The position numbers and the translations under genes were made by a program. The notes under the pieces were generated by a model that had not been told where the DNA came from, searched no databases, and worked only from the letters and a program-made list of their open reading frames with translations. A DNA stretch of 64,000 nucleotides from Burkholderia sp. BCC0506 (GTDB lineage: Bacteria; Pseudomonadota; Gammaproteobacteria; Burkholderiales; Burkholderiaceae): positions 62,001 through 126,000 of the forward strand of contig NZ_CADFEN010000011.1 in NCBI RefSeq assembly GCF_902833145.1. The letters run 5' to 3'. This document shows, piece by piece, positions 1 to 64,000 of this stretch; position 1 is the first letter of the stretch; every line of letters starts with the position of its first letter.

Positions 1-996
1 CGCGCGGTTGAACGCCTGCGTGAGGCCCGTGTTGCCGGCGGCGTTCAGGTCCGTCATGTAGAACACCAGCTTGCCGACCTGGCCGCCGGCCGCGCCGACG
101 ATCGACTGGCTGTCGAGATCCCATTCGCCCTGGCCGTCCTGGTCGTCGGTGTAGCTGCCGCCCGTGCCGTTGGTCTTGACGGTCTGCGTCGTGACCGTGC
201 CGTAGCCGTTGCTCGACGTGAACTGCTTCAGGTCCTGCAGCGTTTGCGATACGCCGCCGATCGTGATGATGCCGACGGTCACGCCGGCCGCGGTCGGCAC
301 GCCGGTCGCGTTGTAGAGGCCCGGGAATTCCTTCGGATAGTGGCCCGTCGCCGTGCCGGCGGCGAGCGCCTGCGGCTTCGCCACGTTGCCGATGCGCAGC
401 ATCGGCTGCGCGTGCGCGACGCTTTGCAGCCCGAGCACCGAGCCGACGACGTCGCCGAGTGCACGCGGCACCTGCGCGGTCGACGTGTTGGCGAAGCCCG
501 AACGGCCCGCGTACTGGAAGTGCACGAGCGACGTGTTGAACGCCGTCTTCACCGTGCCGGCCGTGCCGCTGGCGGAGATCAGCAACCGGTTCGGCGCGAC
601 CTCGACATTCGTGAAGCCGCTCTTGCGCAGATAGTCGACGACCGACTGCACCTGCGCTTCGGTCGGCGCGTAGTTCGCGAGGAACTGCTCGTGCGTCAGG
701 TACTGGCGGTAATGCGCGCTGCCGGGCCGGTTCACGTCGCGCGCCAGTTGCTTGAGTTGCGCGGCGTTGCGCAGCTTCAGGCTGACGACGACGTTGGTCG
801 TTTCACCGGCCGCGAGTTCGAGCGACGGCGCCGCACTGCGCGCCATCAACTGCGGGCCGGTCAGAAAGGCCTTCGTGTGAGTATCGACCCAATCCGTCGC
901 CGCGTGCGCCGCGGCGGCGGCGAACACGAGCGGTGCCACGCACGCCAGGCGGCGGGGCGACGGAAGGGGAAGGGCAAACCAGGTGTTCCTTTTCAT
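1..996 (-). CDS. Secreted S53 family (sedolisin / pro-kumamolisin) peptidase, 5' part only
   Basis: Acid-type serine-carboxyl endopeptidase, exported and expected to self-activate by removing its prodomain. The start at 996 gives MKRNTW and a signal peptide of about 32 residues ending AAAAHA. A pro-kumamolisin activation domain follows (about residues 40-190, with the typical LNRPGSAHYRQYLTHEQF-like stretch). The beginning of the catalytic domain contains GEWDLDSQ, whose Glu and the Asp four residues later match the catalytic Glu/Asp pair of sedolisins. The reading frame is open to base 1, so the SGTS nucleophile region lies outside the window and intactness cannot be judged. A purine-rich AAAAAGGA precedes the ATG. 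It stands alone, divergent from the arsR operon. Confidence 0.9.
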   Translation of the reverse strand, partial: MKRNTWFALPLPSPRRLACVAPLVFAAAAAHAATDWVDTHTKAFLTGPQLMARSAAPSLELAAGETTNVVVSLKLRNAAQLKQLARDVNRPGSAHYRQYLTHEQFLANYAPTEAQVQSVVDYLRKSGFTNVEVAPNRLLISASGTAGTVKTAFNTSLVHFQYAGRSGFANTSTAQVPRALGDVVGSVLGLQSVAHAQPMLRIGNVAKPQALAAGTATGHYPKEFPGLYNATGVPTAAGVTVGIITIGGVSQTLQDLKQFTSSNGYGTVTTQTVKTNGTGGSYTDDQDGQGEWDLDSQSIVGAAGGQVGKLVFYMTDLNAAGNTGLTQAFNRA

Positions 997-1110
997 CGGG
1001 AGTCCTTTTTAGGAGAGGCGACGTTACTGGAACCCCCGGCCCTTGTGGGGCCGCGAGCGGTGACGAGCGTAGGGCGTCGGTGCCGTTCGGGTAGCTGCCA
1101 TTTTCCATAG

Positions 1111-1126
1111 CTGTCAGTTCTGACAA
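1111..1126 (-). promoter_or_regulatory. lux-box-like palindrome upstream of the S53 peptidase
   Basis: TGTCAG-TT-CTGACA (1112-1125) is a perfect inverted repeat. With flanking bases it reads CTG-N10-CAA, one mismatch from the CTG-N10-CAG core of LuxR-type boxes such as those bound by CepR. It lies about 115 bp upstream of the peptidase ATG, with a TTGTCA hexamer inside it on the minus strand. No clear -10 was found at the expected distance. Another dimeric regulator is equally possible. Confidence 0.35.
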
Positions 1127-1578
1127 CGGCACGCATGCGTGTGCGCACGGCGTCGCACGCGTGGGCCAATGGCGGGGGCGGCGAGCGGAACCGGTTCGCG
1201 GTACGACGGCGCGGCAATGCGCGCCGCTATCACGCACGCGTCGTTCGTTGCAGCACCGGAACGTGCGCGATCGACGAAGGGCGCGCCGCGTGGCCGCGCG
1301 GCGTTGGCGTGTCAATGGCTGCGCGCCGTATCGCACTATGTGGTCACTGGAAGCGACTCGTCAGGAACGGATTCGCACATGCACAGGAACGGGGCCGGCC
1401 GAACGCAAACGTTTCCCGAACTGTGGAACGGCGCGTCGGCCAGTCTTGCAGGCTGCTTTCGGATCGCGCGTCGCAATCGAGGATTAGAAGAAAGGCTCGA
1501 ATTCGCCGTTGGCGCGAGCCGGTGCGATACGTGTGCCTGTCGCGCAGGATCGGACAACGTCGTGCGCGAAATTCCCCC
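1127..1578. other. Intergenic stretch without a supported gene
   Basis: About 450 bp between the divergent S53 peptidase and arsR genes. Several open frames cross it on both strands, but they are Arg-rich, lack recognisable domains and overlap one another, as expected of chance frames at this GC content. No tRNA, repeat or terminator was seen. Confidence 0.5.
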
Positions 1579-1632
1579 TTGACGCGCGCCGCTCGGCGGA
1601 TATGCTTCGATTCATAACCATGGAGTTATGAA
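1579..1632 (+). promoter_or_regulatory. arsR operon promoter with overlapping operator
   Basis: TTGACG (1579-1584), a 16-bp spacer and TATGCT (1601-1606) form a good sigma-70 promoter. An inverted repeat, TTCATAAC (1611-1618) and GTTATGAA (1625-1632) separated by 6 bp, covers the predicted start point near 1613. ATAAC/GTTAT half-sites are the kind bound by ArsR-type regulators, so autorepression is the natural reading. Confidence 0.6.
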
Positions 1633-1643
1633 TTTTCGCCGAC

Positions 1644-1967
1644 ATGCAGAACGCTCACGACACGCTTTTCCGGACGCTTGCCGATCCCACGCGCCGCGCG
1701 CTTTTCGAGCGGCTGTGCGCGGAGGGCGAGCTGACGGTTGCCGCGCTGACCGCCCATGCGGGCGTCTCGCAGCCGGCCGTGTCGAAGCACCTTGGCGTAC
1801 TGAAGCAAGCCGGGCTCGTGAACGACCGTCACGAAGGCCGGCAGACGCACTACAGCGCGCAGCCGCACGCGCTGGCCCCGTTGATCGACTGGACGAGCCA
1901 GATGGCAGGTTTCTGGCGGAGCCGGTTCGATGCCCTCGAAGACCTGCTCAAAAGGATGGATCAGTAA
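1644..1967 (+). CDS. ArsR family transcriptional regulator
   Basis: A 107-residue winged-helix repressor. The protein is almost entirely the HTH_20/ArsR domain (about residues 5-85): LADPTRRALFERL, then a recognition helix in GVSQPAVSKHLGVLKQAGLV and a wing in HEGRQTHYS. No metal-binding cysteine pair is visible, so a metal sensor is unlikely. The C-terminal helix (DWTSQMAGFWRSRFDALEDLL) resembles the dimerisation helix of SdpR-type members that pair with SRPBCC proteins. It is the first gene of a tightly packed operon: its TAA shares one base with the next ATG. The inverted repeat at 1611-1632 over the promoter suggests it represses itself and the two downstream genes. Confidence 0.88.
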   Translation: MQNAHDTLFRTLADPTRRALFERLCAEGELTVAALTAHAGVSQPAVSKHLGVLKQAGLVNDRHEGRQTHYSAQPHALAPLIDWTSQMAGFWRSRFDALEDLLKRMDQ

Positions 1968-2398
1968 TGAACCCAGCCTCGACCGAAACGCGCTCCGTCG
2001 TCGTCGAACGGGAGCTGCCTCATCCGCCGGAGAAGATCTGGCGCGCGCTCACGCAACCGCACCTGATCGAGGCGTGGCTGATGAAGAGCGACTTCGCGCC
2101 CGTCGCGGGCCGTGCATTCGGCTTCCGCGCGGACTGGGGCTCGGTCGACTGCACGGTCGTCACGATCGAGCCGCACCGCACGCTGTCCTATACATGGGCG
2201 GCCCACGGCCTCGAAAGCATCGTCACGTGGACGCTCACGCCGACGCCGGCCGGCACGCACCTGCGCATGGAACAGGTCGGCTTCCGCCCCGACCAGGAGC
2301 ACGCATATCGCGGCGCGCAGTACGGCTGGGTCCGCTTCTTCGACTCGCTCGAACAGGTACTGGCGCGCCCCGACGCGCAAACGGAGGCGCGCGCATGA
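1967..2398 (+). CDS. SRPBCC / AHSA1 domain protein
   Basis: A 143-residue protein filled by an activator-of-Hsp90-ATPase-like (START/Bet v1) fold. It opens with VERELPHPPEKIWRALTQPHLIEAWL and ends with a WVRFFDSLEQVL helix, both standard for the family. Such domains form a hydrophobic ligand cavity and often sit directly after an ArsR regulator, as here; the ligand is unknown. The start is fixed by coupling: the ATG overlaps the arsR stop by one base. The stop overlaps the next gene by four bases (ATGA). The protein appears complete and cytoplasmic. Confidence 0.85.
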   Translation: MNPASTETRSVVVERELPHPPEKIWRALTQPHLIEAWLMKSDFAPVAGRAFGFRADWGSVDCTVVTIEPHRTLSYTWAAHGLESIVTWTLTPTPAGTHLRMEQVGFRPDQEHAYRGAQYGWVRFFDSLEQVLARPDAQTEARA

Positions 2399-2826
2399 GT
2401 GCAACGGAGCTGCAACCGTCCGAGCGCATCGACGCGCTGATCGCCGGCATCGCCGACTGGCGCGGCGCGACCTTCGCCGAGCTGCGCCGGACGATCCTCG
2501 CGGCGGACGAGGGCATCGTCGAAGAGTGGAAGTGGATGGGCAGCCCCGTGTGGTCGTGCGACGGGATGATCGCGGTCGCGAACGCGCACAAGGGCAAGGT
2601 GAAACTGACGTTCATGCACGGTGCGCACCTGCCCGATCCCGACGGGCTGTTCAATGCGGGCCTCGAAGGCAATGCGCGTCGCGCGATCGACTTCCTCGAA
2701 GGCGACAAGATCGACAAGCGGGCGTTGAAAAAGCTCGTGCGCGCGGCGATCGACTACAACCGCGCGCATTTGAAGAAGAATGCGCGCGGGGCGGCCGCGA
2801 AGGCGCGCGGCGACACGGCGGCGTAG
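2395..2826 (+). CDS. DUF1801 (YdhG/YjbR-like) protein
   Basis: A 143-residue cytoplasmic protein with a DUF1801 domain over about residues 10-125. Visible hallmarks are EEWKWMGSPVWSCDGMIAVANAHKGKVKLTFMHGA-type segments and a Lys-rich C-terminal helix (KIDKRALKKLVRAAIDY). The biochemical role of the family is not established. It is third in the arsR-SRPBCC-DUF1801 operon, translationally coupled by an ATGA overlap, so it is probably co-regulated with the SRPBCC protein. The last 20 residues (Ala/Lys/Arg-rich) look disordered. Confidence 0.8.
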   Translation: MSATELQPSERIDALIAGIADWRGATFAELRRTILAADEGIVEEWKWMGSPVWSCDGMIAVANAHKGKVKLTFMHGAHLPDPDGLFNAGLEGNARRAIDFLEGDKIDKRALKKLVRAAIDYNRAHLKKNARGAAAKARGDTAA

Positions 2827-2844
2827 GCCGCATCGAGCAGGGCG

Positions 2845-2870
2845 AAAAAAAGCCCGACACGAGGTCGGGC
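2845..2870 (-). terminator. Intrinsic terminator of acnA
   Basis: GCCCGAC (2852-2858) and GTCGGGC (2864-2870) form a 7-bp stem with a 5-nt loop. On the minus strand the stem is followed by a run of seven T. It lies about 60 bp past the acnA stop; a second GC hairpin (2881-2908) lies between. Confidence 0.8.
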
Positions 2871-2928
2871 ATCCAAATCGGCCGCAACCACCCGCGAGGC
2901 GGTTGCGGCACCTGCAACGGCCGCGCGC

Positions 2929-5646
2929 TTACGCCGCGAGCAGCGAGCGCAGCACGAACGGCAGGATCCCGCCGTGCTTGTAGTAGTCGACTTCGATCGG
3001 CGTATCGATGCGCAGCAGCACCGGCACGCGGGTCGTTTCGCCGTTCTTGCGGTGGATCACGAGCGTGACGTCCTGCTGCGGCTTGAAGTCGTCGCCGAGG
3101 CCTTCGATGTCGTAGGTCTCTTCACCGGTGATGCCGAGCGACTGGACGCTGTCCGCGCCCTTGAACTGCAGCGGCAGCACGCCCATGCCGACCAGGTTCG
3201 AGCGATGGATCCGCTCGAAGCTGCGGGCGATCACGGCCTTCACGCCGAGCAGTTGCGTGCCCTTCGCGGCCCAGTCGCGCGACGAGCCCGTGCCGTACTC
3301 TTCGCCCGCGAACACGACGGTCGGCGTGCCGGCGGCCACGTACTGCATCGCCGCGTCGTAGATCGACTGCTGTTCGCCGCTCGGCTGGTGGATCGTCAGG
3401 CCGCCTTCGACGCGCGTGCCGTCCGCCTTCGGCGGGATCATCAGGTTCTTGATCCGGACGTTCGCGAACGTACCGCGCATCATCACGTCGTGGTTGCCGC
3501 GGCGCGAGCCGTAGCTGTTGAAGTCGGCCTTCTGCACGCCGTTTTCCTTCAGCCACTTGCCTGCCGGCGAATCTTCCTTGATCGAGCCTGCCGGGCTGAT
3601 GTGGTCGGTCGTGACAGAGTCGCCGAAGATGCCCAGCGCGCGCGCGCCCTTGACCGTCGGGATCGACGCGGCCGGCTCCATCGAGAAGTCGTTGCCGAAG
3701 AACGGCGGCTCGGCGATGTACGTCGACTTCGGCCAGTCGTAGACCTCGCCCGTTTCGCCCTCGATCTTGCTCCAGAGGTCGCCCTTCTTGGTCAGCTTCG
3801 AGTAGTTGTCCTCGAACTTCTTCGGATCGAGCGCGAACTTGAGCAGCGCGTGGATTTCGTCGCTCGTCGGCCAGATGTCGCCGAGGTAGATGTCGCGGCC
3901 GCCCTTGCCCTTGCCGACCGGCTCGGTCATCAGGTCGCGCGTGATGTTGCCGGCGATCGCGTACGCGACGACGAGCGGCGGCGATGCGAGGAAGTTCGCG
4001 CGGATGTTCGGGTGGATACGCGCTTCGAAGTTACGGTTGCCGGACAGCACGGCCGCCGCGACGATGTCGTTCTTCGTGATCGCTTCGTTCAGTTCCGGCG
4101 TCAGGTCGCCCGCGTTGCCGATACAGGTCGTGCAGCCGTACGCCGCCACTTCGAAGCCGAGCTTCGACAGGTAGGGCAGCAGGCCGGTCTTCGTCAGGTA
4201 TTCGGTGACGATGCGCGACCCCGGCGCGAGCGAGGTCTTGATCTTCGGATCGACCGTGAGGCCGGCCTCGACCGCCTTCTTCGCGAGCAGGCCGGCGGCC
4301 AGCAGCACGCTCGGGTTCGACGTGTTCGTGCACGACGTGATCGCGGCGATCAGCACGTCGCCGTTCTTCACGTCGACGCCGTTGCTCGTCGTGTACTGCG
4401 TGTTCAGGTCTTCCGCCTTCTTCGCGAAGCCGTTCTCCGCGACCGGCTTCGAGAACAGCTCGGTGAACGTCGACTTGACGTGACCGATCTCGATGCGGTC
4501 CTGCGGGCGCTTCGGGCCGGCCAGCGACGGGGCGACCGTCGCGAGGTCGAGCGTCACCGTCTTCGTGTAGTCGATGTCGCCGGCCTTCGGAATGCCGAAC
4601 AGCTTCTGCGCCTTGAAGTAGTTTTCGAACGCGGCGATTTCGGCCTTCGTGCGGCCCGTGCCTTCGAAGTATTCGATGGTCTTTTCGTCGACCGGGAAGA
4701 AGCCCATCGTCGCGCCGTATTCCGGCGCCATGTTGCCGATCGTCGCGCGGTCCGGCAGCGACAGCGACTTCGTGCCTTCGCCGAAGAATTCGACGAACTT
4801 GCCGACGACCTTCTCCTTGCGCAGCATTTCGGTGATCGTCAGCACCAGGTCGGTGGCCGTCACGCCTTCGCGCAGCTTGCCCTTCAGCTCGACGCCGACC
4901 ACGTCCGGCGTCAGGAAGTACACCGGCTGGCCGAGCATGCCGGCTTCCGCCTCGATGCCGCCCACGCCCCAGCCGACCACGCCGATGCCGTTGATCATCG
5001 TCGTGTGGCTGTCCGTGCCGACAAGGGTGTCCGGGTAGTACACGGTGTCGGCGCCGTCCGTCTTCTTGTGGACGCCGCGCGCCAGATACTCGAGGTTCAC
5101 CTGGTGGACGATACCCACGCCCGGCGGCACGACCTTGAACGTGTCGAACGCCTGCATGCCCCACTTCATGAACTGGTAGCGCTCGTTGTTGCGCTGGAAT
5201 TCCAGCTTCATGTTCAGGTCGAGCGCGTCCTTCTGGCGGAAGTAGTCGATCTGGACCGAGTGGTCGACGACGAGATCGACCGGGACCAGCGGCTCGATCT
5301 TCTTCGGGTTCTTGCCCGTGCGCTCGGCGACGCCGCGCATGGCCGCGATGTCGGCGAGCAGCGGCACGCCCGTGAAGTCCTGCAGCACGACGCGCGACAC
5401 GACGAACGGAATCTCGTCCACGCGCTTCGCGGTCGGTTTCCAGTTCGCGAGCTGCTCGATGTGCTCTTCGGTGATTTTCTTGCCGTCGTAGTTGCGCAGC
5501 ACGGACTCGAGCACGATGCGGATCGACACCGGCAGGCGTTCGATCTTCGTCTTCAGCTCCTTGCCGAGTTGCGGCAGCGAGTAGAACTTGCCTTTGCCGG
5601 AACCGCTGTCGAATTCCTTGAGGGTCTTGTGGAGATTGTGGGCCAT
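2929..5646 (-). CDS. acnA: Aconitate hydratase A
   Basis: Interconverts citrate and isocitrate in the TCA cycle (cytoplasm). The 905-residue protein has the IRP1/AcnA-type architecture. The three [4Fe-4S] ligands are visible: Cys439 in SCTNTSNPS and Cys505/Cys508 in GCTTCIGN. The C-terminal swivel domain contains [10 protein letters not shown]. The ATG at 5646 (MAHNLHKTL) is chosen over an in-frame start 11 codons earlier because it follows AGGAAAA at proper spacing and matches family N termini. It reads after prpD with a 39-bp gap, so the two are probably co-transcribed. AcnM-type enzymes of methylcitrate pathways are related, so 2-methylcitrate activity alongside PrpD cannot be excluded. 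Confidence 0.96.
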
Positions 5647-5685
5647 GGTGATTTTCCTGGGTTTAAGGCTAGGAAACAAAGAGTC

Positions 5686-7137
5686 CTATATCACATACAA
5701 GTCGACGTACTCATCGACCGGCATCGCGTCGAGCTTTGCCTGGTCCAGCGACACGTCGAGAATCGCTTGTTGCTGCTTGGCCGGAAAGCGGCGGGCGAGG
5801 TGGGTCCGGAATTTATCGACCAGCAGCGGGATGCCGTCCGCGCGGCGCCGCCGATGGCCGAGCGGGTACTCGACCGCCACTTCGGCAAGCTTCGATCCGT
5901 CCGTGAACTCGATCGTCAGCGCATTCGCGATCGAGCGCTTGTCCGGATCGTGGTAATCCTTCGTGAACTGCGGATCCTCGACGCACACGGTTTTCGCGCG
6001 CAGCGCGTCGATGCGCGGGTCCGCCGCGGCCGCGTCTTCGTAGTCGGCCGCGGTCAGCCGGCCGAACAGCAGCGGCACGGCGACCATGTACTGGATGCAG
6101 TGGTCGCGGTCGGCCGGATTGGCGAGCGGGCCCTGCTTGTCGATGATGCGGATCGCGGCCGCGTGCGTGCGGATCGTGATGCGGGCGATGTCGTCGGTCG
6201 TGCGGCCCGCCGCGGCGAGCTGCGCGTGCAGCTGCAGCGCGGCCTCGGCGGCCGTCTGCGCATGGAATTCGGCGGGGAACGCGATCTTGAACAGCACGTT
6301 TTCCATCACGTACGTGCCGTACGGGCGCTGGAAGCGGAACGGCTTGCCGCCGAACAGCACGTCGTAGAAGCCCCAGGTGCTGGCGGTGAGCGCCGACGGA
6401 TAGCCCATTTCACCCGTTTTCGCGATCAGCGCGAGGCGCACCGCGCGGGACGTGGCGTCGCCGGCCGCCCACGATTTGCGCGAACCGGTGTTCGGCGCAT
6501 GGCGGTAGGTCCGCAGCGCGTGGCCGTCGACGAACGCGTTGGACACCGCGTTGATCAGCTCGTCGCGCGTGAGCCCGAGGAGACGCCCGACGACGGCCGT
6601 CGATGCGACCTTCACGAGCAGCACGTGGTCGAGCCCGACCGCGTTGAACGCATTCTCGAGGGCGAGGCAGCCCTGGATCTCGTGAGCCTGGATCATCGCG
6701 ACCAGCACGTCGCGCATCGCGAGCGGCTTGCGGCCGGCCGCGCGGGCCGTGCGGGAGAGCCAGTCGGCCGTCGCCAGGATCCCGCCGAGGTTGTCGGACG
6801 GATGACCCCATTCGGCGGCGAGCCAGGTGTCGTTGAAGTCCAGCCAGCGGATCATCGCGCCGATGCCGAACGCGGCCTGCACGGGATCGAGCTGGAAGGA
6901 GGTGCCGGGCACCTTCGCGCCGTTCGGCACGATCGTGCCGGGCACGACGGGGCCGAGCAGCTTGGTGCAGGCAGGGTAGGACAGCGCCTCGAGTCCGCAT
7001 CCGAGCGTGTCGATCAGGCAATGACGCGCCGTCTCCAGCGCGAGCGCGCTGTCGATCCCGGTGTTCAGCACGTAGTCGACGATGTCGACGAGTACCGTAT
7101 CGGGAGCCGGGCGGACGTTGGAGACCGGGGCGGACAT
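5686..7137 (-). CDS. prpD: 2-methylcitrate dehydratase PrpD
   Basis: Dehydrates 2-methylcitrate to 2-methyl-cis-aconitate in propionyl-CoA catabolism. At 483 residues it has the same length as E. coli PrpD, and long stretches match it closely: [15 protein letters not shown] near residue 45, [20 protein letters not shown] near 95, the [20 protein letters not shown] block near 210 and the C-terminal DEYVDLYVI. This is true PrpD rather than a generic MmgE/PrpD protein. The partner genes prpB and prpC are not in the window. It lies between a small secreted-protein gene (22 bp upstream) and acnA, in a run of TCA-cycle genes, which suggests its product feeds the adjacent aconitase. Confidence 0.93.
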
Positions 7138-7159
7138 CGAGGGGCCGAGGGAAGCGCGC

Positions 7160-7675
7160 TTAGTTCGTCGCCGGCTTCAGTTCGTTCGCCTGCGTCGGCG
7201 CCGCGGCGCCTTGTGCCATTTCCGGCGTCACGCACTCGTCCGCGAGGCGCTCGCCGCCGTTCGCGTCGGAGAACAGCATCGCCTTGCTCGGGATCACGAC
7301 CAGCTTGAAGCCGGCTGCCGGATCGTAGAACGTGTCGGCGCCCGTCGTCGTGGCCTGGCGCGGCAGCTTGTAGTTCTTCTTCGCCCAGTGAACCGTGACG
7401 ACCTGGTCGCGCTTCATGTCGCCGGCGAGGTCGAACGACAGACCTTCCTTACAGGACCACTTGACCGCGCCGTCCGGTACCGGATCGACCTTGGCGGCTG
7501 CGCGTGCCTGCGCCTTCTTGCTGCGCGGGATGATGCGCTTGGCCGGCGCCGGGCGCTTGGCCGCTGCCTTCTTCGCGGTCGTGGTGGCCGTACCCTGGGC
7601 AAACGCGCTCGGAGCCGACACCAGCATCGTGGCGGACAAGGCGCCGATGGCGGTAGCGATCAGGAGTTTCTTCAT
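7160..7675 (-). CDS. Small exported protein, MliC-like C-terminal domain
   Basis: A 171-residue protein of unknown function. Residues 1-26 are a clear Sec signal peptide ([20 protein letters not shown] then AFAQ). An Ala/Lys/Pro/Arg-rich linker runs to about residue 65. The compact C-terminal domain, with cysteines in VKWSCKEG and LADEC and a [15 protein letters not shown] core, recalls the MliC/lysozyme-inhibitor fold, a tentative call from pattern only. It starts an apparent prpD-acnA transcription unit (22 bp before prpD) and is separated by 230 bp from the gene behind it. A secreted protein here is unexpected among TCA-cycle genes. Confidence 0.7.
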
Positions 7676-7905
7676 GGAGTCAGAACCTTTCGATAATCAG
7701 TTGACAAGGGCCGGCAATCGAAACCGCCGGCCGGTTTGAAACTGCACGCGCCCCGAAAGCGCGCAGCGGCCGCTATTTTCACCTATTTGGCCGCGCATAT
7801 ATCAGGTTTTCGGGCTCCGTTACGTTTTTTGTCGTTTCGCCGACTTCTGCCCGGCCTGCGTTCCGGCGAATGCATGAAACGCGTGACCCGGCCGGCGGCG
7901 CGCAT

Positions 7906-8913
7906 TCAACGCGCGGCGCCCGCGGCGGCGGGGCCGAACAGCGGCGCGGCCTCGGCCGGTACGGGCTGGCCGGTGGCCCGCGCACGGCGCAGCACCGACC
8001 AGTAATAACGATAACTCGCGCGATCGTGCAGCGTATCACCGTGGCGCGTCGGGCCCCAGTCGGCCGCCTGCGCGGCCAGCAGAATCTCGGCGGCCAGCGC
8101 GACTTCGTCGGTGCGCGGCGCGAAGGCGTCGACGATCGGGCGGATCTGCGCGGGGTGGATGCTCCACATCCGCGTGAACGCGAATTCGTCGCGTGCGCGG
8201 CGCGCATCGCCGGCGACGACGCTCATGTCGCGCACCTCGGTCGTCACGTTGTGCGACGGCGTCTTGCCGTGCGCGTGACAGGCCGCGGCGATTTCCAGCT
8301 TCGCGCGGCGTACGAGCGGGTGCTCGAACTGGCCGGGCGAGCACATCGCGGAATCGGGGATCGCGCCGTGGTGCGCGGAGACGAAGTCCATCAGCCCGAA
8401 GCTCAGCGTGCCGACCGTCGGCAACGCGGCGAGGGCGGCGGCTTGCGCCAGCGCGCCGTGCGTCTCGATCAGCACGTCGACCGGAATCGGCTGCGCGATG
8501 CCGAGCTCGCGGCGCGTGCCTTCGATGAACGCGGTCATTTCGGCCGCGTCGGCGGCGTTCGCGACTTTCGGCAGCGTGATGTAGGCGGGTACGTGCGATG
8601 CGCGCAGCACGATGCGCACGTCGTCGCGCCAGTGCGGGTGGGAAAAGTCGTGGATGCGGACGCCGACGCGGCCGAAGCGGTTCTCGGCGCTGCCGAGCAG
8701 ATCGGCGACGAGCGCCGCGTGCGCGGCTTCCTGGCCGACGGCCGCGCCGTCCTCGCAGTCGAGCGTGAGATCGAACACGGGGCCCAGCTCGGCCTGCAGC
8801 GCGAGCGACTTGCGCATCAGCTTCTCGCTGCCCGCGTAGTGATCGCAGCAGGGCAGGATCGCGGGCGGTGACGCCCCGTCGTACAGCACTTGTGCAGGAG
8901 TGAGCGCGGCCAT
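7906..8913 (-). CDS. HpcH/HpaI aldolase / citrate lyase beta (CitE)-like protein
   Basis: A TIM-barrel lyase of the citrate lyase beta-subunit/malyl-CoA lyase superfamily, 335 residues from the ATG at 8913. A TTG at 8940 would add nine residues but has no better ribosome-binding site. Family marks are FDLTLDCEDGAAVGQE near residue 50 (the acidic Mg2+-binding motif), VDVLIETHGAL and GLMDFVSAHHGAIP in mid-protein, and TRMWSIHPAQIRPI near the C terminus. The exact acyl-CoA substrate cannot be read from the sequence. No citrate lyase alpha or gamma subunits are nearby, so it is not part of a classical citrate lyase. It sits between mdh and the prpD unit, which fits organic-acid metabolism. Confidence 0.82.
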   Translation of the reverse strand: MAALTPAQVLYDGASPPAILPCCDHYAGSEKLMRKSLALQAELGPVFDLTLDCEDGAAVGQEAAHAALVADLLGSAENRFGRVGVRIHDFSHPHWRDDVRIVLRASHVPAYITLPKVANAADAAEMTAFIEGTRRELGIAQPIPVDVLIETHGALAQAAALAALPTVGTLSFGLMDFVSAHHGAIPDSAMCSPGQFEHPLVRRAKLEIAAACHAHGKTPSHNVTTEVRDMSVVAGDARRARDEFAFTRMWSIHPAQIRPIVDAFAPRTDEVALAAEILLAAQAADWGPTRHGDTLHDRASYRYYWSVLRRARATGQPVPAEAAPLFGPAAAGAAR

Positions 8914-9057
8914 CTCGTCTACGTCAGGGGAGCGGGTCAACGTGGAGAAAATCGGATTCGGGCAGGTTCTGGGCCGGTGCGCGGCGGGCGCGGGGCGGCA
9001 AAACGGGCGCGAATCGGATCGGCCGGCAGGGCCGGCGGCATGCCGGCCCGTGCCGAA

Positions 9058-9083
9058 GCCGGGCGGCCCGAAGGCCGCCCGGC
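9058..9083 (-). terminator. GC-rich hairpin after mdh
   Basis: An 11-bp stem (GCCGGGCGGCC / GGCCGCCCGGC) closes on a 4-base loop that reads TTCG on the minus strand, just past the mdh stop. It lacks a T tract, so it may stabilise the mdh 3' end or act weakly as a terminator. Confidence 0.5.
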
Positions 9084-9097
9084 ACGATGCGTGATGC

Positions 9098-10084
9098 TTA
9101 GTTCTTCAGCAGGTGGGCGACGCCATCGCGCTCTTCGAGCAGCTCGGCCAGCGTGCCGTCCATCTTCTCGCGCGAGAACGCGTCGATTTCCAGGCCTTCG
9201 ACACGCTTGTACTCGCCGTTTTCGCAGGTGACCGGCACGCCGTAGATGATGTCTTCGGGGATGCCGTACGAGCCGTCCGACGGAATGCCCATCGTGACCC
9301 ACTTGCCGTTCGTGCCGAGCACCCAGTCACGCACGTGGTCGATCGCCGCGTTGGCCGCCGACGCCGCCGACGACAGGCCGCGCGCTTCGATGATCGCCGC
9401 GCCGCGCTTGCCGACGGTCGGGATGAACGTGTCGCGGTTCCACACGTCGTCGTTGATCAGCTTCAGCAGCGATTCGCCTTCGGCGGTCGCGAAGCGGAAG
9501 TCCGGGTACATCGTCGGCGAGTGGTTGCCCCACACGGCGAGCTTCTCGATCGACGCGACCGGCTTGCCCGACTTGGCGGCGAGCTGCGACAGCGCGCGGT
9601 TGTGGTCGAGGCGCAGCATGGCCGTGAAGTTCTTCTTCGGCAGATCCGGCGCCGACTTCATCGCGATGTACGCGTTCGTGTTCGCCGGGTTGCCGACGAC
9701 CAGCACCTTCACGTCGCGGCTCGCGACTTCGTTCAGCGCGGCGCCCTGAACCGTGAAGATTTCGGCGTTCGCCGACAGCAGGTCCTTGCGCTCCATGCCC
9801 TTCGAGCGCGGACGTGCACCGACCAGCAGCGCGACGTCCGCATCCTTGAATGCGACCTTCGGATCGTCGGTGATCACGACGCCCGCGAGCAGCGGGAACG
9901 CGCAATCGTCGAGTTCCATCACGACGCCTTTGACGGCGGCTTGGGCTTGCGGGAGGTCGAGCAGTTGCAGGATGACCGGCTGGTCCTTGCCGAGCAGGTC
10001 GCCGTTCGCGATGCGGAACAGCAGGGAGTAAGCGATTTGACCTGCGGCGCCGGTGACGGCAACGCGCTTTGCGGGCTTAGCCAT
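9098..10084 (-). CDS. mdh: Malate dehydrogenase
   Basis: NAD-dependent oxidation of malate to oxaloacetate in the TCA cycle. The 328-residue protein starts at the ATG at 10084 ([19 protein letters not shown]), preceded by GGAG at good spacing; a longer frame upstream has no family similarity. Evidence includes the Rossmann GAAGQI turn (residues 11-16), the substrate-binding loop with Arg residues in [16 protein letters not shown] near 90-105, [19 protein letters not shown], and the catalytic His region [13 protein letters not shown]. It is of the LDH-like/cytosolic MDH type common in beta-proteobacteria. It is the first gene of the leftward TCA block, with a 288-bp divergent region to gntR that contains a perfect 16-bp palindrome. 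Confidence 0.95.
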
Positions 10085-10308
10085 TGAAAATCTCCAGGAC
10101 GGGTGAAGCGTTGGACGCGAGCGAAAACGCCATTCTATGCGCGTTGTGCGTAGCGTTGCATTGAAGCAGGGCGGAGGACTCGCGATGGCACACGCGGTGA
10201 ACCTGGAGACGGCCGTGGCACGTAGCCGGGGACGCGCCGTTGCACCCGCGAACCCTTGCTCGACCGGGAGTGTAGGAGCCGTCACGCGCAAAGTCAAACG
10301 GTATCATA

Positions 10309-10324
10309 TGTCTTATATAAGACA
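10309..10324. promoter_or_regulatory. Perfect 16-bp palindrome between mdh and gntR
   Basis: TGTCTTATATAAGACA equals its own reverse complement. It lies 58 bp before the gntR start and about 225 bp before mdh, in a locally AT-rich patch. GntR/HutC regulators bind short palindromes like this, so it is a probable operator for the adjacent regulator. Confidence 0.65.
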
Positions 10325-10381
10325 GATGTTTTGCGGAAATTGAGTGGACGAAAAAGTGCGGTTTGTGATGAAATGCGCGCC

Positions 10382-11197
10382 ATGACATCGAACCAGGCGA
10401 ACACCGCGAATCAGACCGGCGCAGGCGGCCCAGGGCAGCCGGGCGCGGGCGATCCCGCGGCCTCGCCCGCGGCAGCCGCGTCGCCGACGTTCAGCCCGTT
10501 ATACCAGCAGATCAAGTCGTTGATCACGCAGAGTCTCGAATCCGGCGAATGGAAGCCGGGCGAGATCATTCCCAGCGAAGTGGAGCTCGCGGCCCGGTAC
10601 AAGGTCAGCCAGGGCACCGTGCGCAAGGCGATCGACGAGCTGGCCGCCGAAAACCTCGTGGTCCGGCGGCAGGGCAAGGGTACTTTTGTTGCAACGCACA
10701 ACGAGGATCGCGCGCAATTCCGCTTCCTGCGTCTGCTGGCCGACGACGGCGCCGAGCACCCGCACGTGAGCCGCCTGCTCGAATGCCGGCGCCTGCGCGC
10801 GCCGGCCGAGATCGCGCGGCAGCTCGACCTGAAGCCGGCCGATCCGGTCGTGCAGGTGCGCCGCCTGCTGGAATTCGACGGCGAAGTGACGGTGCTCGAC
10901 GAGATCTGGCTGCCGGGCGCGATGTTCCGCGGGCTCACGTTCGAGCGGCTGAGCGAGTACAAGGGGCCGCTCTACGCGATGTTCGAGACGGAGTTCGGCA
11001 CGCGGATGATCCGCGCGACGGAGAAGATCCGCGCGGTCGCGGCGGATCCGGCGGTGGCCGACCTGCTGCACGTGCCGGCGGGCTTCCCGTTGCTGTCGGT
11101 CGAGCGTGTGTCCTATACGTACGGGGACCGGCCGGTGGAAGTGCGGCGCGGCTGGTATGTCACAACCGGGTACTACTATCAGAATGACTTGAGCTGA
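10382..11197 (+). CDS. GntR family (HutC/UTRA) transcriptional regulator
   Basis: A 271-residue regulator with two domains. After an Ala/Gly-rich leader of about 35 residues comes a winged helix: PLYQQIKSLI, SEVELAARYKVSQGTVRKAI and the wing VRRQGKGTFVA (about 40-105). A UTRA effector-binding domain follows (about 125-265) with FERLSEYKGPLYAMFE and RGWYVTTGYYYQ. HutC-type members sense small metabolites; the ligand here is unknown. Its place between mdh and sdhCDAB-gltA, plus the palindrome 58 bp upstream, suggests it controls this TCA island and itself. An alternative ATG lies three codons earlier (10373); neither has a strong ribosome-binding site. Confidence 0.88.
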   Translation: MTSNQANTANQTGAGGPGQPGAGDPAASPAAAASPTFSPLYQQIKSLITQSLESGEWKPGEIIPSEVELAARYKVSQGTVRKAIDELAAENLVVRRQGKGTFVATHNEDRAQFRFLRLLADDGAEHPHVSRLLECRRLRAPAEIARQLDLKPADPVVQVRRLLEFDGEVTVLDEIWLPGAMFRGLTFERLSEYKGPLYAMFETEFGTRMIRATEKIRAVAADPAVADLLHVPAGFPLLSVERVSYTYGDRPVEVRRGWYVTTGYYYQNDLS

Positions 11198-11365
11198 CGA
11201 CGTTCGGCTCAGCCGCGTGCATTCGCGTTTCCCACGCTCGCGAAGCACGTTTCGGGCCGCCTTTGTTCGTGTTCGCGCAATGATCCAGAGCAGACTTTCG
11301 CTGCAGCGCGATATAAAAAGGCGCTAAAATCGCGGATTAGTGTGACAACATAGTAGGGGTCTAGC

Positions 11366-11782
11366 ATGACTGACGCAGTAAGAAAGCCGAGGCCGGAATA
11401 CCGGAACATCGGAATCGGCGACATCACGTTGAAATATCGCATGCCGCTGGCGGCGATACTGTCGATTCTCCATCGTATCAGCGGCGCGCTGCTGTTCCTG
11501 TTCCTGCCGTTCCTGCTGTTCCTCTTCGACCAGAGCCTCACCTCCGAGCTCAGCTTCGAAGTCTTCAAGGCTTTCCTCTCCAACATCGTCGTCAAGCTGA
11601 TCGTCCTCGCACTGTCCTGGGCCTTCTTCCACCATTTCTGCGCCGGCATTCGCCACCTGCTGATGGACGTCAACCACGACGCCGTCTCGAAGGAAGGCGG
11701 CAAGCGGACGGCCGTCGTCGTCTTTGTCGTCTCGATCGCGCTGACGATCGCCATGGCACTCAAACTGTTCGGAGCATTCTAA
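11366..11782 (+). CDS. sdhC: Succinate dehydrogenase cytochrome b556 subunit
   Basis: Membrane anchor subunit of complex II that binds haem b and ubiquinone together with SdhD. In 138 residues it has three hydrophobic helices (about 28-52, 66-90 and 108-132) and the haem-ligand/quinone region SILHRISGALLF and HHFCAGIRHLLMD typical of SdhC. It is the first gene of sdhCDAB, 168 bp after gntR, with only 4 bp to sdhD. The leader region before it contains an AT-rich ATATAAAAAG stretch, but no promoter could be assigned with confidence. Confidence 0.95.
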   Translation: MTDAVRKPRPEYRNIGIGDITLKYRMPLAAILSILHRISGALLFLFLPFLLFLFDQSLTSELSFEVFKAFLSNIVVKLIVLALSWAFFHHFCAGIRHLLMDVNHDAVSKEGGKRTAVVVFVVSIALTIAMALKLFGAF

Positions 11783-11786
11783 GAAA

Positions 11787-12155
11787 ATGGCAGCCAACAA
11801 CCGAATCGGCTCGAAGCGCCTCGTCGTCGGCGCGCACTACGGCCTGCGCGACTGGCTCGCGCAGCGCGTCACCGCCACGATCATGGCGGTCTACACGGTC
11901 ATTCTGCTCGTCCTGTTCTTCGGCGCGCACGACTTCTCGTACGAAGGCTGGGCATCGATCTTCTCCGCGCAATGGATGAAGCTCGCGACCTTCGTGACGC
12001 TGCTCTCCCTCTTCTACCACGCATGGGTCGGCGTGCGCGACATCTGGATGGACTACGTGAAGCCCGTCGGTGTGCGCCTGCTGCTGCAATCGCTGACCAT
12101 CGTCTGGCTGCTCGCATGTGCGGGCTACGCCGCGCAGATTCTCTGGAGAGTGTAA
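11787..12155 (+). CDS. sdhD: Succinate dehydrogenase membrane anchor subunit
   Basis: Second membrane subunit of complex II, 122 residues, with three transmembrane helices (about 30-50, 62-84 and 98-118). LVVGAHYGLRDWLAQRVTA at the N terminus and FYHAWVGVRDIWMDYV in mid-protein are SdhD hallmarks; the latter carries the conserved Asp near the quinone site. It lies 4 bp after sdhC and 3 bp before sdhA, so it is part of one transcript. Confidence 0.94.
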   Translation: MAANNRIGSKRLVVGAHYGLRDWLAQRVTATIMAVYTVILLVLFFGAHDFSYEGWASIFSAQWMKLATFVTLLSLFYHAWVGVRDIWMDYVKPVGVRLLLQSLTIVWLLACAGYAAQILWRV

Positions 12156-12158
12156 AGA

Positions 12159-13934
12159 ATGGCTGCAATCAAAACTTCCCTGCCGCGCCGCAAGTTCGAC
12201 GTGGTGATCGTCGGCGCGGGCGGCTCGGGCTTGCGCGCAGCGCTGCAACTGTCGCGCGCGGGCCTGTCGGTCGGCGTGCTGTCGAAGGTGTTCCCGACCC
12301 GTTCGCACACGGTGGCCGCGCAAGGCGGCATCGGCGCGTCGCTCGGCAACATGAGCGAAGACAACTGGCACTACCACTTCTACGACACGATCAAGGGTTC
12401 CGACTGGCTCGGCGACCAGGACGCGATCGAGTTCATGTGCCGCGAAGCACCGAACGTCGTGTACGAGCTCGAACACTTCGGCATGCCGTTCGACCGTAAC
12501 GCCGACGGCACGATCTACCAGCGCCCGTTCGGCGGCCACACCGCGAACTACGGCGAGAAGCCGGTCCAGCGCGCTTGCGCGGCCGCCGACCGTACCGGTC
12601 ACGCGCTGCTGCACACGCTGTACCAGCAGAACGTCGAGGCGAAGACGCAGTTCTTCGTCGAATGGATGGCGCTCGACCTGATCCGCGACGCGGACGGCGA
12701 CGTGCTCGGCGTGACGGCCCTCGAGATGGAGACGGGCGACGTCTACATCATGGAAGGCAAGACGACGCTGTTCGCGACGGGCGGCGCGGGCCGGATCTTC
12801 GCGGCATCGACCAACGCGTTCATCAACACCGGCGACGGCCTCGGCATGGCGGCCCGCTCGGGCATCGCGCTGCAGGACATGGAGTTCTGGCAGTTCCACC
12901 CGACCGGCGTGGCCGGCGCGGGCGTGCTGATCACCGAAGGCGTGCGCGGCGAAGGCGGTATCCTGCGCAACGCGAACGGCGAGCGCTTCATGGAACGCTA
13001 CGCGCCGACGCTGAAGGATCTGGCGCCGCGTGACTTCGTGTCGCGTTCGATGGACCAGGAAATCAAGGAAGGTCGCGGCGTCGGTCCGAACAAGGATCAC
13101 GTGCTGCTCGACCTGTCGCACATCGGCGCCGAGACGATCATGAAGCGTCTGCCGTCGATCCGCGAAATCGCGCTGAAGTTCGCGAACGTCGACGCGATCA
13201 AGGAGCCGATCCCGGTCGTCCCGACGATCCACTACCAGATGGGCGGCATCCCGACCAACATCCACGGTCAGGTCGTCGGCACGTCGCGCGACCACAAGGA
13301 ACCGGTCAACGGCTTCTACGCAGTGGGCGAATGCTCGTGCGTGTCCGTGCACGGCGCGAACCGCCTCGGCACGAACTCGCTGCTGGATCTCGTGGTGTTC
13401 GGCCGTGCGGCCGGCAACCACATCGTCCAGCACGTGAAGAACCAGAAGGAACACAAGCCGCTGCCGGCCGATGCAGGCGAATTCTCGCTGGCGCGCCTGA
13501 ACAAGCTCGACAAGTCGAGCTCGGGCGAGTACACGCAGGACGTCGCGAACGACATCCGCGCGACGATGCAGAAGCACGCAGGCGTGTTCCGCACGTCGGC
13601 GCTGCTGAAGGAAGGCGTCGAGCAGATGGCCGGCCTGAAGGCGCGCGTGGAAAACATCCACCTGAAGGACAAGTCGAAGGTGTTCAACACCGCGCGCGTC
13701 GAAGCGCTCGAGCTGGAGAACCTGATCGAAGTGGCCCGCGCGACGATGGTGTCGGCGGAAGCGCGCAAGGAAAGCCGCGGCGCGCACGCGCACAGCGACT
13801 ACGAACACCGCGACGACGAAAACTGGCTGCGCCACACGCTGTGGTACAGCGAAGGCGATCGCCTCGACTACAAGCCGGTTCAAATGAAGCCGCTGACGGT
13901 CGAATCCGTGCCGCCGAAGCCGCGCACGTTCTAA
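12159..13934 (+). CDS. sdhA: Succinate dehydrogenase flavoprotein subunit
   Basis: Catalytic subunit oxidising succinate to fumarate with covalently bound FAD. Of 591 residues, the N terminus has the FAD-binding [11 protein letters not shown] motif (near residue 20), followed by [17 protein letters not shown], in which His50 is the expected FAD attachment site. The active-site region includes FHPTG with the RGEGG loop, and [19 protein letters not shown] near residue 400. The C-terminal helical domain ends in PPKPRTF, as usual. Spacing of 3 bp to sdhD and 21 bp to sdhB shows one operon. Confidence 0.97.
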
Positions 13935-13955
13935 GCCGAGTCAAAGGAATCCGAA

Positions 13956-14657
13956 ATGGCAAAACGCATTTTTGAAGTCTACCGCTACGATCCGGACAAG
14001 GACGCGGCACCGCGCATGCAGACGTACGAGCTCGAGATCCAGCATGAGCGCATGCTGCTCGACGCACTGGTGAAGCTGAAGGCCGTGGACGAGACGCTGT
14101 CGTTCCGCCGTTCGTGCCGCGAAGGCGTGTGCGGTTCGGACGCGATGAACATCAACGGCAAGAACGGTCTCGCGTGCCTGACGAACCTGAACGACCTGCC
14201 GCAGAAGATCGTGCTGCGTCCGCTGCCGGGCCTGCCCGTCGTGCGCGACCTGATCGTCGACATGACGCACTTCTTCAATCAGTACCACTCGATCAAGCCG
14301 TACCTGATCAACGACGCGCCGCCGCCGGAGAAGGAACGCCTCCAGTCGCCGGAAGAGCGCGACGAGCTCGACGGCGTGTACGAGTGCATTCTGTGCGCGA
14401 GCTGCTCGACGTCGTGCCCGAGCTTCTGGTGGAACCCGGACAAGTTCGTCGGCCCGGCCGGCCTGCTGCAGGCTTACCGCTTCATCGCGGACAGCCGCGA
14501 CACGGCCACCGGCGAGCGTCTCGACAACCTGGAAGATCCGTACCGTCTGTTCCGTTGCCACACGATCATGAACTGCGTCGACGTTTGCCCGAAGGGCCTG
14601 AACCCGACGAAGGCGATCGGCAAGATCAAGGAACTGATGGTCCGTCGCGCGGTATAA
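13956..14657 (+). CDS. sdhB: Succinate dehydrogenase iron-sulfur subunit
   Basis: Carries electrons from FAD to quinone through three Fe-S clusters; 233 residues. The [2Fe-2S] motif [12 protein letters not shown]...LAC lies near residues 55-75. The [4Fe-4S] and [3Fe-4S] ligands are in [12 protein letters not shown] (about 145-155) and [17 protein letters not shown] (about 200-215). The quinone-site residues around [11 protein letters not shown] are present. It is the fourth gene of sdhCDAB, directly followed by sdhE. Confidence 0.97.
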
Positions 14658-14663
14658 AGTTTG

Positions 14664-14936
14664 ATGAGCGACGATTCGCATCAATCCGACCCTCACCGCC
14701 GCGCGCGCCTGCGCTGGCGCGCGCGGCGGGGTCTGCTGGAGAACGACATCGTGTTCGAGCGTTTCTTCAGCCGATACGAGCATGACCTCACCGATGCAGA
14801 CGTAGGCGCGTTGTCGCGCCTGCTCGATCTGAGCGACAACGACCTGATGGACTTGCTCCTCGCGCGCAAGGAACCAGAGGGCGACCTAGACAGCCCGGAC
14901 ATTCACCGGCTGTTGGAGATGCTGCGCAACGTGTAA
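14664..14936 (+). CDS. sdhE: FAD assembly factor SdhE (CptB/YgfY family)
   Basis: Small soluble protein that promotes covalent flavinylation of SdhA. The 90-residue protein shows the family signature RGxxE (RRGLLEND near residue 21) that contacts SdhA, then a five-helix domain with LDLSDNDLMDLLLARKEP. The ATG at 14664 is preferred to the TTG one codon earlier. It lies 6 bp after sdhB, the expected place for a complex II maturation factor. It also fits E. coli YgfY/CptB size. Confidence 0.92.
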   Translation: MSDDSHQSDPHRRARLRWRARRGLLENDIVFERFFSRYEHDLTDADVGALSRLLDLSDNDLMDLLLARKEPEGDLDSPDIHRLLEMLRNV

Positions 14937-15002
14937 TGCCAAGGCGTAACGCGCTGTGCCCGTTATCGAATCCCGTTTCTTTATTTCGATTGAGGATGTG
15001 CC

Positions 15003-16304
15003 ATGACTCCGTCTGATGTTAAAGCCACGCTATCGTTCAGCGACAACTCGCCGAGCGTCGAACTGCCGATCTACAAGGGCACGATGGGCCCGGACGTGAT
15101 CGACATCCGCAAGCTGTACGGCCAGACCGGCAAGTTCACTTACGACCCGGGCTTCATGTCGACGGCTTCGTGTAATTCGGCGATCACGTACATCGACGGC
15201 GACAAGGGCGAACTGCTGTATCGCGGCTACCCGATCGACAATCTCGCGCAGAACGCCGACTTCCTCGAGTCCTGCTACCTGCTGCTGAAGGGCGAGCTGC
15301 CGAACGCCGCACAGAAGAAGGAATTCGTCGACACCGTCACGAAGCACACGATGGTGCACGAGCAGATGCACTTCTTCTTCCGTGGCTTCCGCCGCGACGC
15401 GCACCCGATGGCGATCCTGGTCGCCGCGGTCGGCGCGCTGTCCGCGTTCTACCACGACTCGCTCGACATCAACGACCCGCGTCACCGCGAAGTGTCGGCG
15501 ATCCGCATGATCGCGAAGCTGCCGACGCTCGTCGCGATGGCGTACAAGTACAGCATCGGCCAGCCGTTCGTGTATCCGAAGAACTCGCTGTCGTACAGCG
15601 CGAACTTCATGCACATGATGTTCTCGAACCCGTGCGAAGAGTACAAGGTCAACGACGTGCTCGTCCGCGCGCTCGACCGCATCCTGATCCTGCACGCCGA
15701 CCACGAGCAGAACGCGTCGACGTCGACGGTCCGCCTGGCCGGCTCGTCGGGCGCGAACCCGTTCGCGTGTATCGCGGCCGGTATCGCGTGTCTGTGGGGC
15801 CCGGCGCACGGCGGTGCGAACGAAGCCGCGCTGAACATGCTCGAGCAGATCGGTTCGCCGGACAACATCCCCGAATTCATCAAGCAGGTGAAGGACAAGA
15901 ATTCGGGCGTGAAGCTGATGGGCTTCGGTCACCGCGTGTACAAGAACTACGACCCGCGTGCGAAGCTGATGCGCGAAACGTGCTACGAAGTGCTCAACGA
16001 ACTGGGCCTGCACGACGATCCGCTGTTCAAGCTCGCGATGCAGCTCGAGAAGATCGCGCTGGAAGACGAATACTTCGTGTCGCGCAAGCTGTACCCGAAC
16101 GTCGACTTCTATTCGGGTATCGTCCAGCGCGCGCTGGGCATCCCGACGTCGATGTTCACGTGTATCTTCGCGATGGCACGTACGGTCGGCTGGATCGCAC
16201 AGTGGAACGAAATGATCGCGGATCCGGAACAGAAGATCGGCCGTCCGCGTCAGCTGTTCATCGGCGACACGCCGCGCGAAGCGAAGCCGCTCAACGCACG
16301 TTAA
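15003..16304 (+). CDS. gltA: Citrate synthase (type II)
   Basis: Condenses oxaloacetate and acetyl-CoA to citrate. The 433-residue protein has the N-terminal beta domain of Gram-negative, NADH-sensitive hexameric enzymes. Catalytic residues are visible: His in [15 protein letters not shown], His in [12 protein letters not shown] (about residue 305) and Asp in [11 protein letters not shown] (about 362). [13 protein letters not shown] is also present. GAGGAT precedes the ATG. It ends the rightward TCA block, 66 bp after sdhE, with a strong terminator after it. It probably shares the sdh transcript, though an own promoter in the gap cannot be excluded. Confidence 0.97.
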
Positions 16305-16362
16305 GCCGTGTGCGGCACGAACGGCCGGCAGGCCGTTCGCGTCGGGCAATAGCCACGCCACG

Positions 16363-16396
16363 ACACCCCGACGGGTCAACCCGTCGGGGTGTTTTC
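16363..16396 (+). terminator. Intrinsic terminator between gltA and the araC-type gene
   Basis: ACACCCCGACGGG (16363-16375) and CCCGTCGGGGTGT (16380-16392) form a perfect 13-bp stem with a 4-nt loop, followed by TTTTC. It sits between convergent genes, ends at the stop codon of the regulator, and probably serves both strands. Confidence 0.9.
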
Positions 16397-17372
16397 ATTT
16401 GGGCGGCCGGCGTTGGCCCGATCCGGCGCGGCGCTCCAGCGACGGCGGCCGTGCGTCGAGCGCGAGCGCCTCGTCGTCGGGCGCGTGGCCGTGCTGCTTG
16501 AAGAACCGGCGGTACGCGCCGGGCGTCGTGCCGCGCGCGGCGAGGAACTGGCGGTTGAAGTTCGCGACATTCGGCATGCCGCAGCGCGCGGCCACCGTCG
16601 CGATCGGCCAGTCGGTGCCGACGAGATGGCGGCATGCGTGCGCGAGCCGCAGCCGCTGCACGTAGCGGCCGACGCTTTCGCCGAGATGCCGGACGAACAG
16701 GCGTTGCAGCGTGCGTTCGGACAGGTGCGCGGCAGCGGCGAGTGCGTCGATGCGCAGCGGTTCATGGAAATGCCGGTCGATCGCGTCGAGCACGCGGTCG
16801 AGCCGTTCGGCTTCGGGCGCGCCGGGGCCGGCGGGCGACGGTGCGCGGTCGGGCCGCTCGTACGCATGCGCGGTGGCGAGCGGCTCGCCGCCGGCTTCCG
16901 CGAGATCGGCAAGCGTGTCGAGCGTGGCCGCGAGCCGCACGCGCGGCGACGGATCGAGCAACAGCGGCAGCCGCGCGCGCATCGCGCGGGCCGTCTCCAC
17001 GTCGAAGCGCAGGCCGGGCGCCGCGCGCCGCAGCAGCGAGCGCAGCGGCGCGTATTCGGGGCAGCAGTCGGCCAGTCGCCGCGCCCAGTCCCCGTCGAAC
17101 CAGACGACGAGCGCGACTTCGGGCGCGTCGCGCTCGATGCGCGCGTTCGACGACCACGTATGCGGCAGGTTCGGCGGTACGAGCACGAGATCGTCGTCCG
17201 CGTAGCGTGCGACGTGATCGCCGATGAAGCGCTGGCCGCGGCTGTTGAGCGTCAGCGTCAGTTCGTACTCGGGATGGCGATGCCATTCGAACGGGATGCG
17301 CTCGAGCTGGCGGTGGTAGACGCGGATCGAACAGCCGGACGCGAACGTCACGTGCTCGTATTGCGGTTTCAT
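16395..17372 (-). CDS. AraC family transcriptional regulator
   Basis: A 325-residue regulator. An N-terminal cupin-type sensor domain (about 1-150) contains WHRHPEYELTLTL and VLVPPNLPHTW. A C-terminal double helix-turn-helix (about 215-310) has LAAAAHLSERTLQRLFVRHLGESVGRYVQRLRLAHA followed by VAARCGMPNVANFNRQFLAARGTTPGAYRR. The ATG at 17372 (MKPQYEHV) is used because it begins the cupin homology; an earlier in-frame start adds 21 unrelated residues. It diverges from a VOC-family gene only 61 bp away, the likely target. The effector is unknown. Confidence 0.87.
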   Translation of the reverse strand: MKPQYEHVTFASGCSIRVYHRQLERIPFEWHRHPEYELTLTLNSRGQRFIGDHVARYADDDLVLVPPNLPHTWSSNARIERDAPEVALVVWFDGDWARRLADCCPEYAPLRSLLRRAAPGLRFDVETARAMRARLPLLLDPSPRVRLAATLDTLADLAEAGGEPLATAHAYERPDRAPSPAGPGAPEAERLDRVLDAIDRHFHEPLRIDALAAAAHLSERTLQRLFVRHLGESVGRYVQRLRLAHACRHLVGTDWPIATVAARCGMPNVANFNRQFLAARGTTPGAYRRFFKQHGHAPDDEALALDARPPSLERRAGSGQRRPPK

Positions 17373-17400
17373 CGCGGCCTCCGGCAGCGCGCCGTGGCAT

Positions 17401-17414
17401 GATCGTGAGCGATC
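17401..17414. promoter_or_regulatory. Inverted repeat in the araC/VOC divergent region
   Basis: GATCG-TGAG-CGATC, a perfect 5-bp inverted repeat inside the 61-bp gap between the two divergent genes. It is a plausible operator, although such short repeats also occur by chance. Confidence 0.3.
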
Positions 17415-17433
17415 GTCACCCCGGAGCGATGCC

Positions 17434-17823
17434 ATGTTTTCACATGTTTGCGTGGGCGTCAGCGAGACGGCGCGCGCCTACGATTTCTACGCGCCGCTGT
17501 TCGCGGAACTCGGGCTGCGCCTGAAGTTCCGCGAGCCGGACGGCTGGGCGGGCTGGATGCCGGCCGACGCCGAGCGGCCGCTGTTCTTCTTCGGCAAGCC
17601 GCTCGACGGCCGGCCGCCCGAGCCGGGCAACGGCCACACGATCGCGTTCGATGCGCCGACCCGCGCGCACGTCGATCGCTGCCACGCGCTCGCGCTGCGA
17701 CAGGGCGGCACCTGCGAAGGGCCGCCGGGCCTGCGGCCGCACTATCACCGCGACTACTACGGCGCCTATTTTCGCGACCCGGACGGCAACAAGCTCTGCG
17801 TGGTCTGCCATCGTCCCGAGTAA
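17434..17823 (+). CDS. VOC (glyoxalase/bleomycin-resistance fold) family protein
   Basis: A 129-residue single VOC module with two beta-alpha-beta-beta-beta halves. HVCVGVSETARAYDFYAPLFAELGL opens the first half and YYGAYFRDPDGNKLCVVCH closes the second. His4, His67 and a downstream acidic residue could bind a metal, but the substrate is not evident. The gene is divergent from the AraC regulator, which probably controls it. It could be a glyoxalase, dioxygenase or resistance-type binding protein. Confidence 0.82.
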   Translation: MFSHVCVGVSETARAYDFYAPLFAELGLRLKFREPDGWAGWMPADAERPLFFFGKPLDGRPPEPGNGHTIAFDAPTRAHVDRCHALALRQGGTCEGPPGLRPHYHRDYYGAYFRDPDGNKLCVVCHRPE

Positions 17824-17934
17824 TACACGGTTGTCAGGATTGTATCGATTGTTGGCTGAATAGTGTCGATGGCGACCGTTTGGCGGCCGTACGCTGAGGG
17901 CTCATCAAGACGCGATTCAGCGAGGAGACAAGCG

Positions 17935-19185
17935 ATGCACCTGACGATCGACGATCTGCCGGCCGCGATCCGTACGGCAAAACGGGCGCTGCGCGCCGAC
18001 TTGCCCGGTTATGCGGCCACGTTCCGCGAACTGGAAGGCGACATCGCGCGGCAGGTCGATACGATCCGCCGCGCGCACGCGCACGGCCACGACGTGATTC
18101 CGGTCGTACCGTTCGCGGATATCGCGGGCGGGAAGGTCGATCCGCACGCGATTGCCGCGATCCGCACGCATGGCGCGGTCGTGATCCGCGGCGTGTTCGA
18201 TGCGCGGCAAGCGCGCGACTGGAACGACGAGATCGGTGCGTATCTGGAGGCGAACCGTTTCGCCGAGCGGCTGCACGCGCGCGCGGAAGACCGCTATTTC
18301 GGCAATCTCGCGTCGAGCAAGCCGCAGATTTACGGCGTGTACTGGTCGAAGCCGCAGGTGGCCGCGCGCCAGTCGCCGGCGCTCACGCAGGCGCGCGTGT
18401 TCCTGAACCGTCTGTGGCGACATGCGGACGGCGCGCGCACGCATTTCGATCCCGAGCAGGTGCCCGCGTATGCGGACCGGATTCGCCGCCGGCCGCCCGG
18501 TTCGACGTCGCTCGGGCTGTCGCCGCACGTCGACGGCGGCTCCGTCGAGCGCTGGCTCGGTGCGAATTTTCGCCAGGTCTATCGCCACGTGCTGGCCGGC
18601 CGCTGGCGCGATTACGACCCGTTCGATGCGGCGTTCCGCCCCGACGTCGAGGAGATTCCGTCACCGGCCGTATGTTCGATGTTCCGCACGTTCCAGGGCT
18701 GGACCGCACTAACACCGCAGGGCCCCGGCGACGGCACGCTGCAACTGATCCCGGTCGCGAACGCGATGGCCTATGTCGTGCTGCGCGCGCTGCAGGACGA
18801 CGTCGCCGACGACGACCTGTGCGGCGCGCGTCCCGGCCGCGCGCTGTCGATCCGGCCCGAATGGCATTCGCTGCTGCTCGAGGCACTGGTGCCGATCCCG
18901 CACATGGAGCCGGGCGACGCGGTGTTCTGGCACGGCGACGTCGTGCATGCGGTCGAGGATGCGCATCGCGGCAACGGTGACAGCAACGTGATGTACATCG
19001 CGGCCGCGCCCGGCTGCGCGAAGAACGACGCGTACCTGCAACGCCAGCGGTCCGCGTTCCTGCGCGGCGACAGCCCGCCCGATTTTCCGGCCGACCATTT
19101 CGAGGTCGATTTCGACGGGCGCGCGGGGGAGGGCGAACTCACGGCGCTCGGCCGTTCGCAGATGGGGTTCGGGCCCGGCGCATAA
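17935..19185 (+). CDS. DUF1479 family protein (YbiU-like, Fe(II)/2-oxoglutarate oxygenase-like)
   Basis: A 416-residue cytoplasmic protein of a family without settled function. The ATG at 17935 is selected because GAGGAGA lies 8 bp upstream and the DUF1479 homology (LPAAIRTAKRAL) begins there. A double-stranded beta-helix dioxygenase core is suggested by LSPHVDGGSVERW, giving an H-x-D pair, and a distal His in FWHGDVVHAVED, the usual 2-His-1-carboxylate set. The N-terminal part contains IRTHGAVVIRGVFDARQARDWNDEIGAY-type text found in phytanoyl-CoA-like oxygenases. It appears to be a single-gene unit; no neighbour explains a substrate. Confidence 0.8.
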   Translation: MHLTIDDLPAAIRTAKRALRADLPGYAATFRELEGDIARQVDTIRRAHAHGHDVIPVVPFADIAGGKVDPHAIAAIRTHGAVVIRGVFDARQARDWNDEIGAYLEANRFAERLHARAEDRYFGNLASSKPQIYGVYWSKPQVAARQSPALTQARVFLNRLWRHADGARTHFDPEQVPAYADRIRRRPPGSTSLGLSPHVDGGSVERWLGANFRQVYRHVLAGRWRDYDPFDAAFRPDVEEIPSPAVCSMFRTFQGWTALTPQGPGDGTLQLIPVANAMAYVVLRALQDDVADDDLCGARPGRALSIRPEWHSLLLEALVPIPHMEPGDAVFWHGDVVHAVEDAHRGNGDSNVMYIAAAPGCAKNDAYLQRQRSAFLRGDSPPDFPADHFEVDFDGRAGEGELTALGRSQMGFGPGA

Positions 19186-19395
19186 AGCATGTGCGGCGGC
19201 CCCGAACGGCCGTGCGCGAGACGGCGGGCGGGCCGTCTGCCGAATCGGCTGCGTGGTGCACGCAATTCGACGCAATCGGCTGTCGGTGCCGCCGAAATCG
19301 ACGCGAATTGCGCAATTTGGCTTCCGATAATGGTCCGGACACAACGCCGCAGGCCGCGCGCCGCACGGAAAGCGGCGCAGATCATGGAGGAGTCG

Positions 19396-20154
19396 ATGCA
19401 ATTCACGCAAGCGATCGTTCGTCGTCCCGCGCGGTCCTGCGGCGCGGGCCTGACTACCGCCGAACTCGGCGCACCCGACTACGACAAGACGCTCACGCAG
19501 TTCCATGCGTATTGCGACGCGCTGCGCACGCTCGGCGTCGAGCTGACCGAACTGCCGCCGCTGGATGCGTTTCCCGATTCGCACTTCGTCGAGGACGTCG
19601 CCGTCGTCACGCCGGAATTCGCGGTGATCACGCGCCCCGGCGCGCCCGCGCGGCGCGGCGAGACGGTTCACATCGAAGCGGCGCTCGCCGTGCATCGCGA
19701 CCTGCTGCCGATGCAGTCCGGCCGCCTCGACGGCGGCGACGTGATGCTGGTCGGCAAGTGCTTCTTCATCGGCCTGACGAGCCGTACCGACGCGCAAGGC
19801 ATCGCCGCGTTCGACGCGCTGGTGTCGCGTCACGGCTACTCGGTCGTCGCGGTACCGGTCGGCGCCGGCCTGCACCTGAAATCGGTCGTCAACGCGCTCG
19901 GCGACGACACGCTGCTCGTGACCGAGGCGCTCGCCGCGCATCCGGCATTCGCCGGCTATCGCCGGATCGCGATCTCGGCCGCCGACGAATACGCGGGCAA
20001 CACGCTGCGCGTGAACGGCACGCTGATCACGCCGGCCGGTTATCCGCGCGTGCATGACGCGATCGCGTCGCTCGGCATGCCGCTGCACGTGATCGACACG
20101 AGCGAATTCCGCAAGATGGACGGCGGCCTGACCTGCCTGTCGCTGCGGTTCTAG
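19396..20154 (+). CDS. Dimethylarginine dimethylaminohydrolase (DDAH)
   Basis: Guanidine-modifying hydrolase expected to convert methylated arginines to citrulline and methylamines. The 252-residue protein starts after GGAGGAG at 19396. The catalytic triad can be read: Asp112 in RLDGGDVML, His160 in GLHLKS and Cys247 in DGGLTCLS. FVEDVAVV near residue 64 and SRTDAQG near 130 also match bacterial and mammalian DDAH. Followed by an Lrp regulator and an amino-acid permease, it looks like part of a small arginine-analogue or amino-acid utilisation module. Arginine deiminase is less likely given its short length. Confidence 0.88.
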   Translation: MQFTQAIVRRPARSCGAGLTTAELGAPDYDKTLTQFHAYCDALRTLGVELTELPPLDAFPDSHFVEDVAVVTPEFAVITRPGAPARRGETVHIEAALAVHRDLLPMQSGRLDGGDVMLVGKCFFIGLTSRTDAQGIAAFDALVSRHGYSVVAVPVGAGLHLKSVVNALGDDTLLVTEALAAHPAFAGYRRIAISAADEYAGNTLRVNGTLITPAGYPRVHDAIASLGMPLHVIDTSEFRKMDGGLTCLSLRF

Positions 20155-20252
20155 CCGATTGGCGCGCGGCCGCTTCGGCCGGATAATGTGGCCCCCGCGC
20201 GGAACGGCAGACGTGCCGCGCACCAGCCACGACCCGACCGGAGCGAACGCGG

Positions 20253-20717
20253 ATGACCGACAAGAAGATGCAGCTCGACAAGATCGATCTCCGGATCCTC
20301 GACATCCTGCGTACCGACGGGCGAATTTCCTACCGGAAGCTGTCGGAACGCGTGAACCTCACGCCGCGGCCGTGCCAGGCGCGCGTGGAGCGGCTCGAGG
20401 CGCTCGGCGTGATCGAAGGCTACCGCGCGGTGATCAAGGCGCCGCGCGCGACCAAGCCGATCATCGTGATCGCGCAGATCGTGCTGGCCGACCACGGGCG
20501 CTCGCAGGCGCCGTTCGAGGAGGAAATGCGCGCGAATCCGGCCGTGCTCGATTGCTGGCTCGTCAGCGGCACGTTCGATTTTCTCGTGCGGCTCGCGTGC
20601 GAGGATCTCGACGAGTACCGGCGGATCGCGAACGCGTGGCTGGAAAGCCCGCGATTCCGGATCGAAAAGATCGTGACGACGGCCGAACTGCAGGCGATCA
20701 AGCGCAGCGTCGTGTGA
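20253..20717 (+). CDS. Lrp/AsnC family transcriptional regulator
   Basis: A 154-residue feast/famine regulator. An N-terminal HTH (about 10-60) reads LDKIDLRILDILRTDGRISYRKLSERVNLTPRPCQARVERLEALGVIEGY. A C-terminal RAM/ligand-binding domain (about 70-145) contains FDFLVRLACEDLDEYRRIANAWL and closes with VTTAELQAIKRS. GGAGCG precedes the ATG. Located between the DDAH and permease genes on the same strand, it probably responds to an amino acid and controls one or both. The ligand cannot be read from sequence. Confidence 0.9.
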   Translation: MTDKKMQLDKIDLRILDILRTDGRISYRKLSERVNLTPRPCQARVERLEALGVIEGYRAVIKAPRATKPIIVIAQIVLADHGRSQAPFEEEMRANPAVLDCWLVSGTFDFLVRLACEDLDEYRRIANAWLESPRFRIEKIVTTAELQAIKRSVV

Positions 20718-20817
20718 GCAACCGGCCCGGCAGGCCGGTTTCGATGCGAATGACCGGATCGATCGCTTTGCATTCCGAATCGAATTGGCTGACTGGATCG
20801 CAATCAGGGGGAACACT

Positions 20818-22377
20818 ATGGATGCCATGCAAGCGGCGGCTGAGACGGCCGCGCCGTCCGGGGCGACGCTGAAGCGTCGTCTGCAGGGCCGCCACATCGC
20901 GATGATCGCGATCGGCGGTTCGATCGGCACGGGGCTGTTCGTCGCGTCGGGCGCATCGGTCGCGCAGGCGGGGCCGGGCGGGGCGATCGCCGCGTATCTC
21001 GCGATCGGGATCATGGTCTACTTCGTCGTCACCGGCTTGGGCGAGATGGCCGCGCTGATGCCGGTGTCGGGTTCGTTCGCGATCTACGGCGAGAAGTACG
21101 TCGACGAGGGTTTCGGCGTCGCGCTCGGCTGGACCTACTGGTATAGCTGGGCGGTGACGATCGCGATCGAGCTGGTCGCCGCGCAGATCGTGATGCGCTA
21201 CTGGTTTCCGTCGGTGCCGGGCGTGTGGTGGGGCGCGGGCTTCCTCGTGCTGATCTTCCTGCTCAATACGCTGTCGGTGCGCGGCTTCGGCGAATCGGAG
21301 TACTGGTTCTCGCTGATCAAGGTCGCCACCGTGATCGCGTTCATCGCGGCCGGGCTGCTGATCGCGGCCGGCGTGCTGGGCGACGGGCATACCGGCAGCG
21401 GGCATATCGGCACCGGGCATCCGGTCGGCTGGCGCAACTTCACGACCGGCGACGCGCCGTTCGTCGGCGGCGTGCACGCGATGATGAGCGTCGCGCTGAT
21501 CGCCGGCTTCTCGTTTCTCGGCACCGAGCTGGTCGGCATCACGGCCGGCGAATCGGAGCACCCGCGCACGACGATTCCGCGCGCGGTGAAGCAGATCTTC
21601 TGGCGGATCATGCTGTTCTACGTGCTCGCGATCTTCGTGATCGGCCTGCTCGTGCCGTACACCGATCCGAACCTGCTGAAGAGCGACGTGACCGACATCG
21701 GCGTGAGCCCGTTCACGCTGGTGTTCAGTCACGCGGGGTTCCCGCTCGCGGCCGGTGCGATGAATCTGGTGATCCTGACGGCCGTGCTGTCGGCCGGCAA
21801 TTCCGGCACCTACGCGGCGACGCGCATGCTGTATAACCTCGCATCGGAAGGGCGTGCGCCGGCCGTATTCGCGACGCTGTCGCCCGGCGGCGTGCCGCGC
21901 AACGCGCTGTACGCGACGATGGCCGTGGGCGGGTTGTGCTTCCTCACGTCGCTGAGCAACAACCAGCGCATCTATCTGTGGTTGCTGAATACGGTCGGCA
22001 TCACCGGCTTCATTGCGTGGCTCGGCATCGCGGTCTGCCATTACCGGTTCCGCAAGGGGTTCCTGAAGCAGGGCTATCGGCTCGACCAGCTGCCGTATCG
22101 CGCGAAATGGTTTCCGTTCGGGCCGTTGTTCGCGATCGCGATCTGCATCGTGATTTCGCTCGGCCAGGATTACCAGGCGTTCTTCGCCGCGCGCATCGAC
22201 TGGATGGAAGTGCTGTCGATCTACGTGTGGATTCCGCTGTTCGTCGCGATCTGGTGGGCGTATCGCCGCGCGCGCAAGAGCCGGCTCGTGCGCTACGAGG
22301 AGATGGACATCGGGCCGTGGCTCACGCGCCCGGTCGACGAGGCCGACGAGAAGCGCGAATCGCCGCGCCGCTTGTAG
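20818..22377 (+). CDS. Amino-acid permease (APC superfamily, AAT type)
   Basis: A 519-residue inner-membrane transporter with about 12 hydrophobic helices. The N-terminal signature LKRRLQGRHIAMIAIGGSIGTGLFVASG (first helix) is diagnostic for the amino-acid transporter family. SFLGTELVGITAGESEHPRTTIPRAVKQIFWRI in mid-protein is the second family motif. The ATG at 20818 follows AGGGGG. The C-terminal tail (about 470-519) is charged and cytoplasmic. Substrate preference is unclear; the DDAH/Lrp neighbourhood hints at arginine, its relatives or another basic amino acid. Confidence 0.9.
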   Translation: MDAMQAAAETAAPSGATLKRRLQGRHIAMIAIGGSIGTGLFVASGASVAQAGPGGAIAAYLAIGIMVYFVVTGLGEMAALMPVSGSFAIYGEKYVDEGFGVALGWTYWYSWAVTIAIELVAAQIVMRYWFPSVPGVWWGAGFLVLIFLLNTLSVRGFGESEYWFSLIKVATVIAFIAAGLLIAAGVLGDGHTGSGHIGTGHPVGWRNFTTGDAPFVGGVHAMMSVALIAGFSFLGTELVGITAGESEHPRTTIPRAVKQIFWRIMLFYVLAIFVIGLLVPYTDPNLLKSDVTDIGVSPFTLVFSHAGFPLAAGAMNLVILTAVLSAGNSGTYAATRMLYNLASEGRAPAVFATLSPGGVPRNALYATMAVGGLCFLTSLSNNQRIYLWLLNTVGITGFIAWLGIAVCHYRFRKGFLKQGYRLDQLPYRAKWFPFGPLFAIAICIVISLGQDYQAFFAARIDWMEVLSIYVWIPLFVAIWWAYRRARKSRLVRYEEMDIGPWLTRPVDEADEKRESPRRL

Positions 22378-22487
22378 CCCGTGCGTGCGGCCGCGGGCCG
22401 GGATACCATCGCGATTCGCGCGACGTGCCGGAGAGGGCCTCGGGCGCGTCGCGCGTTTCCCGATCGATTCCGCGTCCAGCACACGAC

Positions 22488-23909
22488 ATGACAACACAGC
22501 CGAACCGCGTTTTTTCCCGATCCTTCGTTTCCGCCGCCAGCGTGCACGGGCTGGCCGATACCGTGCGCACGGCCGGGCGACGCGCCGTCGACGTGGCCGA
22601 CGACGCCCTCGCGCGTCTCGCGGCGATCGCGCCGCTCAATGCGATGGTGCACGTCGACGCCGAACTCGCGCGCCGCACGGCCGAGCGCGTCGATGCCCGC
22701 ATCGCGCAAGGCGATGCGCTGCCGCTCGCCGGCGTGCCATTCGTGATCAAGGACAACCTCGATACCGCCGAAATGCCGACGCTCGGCGCGAGCCCGGCGG
22801 TGACCGGTTACCGTGCGACGCAGGACGCGCTGACCGTGCGGCGCCTGCTGGAAGCCGGCGCGGTGCCGCTCGGCAAGGCGAACATGCACGAGCTTGCGTT
22901 CGGCATCACGAGCGGCAACCGGCACTTCGGGGCAGTCGGCAATCCGCACGATCCGCGGCGTATCGCCGGCGGGTCGAGCGGTGGCACCGCGGCGGCCGTC
23001 GCGGCCGGCATTCCGTTCGGACTGGGTACCGACACGGGCGGCTCGGTGCGGATCCCGGCCGCGTTCTGCGGCGTCTACGGGTTGCGGCCGTCCGCGCAGC
23101 GCTATTCGTCGCACGGCGTGCTGTCGCTGTCGCCCACGCGCGATACGGTGGGGCCGATCGGCCACGGTATCGACGACCTGCTGTTGCTCGACGCGGTGCT
23201 GACGCGCGACGACAGTACGACCGCCGCGCCCGAATGGTCGCGGTTGCGCATCGGCGTGCCCGGCGCACCGTACTTCGACGAACTCGATCCGGGCGTCGCG
23301 GCGTGCATCGAACGCGCACTCGCGTCGTTCTCGGCGGCCGGCGCGACGCTCGTGCCATTGCCGGCGCTGCCGCTGCACGACGCCAGCGAAGCCTGCGGCT
23401 TTCCGCTCACGGCATTCGAGGCGAACCTGTACTGGCGCCGCTTCGCGGACGAACGGCTCGGCATCCCTTTCGGCACGTTCGTCGAGCGGATCGCGAGCGA
23501 CGACGTGCGTGCGATCTTCCGCTCGTTCGTCTCCGCGCCGGTCGATGCGCGCGCCTATGCGGAAGCGGTCGTGTGCCGTCAGCGGCTCGTGCGCTGGTAC
23601 GACGACGCGTTCGGTACGCCGGTCGACTGCATCGCGATGCCCACGGTGCCGGACGAGCCGCCGCCGCTCGACGACACGGCTGCGATGACGGCTGCGCAGG
23701 ATGCGGCGCTGTTCGCGCGCGTCGTGCGCCAGACCTCGCCGGCGACGCTCGCCGGCGTGCCGTCCGTGTCGCTTCCGGCCGGGCGTTCCGCGCACACGGC
23801 GCTGCCGGTCGGGTTGATGCTGGAAGGGCCGTGGGGCAGCGATCGCCGACTGCTGGCGATCGCCGCGCGGATCGACGCCCTGCTGCGGGACGACGCGGCG
23901 CGCACGTGA
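22488..23909 (+). CDS. Amidase-signature hydrolase, indoleacetamide-hydrolase-like
   Basis: A 473-residue amidase. The Ser-cisSer-Lys triad is recognisable: Lys88 in VPFVIKDN, the GGSSGG block at 161-166 and the nucleophile Ser186 in TDTGGSVRIPAAFCG. NMHELAFGI and HFGAVGNPHD resemble IaaH (indole-3-acetamide hydrolase) and mandelamide hydrolase more than GatA, and no gatB/gatC is nearby. The ATG at 22488 begins the homology. It follows the permease by 110 bp and is convergent with a LysR gene. An IaaM-type monooxygenase lies 5 kb downstream, so hydrolysis of indole-3-acetamide to indole-3-acetate is a reasonable hypothesis. Assignment within aryl-acetamide amidases is uncertain. Confidence 0.75.
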   Translation: MTTQPNRVFSRSFVSAASVHGLADTVRTAGRRAVDVADDALARLAAIAPLNAMVHVDAELARRTAERVDARIAQGDALPLAGVPFVIKDNLDTAEMPTLGASPAVTGYRATQDALTVRRLLEAGAVPLGKANMHELAFGITSGNRHFGAVGNPHDPRRIAGGSSGGTAAAVAAGIPFGLGTDTGGSVRIPAAFCGVYGLRPSAQRYSSHGVLSLSPTRDTVGPIGHGIDDLLLLDAVLTRDDSTTAAPEWSRLRIGVPGAPYFDELDPGVAACIERALASFSAAGATLVPLPALPLHDASEACGFPLTAFEANLYWRRFADERLGIPFGTFVERIASDDVRAIFRSFVSAPVDARAYAEAVVCRQRLVRWYDDAFGTPVDCIAMPTVPDEPPPLDDTAAMTAAQDAALFARVVRQTSPATLAGVPSVSLPAGRSAHTALPVGLMLEGPWGSDRRLLAIAARIDALLRDDAART

Positions 23910-23919
23910 GTCGCCGCGC

Positions 23920-24831
23920 TCAATCGACGGCCAGGTACGCCTTCATGAAGTCGACCCACGCACGCACTTTCTGCGGCACGTGCGGCGTCGACGGGTACAG
24001 CGCATAGACGGCCTGCGGCGGGAAGCGGTAGTCGGGCAGCGCATCGACGAGCGCGCCGCTGGCGAGATCGTCGCGCACGAGCCATTCCGGCAACAGCGCG
24101 ACGCCGCTGCCTTGCCGCGCGAGCACGCGCAGGACCGATGCGTTGTCGACGACCACGCGCGGCTTCGTGCCCGGCCGGAACGCGTGCGGATTGCCGTCAC
24201 GGTCGGAGAGCGTCCACGTGGCGATTCGCTCGAGCCTCGTATGGCCGAGTTGCGGCAGCCGGGCGAGCGCGTCCGGCGAGTCGATCCGCGGCACGCCGGA
24301 CGCGGCGAGCAGCGACGGTGCGATCACGGGTCGCACTTCGTAGGTCGCGAGGCACGCGCCGCGGTACGGCAGATCCTGGAACTGTTCGAGGCGGCCCAGC
24401 CGGATCGCCACGTCGACGCGCTCGCGCACCAGGTCGACCTGCGACGCGTGCGTCTCGAGCCGCACGCGCAGCGCGGGATGGCGCTGCATGAACGTGTGCA
24501 GCGCGGGTGCGACGACCATCGTTCCGTACTCGACGGTCGACGTCACGCGCAGTACGCCTTGCATCCCGCCATGCTCGCTGCGCGCGTCGTCGATCGCGCT
24601 TTCGGCTTCCTCCAGCACACGCAGGCAACGCGCATGGAAACGTTCCCCGGCATCGGTCAGCTCGACGCGCCGCGTGGTGCGCGTGAGCAGCGTGACGCCG
24701 AGCTCGGCTTCCAGCTGTTTGATGTTGAAGCTCACCGCGGCCCGGGCCTGGTTCAACTGGGCGGCGGCTGCCGTAAACGACCCCGTTTCCACGACGGCGC
24801 GGAAGACGGCGAAACGATCGAGGCTCACCAT
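23920..24831 (-). CDS. LysR family transcriptional regulator
   Basis: A 303-residue regulator. The N-terminal winged HTH (about 1-60) contains TGSFTAAAAQLNQARAAVSFNIKQLEAELGVTLLTRTTRRVELTDAGE. A periplasmic-binding-fold effector domain follows (about 90-300). It is divergent from an MFS transporter gene 138 bp away, the normal arrangement for LysR regulators and their targets. GTCAAAATTTTTCGAC at 24876-24891 is a nearly palindromic AT-rich candidate binding site. The effector is unknown. Confidence 0.9.
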   Translation of the reverse strand: MVSLDRFAVFRAVVETGSFTAAAAQLNQARAAVSFNIKQLEAELGVTLLTRTTRRVELTDAGERFHARCLRVLEEAESAIDDARSEHGGMQGVLRVTSTVEYGTMVVAPALHTFMQRHPALRVRLETHASQVDLVRERVDVAIRLGRLEQFQDLPYRGACLATYEVRPVIAPSLLAASGVPRIDSPDALARLPQLGHTRLERIATWTLSDRDGNPHAFRPGTKPRVVVDNASVLRVLARQGSGVALLPEWLVRDDLASGALVDALPDYRFPPQAVYALYPSTPHVPQKVRAWVDFMKAYLAVD

Positions 24832-24875
24832 GACATGTCGGATGCTGGGCGGAAAACCGACATGGTGCCTTGATT

Positions 24876-24891
24876 GTCAAAATTTTTCGAC
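24876..24891. promoter_or_regulatory. Candidate LysR-type operator
   Basis: An imperfect palindrome (GTC...GAC arms around an A/T core), overlapping an 11-bp TTGA-N3-TCAA repeat just upstream, in the 138-bp lysR/MFS divergent region. LysR proteins favour T-N11-A type dyads, which this resembles. Confidence 0.4.
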
Positions 24892-24969
24892 CAGTCTTGC
24901 CGTCCGTCCGATCTTATCGACGTGCGCGGCGAACCTTACACTGCGGCGTTTCGTTCGCCTTGAGCCGCC

Positions 24970-26352
24970 ATGACCGATCGCTCGAAAATCGCCGCCGTCT
25001 ATCTGCTGGGGTTCGCGATCGACCTCGCGAACATGTTCGTCATCAACGCCGCGTATCCGACGATCCAGCGCGAGCTGCACGCGTCGGTCGCGCAGCTGGC
25101 GTGGATCGGCAACATGTACGTGCTCGGGCTGACGGTCGTGATCCCGCTTGGCACATGGCTCGCGCGGCGCTTCGGCGAGCGCCGGCTGCTGATCGCGTCG
25201 CTGCTGCTGTTCGCGGCGGGCAGTCTCGGCGTCGGCCTGTCGGCATCGATCGGCGCGCTGCTGGCGTGGCGGCTGGTCCAGGGGCTCGGCGGCGGCCTGC
25301 TCATCCCGGTCGGGCAGACGATGGCGTATCGCGCGTATCCGCCCGATGCGCGTGCGCACCTGACGTCGATCGTGATGATGGTCGCGCTGCTCGTGCCGGC
25401 GCTGTCGCCGGCGCTTGGCGGCGTGGTCGTCGATCGCGTGTCGTGGCGCGCGATCTTCTTCGGGATGCTGCCGCTCGCGGCGCTCACGAGCGCACTCGCG
25501 TTCGCGTGGCTGCCGGCCGACGCACCGGACGGCGTCCCGCCGGCGCTCGACGTGCGCGGCCTCGGGCTGAGCGTGGTGGCGCTCGTCGCGCTGCTGCTCG
25601 GCCTGACGTTCGCGGGACAGCCCGGTGCCGGCCGCGACGCGCTCGTGCCGCTCGCGATCGCGCTCGTCGCCGGCGGCGCGTATGTCGCGCACGCGCGCCG
25701 GGCCGCGGCGCCGCTGCTCGACCTGGGCCTCGTCGCGCAGCCGCTGCTGCGGATCGGCCTGATCGTCTATTTGTGCGTGCCCGGTGTGTTTACGGGTGTC
25801 AATCTCGTCGCCGCGCTGTATCTGCAGAACGCGCTCGGGCTCAGCGCGACGCATACGGGCGCGCTGATGGTGCCGTGGGCGATGGCATCGTTCGCCGCGA
25901 TCGCGACGACGCGCCGCTGCTTCCCGAAGTGGGGGGCGAAACCGCTGTTCACGTGCGGGATCGTGATCGACGCGATCGGCATCGTGCTGCTCGCGACCCC
26001 GCTCGCCGGGTTCGAGGCCGGACGCGTGCTCGCGTTCGTCGCGATGGGGCTCGGCGCCAGCATGTGCACGAGCACGTCGCAAAGCGCGGCGTTTCTCGAC
26101 GTGCCCGCCGCGCGGATGGGCGACGCGAGCGCGCTGTGGAACATCAACCGGCAACTGAGCTTTTGTCTCGGCGTCGCGGTGCTGGGCAGCGCGCTGAATT
26201 TCCTGCTGTCGATGCACGGCGACGACGCTCGGCTCGCGTATCAGCAGTGTTTCGGCCTGGCCGCGCTGGCGACGCTGCTGCCGTTGCCATTCGTCGTGCG
26301 TCTCGCGCCGCATCGTGCGCCTGCCGGGCGCGCGGCTTCCCAACGTTCGTGA
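24970..26352 (+). CDS. MFS transporter (DHA2 drug:H+ antiporter-like)
   Basis: A 460-residue inner-membrane protein with roughly 13-14 hydrophobic helices. The N-terminal motif A region reads LGTWLARRFGERRLL (about residues 58-72). The helix-5 motif is ALSPALGGVVVD (about 137-148), typical of export-type MFS members. Such proteins pump out drugs or aromatic compounds. It is divergent from a LysR regulator and only 9 bp before a SnoaL-like gene, with which it is probably co-transcribed. Given the aromatic-amine oxidation genes downstream, export of an aromatic product is possible but unproven. Confidence 0.88.
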   Translation: MTDRSKIAAVYLLGFAIDLANMFVINAAYPTIQRELHASVAQLAWIGNMYVLGLTVVIPLGTWLARRFGERRLLIASLLLFAAGSLGVGLSASIGALLAWRLVQGLGGGLLIPVGQTMAYRAYPPDARAHLTSIVMMVALLVPALSPALGGVVVDRVSWRAIFFGMLPLAALTSALAFAWLPADAPDGVPPALDVRGLGLSVVALVALLLGLTFAGQPGAGRDALVPLAIALVAGGAYVAHARRAAAPLLDLGLVAQPLLRIGLIVYLCVPGVFTGVNLVAALYLQNALGLSATHTGALMVPWAMASFAAIATTRRCFPKWGAKPLFTCGIVIDAIGIVLLATPLAGFEAGRVLAFVAMGLGASMCTSTSQSAAFLDVPAARMGDASALWNINRQLSFCLGVAVLGSALNFLLSMHGDDARLAYQQCFGLAALATLLPLPFVVRLAPHRAPAGRAASQRS

Positions 26353-26361
26353 GTTTCGACA

Positions 26362-26760
26362 ATGAATTCGTCCAACCCGTTTTTCCAGGAAGTGATCGAC
26401 GCCCACGTCGACATCGAGCAATGGTTGTCCGGCCGCGCGGCGCGCGACGGGCTCACATCGCTGCTCGGGCGCTTTTCGCGCGCCTTCTCGATGATTTCGC
26501 TGCACGGGCACGCGCTCGACTACGCGGATATCGACGTGCTGTTTTCGCGCGGCTTCGGTGCGCGGCCTGGCTTGCGGATCGAGATCGACGAACTGCACGA
26601 AGTGAACACGTGGGCGGGCGGCTCGGCGATCGCCTATCGCGAGACGCAGACCGATGGGGCGGGGCATCGTACCGTGCGCCGCTCGACCGTCGTGTTCGAG
26701 CGCGACACGGACGGCCGCATCGGCTGGCTGAGACTGCATGAAACGCCGGTGACGGGCTGA
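26362..26760 (+). CDS. SnoaL-like / DUF4440 (NTF2-fold) protein
   Basis: A 132-residue cytoplasmic protein with the cone-shaped NTF2-like fold: an N-terminal helix (FFQEVIDAHVDIEQWLSG), LLGRFSRAFSMISLHG, then beta strands ending in FERDTDGRIGWLRLHET. Members act as small isomerases, hydrolases or binding proteins, and no catalytic residue assignment is possible here. It directly follows the MFS gene (9 bp) and precedes the Rieske oxygenase genes by 155 bp. The fold is also that of ring-hydroxylating oxygenase beta subunits, but the real beta subunit is encoded further on. Confidence 0.7.
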   Translation: MNSSNPFFQEVIDAHVDIEQWLSGRAARDGLTSLLGRFSRAFSMISLHGHALDYADIDVLFSRGFGARPGLRIEIDELHEVNTWAGGSAIAYRETQTDGAGHRTVRRSTVVFERDTDGRIGWLRLHETPVTG

Positions 26761-26915
26761 CCGTCGCCGCAGCGTCCGCCGCCCGCTGTGTCGCGGCAGG
26801 CGCACGCTCGTCCGAGTGGCATACCAACCAGAACCTGAGAGATGACAATAAAAGCAATCGATACCGCGCGCCGCGAGGGCGCGCGGCCGAATCGCGTCCG
26901 CAGCCGGGGGCGCGC

Positions 26916-28262
26916 ATGACGGCACAACGGTTCACCGACGCGATCGCGTCGCTCGTGCGCGATACCGAGGTGCACAAGGACCTCTATTTGTCCCCGCGCA
27001 TCTTCGAGCTGGAGATGCGCCACCTGTTCCGGAATACGTGGATCTACGTGGGCCACGTCAGCCAGATTCCGGAAACCGGCGATTACGTGACGACGACGAT
27101 CGGCGCCGAGCCGGTCGTGATGGTGCGCCACGTCGACGGGTCGGTGCGCGTGCTGCACAACCGCTGTTCGCACAAGGGCACGCAGCTCGTCACGGATGCC
27201 TGCGGCAACACGGGGACCTTCTTCCGCTGCCCGTACCACGCGTGGTCGTACCGGACCGACGGCAGCCTGTACGCGATTCCGCTGCGGCGCGGCTACGAGC
27301 ACACCGGCTTCGAATCGTGCGAGGCCAGCAAGGGCATGCAGGCGGTCGGCGCGACTCATGACCATCGCGGTTTCGTGTTCTGCCGCCTGAATCCGTCAGG
27401 CGTCGATTTTCACGCGTATTTCGGCGACGCGCTGTCGTCGCTCGACAACCTCGTCGACCGTTCGCCGGAAGGGCGCGTCGAAGTCGCGGGCGGCGTGTTC
27501 CGCTACGTGCACGCATGCAACTGGAAGATGCTGGTCGAGAACCAGACCGATACCTGCCATCCGATGGTTGCGCACGAGTCGTCGGCCGGCACGGCCGTGC
27601 GCGTGTGGGAACGCGACGGCACGCAGCACGCGAAGCCGATGGCGGTCGAGCTGCTGGAGCCGTTCATCCAGCCGCATGCGTTCTTCGAGCAGATGGGGCT
27701 GCGCGTGTGGCCCAACGGGCATGGCCATACCGGCACCGCCGATTCGATCCATGCGCGTTACACGCCGATCCCCGGCTATCACGAGAAGATGACCGCGGCC
27801 TACGGCGAGGCGCGCGCCGCGCGCATCCTCGGCGAGGTGCGTCACAACACGGTGCTGTTTCCGAATGCGATGGTGAAAGGGCCGATCCAGATCCTGCGCG
27901 TGTTCAAGCCGCTGGCGGTGGACCGCACGCTGGTGGAGTCGTGGTCGTTCCGGCTCGTCGGTGCGCCCGATTCGCTGTTCGAGCGCACGCTCGCGTACAA
28001 CCGCCTGATCAACGCGCCGACGTCGATCGTCGCGCACGACGATCTCGAAATGTACGAGCGCGCGCAGCGCGGTCTCGCCACGCAGGCGCGAGACTGGGTG
28101 CACGTCGGGCGCCTGTTCGATCCGCAGGAGTTTGCACAGTCGACGTCGGAGACGAACGGCACCAGCGAGCAGCAGATCCGCAACCAGTTCCGCGCGTGGC
28201 TGCGCTACATCGCGCCGGATTCGACGCAGGAGGCCGCCGATGCGCGCATTTCCCCACGCTGA
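26916..28262 (+). CDS. Aromatic ring-hydroxylating oxygenase, large (alpha) subunit
   Basis: A 448-residue Rieske non-haem iron oxygenase. The [2Fe-2S] ligands are Cys84/His86 in NRCSHKG and Cys105/His108 in FRCPYHAW. The mononuclear iron site is formed by Asp212, His215 and His220 in ENQTDTCHPMVAHES, with a further Asp in VAHDDLEMYE near residue 372. A Cys stands where most dioxygenases have Tyr before the first catalytic His. It overlaps the small-subunit gene by 23 bp. No ferredoxin or reductase gene is nearby, so electrons must come from elsewhere. The substrate is unknown; IacC-like, anthranilate- or benzoate-type roles are possible, and the adjacent IaaM gene points to an indole or aryl-acetic compound. 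Confidence 0.9.
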   Translation: MTAQRFTDAIASLVRDTEVHKDLYLSPRIFELEMRHLFRNTWIYVGHVSQIPETGDYVTTTIGAEPVVMVRHVDGSVRVLHNRCSHKGTQLVTDACGNTGTFFRCPYHAWSYRTDGSLYAIPLRRGYEHTGFESCEASKGMQAVGATHDHRGFVFCRLNPSGVDFHAYFGDALSSLDNLVDRSPEGRVEVAGGVFRYVHACNWKMLVENQTDTCHPMVAHESSAGTAVRVWERDGTQHAKPMAVELLEPFIQPHAFFEQMGLRVWPNGHGHTGTADSIHARYTPIPGYHEKMTAAYGEARAARILGEVRHNTVLFPNAMVKGPIQILRVFKPLAVDRTLVESWSFRLVGAPDSLFERTLAYNRLINAPTSIVAHDDLEMYERAQRGLATQARDWVHVGRLFDPQEFAQSTSETNGTSEQQIRNQFRAWLRYIAPDSTQEAADARISPR

Positions 28263-28722
28263 ACTCGTCGCGTTCGTCTATCGCGAGGCACGCCTGCTCG
28301 ACGAACGGCGCTACGAGGAGTGGCTCGCGCTCTACGCGGACGACGCCCGCTACTGGATGCCGCTATCGCCGGACCAGCCCGACACCGGGCTGCACGGCGC
28401 GCTGATGGACGAGGACCGGCTGTTGCTGCGCATCCGCATCGAGCGGCTGGGCGGGCGCCGCACGTTCTCGCAGCAGCCGGCGAGCCGCGGTCACCATCTG
28501 CTGCAGCAGCCGCAGGTCGATCGGGCCGACCCCGAGCGCGGCGCCTACGTGCTGCGCACGCCGTTTCATTACGTCGAAACGCGGCGCGACGAGCAGACGC
28601 TGTTCGCGGGCTGGTACACGCACGAACTTGCGGTACGCGACGACGCGCTGTGCATTCGCGTGAAGCGGGTCGATCTCGTCAACGCCGACGCGCCGCTCGG
28701 CAGCATCCACCTGCCGGTCTGA
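28240..28722 (+). CDS. Ring-hydroxylating oxygenase, small (beta) subunit
   Basis: A 160-residue NTF2-fold subunit that assembles with the alpha subunit into the oxygenase hexamer. HAELVAFVYREARLLDERRYEEWLALYADDARYWMPL is the standard opening, followed by RTPFHYVETRRDEQTLFAGWYTHEL in the second half. The start at 28240 follows GGAGG at good spacing and lies inside the 3' end of the alpha gene, indicating translational coupling. It is followed 39 bp later by the IaaM-type gene, so the three are probably co-transcribed. Confidence 0.88.
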   Translation: MRAFPHAELVAFVYREARLLDERRYEEWLALYADDARYWMPLSPDQPDTGLHGALMDEDRLLLRIRIERLGGRRTFSQQPASRGHHLLQQPQVDRADPERGAYVLRTPFHYVETRRDEQTLFAGWYTHELAVRDDALCIRVKRVDLVNADAPLGSIHLPV

Positions 28723-28761
28723 CCGCGTGCGGTCCGCACGGCCTTTTTCGTTCCCGATCAC

Positions 28762-30459
28762 ATGAACGCTCCTGAATGCCTGTCGCGCACGCTGCCGTAC
28801 ATCGACACCCTCTACGACTACGGTGCCTTCCTGTCCCGCACCGGCGGGCATCTCGGCACGCTGCCGGCGCACCGTGCGCGCGACGCGCGGATCGCAATCG
28901 TCGGCGCGGGCGTCGGCGGCCTCGTCGCCGCGTGCGAGCTGCTGCGCGCAGGCGCACGGCAGGTCGTGGTGTTCGAGGCGAACCGCGCGCGCGTCGGCGG
29001 GCGCCTGCTGTCGCAGTCGATCAATCCGGACCATCCGCACCTGCTCGCCGAAATGGGAGCGATGCGCTTCCCGCCGTCGCAGGCCGCGCTGTACCACTAT
29101 CTCGAGCGGTTCGGTGTGGACAGCGCGTCCGCGTTTCCCGATCCGGGTGTCGTCGACACCGAGATCCACTACCAGGGTCACGCGTATCGCTGGGCCGCCG
29201 GCGATGCGCCGCCGCCGCTGTTCGATCGTGTCGATCGCGGCTGGCGCGCGTTCATCCGCGACGGCGTGCGGCTCGACGACGGCACGCAGTTGCCCGCGCC
29301 CGCCGAACTGACGGCGCTGCTGCGCGCGCATCGCTACGACGACGCGCACCGCGGCTGGCAGCAGTACATCGACCGGTTCGGCGACGAGTCGTTCTACTCG
29401 GCGATCGTCAAGATCTTCACGGGCACGGCGCCGCCCGGCGGCGTGCGCTGGCGCAAGGGCGAGGACCTGCGCCTGTTCGGCACGCTCGGCATCGGTTCGG
29501 GCGGCTTCCAGCCGGTCTATCGCGCGTCGTTCCTCGAAATCCTGCGGATCGTGGTCAACGAGCTCGAAGTCGACCAGCGGCTGATTCCGGCCGGCATCTA
29601 TGCGCTCGCGCAGGGGCTGCTCGACGATGGCGGGGACGACGCACGGGTGCGCGACTGCATCGTCCACGCCGCCGTGCGGCGCGTGGCGAAGCAGCCGGAC
29701 GATACCTTCGCGCTCACGCTCGACGACGGTTCGACGCACGTGTTCGACCGTGTGATCGTCGCGACGACGACGCGCGCGATGCAGGTCGGCATGGGCATCA
29801 CGGGCATCGCGAACCTGTTCGCACCCGACGTCGTTCGCGCGATCAACGAGACGCACATGGTCAGTTCGTCGAAGCTGTTCGTGTTGACCCGCGACAAGTT
29901 CTGGCTCAAGCACGGGCTGCCGCACAACATCCAGACCGACACGCTGGCGCGCGGCATCTACTGTCTCGACTACGCGCCCGACGATCCCGATGCGCACGGT
30001 GTCGTGCTGATCAGCTACACGTGGGAGGACGATTCGCACAAGATCCTGTCGCTCACCGACAAGGTCGAGCGCTTCGAGCGCCTCGTGGCCGAGATCGGCA
30101 TCGTATCGCCGGCGTTCGCCGCGCACCTGCGTCCGCTCGACGACGATTACGCGCGCAACGTCACGAGCCACGACTGGTTGTCGGACCGCTATGCGCTCGG
30201 CGCGTTCAAGCTGAACTATCCGGGCGAGGACGTCCACTCGCAGGCGCTGTTCTACCAGTTCCAGACGGCCGCCGATCCGTCGTCCGATCGCGGGATCTAC
30301 TTGGCCGGATGCTGTTGCTCGTTTACGGGCGGCTGGATCGAGGGAGCGGTGCAGACCGCGATCAACGCGGCGAGCGCGGTGATCCACAGCCTCGGCGGGA
30401 CGCTCGCCGACGGCAATCCGCTCGACGCGATGCGCAGCCGCTATCGCTATGGCGACTGA
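28762..30459 (+). CDS. iaaM: Tryptophan 2-monooxygenase (IaaM family)
   Basis: FAD-dependent amine oxidase family enzyme expected to convert L-tryptophan (or phenylalanine) to the corresponding acetamide plus CO2. It is 565 residues, close to the 557 of Pseudomonas savastanoi IaaM. Distinctive blocks match that protein: IDTLYDYGAFL near 15, the FAD motif GAGVGG (48-53), EMGAMRFPPS with Arg102 aligning to the carboxylate-binding Arg, FPDPGVVDTEIHYQG, GIGSGGFQPVY, and the C-terminal SYTWEDDSHK and GCCCSFTGGWIEGA segments. No upstream Shine-Dalgarno is obvious. It lies 39 bp after the Rieske beta gene and ends 14 bp from a convergent GST gene. An amidase able to complete an indole-3-acetamide route lies at 22488-23909. 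Confidence 0.88.
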   Translation: MNAPECLSRTLPYIDTLYDYGAFLSRTGGHLGTLPAHRARDARIAIVGAGVGGLVAACELLRAGARQVVVFEANRARVGGRLLSQSINPDHPHLLAEMGAMRFPPSQAALYHYLERFGVDSASAFPDPGVVDTEIHYQGHAYRWAAGDAPPPLFDRVDRGWRAFIRDGVRLDDGTQLPAPAELTALLRAHRYDDAHRGWQQYIDRFGDESFYSAIVKIFTGTAPPGGVRWRKGEDLRLFGTLGIGSGGFQPVYRASFLEILRIVVNELEVDQRLIPAGIYALAQGLLDDGGDDARVRDCIVHAAVRRVAKQPDDTFALTLDDGSTHVFDRVIVATTTRAMQVGMGITGIANLFAPDVVRAINETHMVSSSKLFVLTRDKFWLKHGLPHNIQTDTLARGIYCLDYAPDDPDAHGVVLISYTWEDDSHKILSLTDKVERFERLVAEIGIVSPAFAAHLRPLDDDYARNVTSHDWLSDRYALGAFKLNYPGEDVHSQALFYQFQTAADPSSDRGIYLAGCCCSFTGGWIEGAVQTAINAASAVIHSLGGTLADGNPLDAMRSRYRYGD

Positions 30460-30473
30460 CGCGGCGTCGGCCG

Positions 30474-31199
30474 CTACTTGTCCAGCTCCGGGTAGTGCCG
30501 GAAGATCCCCATGTCGTTGAACGGGATGCGGCGCTCCGACTCGAGATAGCGCGCGACGGGCGGATGCTGCGCGACGCGATCGTGCAGCGCGACGAGCGCC
30601 GCGACCTTGCGCTCCGCGCGCTTCATCGCTTTCGGAAACGCATAGCGCAGGCCCTCGATCAACTGGAACATCGTCAGGTCCGCATAGCTGAGCGTGCTGC
30701 CTGCGATATAGCCGCGCTTGTGCGGATTCTGTTCGAGCACGCGATCGAAGTAGCCGAGGAATTTCGGCAGCCGGTTCTCGAGGAAATCGGCCGCGCGCTC
30801 GGCCGCTTCCGCTTGCTGGTCCTCGTAGTACAGGCCGCTGCCGATCGGGTGGTGCGTGTCGTGGATCTCGGTGATGAAGTCTGCGGCGGTCAGCTGGATC
30901 TGGTGCACCCACAGCCGGCCGGCTTCGTCGTCGGGCGCGAGCCCGAGCCGCGCACCGAGAAACAGCAGGATGTTCGCGGTCTGCCCGACGACCATGTCGC
31001 CCGCCTTCAGGAACGGCGGCGCGAACGGCACGCATTCGGCTTTCGCGCTATCCATCATGCGCATCATCGCCGATACGCCCATCCCGCGCCCCGATTCGCG
31101 CGCGACATCGACATAGTCGGCTTCGGCCGCCTCGAGCGCGAGCCGCACATACTCGCCGCGGCCCTGGATCTCGGGCCAGTAATAGAGTTCATATCGCAT
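30474..31199 (-). CDS. Glutathione S-transferase family protein
   Basis: A 241-residue protein. The N-terminal thioredoxin-like domain begins YELYYWPEIQGRGEYVRLALEAA, with Tyr residues typical of sigma/alpha-like classes. GQTANILLFLGARLGL marks the end of this domain, and the C-terminal helical domain includes YIAGSTLSYADLTMFQLIEGLRYAFP. It conjugates glutathione to electrophiles; the substrate is unknown. AGGAG lies before the ATG. It is convergent with iaaM across 14 bp without a visible terminator and could detoxify products of the neighbouring aromatic oxidation genes, but that is inference. Confidence 0.88.
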   Translation of the reverse strand: MRYELYYWPEIQGRGEYVRLALEAAEADYVDVARESGRGMGVSAMMRMMDSAKAECVPFAPPFLKAGDMVVGQTANILLFLGARLGLAPDDEAGRLWVHQIQLTAADFITEIHDTHHPIGSGLYYEDQQAEAAERAADFLENRLPKFLGYFDRVLEQNPHKRGYIAGSTLSYADLTMFQLIEGLRYAFPKAMKRAERKVAALVALHDRVAQHPPVARYLESERRIPFNDMGIFRHYPELDK

Positions 31200-31617
31200 G
31201 CTGTTCTCCTGTTCGTTGCACCGAATGCTGCCGGCTGCGTGACGACGGGGGCGGCCATGCGGCGCCCGCTGCGAATAGACAGTCTAGGAGATCGTCGGAA
31301 AAGTGCCGCGCGCGGCGATCCGTCGAAACACCGCGCTGGCCGTCGCCGAAACACGGATCCGGCGGGCTCGCCATAGGTGAAACGGCTTCGTCCATCGGCG
31401 AAACGGCGAAACGGCGCAGCAGGCGAACGGATTCAACCGGCGTTTTCACCGCAATTTAACCAACACCGCCTACGATCGAGCTTCGCCAGTCGGCGATGCG
31501 CGGCGATGCCGATTCATGCGCGGTGACCCGATGGCCTTTCTCCTTGACCTCGCGAAACCTGGCGGTCGTGCCTGCTCTCGGGCGCGCTCGTCATTCGCCT
31601 TCTTTCGTCTCGCACTC
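31200..31617. other. Intergenic region between gst and the Tat-protein pair
   Basis: About 420 bp. No coding frame with a recognisable domain. GGCGAAAC occurs twice in tandem near 31397-31412, with related CGCCGAAAC copies upstream; too short and too few to be a structured repeat. Promoters for both flanking genes are presumably here, but none is convincing. Confidence 0.4.
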
Positions 31618-32439
31618 ATGAGTCAGCATTCCCCGGCTTCGTCTCGCAGAACGTTCCTTTCCGCCGCGCCGGCCGTCGCGGCGGCCTCATTGCTCGGCGC
31701 ATGCGGCGGCGGCGACGTCACGTCGGCGCCGATCGGCGACGCGGCGCTCGCCGCGCAGATGTCCGCGAAACTGAACGCCCAGTTGGGCGATGCGGCGACG
31801 GTCGACGCGATCGTGCCGGCGATGACAGACGTCGGCTTCACGTGGGCGCTGCCGACGGTGCCCGCCGCGCAGATCGGCGCGATCGTCGCGTACAGCTTCG
31901 GCAACCGGCCGAACGCGGCGAGCGGCAATACGTCGAGCACCGGCGGCAATCAATCGGCGCTGCCCGATCCGGGGCCCGTCAACGAAGCGCTCGCGGACGC
32001 CGTGTACCGCATCCGCCAGCTGAAACCCGTGAAGGTCTACGCGCAGTGGGAAATCGCGCGCTTTCTCGTGTCGAAATACGGGCTGGGCGCCGACGTGCTG
32101 TCGTCGATCGAACCGGTGATCGCGAGCGACGGCTCGATCGTGTACCTGAGCACCGCGGGTGTCGCGGCGGTGGCCGTCTCGCGCGCGGGCGGCGCAGCGG
32201 CGATGGGCACCGTCGCGGTGGTCGGCCATCGCGATCATGCGAAGCGCTGCATCCAGACCTCGCAGCAGGCGGGCATGCAGGCGGCGGCCGTCGTCGAGGT
32301 GTCGCTGCCGACGGTATACGACCCGCAGTCGGGCCAGCCGTGGACGCGCAACCGCAGCCTTTATCTCGTACACGACATGTATGCGCAGATGCTGACGCAC
32401 GCGACGACCGCGACGATGCAGGCGTTTCCGAAGGGCTGA
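31618..32439 (+). CDS. Tat-exported lipoprotein of unknown function, paralogue A
   Basis: A 273-residue protein. The ATG at 31618 gives a twin-arginine signal, SSRRTFLSAAPAVAAAS, followed by a lipobox LLGAC (Cys near residue 32), predicting Tat export and lipid anchoring. The mature part contains DPGPVNEALADAVYRIRQL, VYAQWEIARFLVSKYGLG, VVGHRDHAKRCIQTSQQAGMQAA and RNRSLYLVHDMYAQM. The order of these blocks faintly recalls the DUF218/YdcF fold, but no function can be assigned. The next gene is a clear paralogue sharing these blocks. Earlier in-frame starts exist but would bury the Tat signal. Confidence 0.75.
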   Translation: MSQHSPASSRRTFLSAAPAVAAASLLGACGGGDVTSAPIGDAALAAQMSAKLNAQLGDAATVDAIVPAMTDVGFTWALPTVPAAQIGAIVAYSFGNRPNAASGNTSSTGGNQSALPDPGPVNEALADAVYRIRQLKPVKVYAQWEIARFLVSKYGLGADVLSSIEPVIASDGSIVYLSTAGVAAVAVSRAGGAAAMGTVAVVGHRDHAKRCIQTSQQAGMQAAAVVEVSLPTVYDPQSGQPWTRNRSLYLVHDMYAQMLTHATTATMQAFPKG

Positions 32440-32474
32440 TGCCTTCCGTTGTTTCTCATTCGAATCCCGTGACC

Positions 32475-33233
32475 ATGACGAACCGCCGCCATTTCCTGGC
32501 TTCCACTTCATTACTCGCCGCATCGTGCGCCGCCTCTGCACCGGCTTTCGCGAGCGACGCCCCCGTTTCCGACGCGGAACTGCAGCGCCAGATGCTGGGC
32601 AAGCTGACGAACGAACTGAACGATCGCGCGACCGCTGCCGACGAAGCCGGTTACCTGCTCGACACGTTTTTCTCGTGGACGCCGCCGACGGTGGACGCTG
32701 CCGGCATCGACACGATTGCCGCGTTCAGCTTCGGCAGTCGCGCCGGGGTGTCGGCCGCCGCGCCGGTGCCGGGCCCCGTGAACGAGGCGATCGCCGATGC
32801 TGTGTTCCAGCTTCGGCGGATAGTCGCGGTACCGGTGTTCGCGCAGCAGGAAGTCGCGAGCGTGCTCGCGTCGAAGTACGGACTGACGGCCGGCGTGACG
32901 TCGATCGCGACGCCTGCCGCGAGCACCGGCAGCCCGATACCGACCCCCGACGGCGTGGCCGCCGCGATCGTCAGGCAGGCCGGTTCGGCCGCGGCGCTCG
33001 GCAAGGTCGGCGTGGTCACGCATCGCGATCAGGCGTCGATCGCCGTGCGCATGTCGAATGCGGCCGGAATGCAGGCGGCGGTGCCGGCCGGACTGTCGCT
33101 GCCCGGCGCCTACGATGCATCGGCCCGGCAGCCCGCGATGCGACGGCGCAATCTTTACCTGATGAGCAACGCCGGCATGCAGCTCGCGATGCTGCGGCTC
33201 GACCTGATCAATCGCGAATATCCGAATGGCTAG
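32475..33233 (+). CDS. Tat-exported protein of unknown function, paralogue B
   Basis: A 252-residue protein with a Tat signal (MTNRRHFLASTSLLAASC, then a likely cleavage site after APAFA). A Cys in SLLAASCAAS could also be read as a weak lipobox. Shared with the preceding paralogue are PGPVNEAIADAVFQLRR, VFAQQEVASVLASKYGL, VVTHRDQASIAVRMSNAAGMQAA, LSLPGAYD and RRRNLYL. The start at 32475 is chosen for the Tat motif; an ATG at 32439 overlapping the previous stop, with AAGGG before it, is a real alternative and would add 12 residues. The tandem arrangement suggests duplication and co-expression. Confidence 0.72.
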   Translation: MTNRRHFLASTSLLAASCAASAPAFASDAPVSDAELQRQMLGKLTNELNDRATAADEAGYLLDTFFSWTPPTVDAAGIDTIAAFSFGSRAGVSAAAPVPGPVNEAIADAVFQLRRIVAVPVFAQQEVASVLASKYGLTAGVTSIATPAASTGSPIPTPDGVAAAIVRQAGSAAALGKVGVVTHRDQASIAVRMSNAAGMQAAVPAGLSLPGAYDASARQPAMRRRNLYLMSNAGMQLAMLRLDLINREYPNG

Positions 33234-33279
33234 GCGGGCACGGTGCGGCGCGCGCCTCGCCGGACCGTGCGTGCCCCGT

Positions 33280-33323
33280 TTTGGCTGGTAATGCCGATAC
33301 AGGTATTGGCACTACCAGCCAAA
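33280..33323. terminator. Long near-perfect stem-loop upstream of leuC
   Basis: TTTGGCTGGTA (33280-33290) pairs with TACCAGCCAAA (33313-33323). Inside it TGCC pairs with GGCA and ATA with TAT around a small loop, giving about 19 pairs with one mismatch. Two T tracts (near 33330 and 33341) follow on the plus strand. It could terminate the upstream pair or act as an operator/leader hairpin for leuC. Confidence 0.5.
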
Positions 33324-33432
33324 CCACTGTTTTTAATGGGTTTTTTCGCGTCCGGGCTGCGCCGCGACGCGTTCTGCGTGGCATAATCGACCGCATCCGC
33401 AAGGCTTGTAGTCACAACGACCCCGCATACCC

Positions 33433-34842
33433 ATGGCACAGACGCTCTACGACAAACTGTGGAACACCCACGTGGTCCACACCGAGGAAGACGGCACGAC
33501 CCTGCTCTACATCGACCGTCAGCTGCTGCATGAAGTCACGAGCCCGCAGGCGTTCGAAGGGCTGAAGATGGCGCAGCGTCCGGTGTGGCGCATCAGCGCG
33601 AACCTGGCCGTGTCGGACCACAACGTGCCGACCACGGACCGCAGCCACGGCATCGCCGATCCCGTCTCGAAGCTGCAGGTCGACACGCTCGACGCGAACT
33701 GCGACGCGTTCGGCATCACGCAATTCAAGATGAACGACGTGCGCCAGGGCATCGTCCACATCATCGGGCCGGAACAGGGCGCGACGCTGCCGGGCATGAC
33801 GATCGTGTGCGGCGATTCGCACACGTCGACGCACGGCGCGTTCGGCGCGCTCGCGCACGGCATCGGTACGTCGGAAGTCGAGCACGTGCTCGCGACGCAG
33901 ACCTTGCTGCAGAAGAAGAGCAAGAACATGCTCGTGAAGGTCGAGGGCGCGCTGCCGCGCGGCTGTACCGCGAAGGACATCGTGCTCGCGATCATCGGCA
34001 AGATCGGCACGGCGGGCGGCACGGGCTACGCGATCGAATTCGGCGGCTCGACCATTCGCGCGCTGACGATGGAAGGCCGCATGACCGTCTGCAACATGGC
34101 GATCGAGGCCGGCGCACGCGCGGGCATGGTCGCGGTGGACGACACGACGATCGATTACCTGAAGGGCCGTCCGTTCGTGCCGACCGGCGCGGAATGGGAT
34201 CAGGCCGTCGAATACTGGCGCCAGTTCAAGTCGGACGACGGCGCGCAGTTCGACCGCGTGGTCGAGCTGAACGCCGCCGAGATCGTCCCGCAGGTCACGT
34301 GGGGCACGTCGCCGGAAATGGTCACGTCGATCGACGGTCGCGTGCCCGATCCCGAGCGCGAGAAGGATCCGGTCAAGCGCGACGCGATGGAGCGCGCGCT
34401 GGCGTACATGGCGCTCGAGCCGAACACGCCGATCGAATCGATCAAGGTCGACAAGATCTTCATCGGCTCGTGCACGAACGCACGGATCGAGGACATCCGC
34501 GCGGCCGCGTACGTCGTGAAGAAGCTGAACCGCCGCATCGCGTCGAACGTGCGGCTCGCGATGGTCGTGCCGGGTTCGGGCCTCGTGAAGGCGCAGGCCG
34601 AGCGCGAAGGGCTCGACAAGGTGTTCACCGATGCAGGCTTCGAATGGCGCGAGCCGGGTTGCTCGATGTGCCTCGCGATGAACGCCGACCGGCTCGAGCC
34701 GGGCGAGCGCTGCGCATCGACGTCGAACCGCAACTTCGAAGGCCGGCAGGGCGCGGGCGGTCGCACGCACCTCGTGAGCCCCGCGATGGCCGCGGCCGCG
34801 GCGATCGAAGGTCATTTCGTCGACATTCGCCAGCTGGGGTAA
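33433..34842 (+). CDS. leuC: 3-isopropylmalate dehydratase large subunit
   Basis: Isomerises 2- to 3-isopropylmalate in leucine biosynthesis with LeuD. In 469 residues the [4Fe-4S] ligands are Cys347 in GSCTNAR and Cys410/Cys413 in GCSMCLAMN, with the expected spacing. Other family text includes [48 protein letters not shown], and [32 protein letters not shown]. It heads the leuC-ecn-leuD-leuB cluster; no leader peptide rich in Leu was seen before it. A near-consensus CATAAT lies about 45 bp upstream without a good -35. Confidence 0.97.
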
Positions 34843-34845
34843 CAC

Positions 34846-34992
34846 GTGACGGCATCGAAACTCATCGTGCGGCTGGTTGCCGCGCTGGCGCTGGCGGGGC
34901 TGGGTTTTGGCCTCGCGGGCTGCAATACCGTCCGAGGCTTCGGGGAAGACGTCAACGCCGCCGGCAGCGCGCTGAAGCGCGCCGCGGAGTGA
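34846..34992 (+). CDS. Entericidin-like small lipoprotein
   Basis: A 48-codon gene with a GTG start 4 bp after the leuC stop. The N-terminal half is a hydrophobic signal (LIVRLVAALALAGLGFGLAG) ending in the lipobox LAGC (Cys26). The short mature tail, CNTVRGFGEDVNAAGSALKR, matches the EcnA/EcnB family pattern of CNTxxGxGxDVxxxGxxL. These are membrane lipoproteins associated with envelope stress or toxin-antidote roles in enterobacteria; the role here is unknown. Placement between leuC and leuD implies co-transcription with leucine biosynthesis genes. It is short and easily missed, but the lipobox and family motif make it real. Confidence 0.85.
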   Translation: MTASKLIVRLVAALALAGLGFGLAGCNTVRGFGEDVNAAGSALKRAAE

Positions 34993-35060
34993 CGTTTCCC
35001 GCCGAGAATTTGTCGATGCGCGCCGGCTGAACGCCGGCCCTTCAACCGGATAGACGGATC

Positions 35061-35711
35061 ATGGAAAAATTCACTGTACATACCGGCGTCGTGGCGCCGC
35101 TCGATCGCGAGAACGTCGACACCGACGCGATCATCCCGAAGCAGTTCCTGAAGTCGATCAAGCGCACGGGCTTCGGTCCGAACGCGTTCGACGAATGGCG
35201 CTACCTCGATCACGGCGAGCCGGGCCAGGACAACTCGAAGCGTCCGCTGAACCCGGACTTCGTGCTGAACCAGCCGCGCTACCAGGGCGCATCGGTGCTG
35301 CTCGCACGCAAGAACTTCGGCTGCGGCAGCTCGCGCGAGCACGCGCCGTGGGCGCTGCAGCAGTACGGCTTCCGCGCGATCATCGCGCCGAGCTTCGCGG
35401 ACATCTTCTTCAACAACTGCTTCAAGAACGGCCTGCTGCCGATCGTGCTGACCGAGCAGCAGGTCGATCACCTGTTCAACGACACCTACGCGTTCAACGG
35501 CTATCAGCTGACGATCGACCTCGACGCGCAGGTCGTGCGCGCGGGCGACGGCCGCGAGTATCCGTTCGAGATCACCGCGTTCCGCAAGTACTGCCTGCTG
35601 AACGGCTTCGACGACATCGGCCTCACGCTGCGCCACGCGGACAAGATCCGCCAGTTCGAAGCGGAGCGGCTCGTGAAGCAGCCGTGGCTCAATACCAAGC
35701 TGGTCGGCTGA
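35061..35711 (+). CDS. leuD: 3-isopropylmalate dehydratase small subunit
   Basis: Swivel-domain partner of LeuC, 216 residues. [31 protein letters not shown] and the active-site loop [16 protein letters not shown] (about residue 82-97) are diagnostic, as is the [22 protein letters not shown] segment. It follows the entericidin-like gene by 68 bp and precedes leuB by 78 bp, so it forms part of the leu operon. Confidence 0.97.
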
Positions 35712-35789
35712 TTGCGCGTGGCGGGCGGGTGCATCGTGGTGCGCTCGCCGGCCTGCCTCCATAACAATTCATCCAGTCAGGAATTTCGC

Positions 35790-36881
35790 ATGAAGATTGC
35801 AGTGCTGCCCGGCGACGGCATCGGTCCGGAAATCGTCAATGAAGCCGTGAAGGTGCTGAACGCACTCGACGAGAAGTTCGAACTCGAACAGGCGCCGGTC
35901 GGCGGCGCGGGCTACGAGGCGAGCGGCCATCCGCTGCCCGACGCGACGCTGAAGCTCGCGAAGGAAGCCGACGCGATCCTGTTCGGCGCGGTCGGCGACT
36001 GGAAGTACGATTCGCTCGAGCGTGCGCTGCGCCCCGAGCAGGCGATCCTCGGGCTGCGCAAGCACCTCGAATTGTTCGCGAACTTCCGCCCGGCGATCTG
36101 CTATCCGCAGCTCGTCGACGCATCGCCGTTGAAGCCGGAACTGGTCGCGGGCCTCGACATCCTGATCGTGCGGGAACTGAACGGCGACATCTACTTCGGC
36201 CAGCCGCGCGGCGTGCGGGCGGCGCCGGACGGCCCGTTCGCCGGCGAGCGCGAAGGCTTCGACACGATGCGCTACTCGGAGCCGGAAGTGCGCCGCATCG
36301 CGCACGTCGCGTTCCAGGCCGCGCAAAAGCGCGCGAAGAAGCTGCTGTCGGTCGACAAGTCGAACGTGCTGGAGACGTCGCAGTTCTGGCGCGACATCAT
36401 GATCGACGTGTCGAAGGAGTACGCGGACGTCGAGCTGTCGCACATGTACGTCGACAACGCGGCGATGCAGCTCGCGAAGGCGCCGAAGCAGTTCGACGTA
36501 ATCGTCACCGGCAACATGTTCGGCGACATCCTGTCGGATGAAGCGTCGATGCTGACGGGCTCGATCGGCATGCTGCCGTCGGCGTCGCTCGACAAGAACA
36601 ACAAGGGCCTGTACGAGCCGTCGCACGGTTCGGCGCCCGACATCGCGGGCAAGGGCATCGCGAACCCGCTCGCGACGATCCTGTCGGCCGCGATGCTGCT
36701 GCGCTATTCGCTGAATCGCGCGGAGCAGGCCGATCGCATCGAGCGTGCGGTAAAAACGGTGCTCGAACAAGGCTATCGCACGGGCGACATCGCGACGCCG
36801 GGCTGCAAGCAGGTCGGCACGGCCGCGATGGGCGACGCGGTGGTCGCCGCGCTGTCAGCGCAGGGCGACGAAGTGCGGTAA
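35790..36881 (+). CDS. leuB: 3-isopropylmalate dehydrogenase
   Basis: NAD-dependent oxidative decarboxylation of 3-isopropylmalate to 2-oxoisocaproate, third step of the leucine branch. The 363-residue protein starts at 35790 ([16 protein letters not shown]) after AGGAA. It has the substrate-binding Arg residues in [25 protein letters not shown], the Mg2+-binding Asp in [24 protein letters not shown] and [18 protein letters not shown]. It is last in the leu cluster and is followed by a 13/14-bp hairpin and a distinct asd leader region. Confidence 0.97.
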
Positions 36882-36896
36882 TTAATGTGGAAAAGG

Positions 36897-36931
36897 GCGC
36901 GAACGGGCCGTAAAAATCGGCCGGTTCGCGC
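36897..36931 (+). terminator. Hairpin after leuB
   Basis: GCGCGAACGGGCCG pairs with CGGCCGGTTCGCGC with a single mismatch around the 7-nt loop TAAAAAT, 15 bp past the leuB stop. No T tract follows, so it may be a 3'-end stabilising hairpin or a weak terminator separating leu from asd. Confidence 0.5.
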
Positions 36932-36942
36932 GCGGTTGGCCG

Positions 36943-36971
36943 TTGTGCGGGCCACCGGCTTTGTGTAGACT
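36943..36971 (+). promoter_or_regulatory. Candidate promoter for the asd leader
   Basis: TTGTGC (36943-36948), a 17-bp spacer and TAGACT (36966-36971). Six bases after the -10 comes the leader-peptide ATG at 36978, so transcription could begin at or next to the start codon, giving a leaderless peptide mRNA. The gap holds no Shine-Dalgarno, consistent with that reading. Confidence 0.45.
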
Positions 36972-36977
36972 CGAACG

Positions 36978-37097
36978 ATGGCGCTGATTTCCCTGATCTC
37001 CCCGGTCCTGAAACTCCACGGCAACACTGCCCGTGCGGGTGCGCGCGCCATCGTCATCACGAAAACCATTACCACGAAAACGATCATTAAACGCTGA
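36978..37097 (+). CDS. Ile/Thr/Lys-rich leader peptide upstream of asd
   Basis: A 39-residue frame ending 85 bp before asd. The N-terminal part is ordinary ([20 protein letters not shown]), but residues 25-39 ([15 protein letters not shown]) contain five Ile, five Thr and three Lys. These are all products of the aspartate pathway that Asd feeds. The codons (ATT, ACC, ACG, AAA) stand out from the surrounding GC-rich usage. The composition and position are those of an attenuation leader like ThrL of enteric bacteria. No ribosome-binding site is visible; a leaderless start is possible. A long hairpin follows the stop. I know of no described asd leader of this kind, so function is inferred. Confidence 0.65.
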
Positions 37098-37108
37098 TCG
37101 CCGTCGTG

Positions 37109-37153
37109 CCCGCCTGTTTCCCCGCGCGGTCACGCGGGGACGGAAATGGCGGG
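37109..37153 (+). promoter_or_regulatory. Extended stem-loop between the leader peptide and asd
   Basis: TCCCCGCG (37119-37126) pairs with CGCGGGGA (37133-37140). The stem is extended outward, with a small bulge, by TT/AA pairs and by CCCGCC (37109-37114) with GGCGGG (37148-37153). There is no T tract, so it is not a classical terminator; it could gate asd translation, since it ends 30 bp before the ATG. Confidence 0.45.
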
Positions 37154-37182
37154 GAAGCTCCATTCAAAGCAAAGGGTTAGTC

Positions 37183-38304
37183 ATGAACGTAGGTCTCGTA
37201 GGTTGGCGCGGCATGGTCGGCAGCGTCCTGATGCAGCGCATGCAGGAAGAGGGCGATTTCGACCTGATCGAACCGGTGTTTTTCAGCACCAGCAATACGG
37301 GCGGCAAGGCGCCGTCGTTCGCGAAAAACGAGACTACGCTCAAGGACGCGACCAACGTCGACGAGCTGAAGAAGTGCGACGTGATCATCACGTGCCAGGG
37401 CGGCGACTACACGAACGACGTGTTCCCGAAGCTGCGCGCGGCCGGCTGGAACGGCTACTGGATCGACGCGGCATCGTCGCTGCGGATGAAGGACGACGCG
37501 GTCATCATCCTCGATCCGGTCAACCTCGACGTGATCAAGGACGCGCTCGTCAAGGGCACGAAGAACTTCATCGGCGGCAACTGCACGGTCAGCCTGATGC
37601 TGATGGCGCTCGGCGGCCTGTTCCGCGAGAACCTCGTCGACTGGATCACCGCGATGACCTACCAGGCCGCATCGGGCGCGGGCGCGCAGAACATGCGCGA
37701 GCTGCTGTCGCAGATGGGCACGCTGAACGGCGCGGTGCAGGAACAGCTCGCCGATCCGGCTTCCGCGATCCTCGACATCGACCGCCGCGTGCTGGCCGCG
37801 ATGAACAGCGACGCGATGCCGACGAGCCACTTCGGCGTGCCGCTCGCCGGTTCGCTGATTCCGTGGATCGACAAGGATCTCGGCAACGGGATGTCGAAGG
37901 AAGAGTGGAAGGGCGGCGCGGAAACCAACAAGATCCTCGGCAAGCCGGCGATGGGCGAGCCGGGCTCGATCCCGGTCGACGGGCTGTGCGTGCGGATCGG
38001 CGCGATGCGCTGCCACTCGCAGGCGCTGACGATCAAGCTGAAGAAGGACGTGCCGCTCGACGAGATCAACGGCATCCTCGCGTCGGCGAACGACTGGGTG
38101 AAGGTCGTGCCGAACGAGCGTGAAGCGTCGATGCGCGACCTGTCGCCGGCGAAGATCACCGGCACGCTGTCGGTGCCGGTCGGCCGCCTGCGCAAGCTCG
38201 CGATGGGCGGCGAATACCTGTCGGCGTTCACGGTCGGCGATCAGCTGCTGTGGGGCGCGGCCGAGCCGCTGCGCCGCATGCTGCGCATCCTGCTCGACAA
38301 GTAA
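37183..38304 (+). CDS. asd: Aspartate-semialdehyde dehydrogenase
   Basis: Reduces aspartyl phosphate to aspartate semialdehyde, the branch point to lysine/diaminopimelate, threonine and methionine. The 373-residue protein starts at 37183 after AAAGGG. It has the NADP-binding [14 protein letters not shown] motif at residues 6-19, the nucleophile Cys in [17 protein letters not shown] (about 135), [14 protein letters not shown], and the catalytic His in [14 protein letters not shown]. It is of the long Gram-negative type. It is preceded by the Ile/Thr/Lys-rich leader and followed by a strong terminator, so it is likely its own unit. Confidence 0.97.
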
Positions 38305-38347
38305 GCACGCGGGCTGTCCGGCCCGCGGGCCGGGCTGCACGATACGA

Positions 38348-38393
38348 CGCGCCGCGTCGGCCTCGAGGTTCGGGGCCGGCGCGGCGCGTTTTT
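38348..38393 (+). terminator. Intrinsic terminator of asd
   Basis: CGCGCCGCG-T-CGGCC (38348-38362) pairs with GGCCG-G-CGCGGCGCG (38374-38388), a 14-bp stem with one internal mismatch, followed by TTTTT. It lies 44 bp after the asd stop and just before the convergent flgE-like gene. Confidence 0.9.
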
Positions 38394-38403
38394 CATGCGC
38401 GGT

Positions 38404-39648
38404 TCAGCGCAGGTTCAGCAGCGTCTGATCGACCGCCTGCTGGGTCTTGATCGTCTGCGCATTCGCCTGGTAATTGCGCTGCGCGGTGATCAGGTTCACG
38501 AGCTCGGTGGTCAGGTTGACGTTCGAATTTTCGAGCGCGCTGCCCTGCAGCGTGCCGTGGTTCGTGCTGCCCGGCGCGGAGATTTGCGGCACACCCGACG
38601 CGGCCGTTTCCGCATATTGATTACCGCCGATGTTCACGAGCCCGTTCGGGTTGTTGAAGTTCGCGAGCGCGATCAGGCCGAGCACCGCGCTCTGGCCGTT
38701 CGAGTAGTTGCCGGTCAGCTTGCCGTCGGTGCCGATCGAGAACGTCGTCAGCGTGCCGCTCGCGAAGCCGTCCTGCGCGAGATTGGTCACGCCGTCCTTG
38801 CCGCCGTACTGCGTCGTGCCGGTCAGGTCGAGCGTGAGGTTCTGCGGATTCGCGCCGCCCGTCGTGTTCGGGATCGAGACCGCGAACTGGCCGAGGCTCG
38901 GGGTCGGCTGGCCGGTCGCGGCCGACGTCGTCGAGCTGATCCGGCCGGACGCGTCGAACGTGACGGTGCCGAGATTCGTCGGCGTCTGGCCCTGCACGCC
39001 CGCGTAGGCCTGCCACGTGCCGGCCGAACGCTTCGCGAAGTACATCGAGACCTGTTGCGAGCCGCCGAGCGTGTCGTAGACCTGGATCGACGTGTTGTAG
39101 TTGTACGTCGTGTTGTCGGTCGCGTTGAACGGCGTTCCGGTCGGCACCTTGTCCTGCGAATTCAGGTTGAACTGGCCGGTGATCCTGGTCGTCGCGTGCG
39201 GTGCGATGTTGCCGGTCGGCGCCTGTAGCGGCACGGTCTGCGCGGTGTTGATCACGCCGCCGGCGCCTGCTGCATAGCCCATCAGGTTGCGGCCTTGCGC
39301 GTCGACGATCGCGCCGTTCTTGTCGCGGTGGAACGTACCGTCTCGCGAGTACGTGCTCACGCCGTTGCTCGACATCTGGAAGAAGCCGTTGCCGTTGATC
39401 GCGACGTCGAGCGACGACTTCGTCGAATTGATCGTCCCCTGGCCGAAATGCTGCTGCACCGACGCGAGCCGCGTGCCGATGCCGATCTGCGTGTTGACCG
39501 ACGTCGCGACCGAATTCGCGTACAGGTCCGAGAAGTTCGCGCGTCCCTGCTTGAAGCCGACCGTGTTCGCGTTCGCGATGTTGTTGCCGATGACGTCGAG
39601 ATTGCTCGACGCGCCGGCCAACCCGCTCAAACCCTGCTGATAGCCCAT
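38404..39648 (-). CDS. flgE: Flagellar hook protein FlgE (isolated copy)
   Basis: A 414-residue protein with the full flagellar rod/hook architecture. N-terminal MGYQQGLSGLAGASSNLDVIGNNIANANTVGFKQ is the flg_bb_rod signature. A FlgE/F/G-like central domain contains DVAINGNGFFQM and YSRDGTFHRDKNGAIVDAQGRNLMGY. The C terminus, LENSNVNLTTELVNLITAQRNYQANAQTIKT, is the conserved coiled-coil helix. It is typical FlgE size. No other flagellar gene is in the window, so this is an orphan paralogue separate from a flagellar operon, between asd and fimV. It seems complete; whether it builds a hook is not known. Confidence 0.88.
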   Translation of the reverse strand: MGYQQGLSGLAGASSNLDVIGNNIANANTVGFKQGRANFSDLYANSVATSVNTQIGIGTRLASVQQHFGQGTINSTKSSLDVAINGNGFFQMSSNGVSTYSRDGTFHRDKNGAIVDAQGRNLMGYAAGAGGVINTAQTVPLQAPTGNIAPHATTRITGQFNLNSQDKVPTGTPFNATDNTTYNYNTSIQVYDTLGGSQQVSMYFAKRSAGTWQAYAGVQGQTPTNLGTVTFDASGRISSTTSAATGQPTPSLGQFAVSIPNTTGGANPQNLTLDLTGTTQYGGKDGVTNLAQDGFASGTLTTFSIGTDGKLTGNYSNGQSAVLGLIALANFNNPNGLVNIGGNQYAETAASGVPQISAPGSTNHGTLQGSALENSNVNLTTELVNLITAQRNYQANAQTIKTQQAVDQTLLNLR

Positions 39649-40254
39649 GTTCGGTCCCCGTAACGAGCTGGTGAGTGGATGCAGTCGTGCGACTGCGCGA
39701 TGGCCCTCCGGTACTTCACGGCATGCGCCCGGCCGGGCGCGCTTGCGCCTTTTCCGGCATGCGCGAGCGCGAGGTCGAGGTGTGCCGATTGCTGTTTGAA
39801 GGCGATCGTATCGACGGGGGTTATTGGGTCTGTGTAATTTTGTGTAATGTAATTGAGTTAATGCAGAAATGACTGCTTTGGTATGAGCAATGGGGTGCGC
39901 GGATGGCTATGAAAGCCTTATGGGGCGGGACTTCGGTCGTGTAGATTTTTATTTCTTCGATAAGAGGGGAGAGTTGCCTTCTTATCGGTGAATTGAAATT
40001 CATTTGGAGCGCGGTCGATTGCCGGGGGGATTTGTTTCGATTTCCGGCGATTGATTCATTAACGGCGGGCGGGGTGGATTGTCGAGAGAATGCCTGTGAG
40101 GCTGTCGCCACCGTGAATCCTGCGGCGAACACCCGGTGAGCGCCGCAAGGCCGCCACCTTCGCGCGAAGAGCGACGCTGCTGCGAGACGGCTTTCGCCTG
40201 CGGCACGCAGGTTCGCTTTGAGCCATCGGACGCATTGGCAACGACAGGCTGACT
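39649..40254. other. Intergenic region with an AT-rich core, no gene seen
   Basis: About 600 bp upstream of both flgE (leftward) and the structured element before fimV (rightward). Bases 39820-40060 are clearly more AT-rich than the surroundings, with TGTGTAATTTTGTGTAATG near 39831. A hairpin CGATAAGA / TCTTATCG (39958-39965 with 39980-39987) is present. No supported coding frame on either strand; the frames that cross it have no recognisable domains. Confidence 0.5.
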
Positions 40255-40390
40255 CGCTCGATACGAGCGCTTGCCCGCGTCCGGTTGCACCTGCGGGCGA
40301 CGAATTCGGCCGGAACCCGATCGTGTGAAGTAAACTACGCGGTTACGACGCACAGACCCGCCGAAAGCGTCGCGTTCCGCGCGACGCTTT
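40255..40390 (+). ncRNA. Candidate structured RNA or 5' leader before fimV
   Basis: Three consecutive hairpins lie in 136 bp: CGCTCG-ATA-CGAGCG (40255-40269), GCCCGC/GCGGGC (40273-40298) and a perfect 11-bp AAAGCGTCGCG/CGCGACGCTTT stem with a 5-nt loop (40364-40390) that is followed by TG. The last resembles an intrinsic terminator with a short T run. The region could be a small RNA or a structured fimV leader ending 78 bp before the fimV ATG. No family was recognised. Confidence 0.35.
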
Positions 40391-40467
40391 TGCATTTCTG
40401 CAGCACCTTTATTGACGCTTCCAACCGCGAATCCGAGCCGCGTCCGTGCGCGGCGATAGAGCCAACG

Positions 40468-42570
40468 ATGTCCCGAATTTCCTTGTTTCCGCGTCAGTCC
40501 CGTCTGTCGCGCGCCGTGCGTGGCGCGCTGGCGATCCTGGCGCTCGGCGCAGCCGCATCGGCGTGGGCCGTCGGCACCGGCGAGCTGCCGGCATCGGCCG
40601 CCGGCGCCGCCGCCCCGCTTACCGTGACGGTCCAGCCGGGCCAGTCGCTGAACGACATCGCGAAGGCGGCCACGCAATCGCACGATCCGGCCGTGCTCGC
40701 GCGCGCTGGCCGTGCGCTGTTCGACGCCAATCCGCAGGCGTTCATGAAGCGCGACGCGAGCCGCCTGAAAGTCGGCGCGACGCTGACCGTGCCCGCGCTC
40801 GACGCCACCGGCGCGGCGCTCGTGCCGGCCGGCGCATCGGCTGCGTCCGGTACGGCGGCCGCTTCCGCGCCCGCCGTCGCATCGGGCGGGGCGGCGCTCG
40901 CGCAGCATGGCGCATCCGCGCCGCATGCCGGCTCGGCCGTGCAACCCGCGCCAGCAGCGCCGGCCGCGCATGCGGCGCCGGTGAGCGGGGCGAGTGCCGC
41001 GACGGTGGCGGGGGCGTCGGCTGCGGTCGGCACGCCGGCCGCACATGGCGCGTCGGCAGTCGAAAGCACGCAGCCGGCGGCACCCGCGGCAGGTGCAAGC
41101 GGCCCGCATGTGTGGAGCGGTGCGATCCAGTCGGCGCCGTCGTCCGCGAGCGACGCTGCGGGGCAGTCGGTGCCGGCCGGCCCGGTTTCCGGTGCGCACG
41201 AACCGGCCGGTGCGGCGCCTGCCGTGGGGGCGTCGCAGCCGCGGCCGTCGAGCCTTCAGCAATTGTTGGCGTTGAAGAATCGTGTGCTGATGGAGTTGCA
41301 GAAGCACGGCATCGGCAAGCCGGCGACGACGACCGGCGTGCCGCCGGCTCCGGCGCCGGCGCCCGTCGCGTCGCGTCCGGCCGCCAGTGACGCTCGGGCG
41401 TCGGCAGTTGCATCGACGCCGGACGAAGCCGCGTCGGGCGTGGCAGCCAGCGCGCCGCAACCGGCATCGGCTTCGGTACAACCGGTCGCGCCCGTCGCGA
41501 CACCGGCACGTCGTACCGAAGAAATGGACTGGCGCCCGGCCGCCGTCGCCGGCGCTGCCGTGATCGTGCTCGCGGCCGGCTTCGCATGGCGCAAGCGCCG
41601 CAAGGGCCGCCGCGCGGACGATGCGGGGACGGCTGCGACTGCGGCCGCGGCAGGCAGCGCCGCCGCGGCAGAATCCGAAGTCGCGCCGGCCATCGAGCGC
41701 GAACTGCCGATCACGCCCGAGATGCCGGTCGCGCGCGACGCGGCGTCCGACATGAACCTCGCCGCGGCGACTGCCGCTGCGGCGGAGACGATCGAGCCGC
41801 CCGCAGCGGACCCTGCGCCCGAAGTGGCGGCGCCGCGCGACGAATCGGCCGAATTGCCGGCGGCTCACGCTACCGTGTCGCCCGCGAACGAGGCGGCTCC
41901 GGTTCCGGTCGAGGCGCCGCGCGATGCAGAGCCGGAGCAACAAGACACTGCCGCCGACAAGCCGGCCGAGCCGACCGCCGCCCCTGCAGCGCCTTCGAGC
42001 ACCGAGGCGCAGCACGCGGTGCTGATGCAGAACGCGATCAGCGCGCTCAACAGTCTCGATATGCCGCTGCCGCCGCGGACGGCGGACGAGCCATCGCCGA
42101 CGGCGGACAGCGCGCCTGCTCGGGAAACGCATGCCGATGCCGACAAAATCGCAACTAACGGTCAAGTCACCCAGCGCCCGCCGATGGGTTCGGGCGATAT
42201 GGCATCGGAACATCCGGCCGACCAGGACGACGAGTTCGACTGGGATCCCGACGCCGCGACACCGGCCGGCCAAGCGGGTCGCCCCGTTGCTCCGACCTCG
42301 CTGCCGCCGCTCGGCGGCGCGCAATTCGGCGCGCTGAAGCTCGACTTCGATCTCGACCTGCCGTCCACGCCGGGCGCCGCGCTGCCTGCGCTCACCGCCG
42401 ACGAGCTCGCGCGCATCGCGCGCAACAAGCTCGATCTCGCGGCCGAATACGTCGAACTGGGCGACCTGTCGGGCGCGCGGACGCTGCTGCAGGAAGTGGT
42501 TGACGCGAACGACGCCGCGACGCGCGACGATGCGCGCGCGCTGCTCGCGAAACTGGCGGACGAGACGTGA
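40468..42570 (+). CDS. fimV: FimV/HubP family polar or pilus-assembly protein
   Basis: A 700-residue inner-membrane protein. An N-terminal signal/hydrophobic segment ([22 protein letters not shown]) leads to a FimV N-terminal domain with a LysM-like peptidoglycan-binding part: [20 protein letters not shown] to [12 protein letters not shown], about residues 50-110. A long Ala/Pro/Ser-rich low-complexity region follows. A transmembrane helix at about 355-375 ([25 protein letters not shown]) separates it from an acidic cytoplasmic tail. The final 60 residues, [34 protein letters not shown], match the conserved FimV C-terminal domain. It overlaps truA by one base, as in pseudomonads. Roles in the family are type IV pilus assembly and polar landmarking. 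Confidence 0.9.
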
Positions 42571-43382
42571 TGCGGATCGCGCTCGGCATCCAGTACGACG
42601 GCGCGGCGTTCTGCGGCTGGCAGGCGCAGCCGCACGGCAAGACCGTGCAGGACCGGCTCGAGCATGCGCTGGCCGAGTTCGCGCGGGTGCCGCTGCACAC
42701 GACGGTGGCGGGGCGGACCGATACCGGCGTGCACGGGCTCGGGCAGGTCGTGCATTTCGACACGGACCTCGAGCGCGAGGTGTTCTCGTGGGTGCGCGGC
42801 ACCAACGCGTTCCTGCCGCCGACCGTGTCGGTGCAATGGGCGAAGCCGATGCCGGACACGTTCCATGCGCGCTTCTCGGCGTTCGAGCGCACCTATTACT
42901 ACGCGCTGTACGTGCACCCGGTGCGTTCGCCAATGCTGGCCGGGCGCGCGGGCTGGATCCACACGCCGCTCGACGACGACGCGATGCGCGCCGCCGCCGC
43001 GCACCTGATCGGCGAGCACGACTTTTCGTCGTTCCGGTCGTCGGAATGCCAGTCGAAGACGCCGGTCAAACACCTGTATCAGATCGACGTGCGGCGTGCG
43101 GGGCATTTCATCCATTTCCGCTTTCGCGCGAACGCGTTCCTGCATCACATGGTGCGCAACCTGATGGGCTGCCTCGTCGCGGTCGGGCGCGGCCGCTATC
43201 CGGCCGACTGGCTCGCCGACGTGCTGGCCGGGCGCGACCGCAACCTCGCGGCGCCCACGTTCATGGCCGACGGGCTGTACCTCGCCCACGTCGGCTACCC
43301 GGCGGAATTCGCCGTCCCGCCCGCGCAGCTCGGCAGCGTGCCGTGGAGCAGCGTCTGGGCCGATCTGGACCCTCAATCATGA
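42570..43382 (+). CDS. truA: tRNA pseudouridine(38-40) synthase
   Basis: Converts U38-U40 in tRNA anticodon arms to pseudouridine. The 270-residue protein contains the catalytic Asp in [17 protein letters not shown] (about residues 48-64), [17 protein letters not shown] at the start, and [24 protein letters not shown] near the C terminus. The ATG at 42570 overlaps the fimV stop (TGATG) and the gene ends overlapping trpF by four bases, so expression is coupled across fimV-truA-trpF. Confidence 0.96.
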
Positions 43383-44080
43383 CGGATCACGCCGTGTCTT
43401 CCTCGAGTTCCGCCCCGGCGCACGTGCCGCCGCGCACGCGCATCAAGCTGTGCGGGCTGTCGCGTCCCGAGGACGTGCTGCACGCGGCGGCGCTCGGCGC
43501 CGACGCGATCGGCCTCGTGTTCTACCCGAAGAGCCCGCGCGCGGTGACGATCGCGCAGGCGGCCGAGCTGGCGAGCCTCGCGCCCCCGTTCGTGTCGGTG
43601 GTCGGGCTGTTCGTGAATGCGACCGAAGCCGAGATCGAAGCCGTCGTGCGCGACGTGCCGCTCACGCTGCTGCAGCTCCACGGCGACGAGACGCCGGCGC
43701 AGTGCGACGCGCTCGGCCGCGCGGCTCGCCTGCCGTGGTTGCGCGCGGTGCGCGTCGGCCCCTCGACGCAGCGTGCCGATTTGGTAGAATCGGCTCTTCA
43801 TTATTCGAAAGCGCGCGGCCTCCTGTTCGACACCCTGGTGCCGGATTACGGCGGTAGCGGCAAGGTCTTCGATTGGTCTCTTATTCCCGCAGAGCTCGCG
43901 CGTCGGGCCGTTTTGAGTGGTGGCTTGAACGCGCAAAACGTCGGTGATGCGATCCGCCAGCTGCGTCCGTTTGCTGTCGATGTCTCGAGTGGCATCGAAG
44001 TGGAGGGCGCGAAGGGCGTGAAGGATCACGCCCGGATGGCGGCGTTCGTACGCGCGGTGCGCGAAGCGGACGCCGGGTGA
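43379..44080 (+). CDS. trpF: Phosphoribosylanthranilate isomerase
   Basis: Third step of the tryptophan branch: Amadori rearrangement of PRA to CdRP. The 233-residue TIM barrel has the general-base Cys in [34 protein letters not shown]. The general-acid Asp lies in [23 protein letters not shown]. The ATG at 43379 overlaps the truA stop; the first ~20 residues are Ser/Ala-rich and precede the barrel. It is followed by trpB after 55 bp. The anthranilate-stage genes are not in the window. Confidence 0.96.
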
Positions 44081-44135
44081 TGCAAGCCGGTGCGGCCCCG
44101 AGCGCGGGGCGCACCGACCGATCGAGAGAGACACC

Positions 44136-45329
44136 ATGTACAACCTTCCCGATGATCGCGGCCATTTCGGCCCGTATGGCGGCGTGTTCGTCGCCGAGAC
44201 GCTGATTCACGCGCTGGACGAGCTGCGCGCGGCGTATGAAAAGTTCCAGAACGATCCCGATTTCGTCGCCGAGTTCGAGCGCGAGCTGAAGTATTTCGTC
44301 GGCCGCCCGTCGCCGATCTATCACGCGCAGCGCTGGAGCGAGATGCTCGGCGGCGCGCAGATCTACCTGAAGCGCGAAGACCTGAACCACACGGGCGCGC
44401 ACAAGATCAACAACGTGATCGGCCAGGCGCTGCTCGCGAAGCGCATGGGCAAGAAGCGCGTGATCGCGGAAACGGGCGCCGGCCAGCACGGCGTCGCGAC
44501 CGCGACGATCTGCGCGCGCTTCGGAATGGAATGCGTCGTCTACATGGGCGCCGAGGACGTGCGCCGGCAGGCCGCCAACGTCTACCGGATGAAGCTGCTC
44601 GGCGCGACGGTGGTGCCGGTCGAATCGGGCTCGCGCACGCTGAAGGACGCGCTGAACGAAGCGATGCGCGACTGGGTCACGAACATCGAAAGCACGTTCT
44701 ACATCATCGGCACGGTCGCGGGCCCGCACCCGTACCCGATGATGGTGCGCGACTTCCAGCGCGTGATCGGCGACGAGTGCAAGGTGCAGATGCCCGAGCT
44801 CGCCGGCCGGCAGCCCGATGCGGTGATCGCCTGCGTCGGCGGCGGGTCGAACGCGATGGGCATCTTCTATCCGTACATCGACGATACCTCGGTGCAGCTG
44901 ATCGGCGTCGAAGCGGCCGGCGACGGCCTCGACACGGGCCATCACGCGGCATCGCTGATCGCCGGCAGCCCGGGCGTGCTGCACGGCAACCGCACGTACC
45001 TGCTGCAGGACGACAACGGCCAGATCATCGAGACGCATTCGGTGTCGGCGGGCCTCGACTATCCGGGCGTCGGCCCCGAGCACGCGTGGCTGAAGGACAG
45101 CGGCCGCGCGCAGTACGTGCCGATCACCGACGCAGAAGCGTTGAAGGCGTTCCACGACTGCTGCCGGATCGAGGGGATCATTCCCGCGCTCGAGTCGAGC
45201 CACGCGATCGCGTATGGCGTGAAGCTCGCGCCGACGTTGCCGAAGGACAAGATCCTGCTCGTCAACCTGTCGGGCCGCGGCGACAAGGACATGCACACGG
45301 TCGCCGAGCGATCGGGCATCGCGCTCTGA
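44136..45329 (+). CDS. trpB: Tryptophan synthase beta chain
   Basis: PLP enzyme condensing indole with serine. The 397-residue protein has the PLP-binding Lys in [18 protein letters not shown] (about residue 92), [19 protein letters not shown], and the glycine-rich phosphate loop [15 protein letters not shown] near 230. GAGAGAG precedes the ATG. trpB and trpA are separated by a DNA methyltransferase gene, an unusual insertion into an otherwise tightly conserved pair. Trp synthase forms an alpha2beta2 channelled complex. Confidence 0.97.
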
Positions 45330-45338
45330 CCCCGACCG

Positions 45339-46190
45339 ATGCGTGACCTGATCGAAGAGCCGGGCGGCGGCGCCGCGAGCGAGGCGGAGGCGGTTCAGCC
45401 CGCCGCTGCCGTGCCGCGCGCGCTGCCGCCCGGGATCGAGCTGCACAACCGCGATTTCCTGACCGATGCCGTGCACCTGCCGGATGCGTCGATCGACCTG
45501 ATCGTCGCCGATCCGCCGTACGGGCTCGGCAAGGACTACGGCAACGATTCGGACAAGCGTTCGGGCGACGATTTCCTCGCGTGGACGCGCGCGTGGCTCG
45601 AGCTCGCGATTCCGAAGCTGAAGCCGAGCGGGTCGATGTACATCTTCTGCACGTGGCAGTACGCGCCGGAAATCTTCAGTTTCCTGAAGACGCAGCTCAC
45701 GATGGTCAACGAGATCATCTGGGACCGGCGCGTGCCGAGCATGGGCGGCACGACGCGCCGTTTCACGTCGGTGCACGACAACATCGGCTTTTTTGCGGTT
45801 TCCAGGGCGTATTACTTCGATCTCGATCCGGTCCGCATCCCGTACGACGCCGACACGAAGAAGGCCCGCTCGCGCAAGCTGTTCGAAGGCAGCAAGTGGC
45901 TGGAGATGGGCTACAACCCGAAGGACGTCTGGTCGGTCTCGCGCCTGCACCGGCAGCACGCGGAGCGCGTCGATCATCCGACCCAGAAGCCGCTGGAAAT
46001 CATCGAGCGGATGGTGCTCGCGAGCTGCCCGCCGGGCGGCCGCGTGCTCGATCCGTTCATGGGCAGCGGCACGACCGCGGTGGCCTGCGCTCGGCAGGGG
46101 CGCGACTTCGTCGGCTACGAGATCAACGAAAGCTATTGTGCGATCGCGCACGAGCGCGTGAGCGCGCTCGCCGCGCCGGCGTGCGCGTGA
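45339..46190 (+). CDS. Site-specific DNA methyltransferase (beta-class, N6-adenine/N4-cytosine)
   Basis: A 283-residue orphan methyltransferase. Motif IV DPPYGLG (58-64) precedes the AdoMet-binding motif [10 protein letters not shown] (about 238-247), the permuted order of beta-class enzymes. [15 protein letters not shown] just before motif I is also conserved. No restriction endonuclease gene is nearby, arguing for an epigenetic rather than a restriction role. It sits 9 bp after trpB and 43 bp before trpA, so it shares the trp transcript. From memory, the Burkholderia cenocepacia homologue in this position (BCAM0992) methylates GTWWAC and affects motility; identity of the target here would need methylome data. 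Confidence 0.88.
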
Positions 46191-46233
46191 GTCGCGCCGC
46201 CGCATCGCCGAACGCATCCAGGAAAAAATTGCC

Positions 46234-47049
46234 ATGTCCCGTATTCAACAGACCTTCGCCGCGCTCGCCGAACAAGGCCGTAAGGGCCTGATCCCGTTCA
46301 TCACGGCCGGCGACCCCGATCCCGCGAAAACCGTCGAATTCATGCACGCGCTCGCCGCAGGCGGCGCGGACGTAATCGAACTCGGCGTGCCGTTCTCGGA
46401 CCCGATGGCCGACGGCCCGGTGATCCAGCGCTCGTCGGAACGCGCGCTTGCGCGCGGCGTCACGTTGAAGAGCGTGCTCACCGACGTGAAGCGTTTCCGC
46501 GAAACCGACCCCAAAACCCCCGTCGTGCTGATGGGCTATGCGAACCCGATCGAACGGATGGGCGTCGACGCGTTCGCGGCCGAAGCGCACGCGGCCGGTG
46601 TCGACGGCGTGCTGGTGGTCGACTATCCGCCGGAAGAGGCGGGCGTATTCGCGGAAAAGATGCGCGCCGCGCAGATCGATCCGATCTTCCTGCTCGCGCC
46701 CACGTCGACCGACGAACGCATTGCCGACGTCGGCAAGATCGCGAGCGGCTACGTGTATTACGTGTCGCTCAAGGGCGTGACCGGCGCGGGAAATCTGGAT
46801 GTTTCGAGCATTGCAGGTAAAATCCCGGCCATCAAGTCGCGCGTGCCGGTTCCGGTGGGCGTCGGCTTCGGGATCCGCGACGCCGAAACGGCGCGTGCGG
46901 TGGCCGAAGTGTCGGACGCCGTCGTGATCGGCAGCCGCCTCGTGCAACTGCTCGAGAGCGCCGCGCCGGAAGGTGCCGCCGCCGCGCTGAAGACGTTCAT
47001 CGCCGAGCTGCGCGCCGCCCTGGACGGCGCCGGCAACACGGCGCGATAA
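46234..47049 (+). CDS. trpA: Tryptophan synthase alpha chain
   Basis: Cleaves indole-3-glycerol phosphate to indole, which passes to TrpB. In 271 residues the catalytic Glu lies in [27 protein letters not shown] (about residue 49) and the Asp in [10 protein letters not shown]. The phosphate-binding region is [19 protein letters not shown]. The 43-bp gap from the methyltransferase gene contains AGGAAAAA as ribosome-binding site. accD follows after 65 bp. Confidence 0.97.
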
Positions 47050-47114
47050 ACACAACACAGGAAGCGGGAACGGGCCGCGTCGGCCCGCCCCGCCACGGAA
47101 CAGGAAACCATACG

Positions 47115-47987
47115 ATGAGCTGGCTCGACAAACTGTTGCCGCCGAAGATCAAGCAGACCGACCCGAAAAGCCGCAAGGGCATTCCGGAAGGCCTGTGGGT
47201 CAAGTGCCCGTCCTGCGAGGCCGTTCTCTATCGCAACGACGTGGACGCGAACCTGCACGTGTGCCCGAAGTGCGATCACCACATGCGCATCGGCGCGCGC
47301 GAGCGTCTCGACGGGCTGCTCGATCCGGAAGGCCGCTATGAAATCGGCCAGGAAGTCGTGCCGGTCGACTCGCTGAAGTTCAAGGACAGCCGCAAGTACC
47401 CCGATCGTCTGAAGGAAGCGATGGACGAGACCGGCGAGACCGACGCGATGGTCGTGATGGGCGGTGCGATCCACACGCTGCCCGTCGTCGCGGCCTGCTT
47501 CGAGTTCTCGTTCATGGGCGGCTCGATGGGCTCGGTCGTCGGCGAGCGCTTCGCGCGCGGCGCGCAGAACGCGCTGGAACAGCACGTGCCGTTCATCTGC
47601 TTCACGGCGTCGGGCGGCGCGCGGATGCAGGAAAGCCTGCTGTCGCTGATGCAGATGGCCAAGACCACCGCGATGCTGACGAAGCTGGCCGAAGCCAAGC
47701 TGCCGTTCATCTCGGTGCTGACCGACCCGACGATGGGCGGCGTGTCGGCGAGCTTCGCGTTCCTCGGCGACGTCGTGATCGCCGAGCCGAAGGCGCTGAT
47801 CGGCTTCGCCGGCCCGCGCGTGATCGAGCAGACGGTCCGCGAGAAGCTGCCGGAAGGCTTCCAGCGCGCCGAGTTCCTGCTGAAGACGGGCGCGATCGAC
47901 ATGATCGTCGACCGTCGCAAGATGCGCGACGAGATCGCGCAGTTGCTCGCGCTGCTGCAGCGACAGCCGGCCGACGCGCTGGCCTGA
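47115..47987 (+). CDS. accD: Acetyl-CoA carboxylase carboxyltransferase subunit beta
   Basis: Zinc-containing half of the carboxyltransferase that makes malonyl-CoA for fatty-acid synthesis. The 290-residue protein has the four-Cys zinc ribbon CPSC (31-34) and CPKC (53-56). A crotonase-fold domain contains [22 protein letters not shown] and [16 protein letters not shown]. The trpA-accD-folC order is widespread in proteobacteria. A strong terminator follows it at about 48011-48052. Confidence 0.97.
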
Positions 47988-48010
47988 CAGGCGCGGCGTT
48001 GTGAACTGCG

Positions 48011-48053
48011 CGCGTCGCCCGGCTGAACCGCCGGGCGGCGCGTTTCGTTTTTT
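48011..48053 (+). terminator. Intrinsic terminator after accD
   Basis: CGCG-T-CGCCCGG (48011-48022) pairs with CCGGGCG-G-CGCG (48031-48042) around an 8-nt loop, followed by a T-rich run TTTCGTTTTTT. It ends about 35 bp before the folC start, separating trp/accD transcription from folC. Confidence 0.85.
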
Positions 48054-48087
48054 GGCGTAGTGGCGGTACCGAGCCAGATTTGATCCG

Positions 48088-49398
48088 ATGAGCACTTTTC
48101 CCACTCTCGACGCGTGGCTTTCGCATCTCGAACGCGCGCACCCGGTCGGCATCGACATGGGCCTGACCCGCATCGGGCAGGTCAAGGCGGCGCTGCAGCT
48201 CGAATTCGCGTGCCCCGTGATCACGGTGGGCGGCACGAACGGCAAGGGCTCGACCTGCGCGTTCCTCGAGACGATCCTCGTGCGCGCGGGCTACAAGGTC
48301 GGCTGCCACACGTCGCCGCACCTGCTCGAATTCAACGAGCGCGCGCGCGTGAACGGGCAGAACGTGACCGACGATGAACTGCTGCCGCACTTCGAGGCCG
48401 TCGAAGCCGCGCGCACGTCGCTGCCCGAGCCCGTGTCGCTCACGTATTTCGAATTCACGACGCTCGCGATCCTGCATCTGTTCGCGTCGCGCGGGCTCGA
48501 CGCGGTGATCCTCGAAGTCGGCCTCGGCGGCCGGCTCGACGCGGTCAACGTCGTCGATACCGATTGCGCGATCGTCACGAGCATCGACATCGACCACACC
48601 GAATACCTCGGCGACACGCGCGAGAAGATCGCGTTCGAGAAGGCCGGGATCTTCCGCGCGGGCAAGCCGGCGATCTGCGGCGATCCGGCCGCGCCGCAGA
48701 CGCTGATCGACCACGCCGAAGCGATCGGCGCCGATCTGTGGCTCGTCGGCCGCGATTTCCGCTACGAGGCGCAGGCAGGCGCCGAGCGCCAGCAATGGAG
48801 CTACCTCGGCCGCGAGAAGCGTTATCCGGCGCTCGCGTATCCGGCGCTGCGCGGCGCGAACCAGCTGATCAATGCGTCGGCCGCGCTCGCCGCGCTCGAG
48901 GCGCTGCGCCCGGTGCTGCCGGTGTCCGCGCAGGACATCCGGCTCGGGCTGGCGAACGTCGAGCTGCCGGGGCGTTTCCAGGTGCTGCCCGGCAAGCCGG
49001 CGATCGTGCTCGACGTCGCGCACAACCCGCACGCGTCGGCCGTGCTCGAGCAGAATCTCGGCAACATGGGTTTCTTCCCGTACACGTACGCGGTGTTCGG
49101 CGCGATGCACGACAAGGACATCGACGGCGTGCTGCAGCACCTGAAGGGCGAGATCGACCACTGGTGCGTGACCGACCTGCCGTTGCCGCGCGCGGCCACG
49201 GCGGAGCAGCTCGAAGCCGCGCTGCGCAAGGCCGGCGTGGAGGACGGGCCCGATTCGAGCGTGACGCGTTACGCGTCGCCCGCGGACGCGTTTCGCGATG
49301 CGCTAAAAAGAGCATCCGAGAATGATAGAATCGTGGTTTTCGGCAGTTTCCATACGGTTGCCGGCGTGCTGGCCTACCGTAAATCGCAGCAACACTGA
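48088..49398 (+). CDS. folC: Bifunctional folylpolyglutamate / dihydrofolate synthase
   Basis: Adds glutamate to dihydropteroate and to folates. The 436-residue Mur-ligase-family protein has the P-loop TVGGTNGKGSTCAFLE (about residues 48-63), YKVGCHTSPHLLEFNERARVNG, the Mg2+-site region LEVGLGGRLDAVNVVD, SIDIDHTEYLG, and the C-terminal domain with LDVAHNPHA. It follows the accD terminator and leads 29 bp later into a SPOR-domain gene, so folC-dedD-cvpA-purF probably form one unit. Confidence 0.95.
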   Translation: MSTFPTLDAWLSHLERAHPVGIDMGLTRIGQVKAALQLEFACPVITVGGTNGKGSTCAFLETILVRAGYKVGCHTSPHLLEFNERARVNGQNVTDDELLPHFEAVEAARTSLPEPVSLTYFEFTTLAILHLFASRGLDAVILEVGLGGRLDAVNVVDTDCAIVTSIDIDHTEYLGDTREKIAFEKAGIFRAGKPAICGDPAAPQTLIDHAEAIGADLWLVGRDFRYEAQAGAERQQWSYLGREKRYPALAYPALRGANQLINASAALAALEALRPVLPVSAQDIRLGLANVELPGRFQVLPGKPAIVLDVAHNPHASAVLEQNLGNMGFFPYTYAVFGAMHDKDIDGVLQHLKGEIDHWCVTDLPLPRAATAEQLEAALRKAGVEDGPDSSVTRYASPADAFRDALKRASENDRIVVFGSFHTVAGVLAYRKSQQH

Positions 49399-49427
49399 CT
49401 GACGGGCAGTTTCGGACTCAGCCATTC

Positions 49428-50255
49428 ATGGGAATTTTCTCGTTCGGCAAAAAAGACGACGACGCGCCCCCGCGGCGCGGCGGTCGTACCGGGGCCTCCC
49501 GGAACGTGCGCACGGAGCGCACTGAACGCGTCGAGCGACGCTCGCGCCGCACCGAGCGTCCGGAATCGGACGCACTGCTCCTCGATCCGACCCTTCCAGA
49601 AAAGCAACGCGCGCGCCGCCGCCTCGTCGGTGCGATCGCGCTCGTCGTGGCCGCGGTGATCGTGCTGCCGATGGTGCTCGATTCGCACCCGAAGCCGGTC
49701 ACCGACGACATCGCGATCGACATCCCGAACCGGCCCGCGCACCAGGCGGTCGCGCCGCGCGACGACGACGTGTCCGACGTGCAGGCGGGCGTCGCGCACG
49801 ACGAACCGCCGGCCTCCGATATGGCCGTTGCGGCCGCACCGGTACCGTCACCCGCGCCGAAGGATGCGGCCAAGCCGGCCGCGAAACCCGATACGACCGC
49901 CACGGCGAGCGTGACGCCGCCGAAGCCCGCACCGAAGCCGGCCGCCCCCGCGCCGAAGCCTGCGCCCGCAACCGTCGCGAATGCCGGCGCCGCGAGCCCG
50001 GACAGCGGCGACGCATCGTCGCCGGCGTCGCCGGCCGGGGCGCGCTTCGCGGTGCAGCTCGGCTCGTTCAAGGACGACGCGACGGCGCGTTCGTGGGCGA
50101 CCAAATTGAAATCGGCGGGTGTGCCCGCATATGTCGAGCATCGCAAGCAGGCTGACGGCAGCACGGCTACACTGTTGCGGGCAGGCCCGTTCGCGGATCG
50201 CTCGGCGGCCTCCGCCGCGATCGCGAAGGTGCGTGAAGCCGGTCTGACGCAGTAA
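49428..50255 (+). CDS. SPOR-domain protein (DedD-like)
   Basis: A 275-residue bitopic inner-membrane protein. An Arg/Asp-rich cytoplasmic N terminus (about 1-60) precedes one transmembrane helix at about 62-85 (RLVGAIALVVAAVIVLPMVL). A Pro/Ala/Lys-rich periplasmic linker runs to about 200. The C-terminal SPOR domain, ARFAVQLGSFKDDATARSWATKLKSAGVPAYVEHR and so on, binds denuded septal peptidoglycan in relatives. The layout and position between folC and cvpA are as for dedD, a non-essential cell-division gene in E. coli. Confidence 0.9.
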   Translation: MGIFSFGKKDDDAPPRRGGRTGASRNVRTERTERVERRSRRTERPESDALLLDPTLPEKQRARRRLVGAIALVVAAVIVLPMVLDSHPKPVTDDIAIDIPNRPAHQAVAPRDDDVSDVQAGVAHDEPPASDMAVAAAPVPSPAPKDAAKPAAKPDTTATASVTPPKPAPKPAAPAPKPAPATVANAGAASPDSGDASSPASPAGARFAVQLGSFKDDATARSWATKLKSAGVPAYVEHRKQADGSTATLLRAGPFADRSAASAAIAKVREAGLTQ

Positions 50256-50262
50256 TGCCACG

Positions 50263-50757
50263 ATGCTGACGGCTTTCGACTACGCTGTATTGGCGGTGAT
50301 CGCATTGTCGGCGCTGCGCGGTGCGTGGCGCGGCTTCGTGTCCGAGATTTTCGGGCTGATCGGCTGGATCGCGGCGATCGTGATCGCGGGCCGCTACGTC
50401 GGGCTGGTCGTGCCGTATATCCCGGCGAACTGGCCGGGCGGCGCGCTGACGCAGTGGGTGATCGCCTTCGCGTTGCTCGTGATCGGCGTCGTGCTGGTCG
50501 CCGGCGTGGCGAACGCGCTGCTGTCGCGGATCGCGCAGGCGAGCGGCCTGGGCGGCGTCGACCGCTCGCTGGGCATGATGTTCGGCCTCGTCCGCGGCGG
50601 CGTGCTGGTGGTGCTGCTGGTCGCGGCGGCCGGGCTGACCGAATTGCCCAAACAGGATTTCTGGCGCAATGCGCTATTGCGTCCTTTTGCCGAACAGGGC
50701 GTGCACGAGCTGAAGCAGCTCCTGCCCGACGGCATGGCCCAGTACGTACGCGTGTGA
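50263..50757 (+). CDS. cvpA: CvpA family membrane protein
   Basis: A 164-residue inner-membrane protein with four hydrophobic segments (about 5-25, 28-48, 60-85 and 100-122). FDYAVLAVIALSALRGAWRGFVSEIFGLIGWIAAIVIA is the typical CvpA start and GVDRSLGMMFGLVRGGVLVVL the second conserved block. It is associated with colicin V production and envelope homeostasis in E. coli; the exact function is unsettled. It lies 7 bp after the SPOR gene and 51 bp before purF, the conserved cvpA-purF arrangement. Confidence 0.93.
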   Translation: MLTAFDYAVLAVIALSALRGAWRGFVSEIFGLIGWIAAIVIAGRYVGLVVPYIPANWPGGALTQWVIAFALLVIGVVLVAGVANALLSRIAQASGLGGVDRSLGMMFGLVRGGVLVVLLVAAAGLTELPKQDFWRNALLRPFAEQGVHELKQLLPDGMAQYVRV

Positions 50758-50808
50758 CGGCGCGGTCGGGCAGGACGGAACCGATTTTGTCATTCTGAAG
50801 GACATGCC

Positions 50809-52341
50809 ATGTGCGGCATCGTAGGTGTTATCTCCCAATCCCCGGTCAATCAGCTGATCTATGACAGCCTGCTGCTGCTGCAGCATCGCGGTCAGGATGC
50901 GGCGGGCATTGCGACGGCGGACGGCAGCAATTTCCACATGTACAAGGCGAACGGCATGGTGCGCGACGTGTTCCGCACGCGCAACATGCGCAGCCTGCCC
51001 GGCACCTACGGCATCGGCCAGGTGCGCTACCCGACGGCCGGCTCGGCGTCGAGCGAGGCCGAGGCGCAGCCGTTCTACGTGAACGCGCCGTTCGGGATCA
51101 TCCTCGCGCACAACGGCAACCTGACGAACTGGCAGCAACTGAAGGACGAGATGTTCCGGATCGACCGCCGGCACATCAACACCAATTCCGACAGCGAAGT
51201 GCTGCTCAACGTGTTCGCGCACGAACTGCAGCTGTCGACCACGGGCCTCGAGCTCGACCCGGCGTCGGTGTTCAAGGCGGTGTCGGGCGTGCATCGCCGC
51301 CTGCAGGGTTCGTACGCGATCGTGTCGCTGATCGCCGGTTACGGCCTGCTCGCGTTCCGCGACCCGTTCGGCATCCGCCCGCTGTGCATCGGCAAGCTCG
51401 AGACCGAGCACGGCACCGAGTGGATGATCGCGTCGGAGTCGGTGGCGGTCGAAGGCATCGGTTTCGAATTCGTGCGCGACGTGCAGCCGGGCGAGGCGAT
51501 CTTCATCGACCAGGCCGGCAACTTCCACAGCCAGCAATGCGCGGAGCAGCCGACGCTGAATCCGTGCATGTTCGAATACGTGTATCTGGCCCGTCCGGAT
51601 TCGTGCCTCGACGGCGTGCCGGTCTACAACGTGCGCCTGCGCATGGGCGACTATCTCGCCGAGAAGATCAAGCGCGAACTGCCGAACGTGCCGATCGACG
51701 TCGTGATGCCGATTCCCGATTCGTCGCGCCCGGCGGCGATGCAGGTCGCCGCGAAGCTCGGCGTCGAGTATCGCGAAGGCTTCTTCAAGAACCGCTACGT
51801 CGGCCGGACCTTCATCATGCCGGGGCAGGCCGTGCGCAAGAAGTCGGTGCGCCAGAAGCTCAATGCGATGAGCATCGAGTTCAAGGACAAGCACGTGCTG
51901 ATCGTCGACGATTCGATCGTGCGGGGCACGACCTCGCATGAAATCGTGCAGATGGCGCGCGATGCGGGCGCGAAGTCGGTGATCTTCGCGTCGGCGGCGC
52001 CGCCCGTGAAGTTCCCGAACGTGTACGGCATCGACATGCCGACGCGTGGCGAGCTGGTCGCGCACGGCCGCACCGACGAGGAAGTCGCGAAGATCATCGG
52101 CGCCGACCACCTGATCTATCAGGACGTCGACGATCTGCGCCGCGCGGTGCGCGACATCAACCCGAAGCTCGAGCGCTTCGAGGCGTCGTGCTTCGACGGC
52201 AACTACATCACCGGCGACGTGACGCCCGAGTATCTCGATGCGATCGAGCGCGCGCGCCTCACGCCCGCGTCGCAAGCCGACCGCGATACGGCGAGCGACA
52301 CCGAGCGCTCGCAGATGAACCTGCAGCTGTCGGTCGAGTAA
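50809..52341 (+). CDS. purF: Amidophosphoribosyltransferase
   Basis: First committed step of purine synthesis: PRPP plus glutamine to phosphoribosylamine. The 510-residue protein carries the N-terminal nucleophile Cys2 (MCGIVGVISQ) of the glutaminase domain, IGQVRYPTAGSAS, and FGIILAHNGNLTNWQQL. The phosphoribosyltransferase domain has the PRPP-binding motif VLIVDDSIVRGTTSHEIVQMARDAGA near residue 363. It resembles the E. coli type, which lacks the propeptide and the Fe-S cluster Cys set of the Bacillus enzyme. It ends the folC-dedD-cvpA-purF unit. Confidence 0.97.
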   Translation: MCGIVGVISQSPVNQLIYDSLLLLQHRGQDAAGIATADGSNFHMYKANGMVRDVFRTRNMRSLPGTYGIGQVRYPTAGSASSEAEAQPFYVNAPFGIILAHNGNLTNWQQLKDEMFRIDRRHINTNSDSEVLLNVFAHELQLSTTGLELDPASVFKAVSGVHRRLQGSYAIVSLIAGYGLLAFRDPFGIRPLCIGKLETEHGTEWMIASESVAVEGIGFEFVRDVQPGEAIFIDQAGNFHSQQCAEQPTLNPCMFEYVYLARPDSCLDGVPVYNVRLRMGDYLAEKIKRELPNVPIDVVMPIPDSSRPAAMQVAAKLGVEYREGFFKNRYVGRTFIMPGQAVRKKSVRQKLNAMSIEFKDKHVLIVDDSIVRGTTSHEIVQMARDAGAKSVIFASAAPPVKFPNVYGIDMPTRGELVAHGRTDEEVAKIIGADHLIYQDVDDLRRAVRDINPKLERFEASCFDGNYITGDVTPEYLDAIERARLTPASQADRDTASDTERSQMNLQLSVE

Positions 52342-52384
52342 CGCCAGCGCACGCTTCGATCGAGGCGTGATAGGATGTGGCCTT

Positions 52385-52445
52385 GCGTCGATTTGATATC
52401 AGCTTGCGGACGCGGGGCAACTTCCCAAAACAGCTAAAGCGAAGG
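52385..52445 (+). ncRNA. SAM-II-like riboswitch aptamer upstream of metZ
   Basis: GCGTC (52385-52389) pairs with GACGC (52109-shifted partner at 52409... i.e. bases 52409-52413). The 19-nt loop between them reads GATTTGATATCAGCTTGCG, matching the GAUUU...UUGC pattern of SAM-II aptamers. Downstream comes GCTAAA (52433-52438) with a purine-rich AAGG, the other conserved SAM-II element needed for the pseudoknot. Unlike short SAM-II examples, a small hairpin GGG/CCC (52115-type loop, bases 52415-52426) is inserted before it. The next gene makes homocysteine for methionine/SAM, as expected for SAM control. Recognised by eye from remembered consensus; covariance scoring would settle it. Confidence 0.6.
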
Positions 52446-52489
52446 CCGGCGGCAGCCGGCCCGAGTCGATCGCTGTCGTACCGCACCGA

Positions 52490-52529
52490 AGCCCGCTGAT
52501 GCCGACGCATAGCGGGCTTTTTGTTTTTT
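52490..52529 (+). terminator. Intrinsic terminator before metZ
   Basis: AGCCCGCT (52490-52497) pairs with AGCGGGCT (52511-52518), extended inside by ATGC/GCAT, and is followed by a T-rich run to 52529. It lies 44 bp after the SAM-II-like element and 72 bp before metZ, so it may be the riboswitch expression platform, the purF terminator, or both. Confidence 0.88.
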
Positions 52530-52600
52530 GGCCTCGGTTTTGACCGGGTCCGCGCCGCCTGAACGACCGTCGGCGCGGCCCTCGAATACGGAAAACGAAC

Positions 52601-53791
52601 ATGGACGACTCCCTCAACTTCGATACGCTTGCCGTGCGCGCGGGCACGCTGCGCAGCGACTTCAACGAACATTCGGAAGCGCTGTTCCTCACGTCGAGCT
52701 TCTGCTTCTCGAGCGCGGCCGACGCGGCCGAACGGTTCGCGAATTCGGAAGACTATTTCACCTATTCGCGCTTCACGAACCCGACCGTCACCATGTTCCA
52801 GGAGCGTCTCGCGGCGCTCGAGGGCGGCGAGGCGTGCATCGCGACGGCGTCGGGGATGGCCGCGATCATGTCGGTCGTGATGTCCGCGCTGCAGGCGGGC
52901 GACCACCTCGTCAGCTCGCGCAGCCTGTTCGGCTCGACGCTCGGGATGTTCTCGCAGATCTTCAGCAAGTTCGGGATCACGACGACCTTCGTCGACCCGA
53001 CCGACCTGAACGCGTGGCAGGAAGCGGTGCGGCCGGAAACGAAGATGTTCTTCCTCGAAACGCCGTCGAACCCGCTGACCGAACTCGCCGACATCGAGGC
53101 GATCGGCAAGATCGCGAAGGCGGCGAACGCGCTGTTCGTCGTCGACAACTGTTTCTGCAGCCCGGTGCTGCAGCAGCCGCTGAAGCTCGGCGCGGACGTC
53201 GTGATGCACTCGGCGACGAAATTCCTCGACGGGCAGGGCCGCGTGCTCGGCGGCGCGCTGGTCGGCTCGAAGGAATTCATCATGGGCAAGGTGTTCCCGT
53301 TCGTGCGCAGCGCAGGCCCGACGCTGTCGGCGTTCAACGCGTGGGTGCTGCTGAAGGGGATGGAGACGCTGTCGCTGCGCGTCGAGAAGCAATCGGCGAA
53401 TGCGCTGGAGATCGCGCGCTGGCTCGATTCGCATCCGGCGGTCAAGCGCGTGTTCTACCCGGGCCTTGAATCGCATCCGCAGCACGAGCTCGCGAAGCGC
53501 CAGCAGAAGGCGGGCGGCGCGATCGTGTCGTTCGAGCTGAAGGGCGACACGCCCGAGCAGCAGCGCGCGAACGCATGGCGCGTGATCGACAACACGAAGC
53601 TGCTCTCCATCACCGGCAACCTCGGCGACACGCGCACGACGATCACGCATCCGGCGACGACCACGCATGCGCGGATCACGCCGGAAGCGCGTGCGGCGGC
53701 GGGGATCACCGAAGGGCTGATCCGTCTCGCGGTCGGCCTCGAGCACGCGGGCGACATTCGCAACGATCTTTCGCGGGGCCTGGACGGCTGA
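52601..53791 (+). CDS. metZ: O-succinylhomoserine sulfhydrylase
   Basis: PLP enzyme making homocysteine directly from O-succinylhomoserine and sulfide in methionine synthesis. The 396-residue Cys/Met-metabolism PLP protein has the Schiff-base Lys in DVVMHSATKFLDGQGRVLGGALVGS (about residue 208). It also has FLTSSFCFSSAADAAERF, YSRFTNPTVTMFQERLAALEGGEA and the C-terminal RLAVGLEHAGDIRNDLSRGL. It is distinguished from MetB by the MetZ-type N terminus (SLNFDTLAVRAGTLRSDFNEHSEALFLTSS). It stands as a single unit between the SAM-II-like element/terminator and a convergent terminator. Confidence 0.93.
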   Translation: MDDSLNFDTLAVRAGTLRSDFNEHSEALFLTSSFCFSSAADAAERFANSEDYFTYSRFTNPTVTMFQERLAALEGGEACIATASGMAAIMSVVMSALQAGDHLVSSRSLFGSTLGMFSQIFSKFGITTTFVDPTDLNAWQEAVRPETKMFFLETPSNPLTELADIEAIGKIAKAANALFVVDNCFCSPVLQQPLKLGADVVMHSATKFLDGQGRVLGGALVGSKEFIMGKVFPFVRSAGPTLSAFNAWVLLKGMETLSLRVEKQSANALEIARWLDSHPAVKRVFYPGLESHPQHELAKRQQKAGGAIVSFELKGDTPEQQRANAWRVIDNTKLLSITGNLGDTRTTITHPATTTHARITPEARAAAGITEGLIRLAVGLEHAGDIRNDLSRGLDG

Positions 53792-53826
53792 GCGATACAG
53801 CCGCGTGTCGGATCGACATCGACGAA

Positions 53827-53860
53827 ACGGGCCGCTCGAGAGAGCGGCCCGTTATCGTTT
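53827..53860. terminator. Bidirectional terminator between metZ and bceM
   Basis: ACGGGCCGCTC (53827-53837) and GAGCGGCCCGT (53842-53852) form a perfect 11-bp stem with a GAGA loop, followed by TATCGTTT on the plus strand and TTTCG on the minus strand. It lies between convergent metZ and bceM. Confidence 0.88.
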
Positions 53861-53892
53861 CGGCGCATGCCGTCGCGCGTGCGTTTTCGCGT

Positions 53893-56991
<3,099 letters not shown>

Positions 56992-57436
56992 CGTGCGGCT
57001 CCTTCACGACCTGCGTCCGGTGCGTGTACGTATCGCATGCGTTTAAATGGATTAAGAAATCGGAAACGATTCTAGGGAAAAGAAATCGGCAAAAAAACGC
57101 GTGTCATTTATCTGACGGCGAATAAGCAAATGCCGGTTATTACGATCGCGGAATGAAAGGTTGACGCTCTGGCAGGCGCGACAGGGCTGCGTGGAGCGGA
57201 ATTTTCTACGCGACGGGGCGCGGAGGGCGGTCGTTATTGCCGTTTTCGGCCGTCATTGGCTTGCTGTTCCGGCGCGATATTTCAGGCGGAAACATCCCCA
57301 AATATTTCCAAATTTCTTGTGATTATTTTTGCTTGTAACCTGCATCGCGACGTTTGAAACCCATTTAGCGACAGGGCGCACTGGCGGCACGCCGCGGCGG
57401 CGCCGGTCGCTGTTGCATCGAGTCTGGAGAAGCGCA
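56992..57436. other. Divergent intergenic region of cepacian cluster II
   Basis: About 445 bp, AT-rich at both ends (57045-57130 and 57290-57345), between leftward bceO and rightward bceP. It must hold promoters for both halves of the cluster, but no pair of hexamers is convincing: TTGACG near 57163 lacks a matched -10. No coding frame with a domain was found. Confidence 0.45.
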
Positions 57437-59653
57437 TTGCGACGTCTGATTCTGGTTGGCGTGACGGCATGCGCGGCGCTGCTGACGAGCGCCGTGGCGG
57501 CCGAGACGGTGTTGCCCGCGACGACGTCGTGGATCGGCAACACGTTCGGCTATGGCGACGGCACCTGGACGCAGATCGACATCCGCGCGATCGCGGTGAC
57601 ACCCGAGGGCAAGGTGTATACGAATGCGCCGTGGGACGAGAGCGGCGCGGAGGCGAGCGTCTACCAGGACGGCAAGATGCTCGGCTTCGCCGGCGGCACG
57701 CATGGCTGGGGCAACCTCGGCGGCAGCGCGATCGCGGTGAACGGCAAGTACGCGTATGTCGCGATCGGCGTCGGCAACGAGCGCGGCCACCTGCAGTCGC
57801 CCGGCATCTGGCCGGACAAGGGCAAGCAGTGGTTCGGCATCTCCCGCCGCACGATCGGCGACATGAAGCAGCCCGCGCCGTTTCGTGCGTCGCCGCAGGT
57901 CGCACCGGGCGGGCGGGCCGATGCCGGCCGCGCACGGATGGCCGCCAGCTTCATGATGATGAACGAGGTGCCGGCGCCCGCGCGCTCGGAAGTGGGCGAG
58001 GCGAAGGCGGAAGTGGGCGGCCTCGCGGCCGACGACAAGACGCTGTTCGCGACCAATCCGTCGCACGACGCGGTGGTGGTGTACGACGCGGAGACGATGC
58101 AGCAGAAGGGCACGTGGAGCGCGCACGAGCCGGGCCGCATCGCGCTGGCGGGCGACGGCACGCTGTGGCTCTTGACCGATACGCTGGGCGGCCCCGCGCA
58201 TCTCGCGCACGTGCGGGCCGACGGCCGCAAGCTCGACGACGCGCCGGCGCTGCCGGAAGGCACCGACGCGGTGGACGTGGCGGTCGATGCGAAAGGGCGC
58301 GTGCTCGTCGCGGACAACGGGCCGCGCCAGCAGATCCTGATCTTCTCGAAGGGCGGTAAGGGTTATGCGCAGACGGGCACGCTCGGCGAGCGCGGCGGCA
58401 TCTTCGCGGGCCCGGTGCCGGGGCGGCCTGGGCCGCAGCGCTTCAACGGGCTGACGGGCGTCGGCGTCGACCGCGCCGGCAACATCTATGTGGCGATGAA
58501 CGGGATCGGGCCGCGCCACGACACGATCGGCGCCGGGCTCGGCGCGGTGCTGGAAAGCTACACGCCGGACGGCAAGCTGCGCTGGCAGGTGCAGGGGCTG
58601 CTGTTCGTCGACGGCGCGTGGCTCGACCCCGCGCGGCCGAACAGCGTGTACACGGGCAACAAGCGCTTCGAGCTCGACCTGTCGAAGCCGCCGGGCCAGG
58701 ACTGGAAATATGTCGGCTTCCTGTCGAACCGCTTCAAGTATCCGGACGACCCCGTGTTCCACACGGACCAGTATCCCGGCATGCCGATCGCGCGGCGCGT
58801 CGACGGCCGCACGTTCCTGTACCTGACCGACATGTACGCCGATCACCTGAAAATTTACCGCTTCGACGCGAAGCGCGACGGCGAAGTCGCGATTCCGTCC
58901 GGCCTGATCGCGGGCCGTGCGCGTCCGGTCGACAAGGTGCCGAACAAGCCGCCGGGCGGCGACTGGCTGTGGCGCGACGCGAACGGCAACGGCCGGCTCG
59001 ACGCCGACGAGTTCGAGACCAACACGACCGGCAAGGCAAAGGCGGGCGGCTGGGGCTGGTGGGTCGACACGAAGGGCGACATCTGGCGCACGAGCGACGT
59101 GCGCGGCATTCACCGCTTCAGCTACGGCGGGCTCGACAAGGCCGGCAACCCGATCTATTCGTACGACAAGGTCACGACCTACCCGATGCCGCAGCCGTTC
59201 ACGCAGCTGCGCCGGTCGATCTACGACGCGCAGACGGACACGCTGTACGTGACCGGCTACACGGCCGACGCGCCGCCGCAGCCGGGGATCAACAAGGAAG
59301 TCGGCCGCGTGCTGGTGCGCTTCGACAAGTGGTCGAGCGGCGCACCGGTGCTGCGCTACCAGGTCGCGCTGCCGTGGCAGCTCGATGCGAAGCCGATCCT
59401 CGACCTGATCGGGATCACCGTCGAGGGCCGCTACATCTTCACGGTGGAGCCGGTCGGCAAGATCCACGTGTACGACAAGGAAACCGGCAAGGAAGTCGGC
59501 GTGATGAGCCCGGGCGCGGAAGTCGGCAAGGCGTCGGGCTGGGTCGACGTGCCGTTCGGCATCAGCGCGTTCCGGCGCGAGAACGGCGAATACCTCGTGT
59601 TCGTCGAGGAAGACGCGCGCGGCAAGGTGCTCATGTACCGCTGGAAACCGTGA
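57437..59653 (+). CDS. bceP: Exported beta-propeller-like protein of the cepacian cluster
   Basis: A 738-residue secreted protein of unclear function. The TTG at 57437 is preferred: GGAGA lies 7 bp upstream and translation gives an ideal signal peptide, MRRLILVGVTACAALLTSAVAA. The frame continues 36 codons further upstream without such features. The mature chain shows repeated propeller-like blades: IRAIAVTPEGKVYTNAPW, VGGLAADDKTLFATNPSHDAVVVYDAETM, DVAVDAKGRVLVADNGPRQQILIFSKGG and LTGVGVDRAGNIYVAMNG. A canonical EF-hand-type loop, DANGNGRLDADE, lies near residue 513, predicting Ca2+ binding. Adjacent to the flippase and glycosyltransferase genes, it probably acts in the periplasm on polymer assembly, modification or export. 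Confidence 0.72.
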   Translation: MRRLILVGVTACAALLTSAVAAETVLPATTSWIGNTFGYGDGTWTQIDIRAIAVTPEGKVYTNAPWDESGAEASVYQDGKMLGFAGGTHGWGNLGGSAIAVNGKYAYVAIGVGNERGHLQSPGIWPDKGKQWFGISRRTIGDMKQPAPFRASPQVAPGGRADAGRARMAASFMMMNEVPAPARSEVGEAKAEVGGLAADDKTLFATNPSHDAVVVYDAETMQQKGTWSAHEPGRIALAGDGTLWLLTDTLGGPAHLAHVRADGRKLDDAPALPEGTDAVDVAVDAKGRVLVADNGPRQQILIFSKGGKGYAQTGTLGERGGIFAGPVPGRPGPQRFNGLTGVGVDRAGNIYVAMNGIGPRHDTIGAGLGAVLESYTPDGKLRWQVQGLLFVDGAWLDPARPNSVYTGNKRFELDLSKPPGQDWKYVGFLSNRFKYPDDPVFHTDQYPGMPIARRVDGRTFLYLTDMYADHLKIYRFDAKRDGEVAIPSGLIAGRARPVDKVPNKPPGGDWLWRDANGNGRLDADEFETNTTGKAKAGGWGWWVDTKGDIWRTSDVRGIHRFSYGGLDKAGNPIYSYDKVTTYPMPQPFTQLRRSIYDAQTDTLYVTGYTADAPPQPGINKEVGRVLVRFDKWSSGAPVLRYQVALPWQLDAKPILDLIGITVEGRYIFTVEPVGKIHVYDKETGKEVGVMSPGAEVGKASGWVDVPFGISAFRRENGEYLVFVEEDARGKVLMYRWKP

Positions 59654-59690
59654 CGGGCGGCGCGCCGTCGTCGTCACACAAGGCAGAAGC

Positions 59691-61157
59691 ATGGACAAAG
59701 GCATACTCAAGAACGTTTCGATCAACTTCATCGGGCTGATCCTGCCGACCTTCGTGTCGCTGGTGACCGTGCCCGCGTACATCCACGCGCTCGGCGTCGA
59801 ACGCTACGGCGTCGTGAGCCTCGTGTGGACGCTGATCGGCTATTTCGGGATCCTCGATCTCGGGATGAGCATGGCCGCGCAGAACCACATCTCGAAGGCG
59901 CTCGCGAGCGGCAACGCCGACGAAAGCGCGCGCGTGTTCTGGAGCGCGTTCTGGCTGAATCTGGGCACCGGCGTCGCGGGCGGGCTGCTGATCTATTTCG
60001 GCGCGTTCGTCTATACCGCGTATTTCACGAAGGTGTCGGCCGCGATGCAGCACGAGGTGTATCTGGCGCTGCCGTGGCTCGCGCTCGCGATTCCGCTGGC
60101 GAACGTGTCGTGGGTGTTCGCCGGTGCGATCAACGGCGCCGAACGGTTCGGCGTGTTCAACACGAACCAGACGATCGGCACGTTCCTGTTCCAGCTGCTG
60201 CCGCTCGGCGCCGCGTGGTGGATCGCGCCGAACCTGCAGACGGTGCTCGCCGCGGCCGTCGTCGCGCGGCTGATCGCGGCGGTGATGCTCGGCCACGCCA
60301 GCATCAAGGTGCTCGGGATTCGCCGCATCGATCCGCCGCAGTGGGGCACCGCGAAAGGGCTGTTCAACTTCGGCGGCTGGATGCTGATCGCGAGCACGAC
60401 GAGCATGATCGCCGACACGCTCGACCGCGTGATGCTCGGCGCCGGCATGGGCGCGAAGTTCGTCACCTACTACACGGTGCCGCAGAACCTCGTCACGCGC
60501 CTGAACATGCTGCCGAACGCGCTCGTGCGCACGCTGTTCCCGCGCCTGTCGGCGGTCGGCCGCGATCATGCGGATACGCTCGCGCGCCAGTCGCTCGAGT
60601 TCCTGAACGGCGTGTTCACCCCGGTCGGCATCATCGCGATCTTCGCGCTCGCGCCGTTCCTCACGCTGTGGGTCGGCGCCGATCTCGCCGCGCATTCGGC
60701 GCCTGTTGGCCGCGTGCTCGTGATCAGCGTGTGGCTCGTCGGCCAGGCGAGCGTCACGCGCATCCTGATCCAGTCGCAGGTCAACCCGGCCCGCGCGGCA
60801 TTCGCCGGGCTCGTCGAGATGCCGTTCTTCGTCGGCGGCCTGTGGCTCGGCATTCATCACTTCGGGCTGATCGGCGCGGCGGTGGTCGTCGCGGCGCGTG
60901 CGCTGGTCGACTACGGCGTGCTGCTGTACCTGTCGGCGATCCGGATGCGCGCGATCGTGCTCGACATGCTCGCGCATCTCGCGTTCCTGCTGGCGAGCCT
61001 GTTCCTGGCGCAGGCATGGCCGGGGCTGGTCCAGTCGATCGGCATGTGCGCGGTCGTGCTGGTGCTGAACGTCGCGTGGTCGCTCACGATGACGCCGGGG
61101 CTGCGCGCACTCGTGCGCGACCTGTTTGTCCGTCTCAATGCGAGGAGAACAGCATGA
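59691..61157 (+). CDS. bceQ: Wzx-type repeat-unit flippase
   Basis: A 488-residue inner-membrane protein of the MATE/PST oligosaccharide-flippase superfamily with 12-14 hydrophobic segments. The N terminus, KNVSINFIGLILPTFVSLVTVPAYIHALG, followed by YGVVSLVWTLIGYFGILDLGMSMA, is characteristic of Wzx proteins. It should translocate the lipid-linked cepacian heptasaccharide across the inner membrane for Wzy-dependent polymerisation. It follows bceP by 37 bp and its stop overlaps the bceR start (ATGA), so they are co-translated. Confidence 0.9.
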   Translation: MDKGILKNVSINFIGLILPTFVSLVTVPAYIHALGVERYGVVSLVWTLIGYFGILDLGMSMAAQNHISKALASGNADESARVFWSAFWLNLGTGVAGGLLIYFGAFVYTAYFTKVSAAMQHEVYLALPWLALAIPLANVSWVFAGAINGAERFGVFNTNQTIGTFLFQLLPLGAAWWIAPNLQTVLAAAVVARLIAAVMLGHASIKVLGIRRIDPPQWGTAKGLFNFGGWMLIASTTSMIADTLDRVMLGAGMGAKFVTYYTVPQNLVTRLNMLPNALVRTLFPRLSAVGRDHADTLARQSLEFLNGVFTPVGIIAIFALAPFLTLWVGADLAAHSAPVGRVLVISVWLVGQASVTRILIQSQVNPARAAFAGLVEMPFFVGGLWLGIHHFGLIGAAVVVAARALVDYGVLLYLSAIRMRAIVLDMLAHLAFLLASLFLAQAWPGLVQSIGMCAVVLVLNVAWSLTMTPGLRALVRDLFVRLNARRTA

Positions 61158-63622
61158 ATCGCGATCTGGCGGAACACGCCGTCCTGAATCTCGCCACGGC
61201 CGATGCCGCCGTGGCCCACGCCGGCGACGCCGCCGCGCTGCACCGCGCGGTGCCGGCCGAGCGCGCCGGCGCGCGGCACCCGGCGCGCGCGCTGCGCGTG
61301 GCGATCGTCCACGACTGGCTCGTCACCTATGCGGGCGCCGAGCGCGTGCTCGAACAGATCGTCGCGTGCTTTCCCGACGCGGACCTGTTCAGCCTCGTCG
61401 ATTTCCTCGACGATCGCGCGTTCGTGCGCGGCAAGCCGGTGACGACGTCGTTCATCCAGAAGCTGCCGTTCGCACGCACCAAGTACCGCAGCTACCTGCC
61501 GCTGATGCCGCTCGCGATCGAGCAGCTCGACGTGTCCGAGTACGACCTCGTGATCTCGAGCAGCCACGCGGTCGCGAAGGGCGTGCTGACCGGCCCGGAC
61601 CAGGTGCACATCAGCTACGTGCATTCGCCGATCCGCTATGCGTGGGACCTGCAGCACCAGTATCTGGAGCAGTCGAACCTCACGCACGGGCCCAAATCGC
61701 TGCTCGCGCGGATGATCCTGCATTACATCCGCAACTGGGATACGCGCACCGCGAACGCGGTGGACGGCTTCGTCGCGAATTCGGCGTTCATCGCGCGGCG
61801 CATCAAGAAGGTCTACCACCGCGACGCGGCGGTGATCTTTCCGCCGGTCGACGTCGACGCGTTCTCGCTGAACGCGGTGAAGGAGGATTTCTACCTGACC
61901 GCGTCGCGGATGGTGCCGTACAAGAAGATCGACCTGATCGTCGAAGCGTTTTCGCGCACGCCCGAGCGCAAGCTCGTCGTGATCGGCGACGGCCCCGAGA
62001 TGCAGAAGATTCGCGCGAAGGCCGGCCCGAACGTCGAGATCATGGGCTACCAGCCGTTCGCGGTGCTGCACGACCGGATGCGGCGCGCGAAGGCGTTCGT
62101 GTTCGCGGCCGAGGAGGATTTCGGGATCTCGGTCGTCGAGGCGCAGGCATGCGGCACGCCGGTCATCGCGTACGGCAAGGGCGGCGCGCTCGAAACCGTG
62201 CTCGACCCGCAATCGAACCTGAACCCGACCGGCCTCTTCTTCGACGAGCAGACGCCGCAGGCGATCGTCGCGGCCGTCGACGATTTCGAGCGCGCGCCGC
62301 AGCGCTTCACGCCCGATGCCTGCCGCGCGAACGCGGAGCGGTTTTCCGCCGATACGTTCCGGCGGCGCTTCCTCGACTACGTGGAGCACGCGCTGCCCGG
62401 CTCGACCGCGCAGCGCGGCACGGCCGCGCCTCTGCCGGTCGTGCGCGGCCCGGCGACGCTCGTGCTCGACCAGAGCGGCGTGCTCGGCGGCGCCGAGCTG
62501 TCGCTGCTCGAGATCATGAAGCACATGCGCGCGAACGCCGACGTGCTGCTGTTCGACGACGGCCCGTTCCGCGCGGCGCTCGACGAGATCGGCGCGCGCG
62601 TCGACGTGGTCGACCAGGGCGCGCTCGCGGGCGTGCGCAAGCAGGGCGGCGTGTCGTTCGGCGCGGTGATGCAGCTCGTGCGGCTGGTGCGCGACGTCGC
62701 CCGGCGCGCGCGCCGCGCCGAGGTGATCTATGCGAACACGCAACGCGCGATGGTGGTCGCCGCGCTCGCCGGGCGGCTCGCACGCAAGCCGGTGGTCTGG
62801 CATCTGCGCGACATCGTCAGCACCGATCATTTCGGCGGCAAGCAGTTGCAGGCGATCAAGTACTGCGCGCGGCTCGGCGTCACGCGCGTGATCGCGAACT
62901 CCGACGCGTCCGCGCAGGCGTTTCGTGCGCTGACGGGCTTCACGCCGCAGCACGTCGACGTCGTATTCAACGGCATTTCGGCCGAACCGTTCGATGCGCT
63001 GGAAGGCGTGAGCCAGGCCGCGCTGCGCGCGCGCCTCGGGTTGCCCGTAGACGCATGGCTGGTCGGCTCGTTCAGCCGTCTCGCGCGCTGGAAGGGGCAG
63101 CACGTGCTGCTGGAGGCCGCCGCGCGGCATCCGGACATGCATGTGGTGCTGGTCGGCGCGCCGCTGTTCGGCGAGGACGACTATGCGGCGCAGCTGCACG
63201 AATACGTCGCGCAGCACGGGATGGACGCGCGCGTGCATTTCCTCGGGTTCCAGCGCGACGTGGCCGCGTGCATGACGGCGGTCGACGTCGTCGCGCACAC
63301 GTCGATCACGCCGGAGCCGTTCGGGCGCGTGATCGTCGAGGGGATGCTCGCCCGCCGGCCGGTCGTCGCGGCGCGGGCGGGCGGCGTCGTCGAGATCATC
63401 GAGGACGGCGACAACGGGCTGCTCTGCGAGCCGGGCAACGCGGCCGCGCTGGCCGATGCGCTGGCGACGCTCAAGCGCGACGGCGCGCTGCGCGAGCGGC
63501 TCGTCGCGAGCGGGCGCGCGACCGCGGTGCGCCGGTTCGGCACCGAAACCTACGTGGAGCGGGTCGAGAAGATCCTCGCGGATACGGCGAAGGCCGCCAG
63601 GGCCGCGCACGCGAAGAAGTAA
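61154..63622 (+). CDS. bceR: Two-domain GT-B glycosyltransferase
   Basis: An 822-residue cytoplasmic protein containing two complete GT4-type glycosyltransferase modules. Module 1 (about 50-405) begins ALRVAIVHDWLVTYAGAERVLEQ and carries the donor-site motif FVFAAEEDFGISVVEAQACGTPVIAYGKGGALETV. Module 2 (about 435-815) begins LVLDQSGVLGGAELSLLEI and carries TSITPEPFGRVIVEGMLARRPVVAARAGGVVEII. Both have the EX7E arrangement. It probably adds two sugars of the cepacian repeat. The ATG at 61154 overlaps the bceQ stop, preceded by GAGGAGA. A longer upstream frame overlaps bceQ and is a shadow. Confidence 0.92.
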   Translation: MNRDLAEHAVLNLATADAAVAHAGDAAALHRAVPAERAGARHPARALRVAIVHDWLVTYAGAERVLEQIVACFPDADLFSLVDFLDDRAFVRGKPVTTSFIQKLPFARTKYRSYLPLMPLAIEQLDVSEYDLVISSSHAVAKGVLTGPDQVHISYVHSPIRYAWDLQHQYLEQSNLTHGPKSLLARMILHYIRNWDTRTANAVDGFVANSAFIARRIKKVYHRDAAVIFPPVDVDAFSLNAVKEDFYLTASRMVPYKKIDLIVEAFSRTPERKLVVIGDGPEMQKIRAKAGPNVEIMGYQPFAVLHDRMRRAKAFVFAAEEDFGISVVEAQACGTPVIAYGKGGALETVLDPQSNLNPTGLFFDEQTPQAIVAAVDDFERAPQRFTPDACRANAERFSADTFRRRFLDYVEHALPGSTAQRGTAAPLPVVRGPATLVLDQSGVLGGAELSLLEIMKHMRANADVLLFDDGPFRAALDEIGARVDVVDQGALAGVRKQGGVSFGAVMQLVRLVRDVARRARRAEVIYANTQRAMVVAALAGRLARKPVVWHLRDIVSTDHFGGKQLQAIKYCARLGVTRVIANSDASAQAFRALTGFTPQHVDVVFNGISAEPFDALEGVSQAALRARLGLPVDAWLVGSFSRLARWKGQHVLLEAAARHPDMHVVLVGAPLFGEDDYAAQLHEYVAQHGMDARVHFLGFQRDVAACMTAVDVVAHTSITPEPFGRVIVEGMLARRPVVAARAGGVVEIIEDGDNGLLCEPGNAAALADALATLKRDGALRERLVASGRATAVRRFGTETYVERVEKILADTAKAARAAHAKK

Positions 63623-63940
63623 CAGTCGGCGCGAGCCGGCGGGAACGAGCTCCCATGCGGCGTTGCGCTGCGCGGGGGCGTTGCTTTTCGGCGGGCGAGA
63701 TGTCTGTTTTGGGGCGGCGGGCGGCTGGTTTGCCGCCCACGTCCGCGTCGGGCGCGCGCGTGGCCAGGATCGTCATCGGGAACGGGACCGGGCCGTCGGC
63801 AACGTGAAGCGAGCGGGTGATGCCGCCGCAGTCGTGCCGCGGAAACCGCGTGGAGGCGGCTTACGCGGGCCGTAGCGCCGTCGGAGAGCGGCAGGCTGCC
63901 CGCCGCTTGCGAACCGGCCCGCAACCGTGTGCCGCCCATG
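63623..63940. other. Intergenic stretch after bceR, no gene seen
   Basis: About 320 bp with only Arg/Ala-rich chance frames on both strands and no recognised domain. No terminator for bceR with a T tract was found. The leftward terminator at 63941-63975 marks the end of a minus-strand gene beyond the window. Confidence 0.45.
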
Positions 63941-63975
63941 AAAAGCCCCCGCGCAGCGAGACGCCGCGCGGGGGC
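63941..63975 (-). terminator. Intrinsic terminator for a minus-strand gene to the right
   Basis: GCCCCCGCGC (63945-63954) and GCGCGGGGGC (63966-63975) form a perfect 10-bp stem; on the minus strand it is followed by TTTT. It implies that the next gene to the right reads toward the window. Confidence 0.8.
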
Positions 63976-64000
63976 ACTTGAGCCGACCGGGCCGGCCCGC

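Follow-up and report, generated by a model that had tools for sequence, protein, structure and literature searches.

An Ile/Thr/Lys-rich, probably leaderless reading frame and two near-invariant hairpins precede asd in Burkholderiaceae: a likely amino-acid-responsive leader peptide

In the window (the whole stretch of DNA analysed, 64,000 nucleotides) asd is the last of a row of genes whose other members we take, from their translations, to be leuC, leuD and leuB. The stop codon of leuB lies at 36881 and asd starts at 37183; between them are a promoter-like sequence, a frame of 39 codons and an 85-nt gap with hairpins. From the reaction catalysed by Asd the pathway branches to Lys, Thr, Met, Ile and diaminopimelate. 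The features of the locus are as follows.

36897..36931, + strand: inverted repeat, rich in GC, around a 7-nt A/T loop and without a U tract, just 3' of leuB (direct reading).
36943..36971, + strand: putative promoter, with a weak -35 TTGTGC, a 17-nt spacer and an extended -10, TGTGTAGACT (direct reading; spacing in relatives).
36978..37097, + strand: leader peptide frame of 39 codons and TGA, predicted leaderless (frame list and relatives).
37017..37035, + strand: HP1, a small hairpin inside the leader frame, CACGG/CCGTG (5-bp stem in relatives).
37044..37127, + strand: stretch with an excess of C over G (C/G 2.0) from the control codons to strand b, a candidate Rho loading region.
37050..37094, + strand: control run formed by codons 25-39, most of them for Ile, Thr or Lys (codon content, window scan, relatives).
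37081..37100, + strand: HP2, a pairing of CGATCA in the last control codons with TGATCG in the stop region.
37107..37112, + strand: strand a (TGCCCG), alternative partner of strand c or d (alignment; predicted pairing).
37118..37156, + strand: HP3, formed by strand b, TTCCCCGC, at 37118-37125 and strand d, GCGGGGAA, at 37149-37156.
37171..37176, + strand: asd Shine-Dalgarno sequence (read directly from the sequence).
37183..38304, + strand: asd, aspartate-semialdehyde dehydrogenase (matches in 294 of 299 genomes of the family; product name from annotated plasmid-collection records).

The inverted repeat behind leuB, which by eye is also visible in the leuB-asd gap of several relatives, may separate leuB from the promoter of the asd leader. 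At the other end of the gap, the asd frame is open for 50 codons 5' of its ATG (37033-37182), from a GTG inside the leader; the open Asd frames of relatives are commonly of 400-430 aa, others of 374. This upstream opening is probably a GC effect; an extended Asd is possible. The nearest named plasmid-collection record to the leader stretch is from Burkholderia arboris, 99.5% identical to it across 99% of 401 nt. A plasmid record inspected for its annotation, which has only 4 features, shows no annotated gene around the leader.

The earlier note on this DNA had described a 39-codon ATG frame with five Ile, five Thr and three Lys among residues 25-39, stopping 85 nt ahead of the asd ATG (37183), and its counts, coordinates and spacing are correct. 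So is its remark that the codons are AT-richer than the surroundings: all Lys codons of the leader are AAA, which provides just 7 of the 94 Lys codons in six coding sequences of the window (AAA:AAG 7:87), and ATT provides 5 of their 111 Ile codons (ATT:ATC 5:106). The run exceeds chance. Among the 602 frames of at least 20 codons in the window, on both strands, the leader alone has eight or more Ile, Thr or Lys in its last 15 codons, and its 13 are the maximum among the 1246 open 15-codon stretches that precede a stop. The fraction of Ile, Thr and Lys is 0.80 in the leader frame, as against 0.14 and 0.05 in the other two frames. Leaders of the ThrL type are likewise small frames 5' of the regulated gene in which codons for the end products of the pathway crowd together ahead of the stop. 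Elsewhere in the same genome, further runs of Ile, Thr, Lys, Asn and Met codons were picked up by a pattern search.

The -35 hexamer, TTGTGC, has three of the six consensus letters, and the -10 hexamer, TAGACT, is followed after 6 nt by the leader ATG. The promoter proposed in the earlier note at 36943-36971 is thus readable directly, though a promoter scan with a stricter consensus listed none. Its spacing recurs in relatives. In the first set of these, defined below, a TGTA-type -10 lies 6-8 nt from the leader ATG in 76 of 79, and in 150 of 157 distinct relatives an extended -10 (TGTAGACT in 78, TGTATATT in 65, others in 7) is followed 6-9 nt on by an in-frame ATG. Because the -10 lies this close to the ATG, too near for any Shine-Dalgarno sequence, the leader mRNA is probably leaderless, as had been suggested, with transcription predicted to start at or beside 36978. 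Among the seven sequences that lack the standard spacing, L017 and L130 have intact leaders with variant -10 elements, L076 has a displaced leader ATG and L200 a leader cut by the end of the locus.

Relatives were drawn from the best-matching places listed for asd in the 294 family genomes that have a homologue. A first set of 80 upstream regions came from the more similar end of the matches (40 from within the genus and 40 from outside it) and so favours close relatives; the leader is present in 78, being missing from L080 (genus g16) and L081 (g15). A second set of 40 regions, picked to cover genera absent from the first, has it in 12 and lacks it in 28, making 90 of 120 regions for both sets together. 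The 12 belong to g3 (4 of 4), g5 (1 of 1), g24 (4 of 4) and g8 (3 of 6, with HP3 changed in L095). In the sampled genera without the leader there is mostly an open frame of more than 85 codons ending 15-120 nt 5' of asd, the exceptions being gaps of 148 nt in L090 and 207 nt in L122. In one region, L121 of g19, an AT-rich frame has Ile, Thr or Lys at 10 of 15 codons; it was left out of the leader count because the other leader features are missing.

A third source was a scan of a sequence collection with a DNA pattern taken from the hairpin region only, not from the frame, which yielded at least 119 stretches. All 80 of those examined lie 5' of asd, and all 79 that can be read (L182 is cut) have 8-14 Ile, Thr or Lys in the last 15 codons; in L197 the start, read by eye, is GTG. 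The genera named among the matches listed are Burkholderia, Paraburkholderia, Caballeronia, Trinickia, Cupriavidus and Ralstonia, with one family-level name. Genus g24 would be Ralstonia and g3 Cupriavidus, since their leaders equal or closely resemble those of named records of these genera. Two contigs of the Ralstonia assembly TCR112 (L164 and L192) each carry a leader and asd, and genome G158 (4% contamination) gives two covariance-model matches; both doubles are possibly due to mixed assemblies.

Together the window, 53 regions of the first set, 11 of the second and 92 from the scan make up 157 distinct 3' regions, a set from which regions without the hairpin motif are excluded by construction. 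Leader length varies from 36 to 59 aa, and the stop is TGA in 118, TAG in 29 and TAA in 3 (n=150). In three of the 157, L213, L237 and L240, a frame shift or internal stop disrupts the leader and the hairpin region is still there; these therefore contradict conservation of the frame. Loss of the frame or of its run in close relatives, which the earlier note had named as a finding that would speak against its reading, was not seen in the same genus, where all 40 genomes sampled besides that of the window have both intact; other genera keep them too, with differing stop codons and lengths.

What is kept in the run is its content. Ile, Thr and Lys are all present in the last 15 codons of each of 146 distinct leaders. 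In these 2190 codons ATH outnumbers ATG by 574:2 and ACN outnumbers AGN by 698:16. Lys looks required in its own right, not as a by-product of A-rich RNA, because AAR:AAY is 393:4 in the run and 164:73 upstream in the same leaders. Codon usage in the run is AAA 368 to AAG 25 and ATT 309 to ATC 265. Over codons -12 to -2 of 122 distinct stretches, position 1 is A at a frequency of 0.79-0.98, except at codon -7 (0.57), and its entropy is 0.12-0.61, except at -8 (0.95) and -7 (1.08); in the same codons position 2 has an entropy of 0.60-1.38 and position 3 one of 0.91-1.93. To judge from the alignment, Ile, Thr and Lys thus interchange with one another as the A at position 1 stays, so that content is conserved. 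A nearly fixed position 1 with a freer position 2, which chooses between Ile, Thr and Lys, is the pattern predicted for a sensor of content.

The earlier note had also suggested looking for a bias to synonymous substitution, and at short range no such bias is seen: within the genus pN/pS is 1.11 (23 distinct 39-codon leaders from 39 sequences), with 13, 13 and 9 variable columns at codon positions 1, 2 and 3. In the control, the first 33 codons of asd, pN is 0 in 12 distinct sequences. Purifying selection at the amino-acid level was thus not seen among the 23 leaders of the genus. Their nucleotide divergence is low (5%), and the leader is therefore constrained as RNA too.

An HP1-like 5-bp stem is found in 102 of the 146 distinct leaders, as against 24 expected from codon shuffling, and compensated forms of its core occur in 94, chiefly CACGG/CCGTG (72), CGCGG/CCGCG (14) and TGCGG/CCGCA (6); 20 of 22 Cupriavidus-type leaders have no such stem, and the Ralstonia-type leaders have either just an unrelated one (4 of 5) or none. 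HP2 is paired in 900 of 911 cells across the 157 distinct sequences, the length of its loop and the stop codon enclosed in it varying between genera; a change on both sides of the stem is seen in one sequence only, L103, from C-G to U-A. HP3, paired in 1244 of 1248 cells, is almost invariant in the same 157. It faces a competing inner stem at 37120-37139 and has no T tract 3' of it. By comparison of these sequences, the invariance of strands b and d is greater than base pairing alone would need. Covariation of HP2 and HP3, assessed on 22 diverse sequences, gave a score not above that of shuffles; because variation is too small and the score lies within shuffles, it is conservation and not covariation that is the evidence for these two hairpins. 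Covariation was accordingly set aside as proof, the cross-genus cases being few (L103, L095).

The second of these cases comes from a reduced genome of g8: in L095 the sequence of HP3 is wholly rewritten and a 9-bp stem is kept at the same place, folding with a z of -2.6 for 137 nt and -2.05 for the HP3 part. In three other reduced g8 genomes (L092, L093 and L125) the leader and hairpins have decayed or been replaced. All four genomes are of about 1.1-1.2 Mb, and L093 has an A/T-rich hairpin and a T tract where the leader hairpins would be. For the window itself, the long imperfect hairpin placed at 37109-37153 by the earlier note does appear in the minimum-energy fold; the leader as a whole is not unusually stable, with a z of -1.0 and 27 of 200 shuffles at least as stable (L086, z -1.2). 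Stability likewise offers no argument for the hairpins.

We folded 156 sequences with the RNA masked to represent three states (ribosome free, stalled, or at the stop codon); these are crude folds. HP3, the pairing of b with d, reaches 0.73 in the stalled state and 0.43-0.49 with the ribosome at the stop, varying by group; in Burkholderia, pairings of a with d and of b with c replace HP3 when the ribosome is at the stop. The folds suggest a partial switch between hairpins. The asd start codon has a mean openness of 0.46 when the ribosome is stalled and 0.37 when it is at the stop: in 20 Burkholderia sequences openness falls from 0.49 to 0.21-0.24, and in other groups the change is small (0.40 to 0.32-0.36; 0.58 to 0.50-0.51). 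The mean openness of the Shine-Dalgarno sequence is 0.50 free, 0.56 stalled and 0.53-0.55 at the stop. Sequestration of the Shine-Dalgarno sequence is unsupported by these values, which stay within 0.50-0.56 in all ribosome states; a translational readout is retained as an alternative because the openness of the asd start codon is somewhat lower once the ribosome has reached the stop.

The absence of a T tract after the hairpin, already remarked on in the earlier note, holds in the window and throughout the 156 sequences, where the 10 nt after HP3 contain a mean of 3.1 T and a maximum of 6. A terminator scan found no U-tract terminator in this region of the window, and on these two grounds we regard an intrinsic terminator as disfavoured. 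The C-over-G stretch is at the 99.6th percentile for C/G and the 98.9th for C minus G among 78-nt windows of the 64 kb, and the best C/G window in the 156 sequences has a median of 2.21 and a minimum of 1.63. RNA rich in C and poor in G near the leader stop is a feature of Rho-dependent leader attenuators of the tnaC and speF kind. The stretch would fit Rho loading, and may in part merely follow from the A-initial codons of the run, which lower G.

In the genomes searched, the element was found in this family only. A covariance model of the 3' part of the leader, built on 22 sequences most of which come from genomes also searched, matches once in the genome of the window and in 193 of the 299 family genomes, in 9 of 25 genera. 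In the order it matches 6 of 399 genomes, all of this family, with none among 386 others, and in the class 1 of 274, the genome of the window itself; these large searches used stricter filters by which weak matches are lost, and the genomes overlap between searches. Of the 399 order-level genomes, 4 have a match to an exact pattern. Additional copies of the element and targets besides asd are set aside: the genome of the window has no second match, and the 80 loci examined of the at least 119 found by the scan all precede asd. Nor is this a known RNA family by Rfam, in which no family matches the leader, either in the whole window at gathering scores or in the leader region at E up to 10; neither the asd RNA motif (RF01732) nor the lysine riboswitch gave a covariance-model match in either. 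Rfam does match the - strand of the window at 52349-52522, to the Burkholderia sRNA Bp2_287 (RF02424, 205 bits).

We consider it likely, by a good margin, that the frame encodes a leader peptide which responds to amino-acid supply and regulates asd in cis. The comparison shows the frame, its codon content, retention of a stop, promoter spacing, conservation of the hairpins, a single copy in the genome of the window and linkage to asd. Ribosomes would load directly on the 5' end of a transcript predicted to start at or beside the leader ATG, and would then read a run of codons for Thr, Ile and Lys, each of them an end product of the pathway beyond Asd. Shortage of any of the three would stall the ribosome in the run; with all three plentiful it would reach the stop codon and leave. 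Which of HP2 and the rival pairings among strands a, b, c and d form would depend on its position, as would access to the C-rich stretch around the stop codon. The position of the ribosome on the run is likely to be the signal, because codon content and frame are kept. The codon content of the relatives sustains the earlier note's proposal of control by Ile/Thr/Lys codons, in which the stall and any effect on asd are inferred.

How ribosome position would be read out is less clear. Rho-dependent termination after complete translation of the leader, relieved by stalling, seems the most likely readout because no U tract follows HP3, at something short of an even chance. The masked folds, with HP3 at 0.73 in the stalled state, fit poorly with HP3 as the hairpin that forms when amino acids are plentiful. 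Next comes translational attenuation, in which ribosome position would change the folding of the RNA and thereby cover or free the asd start region: HP3 ends about 20-30 nt 5' of the asd ATG, a terminator is lacking, and the predicted openness of the start codon drops from stalled to stop, most of all in Burkholderia; the near-constant openness of the Shine-Dalgarno sequence, the small change at the start codon outside Burkholderia and, by eye, the want of a conserved strand complementary to the Shine-Dalgarno sequence nevertheless make it rather unlikely. Classical intrinsic attenuation as in thrL, with HP3 as terminator and the pairing of strand a as antiterminator, draws on a layout (control codons, then competing strands, then a GC-rich hairpin) that is like that of a classical attenuator, but the T counts after HP3 and the lack of a terminator-like site in this region of the window leave it very unlikely.

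Two further explanations give the codon run a lesser part. The hairpins might bind a factor or ligand, with the frame and its run contributing little or only secondarily; conservation of strands b and d goes beyond the needs of pairing and, within the genus, constraint on the leader is on nucleotides rather than amino acids, yet this would leave aside the codon-content signature and the replacement of one stop codon by another across genera, and with no Rfam match besides we think it improbable. That the peptide acts in trans as a small protein, its conservation reflecting that role, is scarcely credible: such a role is known for peTrpL (the available part of PMC7298713) and the N-terminal half is partly conserved within Burkholderia-like genera, but the N-terminus differs in Ralstonia-type, Cupriavidus-type and g8 leaders, HP1 explains part of it, and residues interchange freely. 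The complete scheme, a leaderless Thr/Ile/Lys leader through which shortage of any one of the three would induce asd by way of Rho termination that is steered by the two ultra-conserved hairpins, perhaps together with a factor bound to b and d, we put forward tentatively, as possible but on the doubtful side.

If it is true, signals from three amino acids are combined at a single step by one short RNA, with neither a Shine-Dalgarno sequence nor an intrinsic terminator, in an arrangement common to Burkholderia, Paraburkholderia, Caballeronia, Trinickia, Cupriavidus and Ralstonia. The asd leader would then be a ready test case for attenuation via leaderless leaders in GC-rich genomes.

ThrL is the leader peptide of the thr operon of gamma-proteobacteria. 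The asd leader resembles it in being a short frame rich in Thr and Ile codons 5' of aspartate-family genes and in its presumed sensing through stalled ribosomes; compared by description only, it stands apart in its target gene, asd, in Lys codons that are never missing, in a probably leaderless mRNA and in the want of an intrinsic terminator. Attenuators in proteobacteria were reportedly surveyed in 2004. Literature searches, partial in coverage, found no asd leader peptide in Burkholderiaceae, and, with the same partial coverage, no leader with Lys control codons on a branch-point enzyme. A broad attenuator survey exists (PMC2965389, available in part). The partly available study of start sites in B. 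cenocepacia reports leaderless transcripts, its main text containing neither 'asd' nor 'leader peptide' (PMC4603805); 82 transcripts with short 5' UTRs are reported in the available part of PMC5688073, and 'asd' is absent from its main text, as from what is available of PMC5719362 and PMC7563307.

Closer in design is the Salmonella orf34-speF leader, for which the available part of PMC6386406 reports that no intrinsic terminator was found and that a C/U-rich candidate Rho site lies near the stop. To that extent the two share a leader frame with regulatory codons, the lack of a terminator, a candidate Rho region and alternative hairpins after the stop. By the same partial source, orf34 differs in sensing Arg with two codons and in having its own Shine-Dalgarno sequence; it ends, as we calculate from the positions given there, about 380 nt 5' of speF, compared with 85 nt here. 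Complete translation of orf34 prevents Rho termination (PMC6386406, in the part available), whereas in our model of the asd leader it is stalling that would prevent it.

Also named for asd is RF01732, the asd RNA motif found in Lactobacillales and a candidate structured RNA (PMC2864571, available in part); it is from another phylum, and does not match here. Candidate leader peptides of the Mycobacterium cys operon, as given in the available part of PMC1262725, share a codon run near the stop, the absence of a terminator and the suggestion of Rho, which is made by the authors themselves. In that account they have a single amino acid, Cys, and belong to another phylum, and they have no conserved hairpin capable of termination, where the asd leader has two that are near-invariant.
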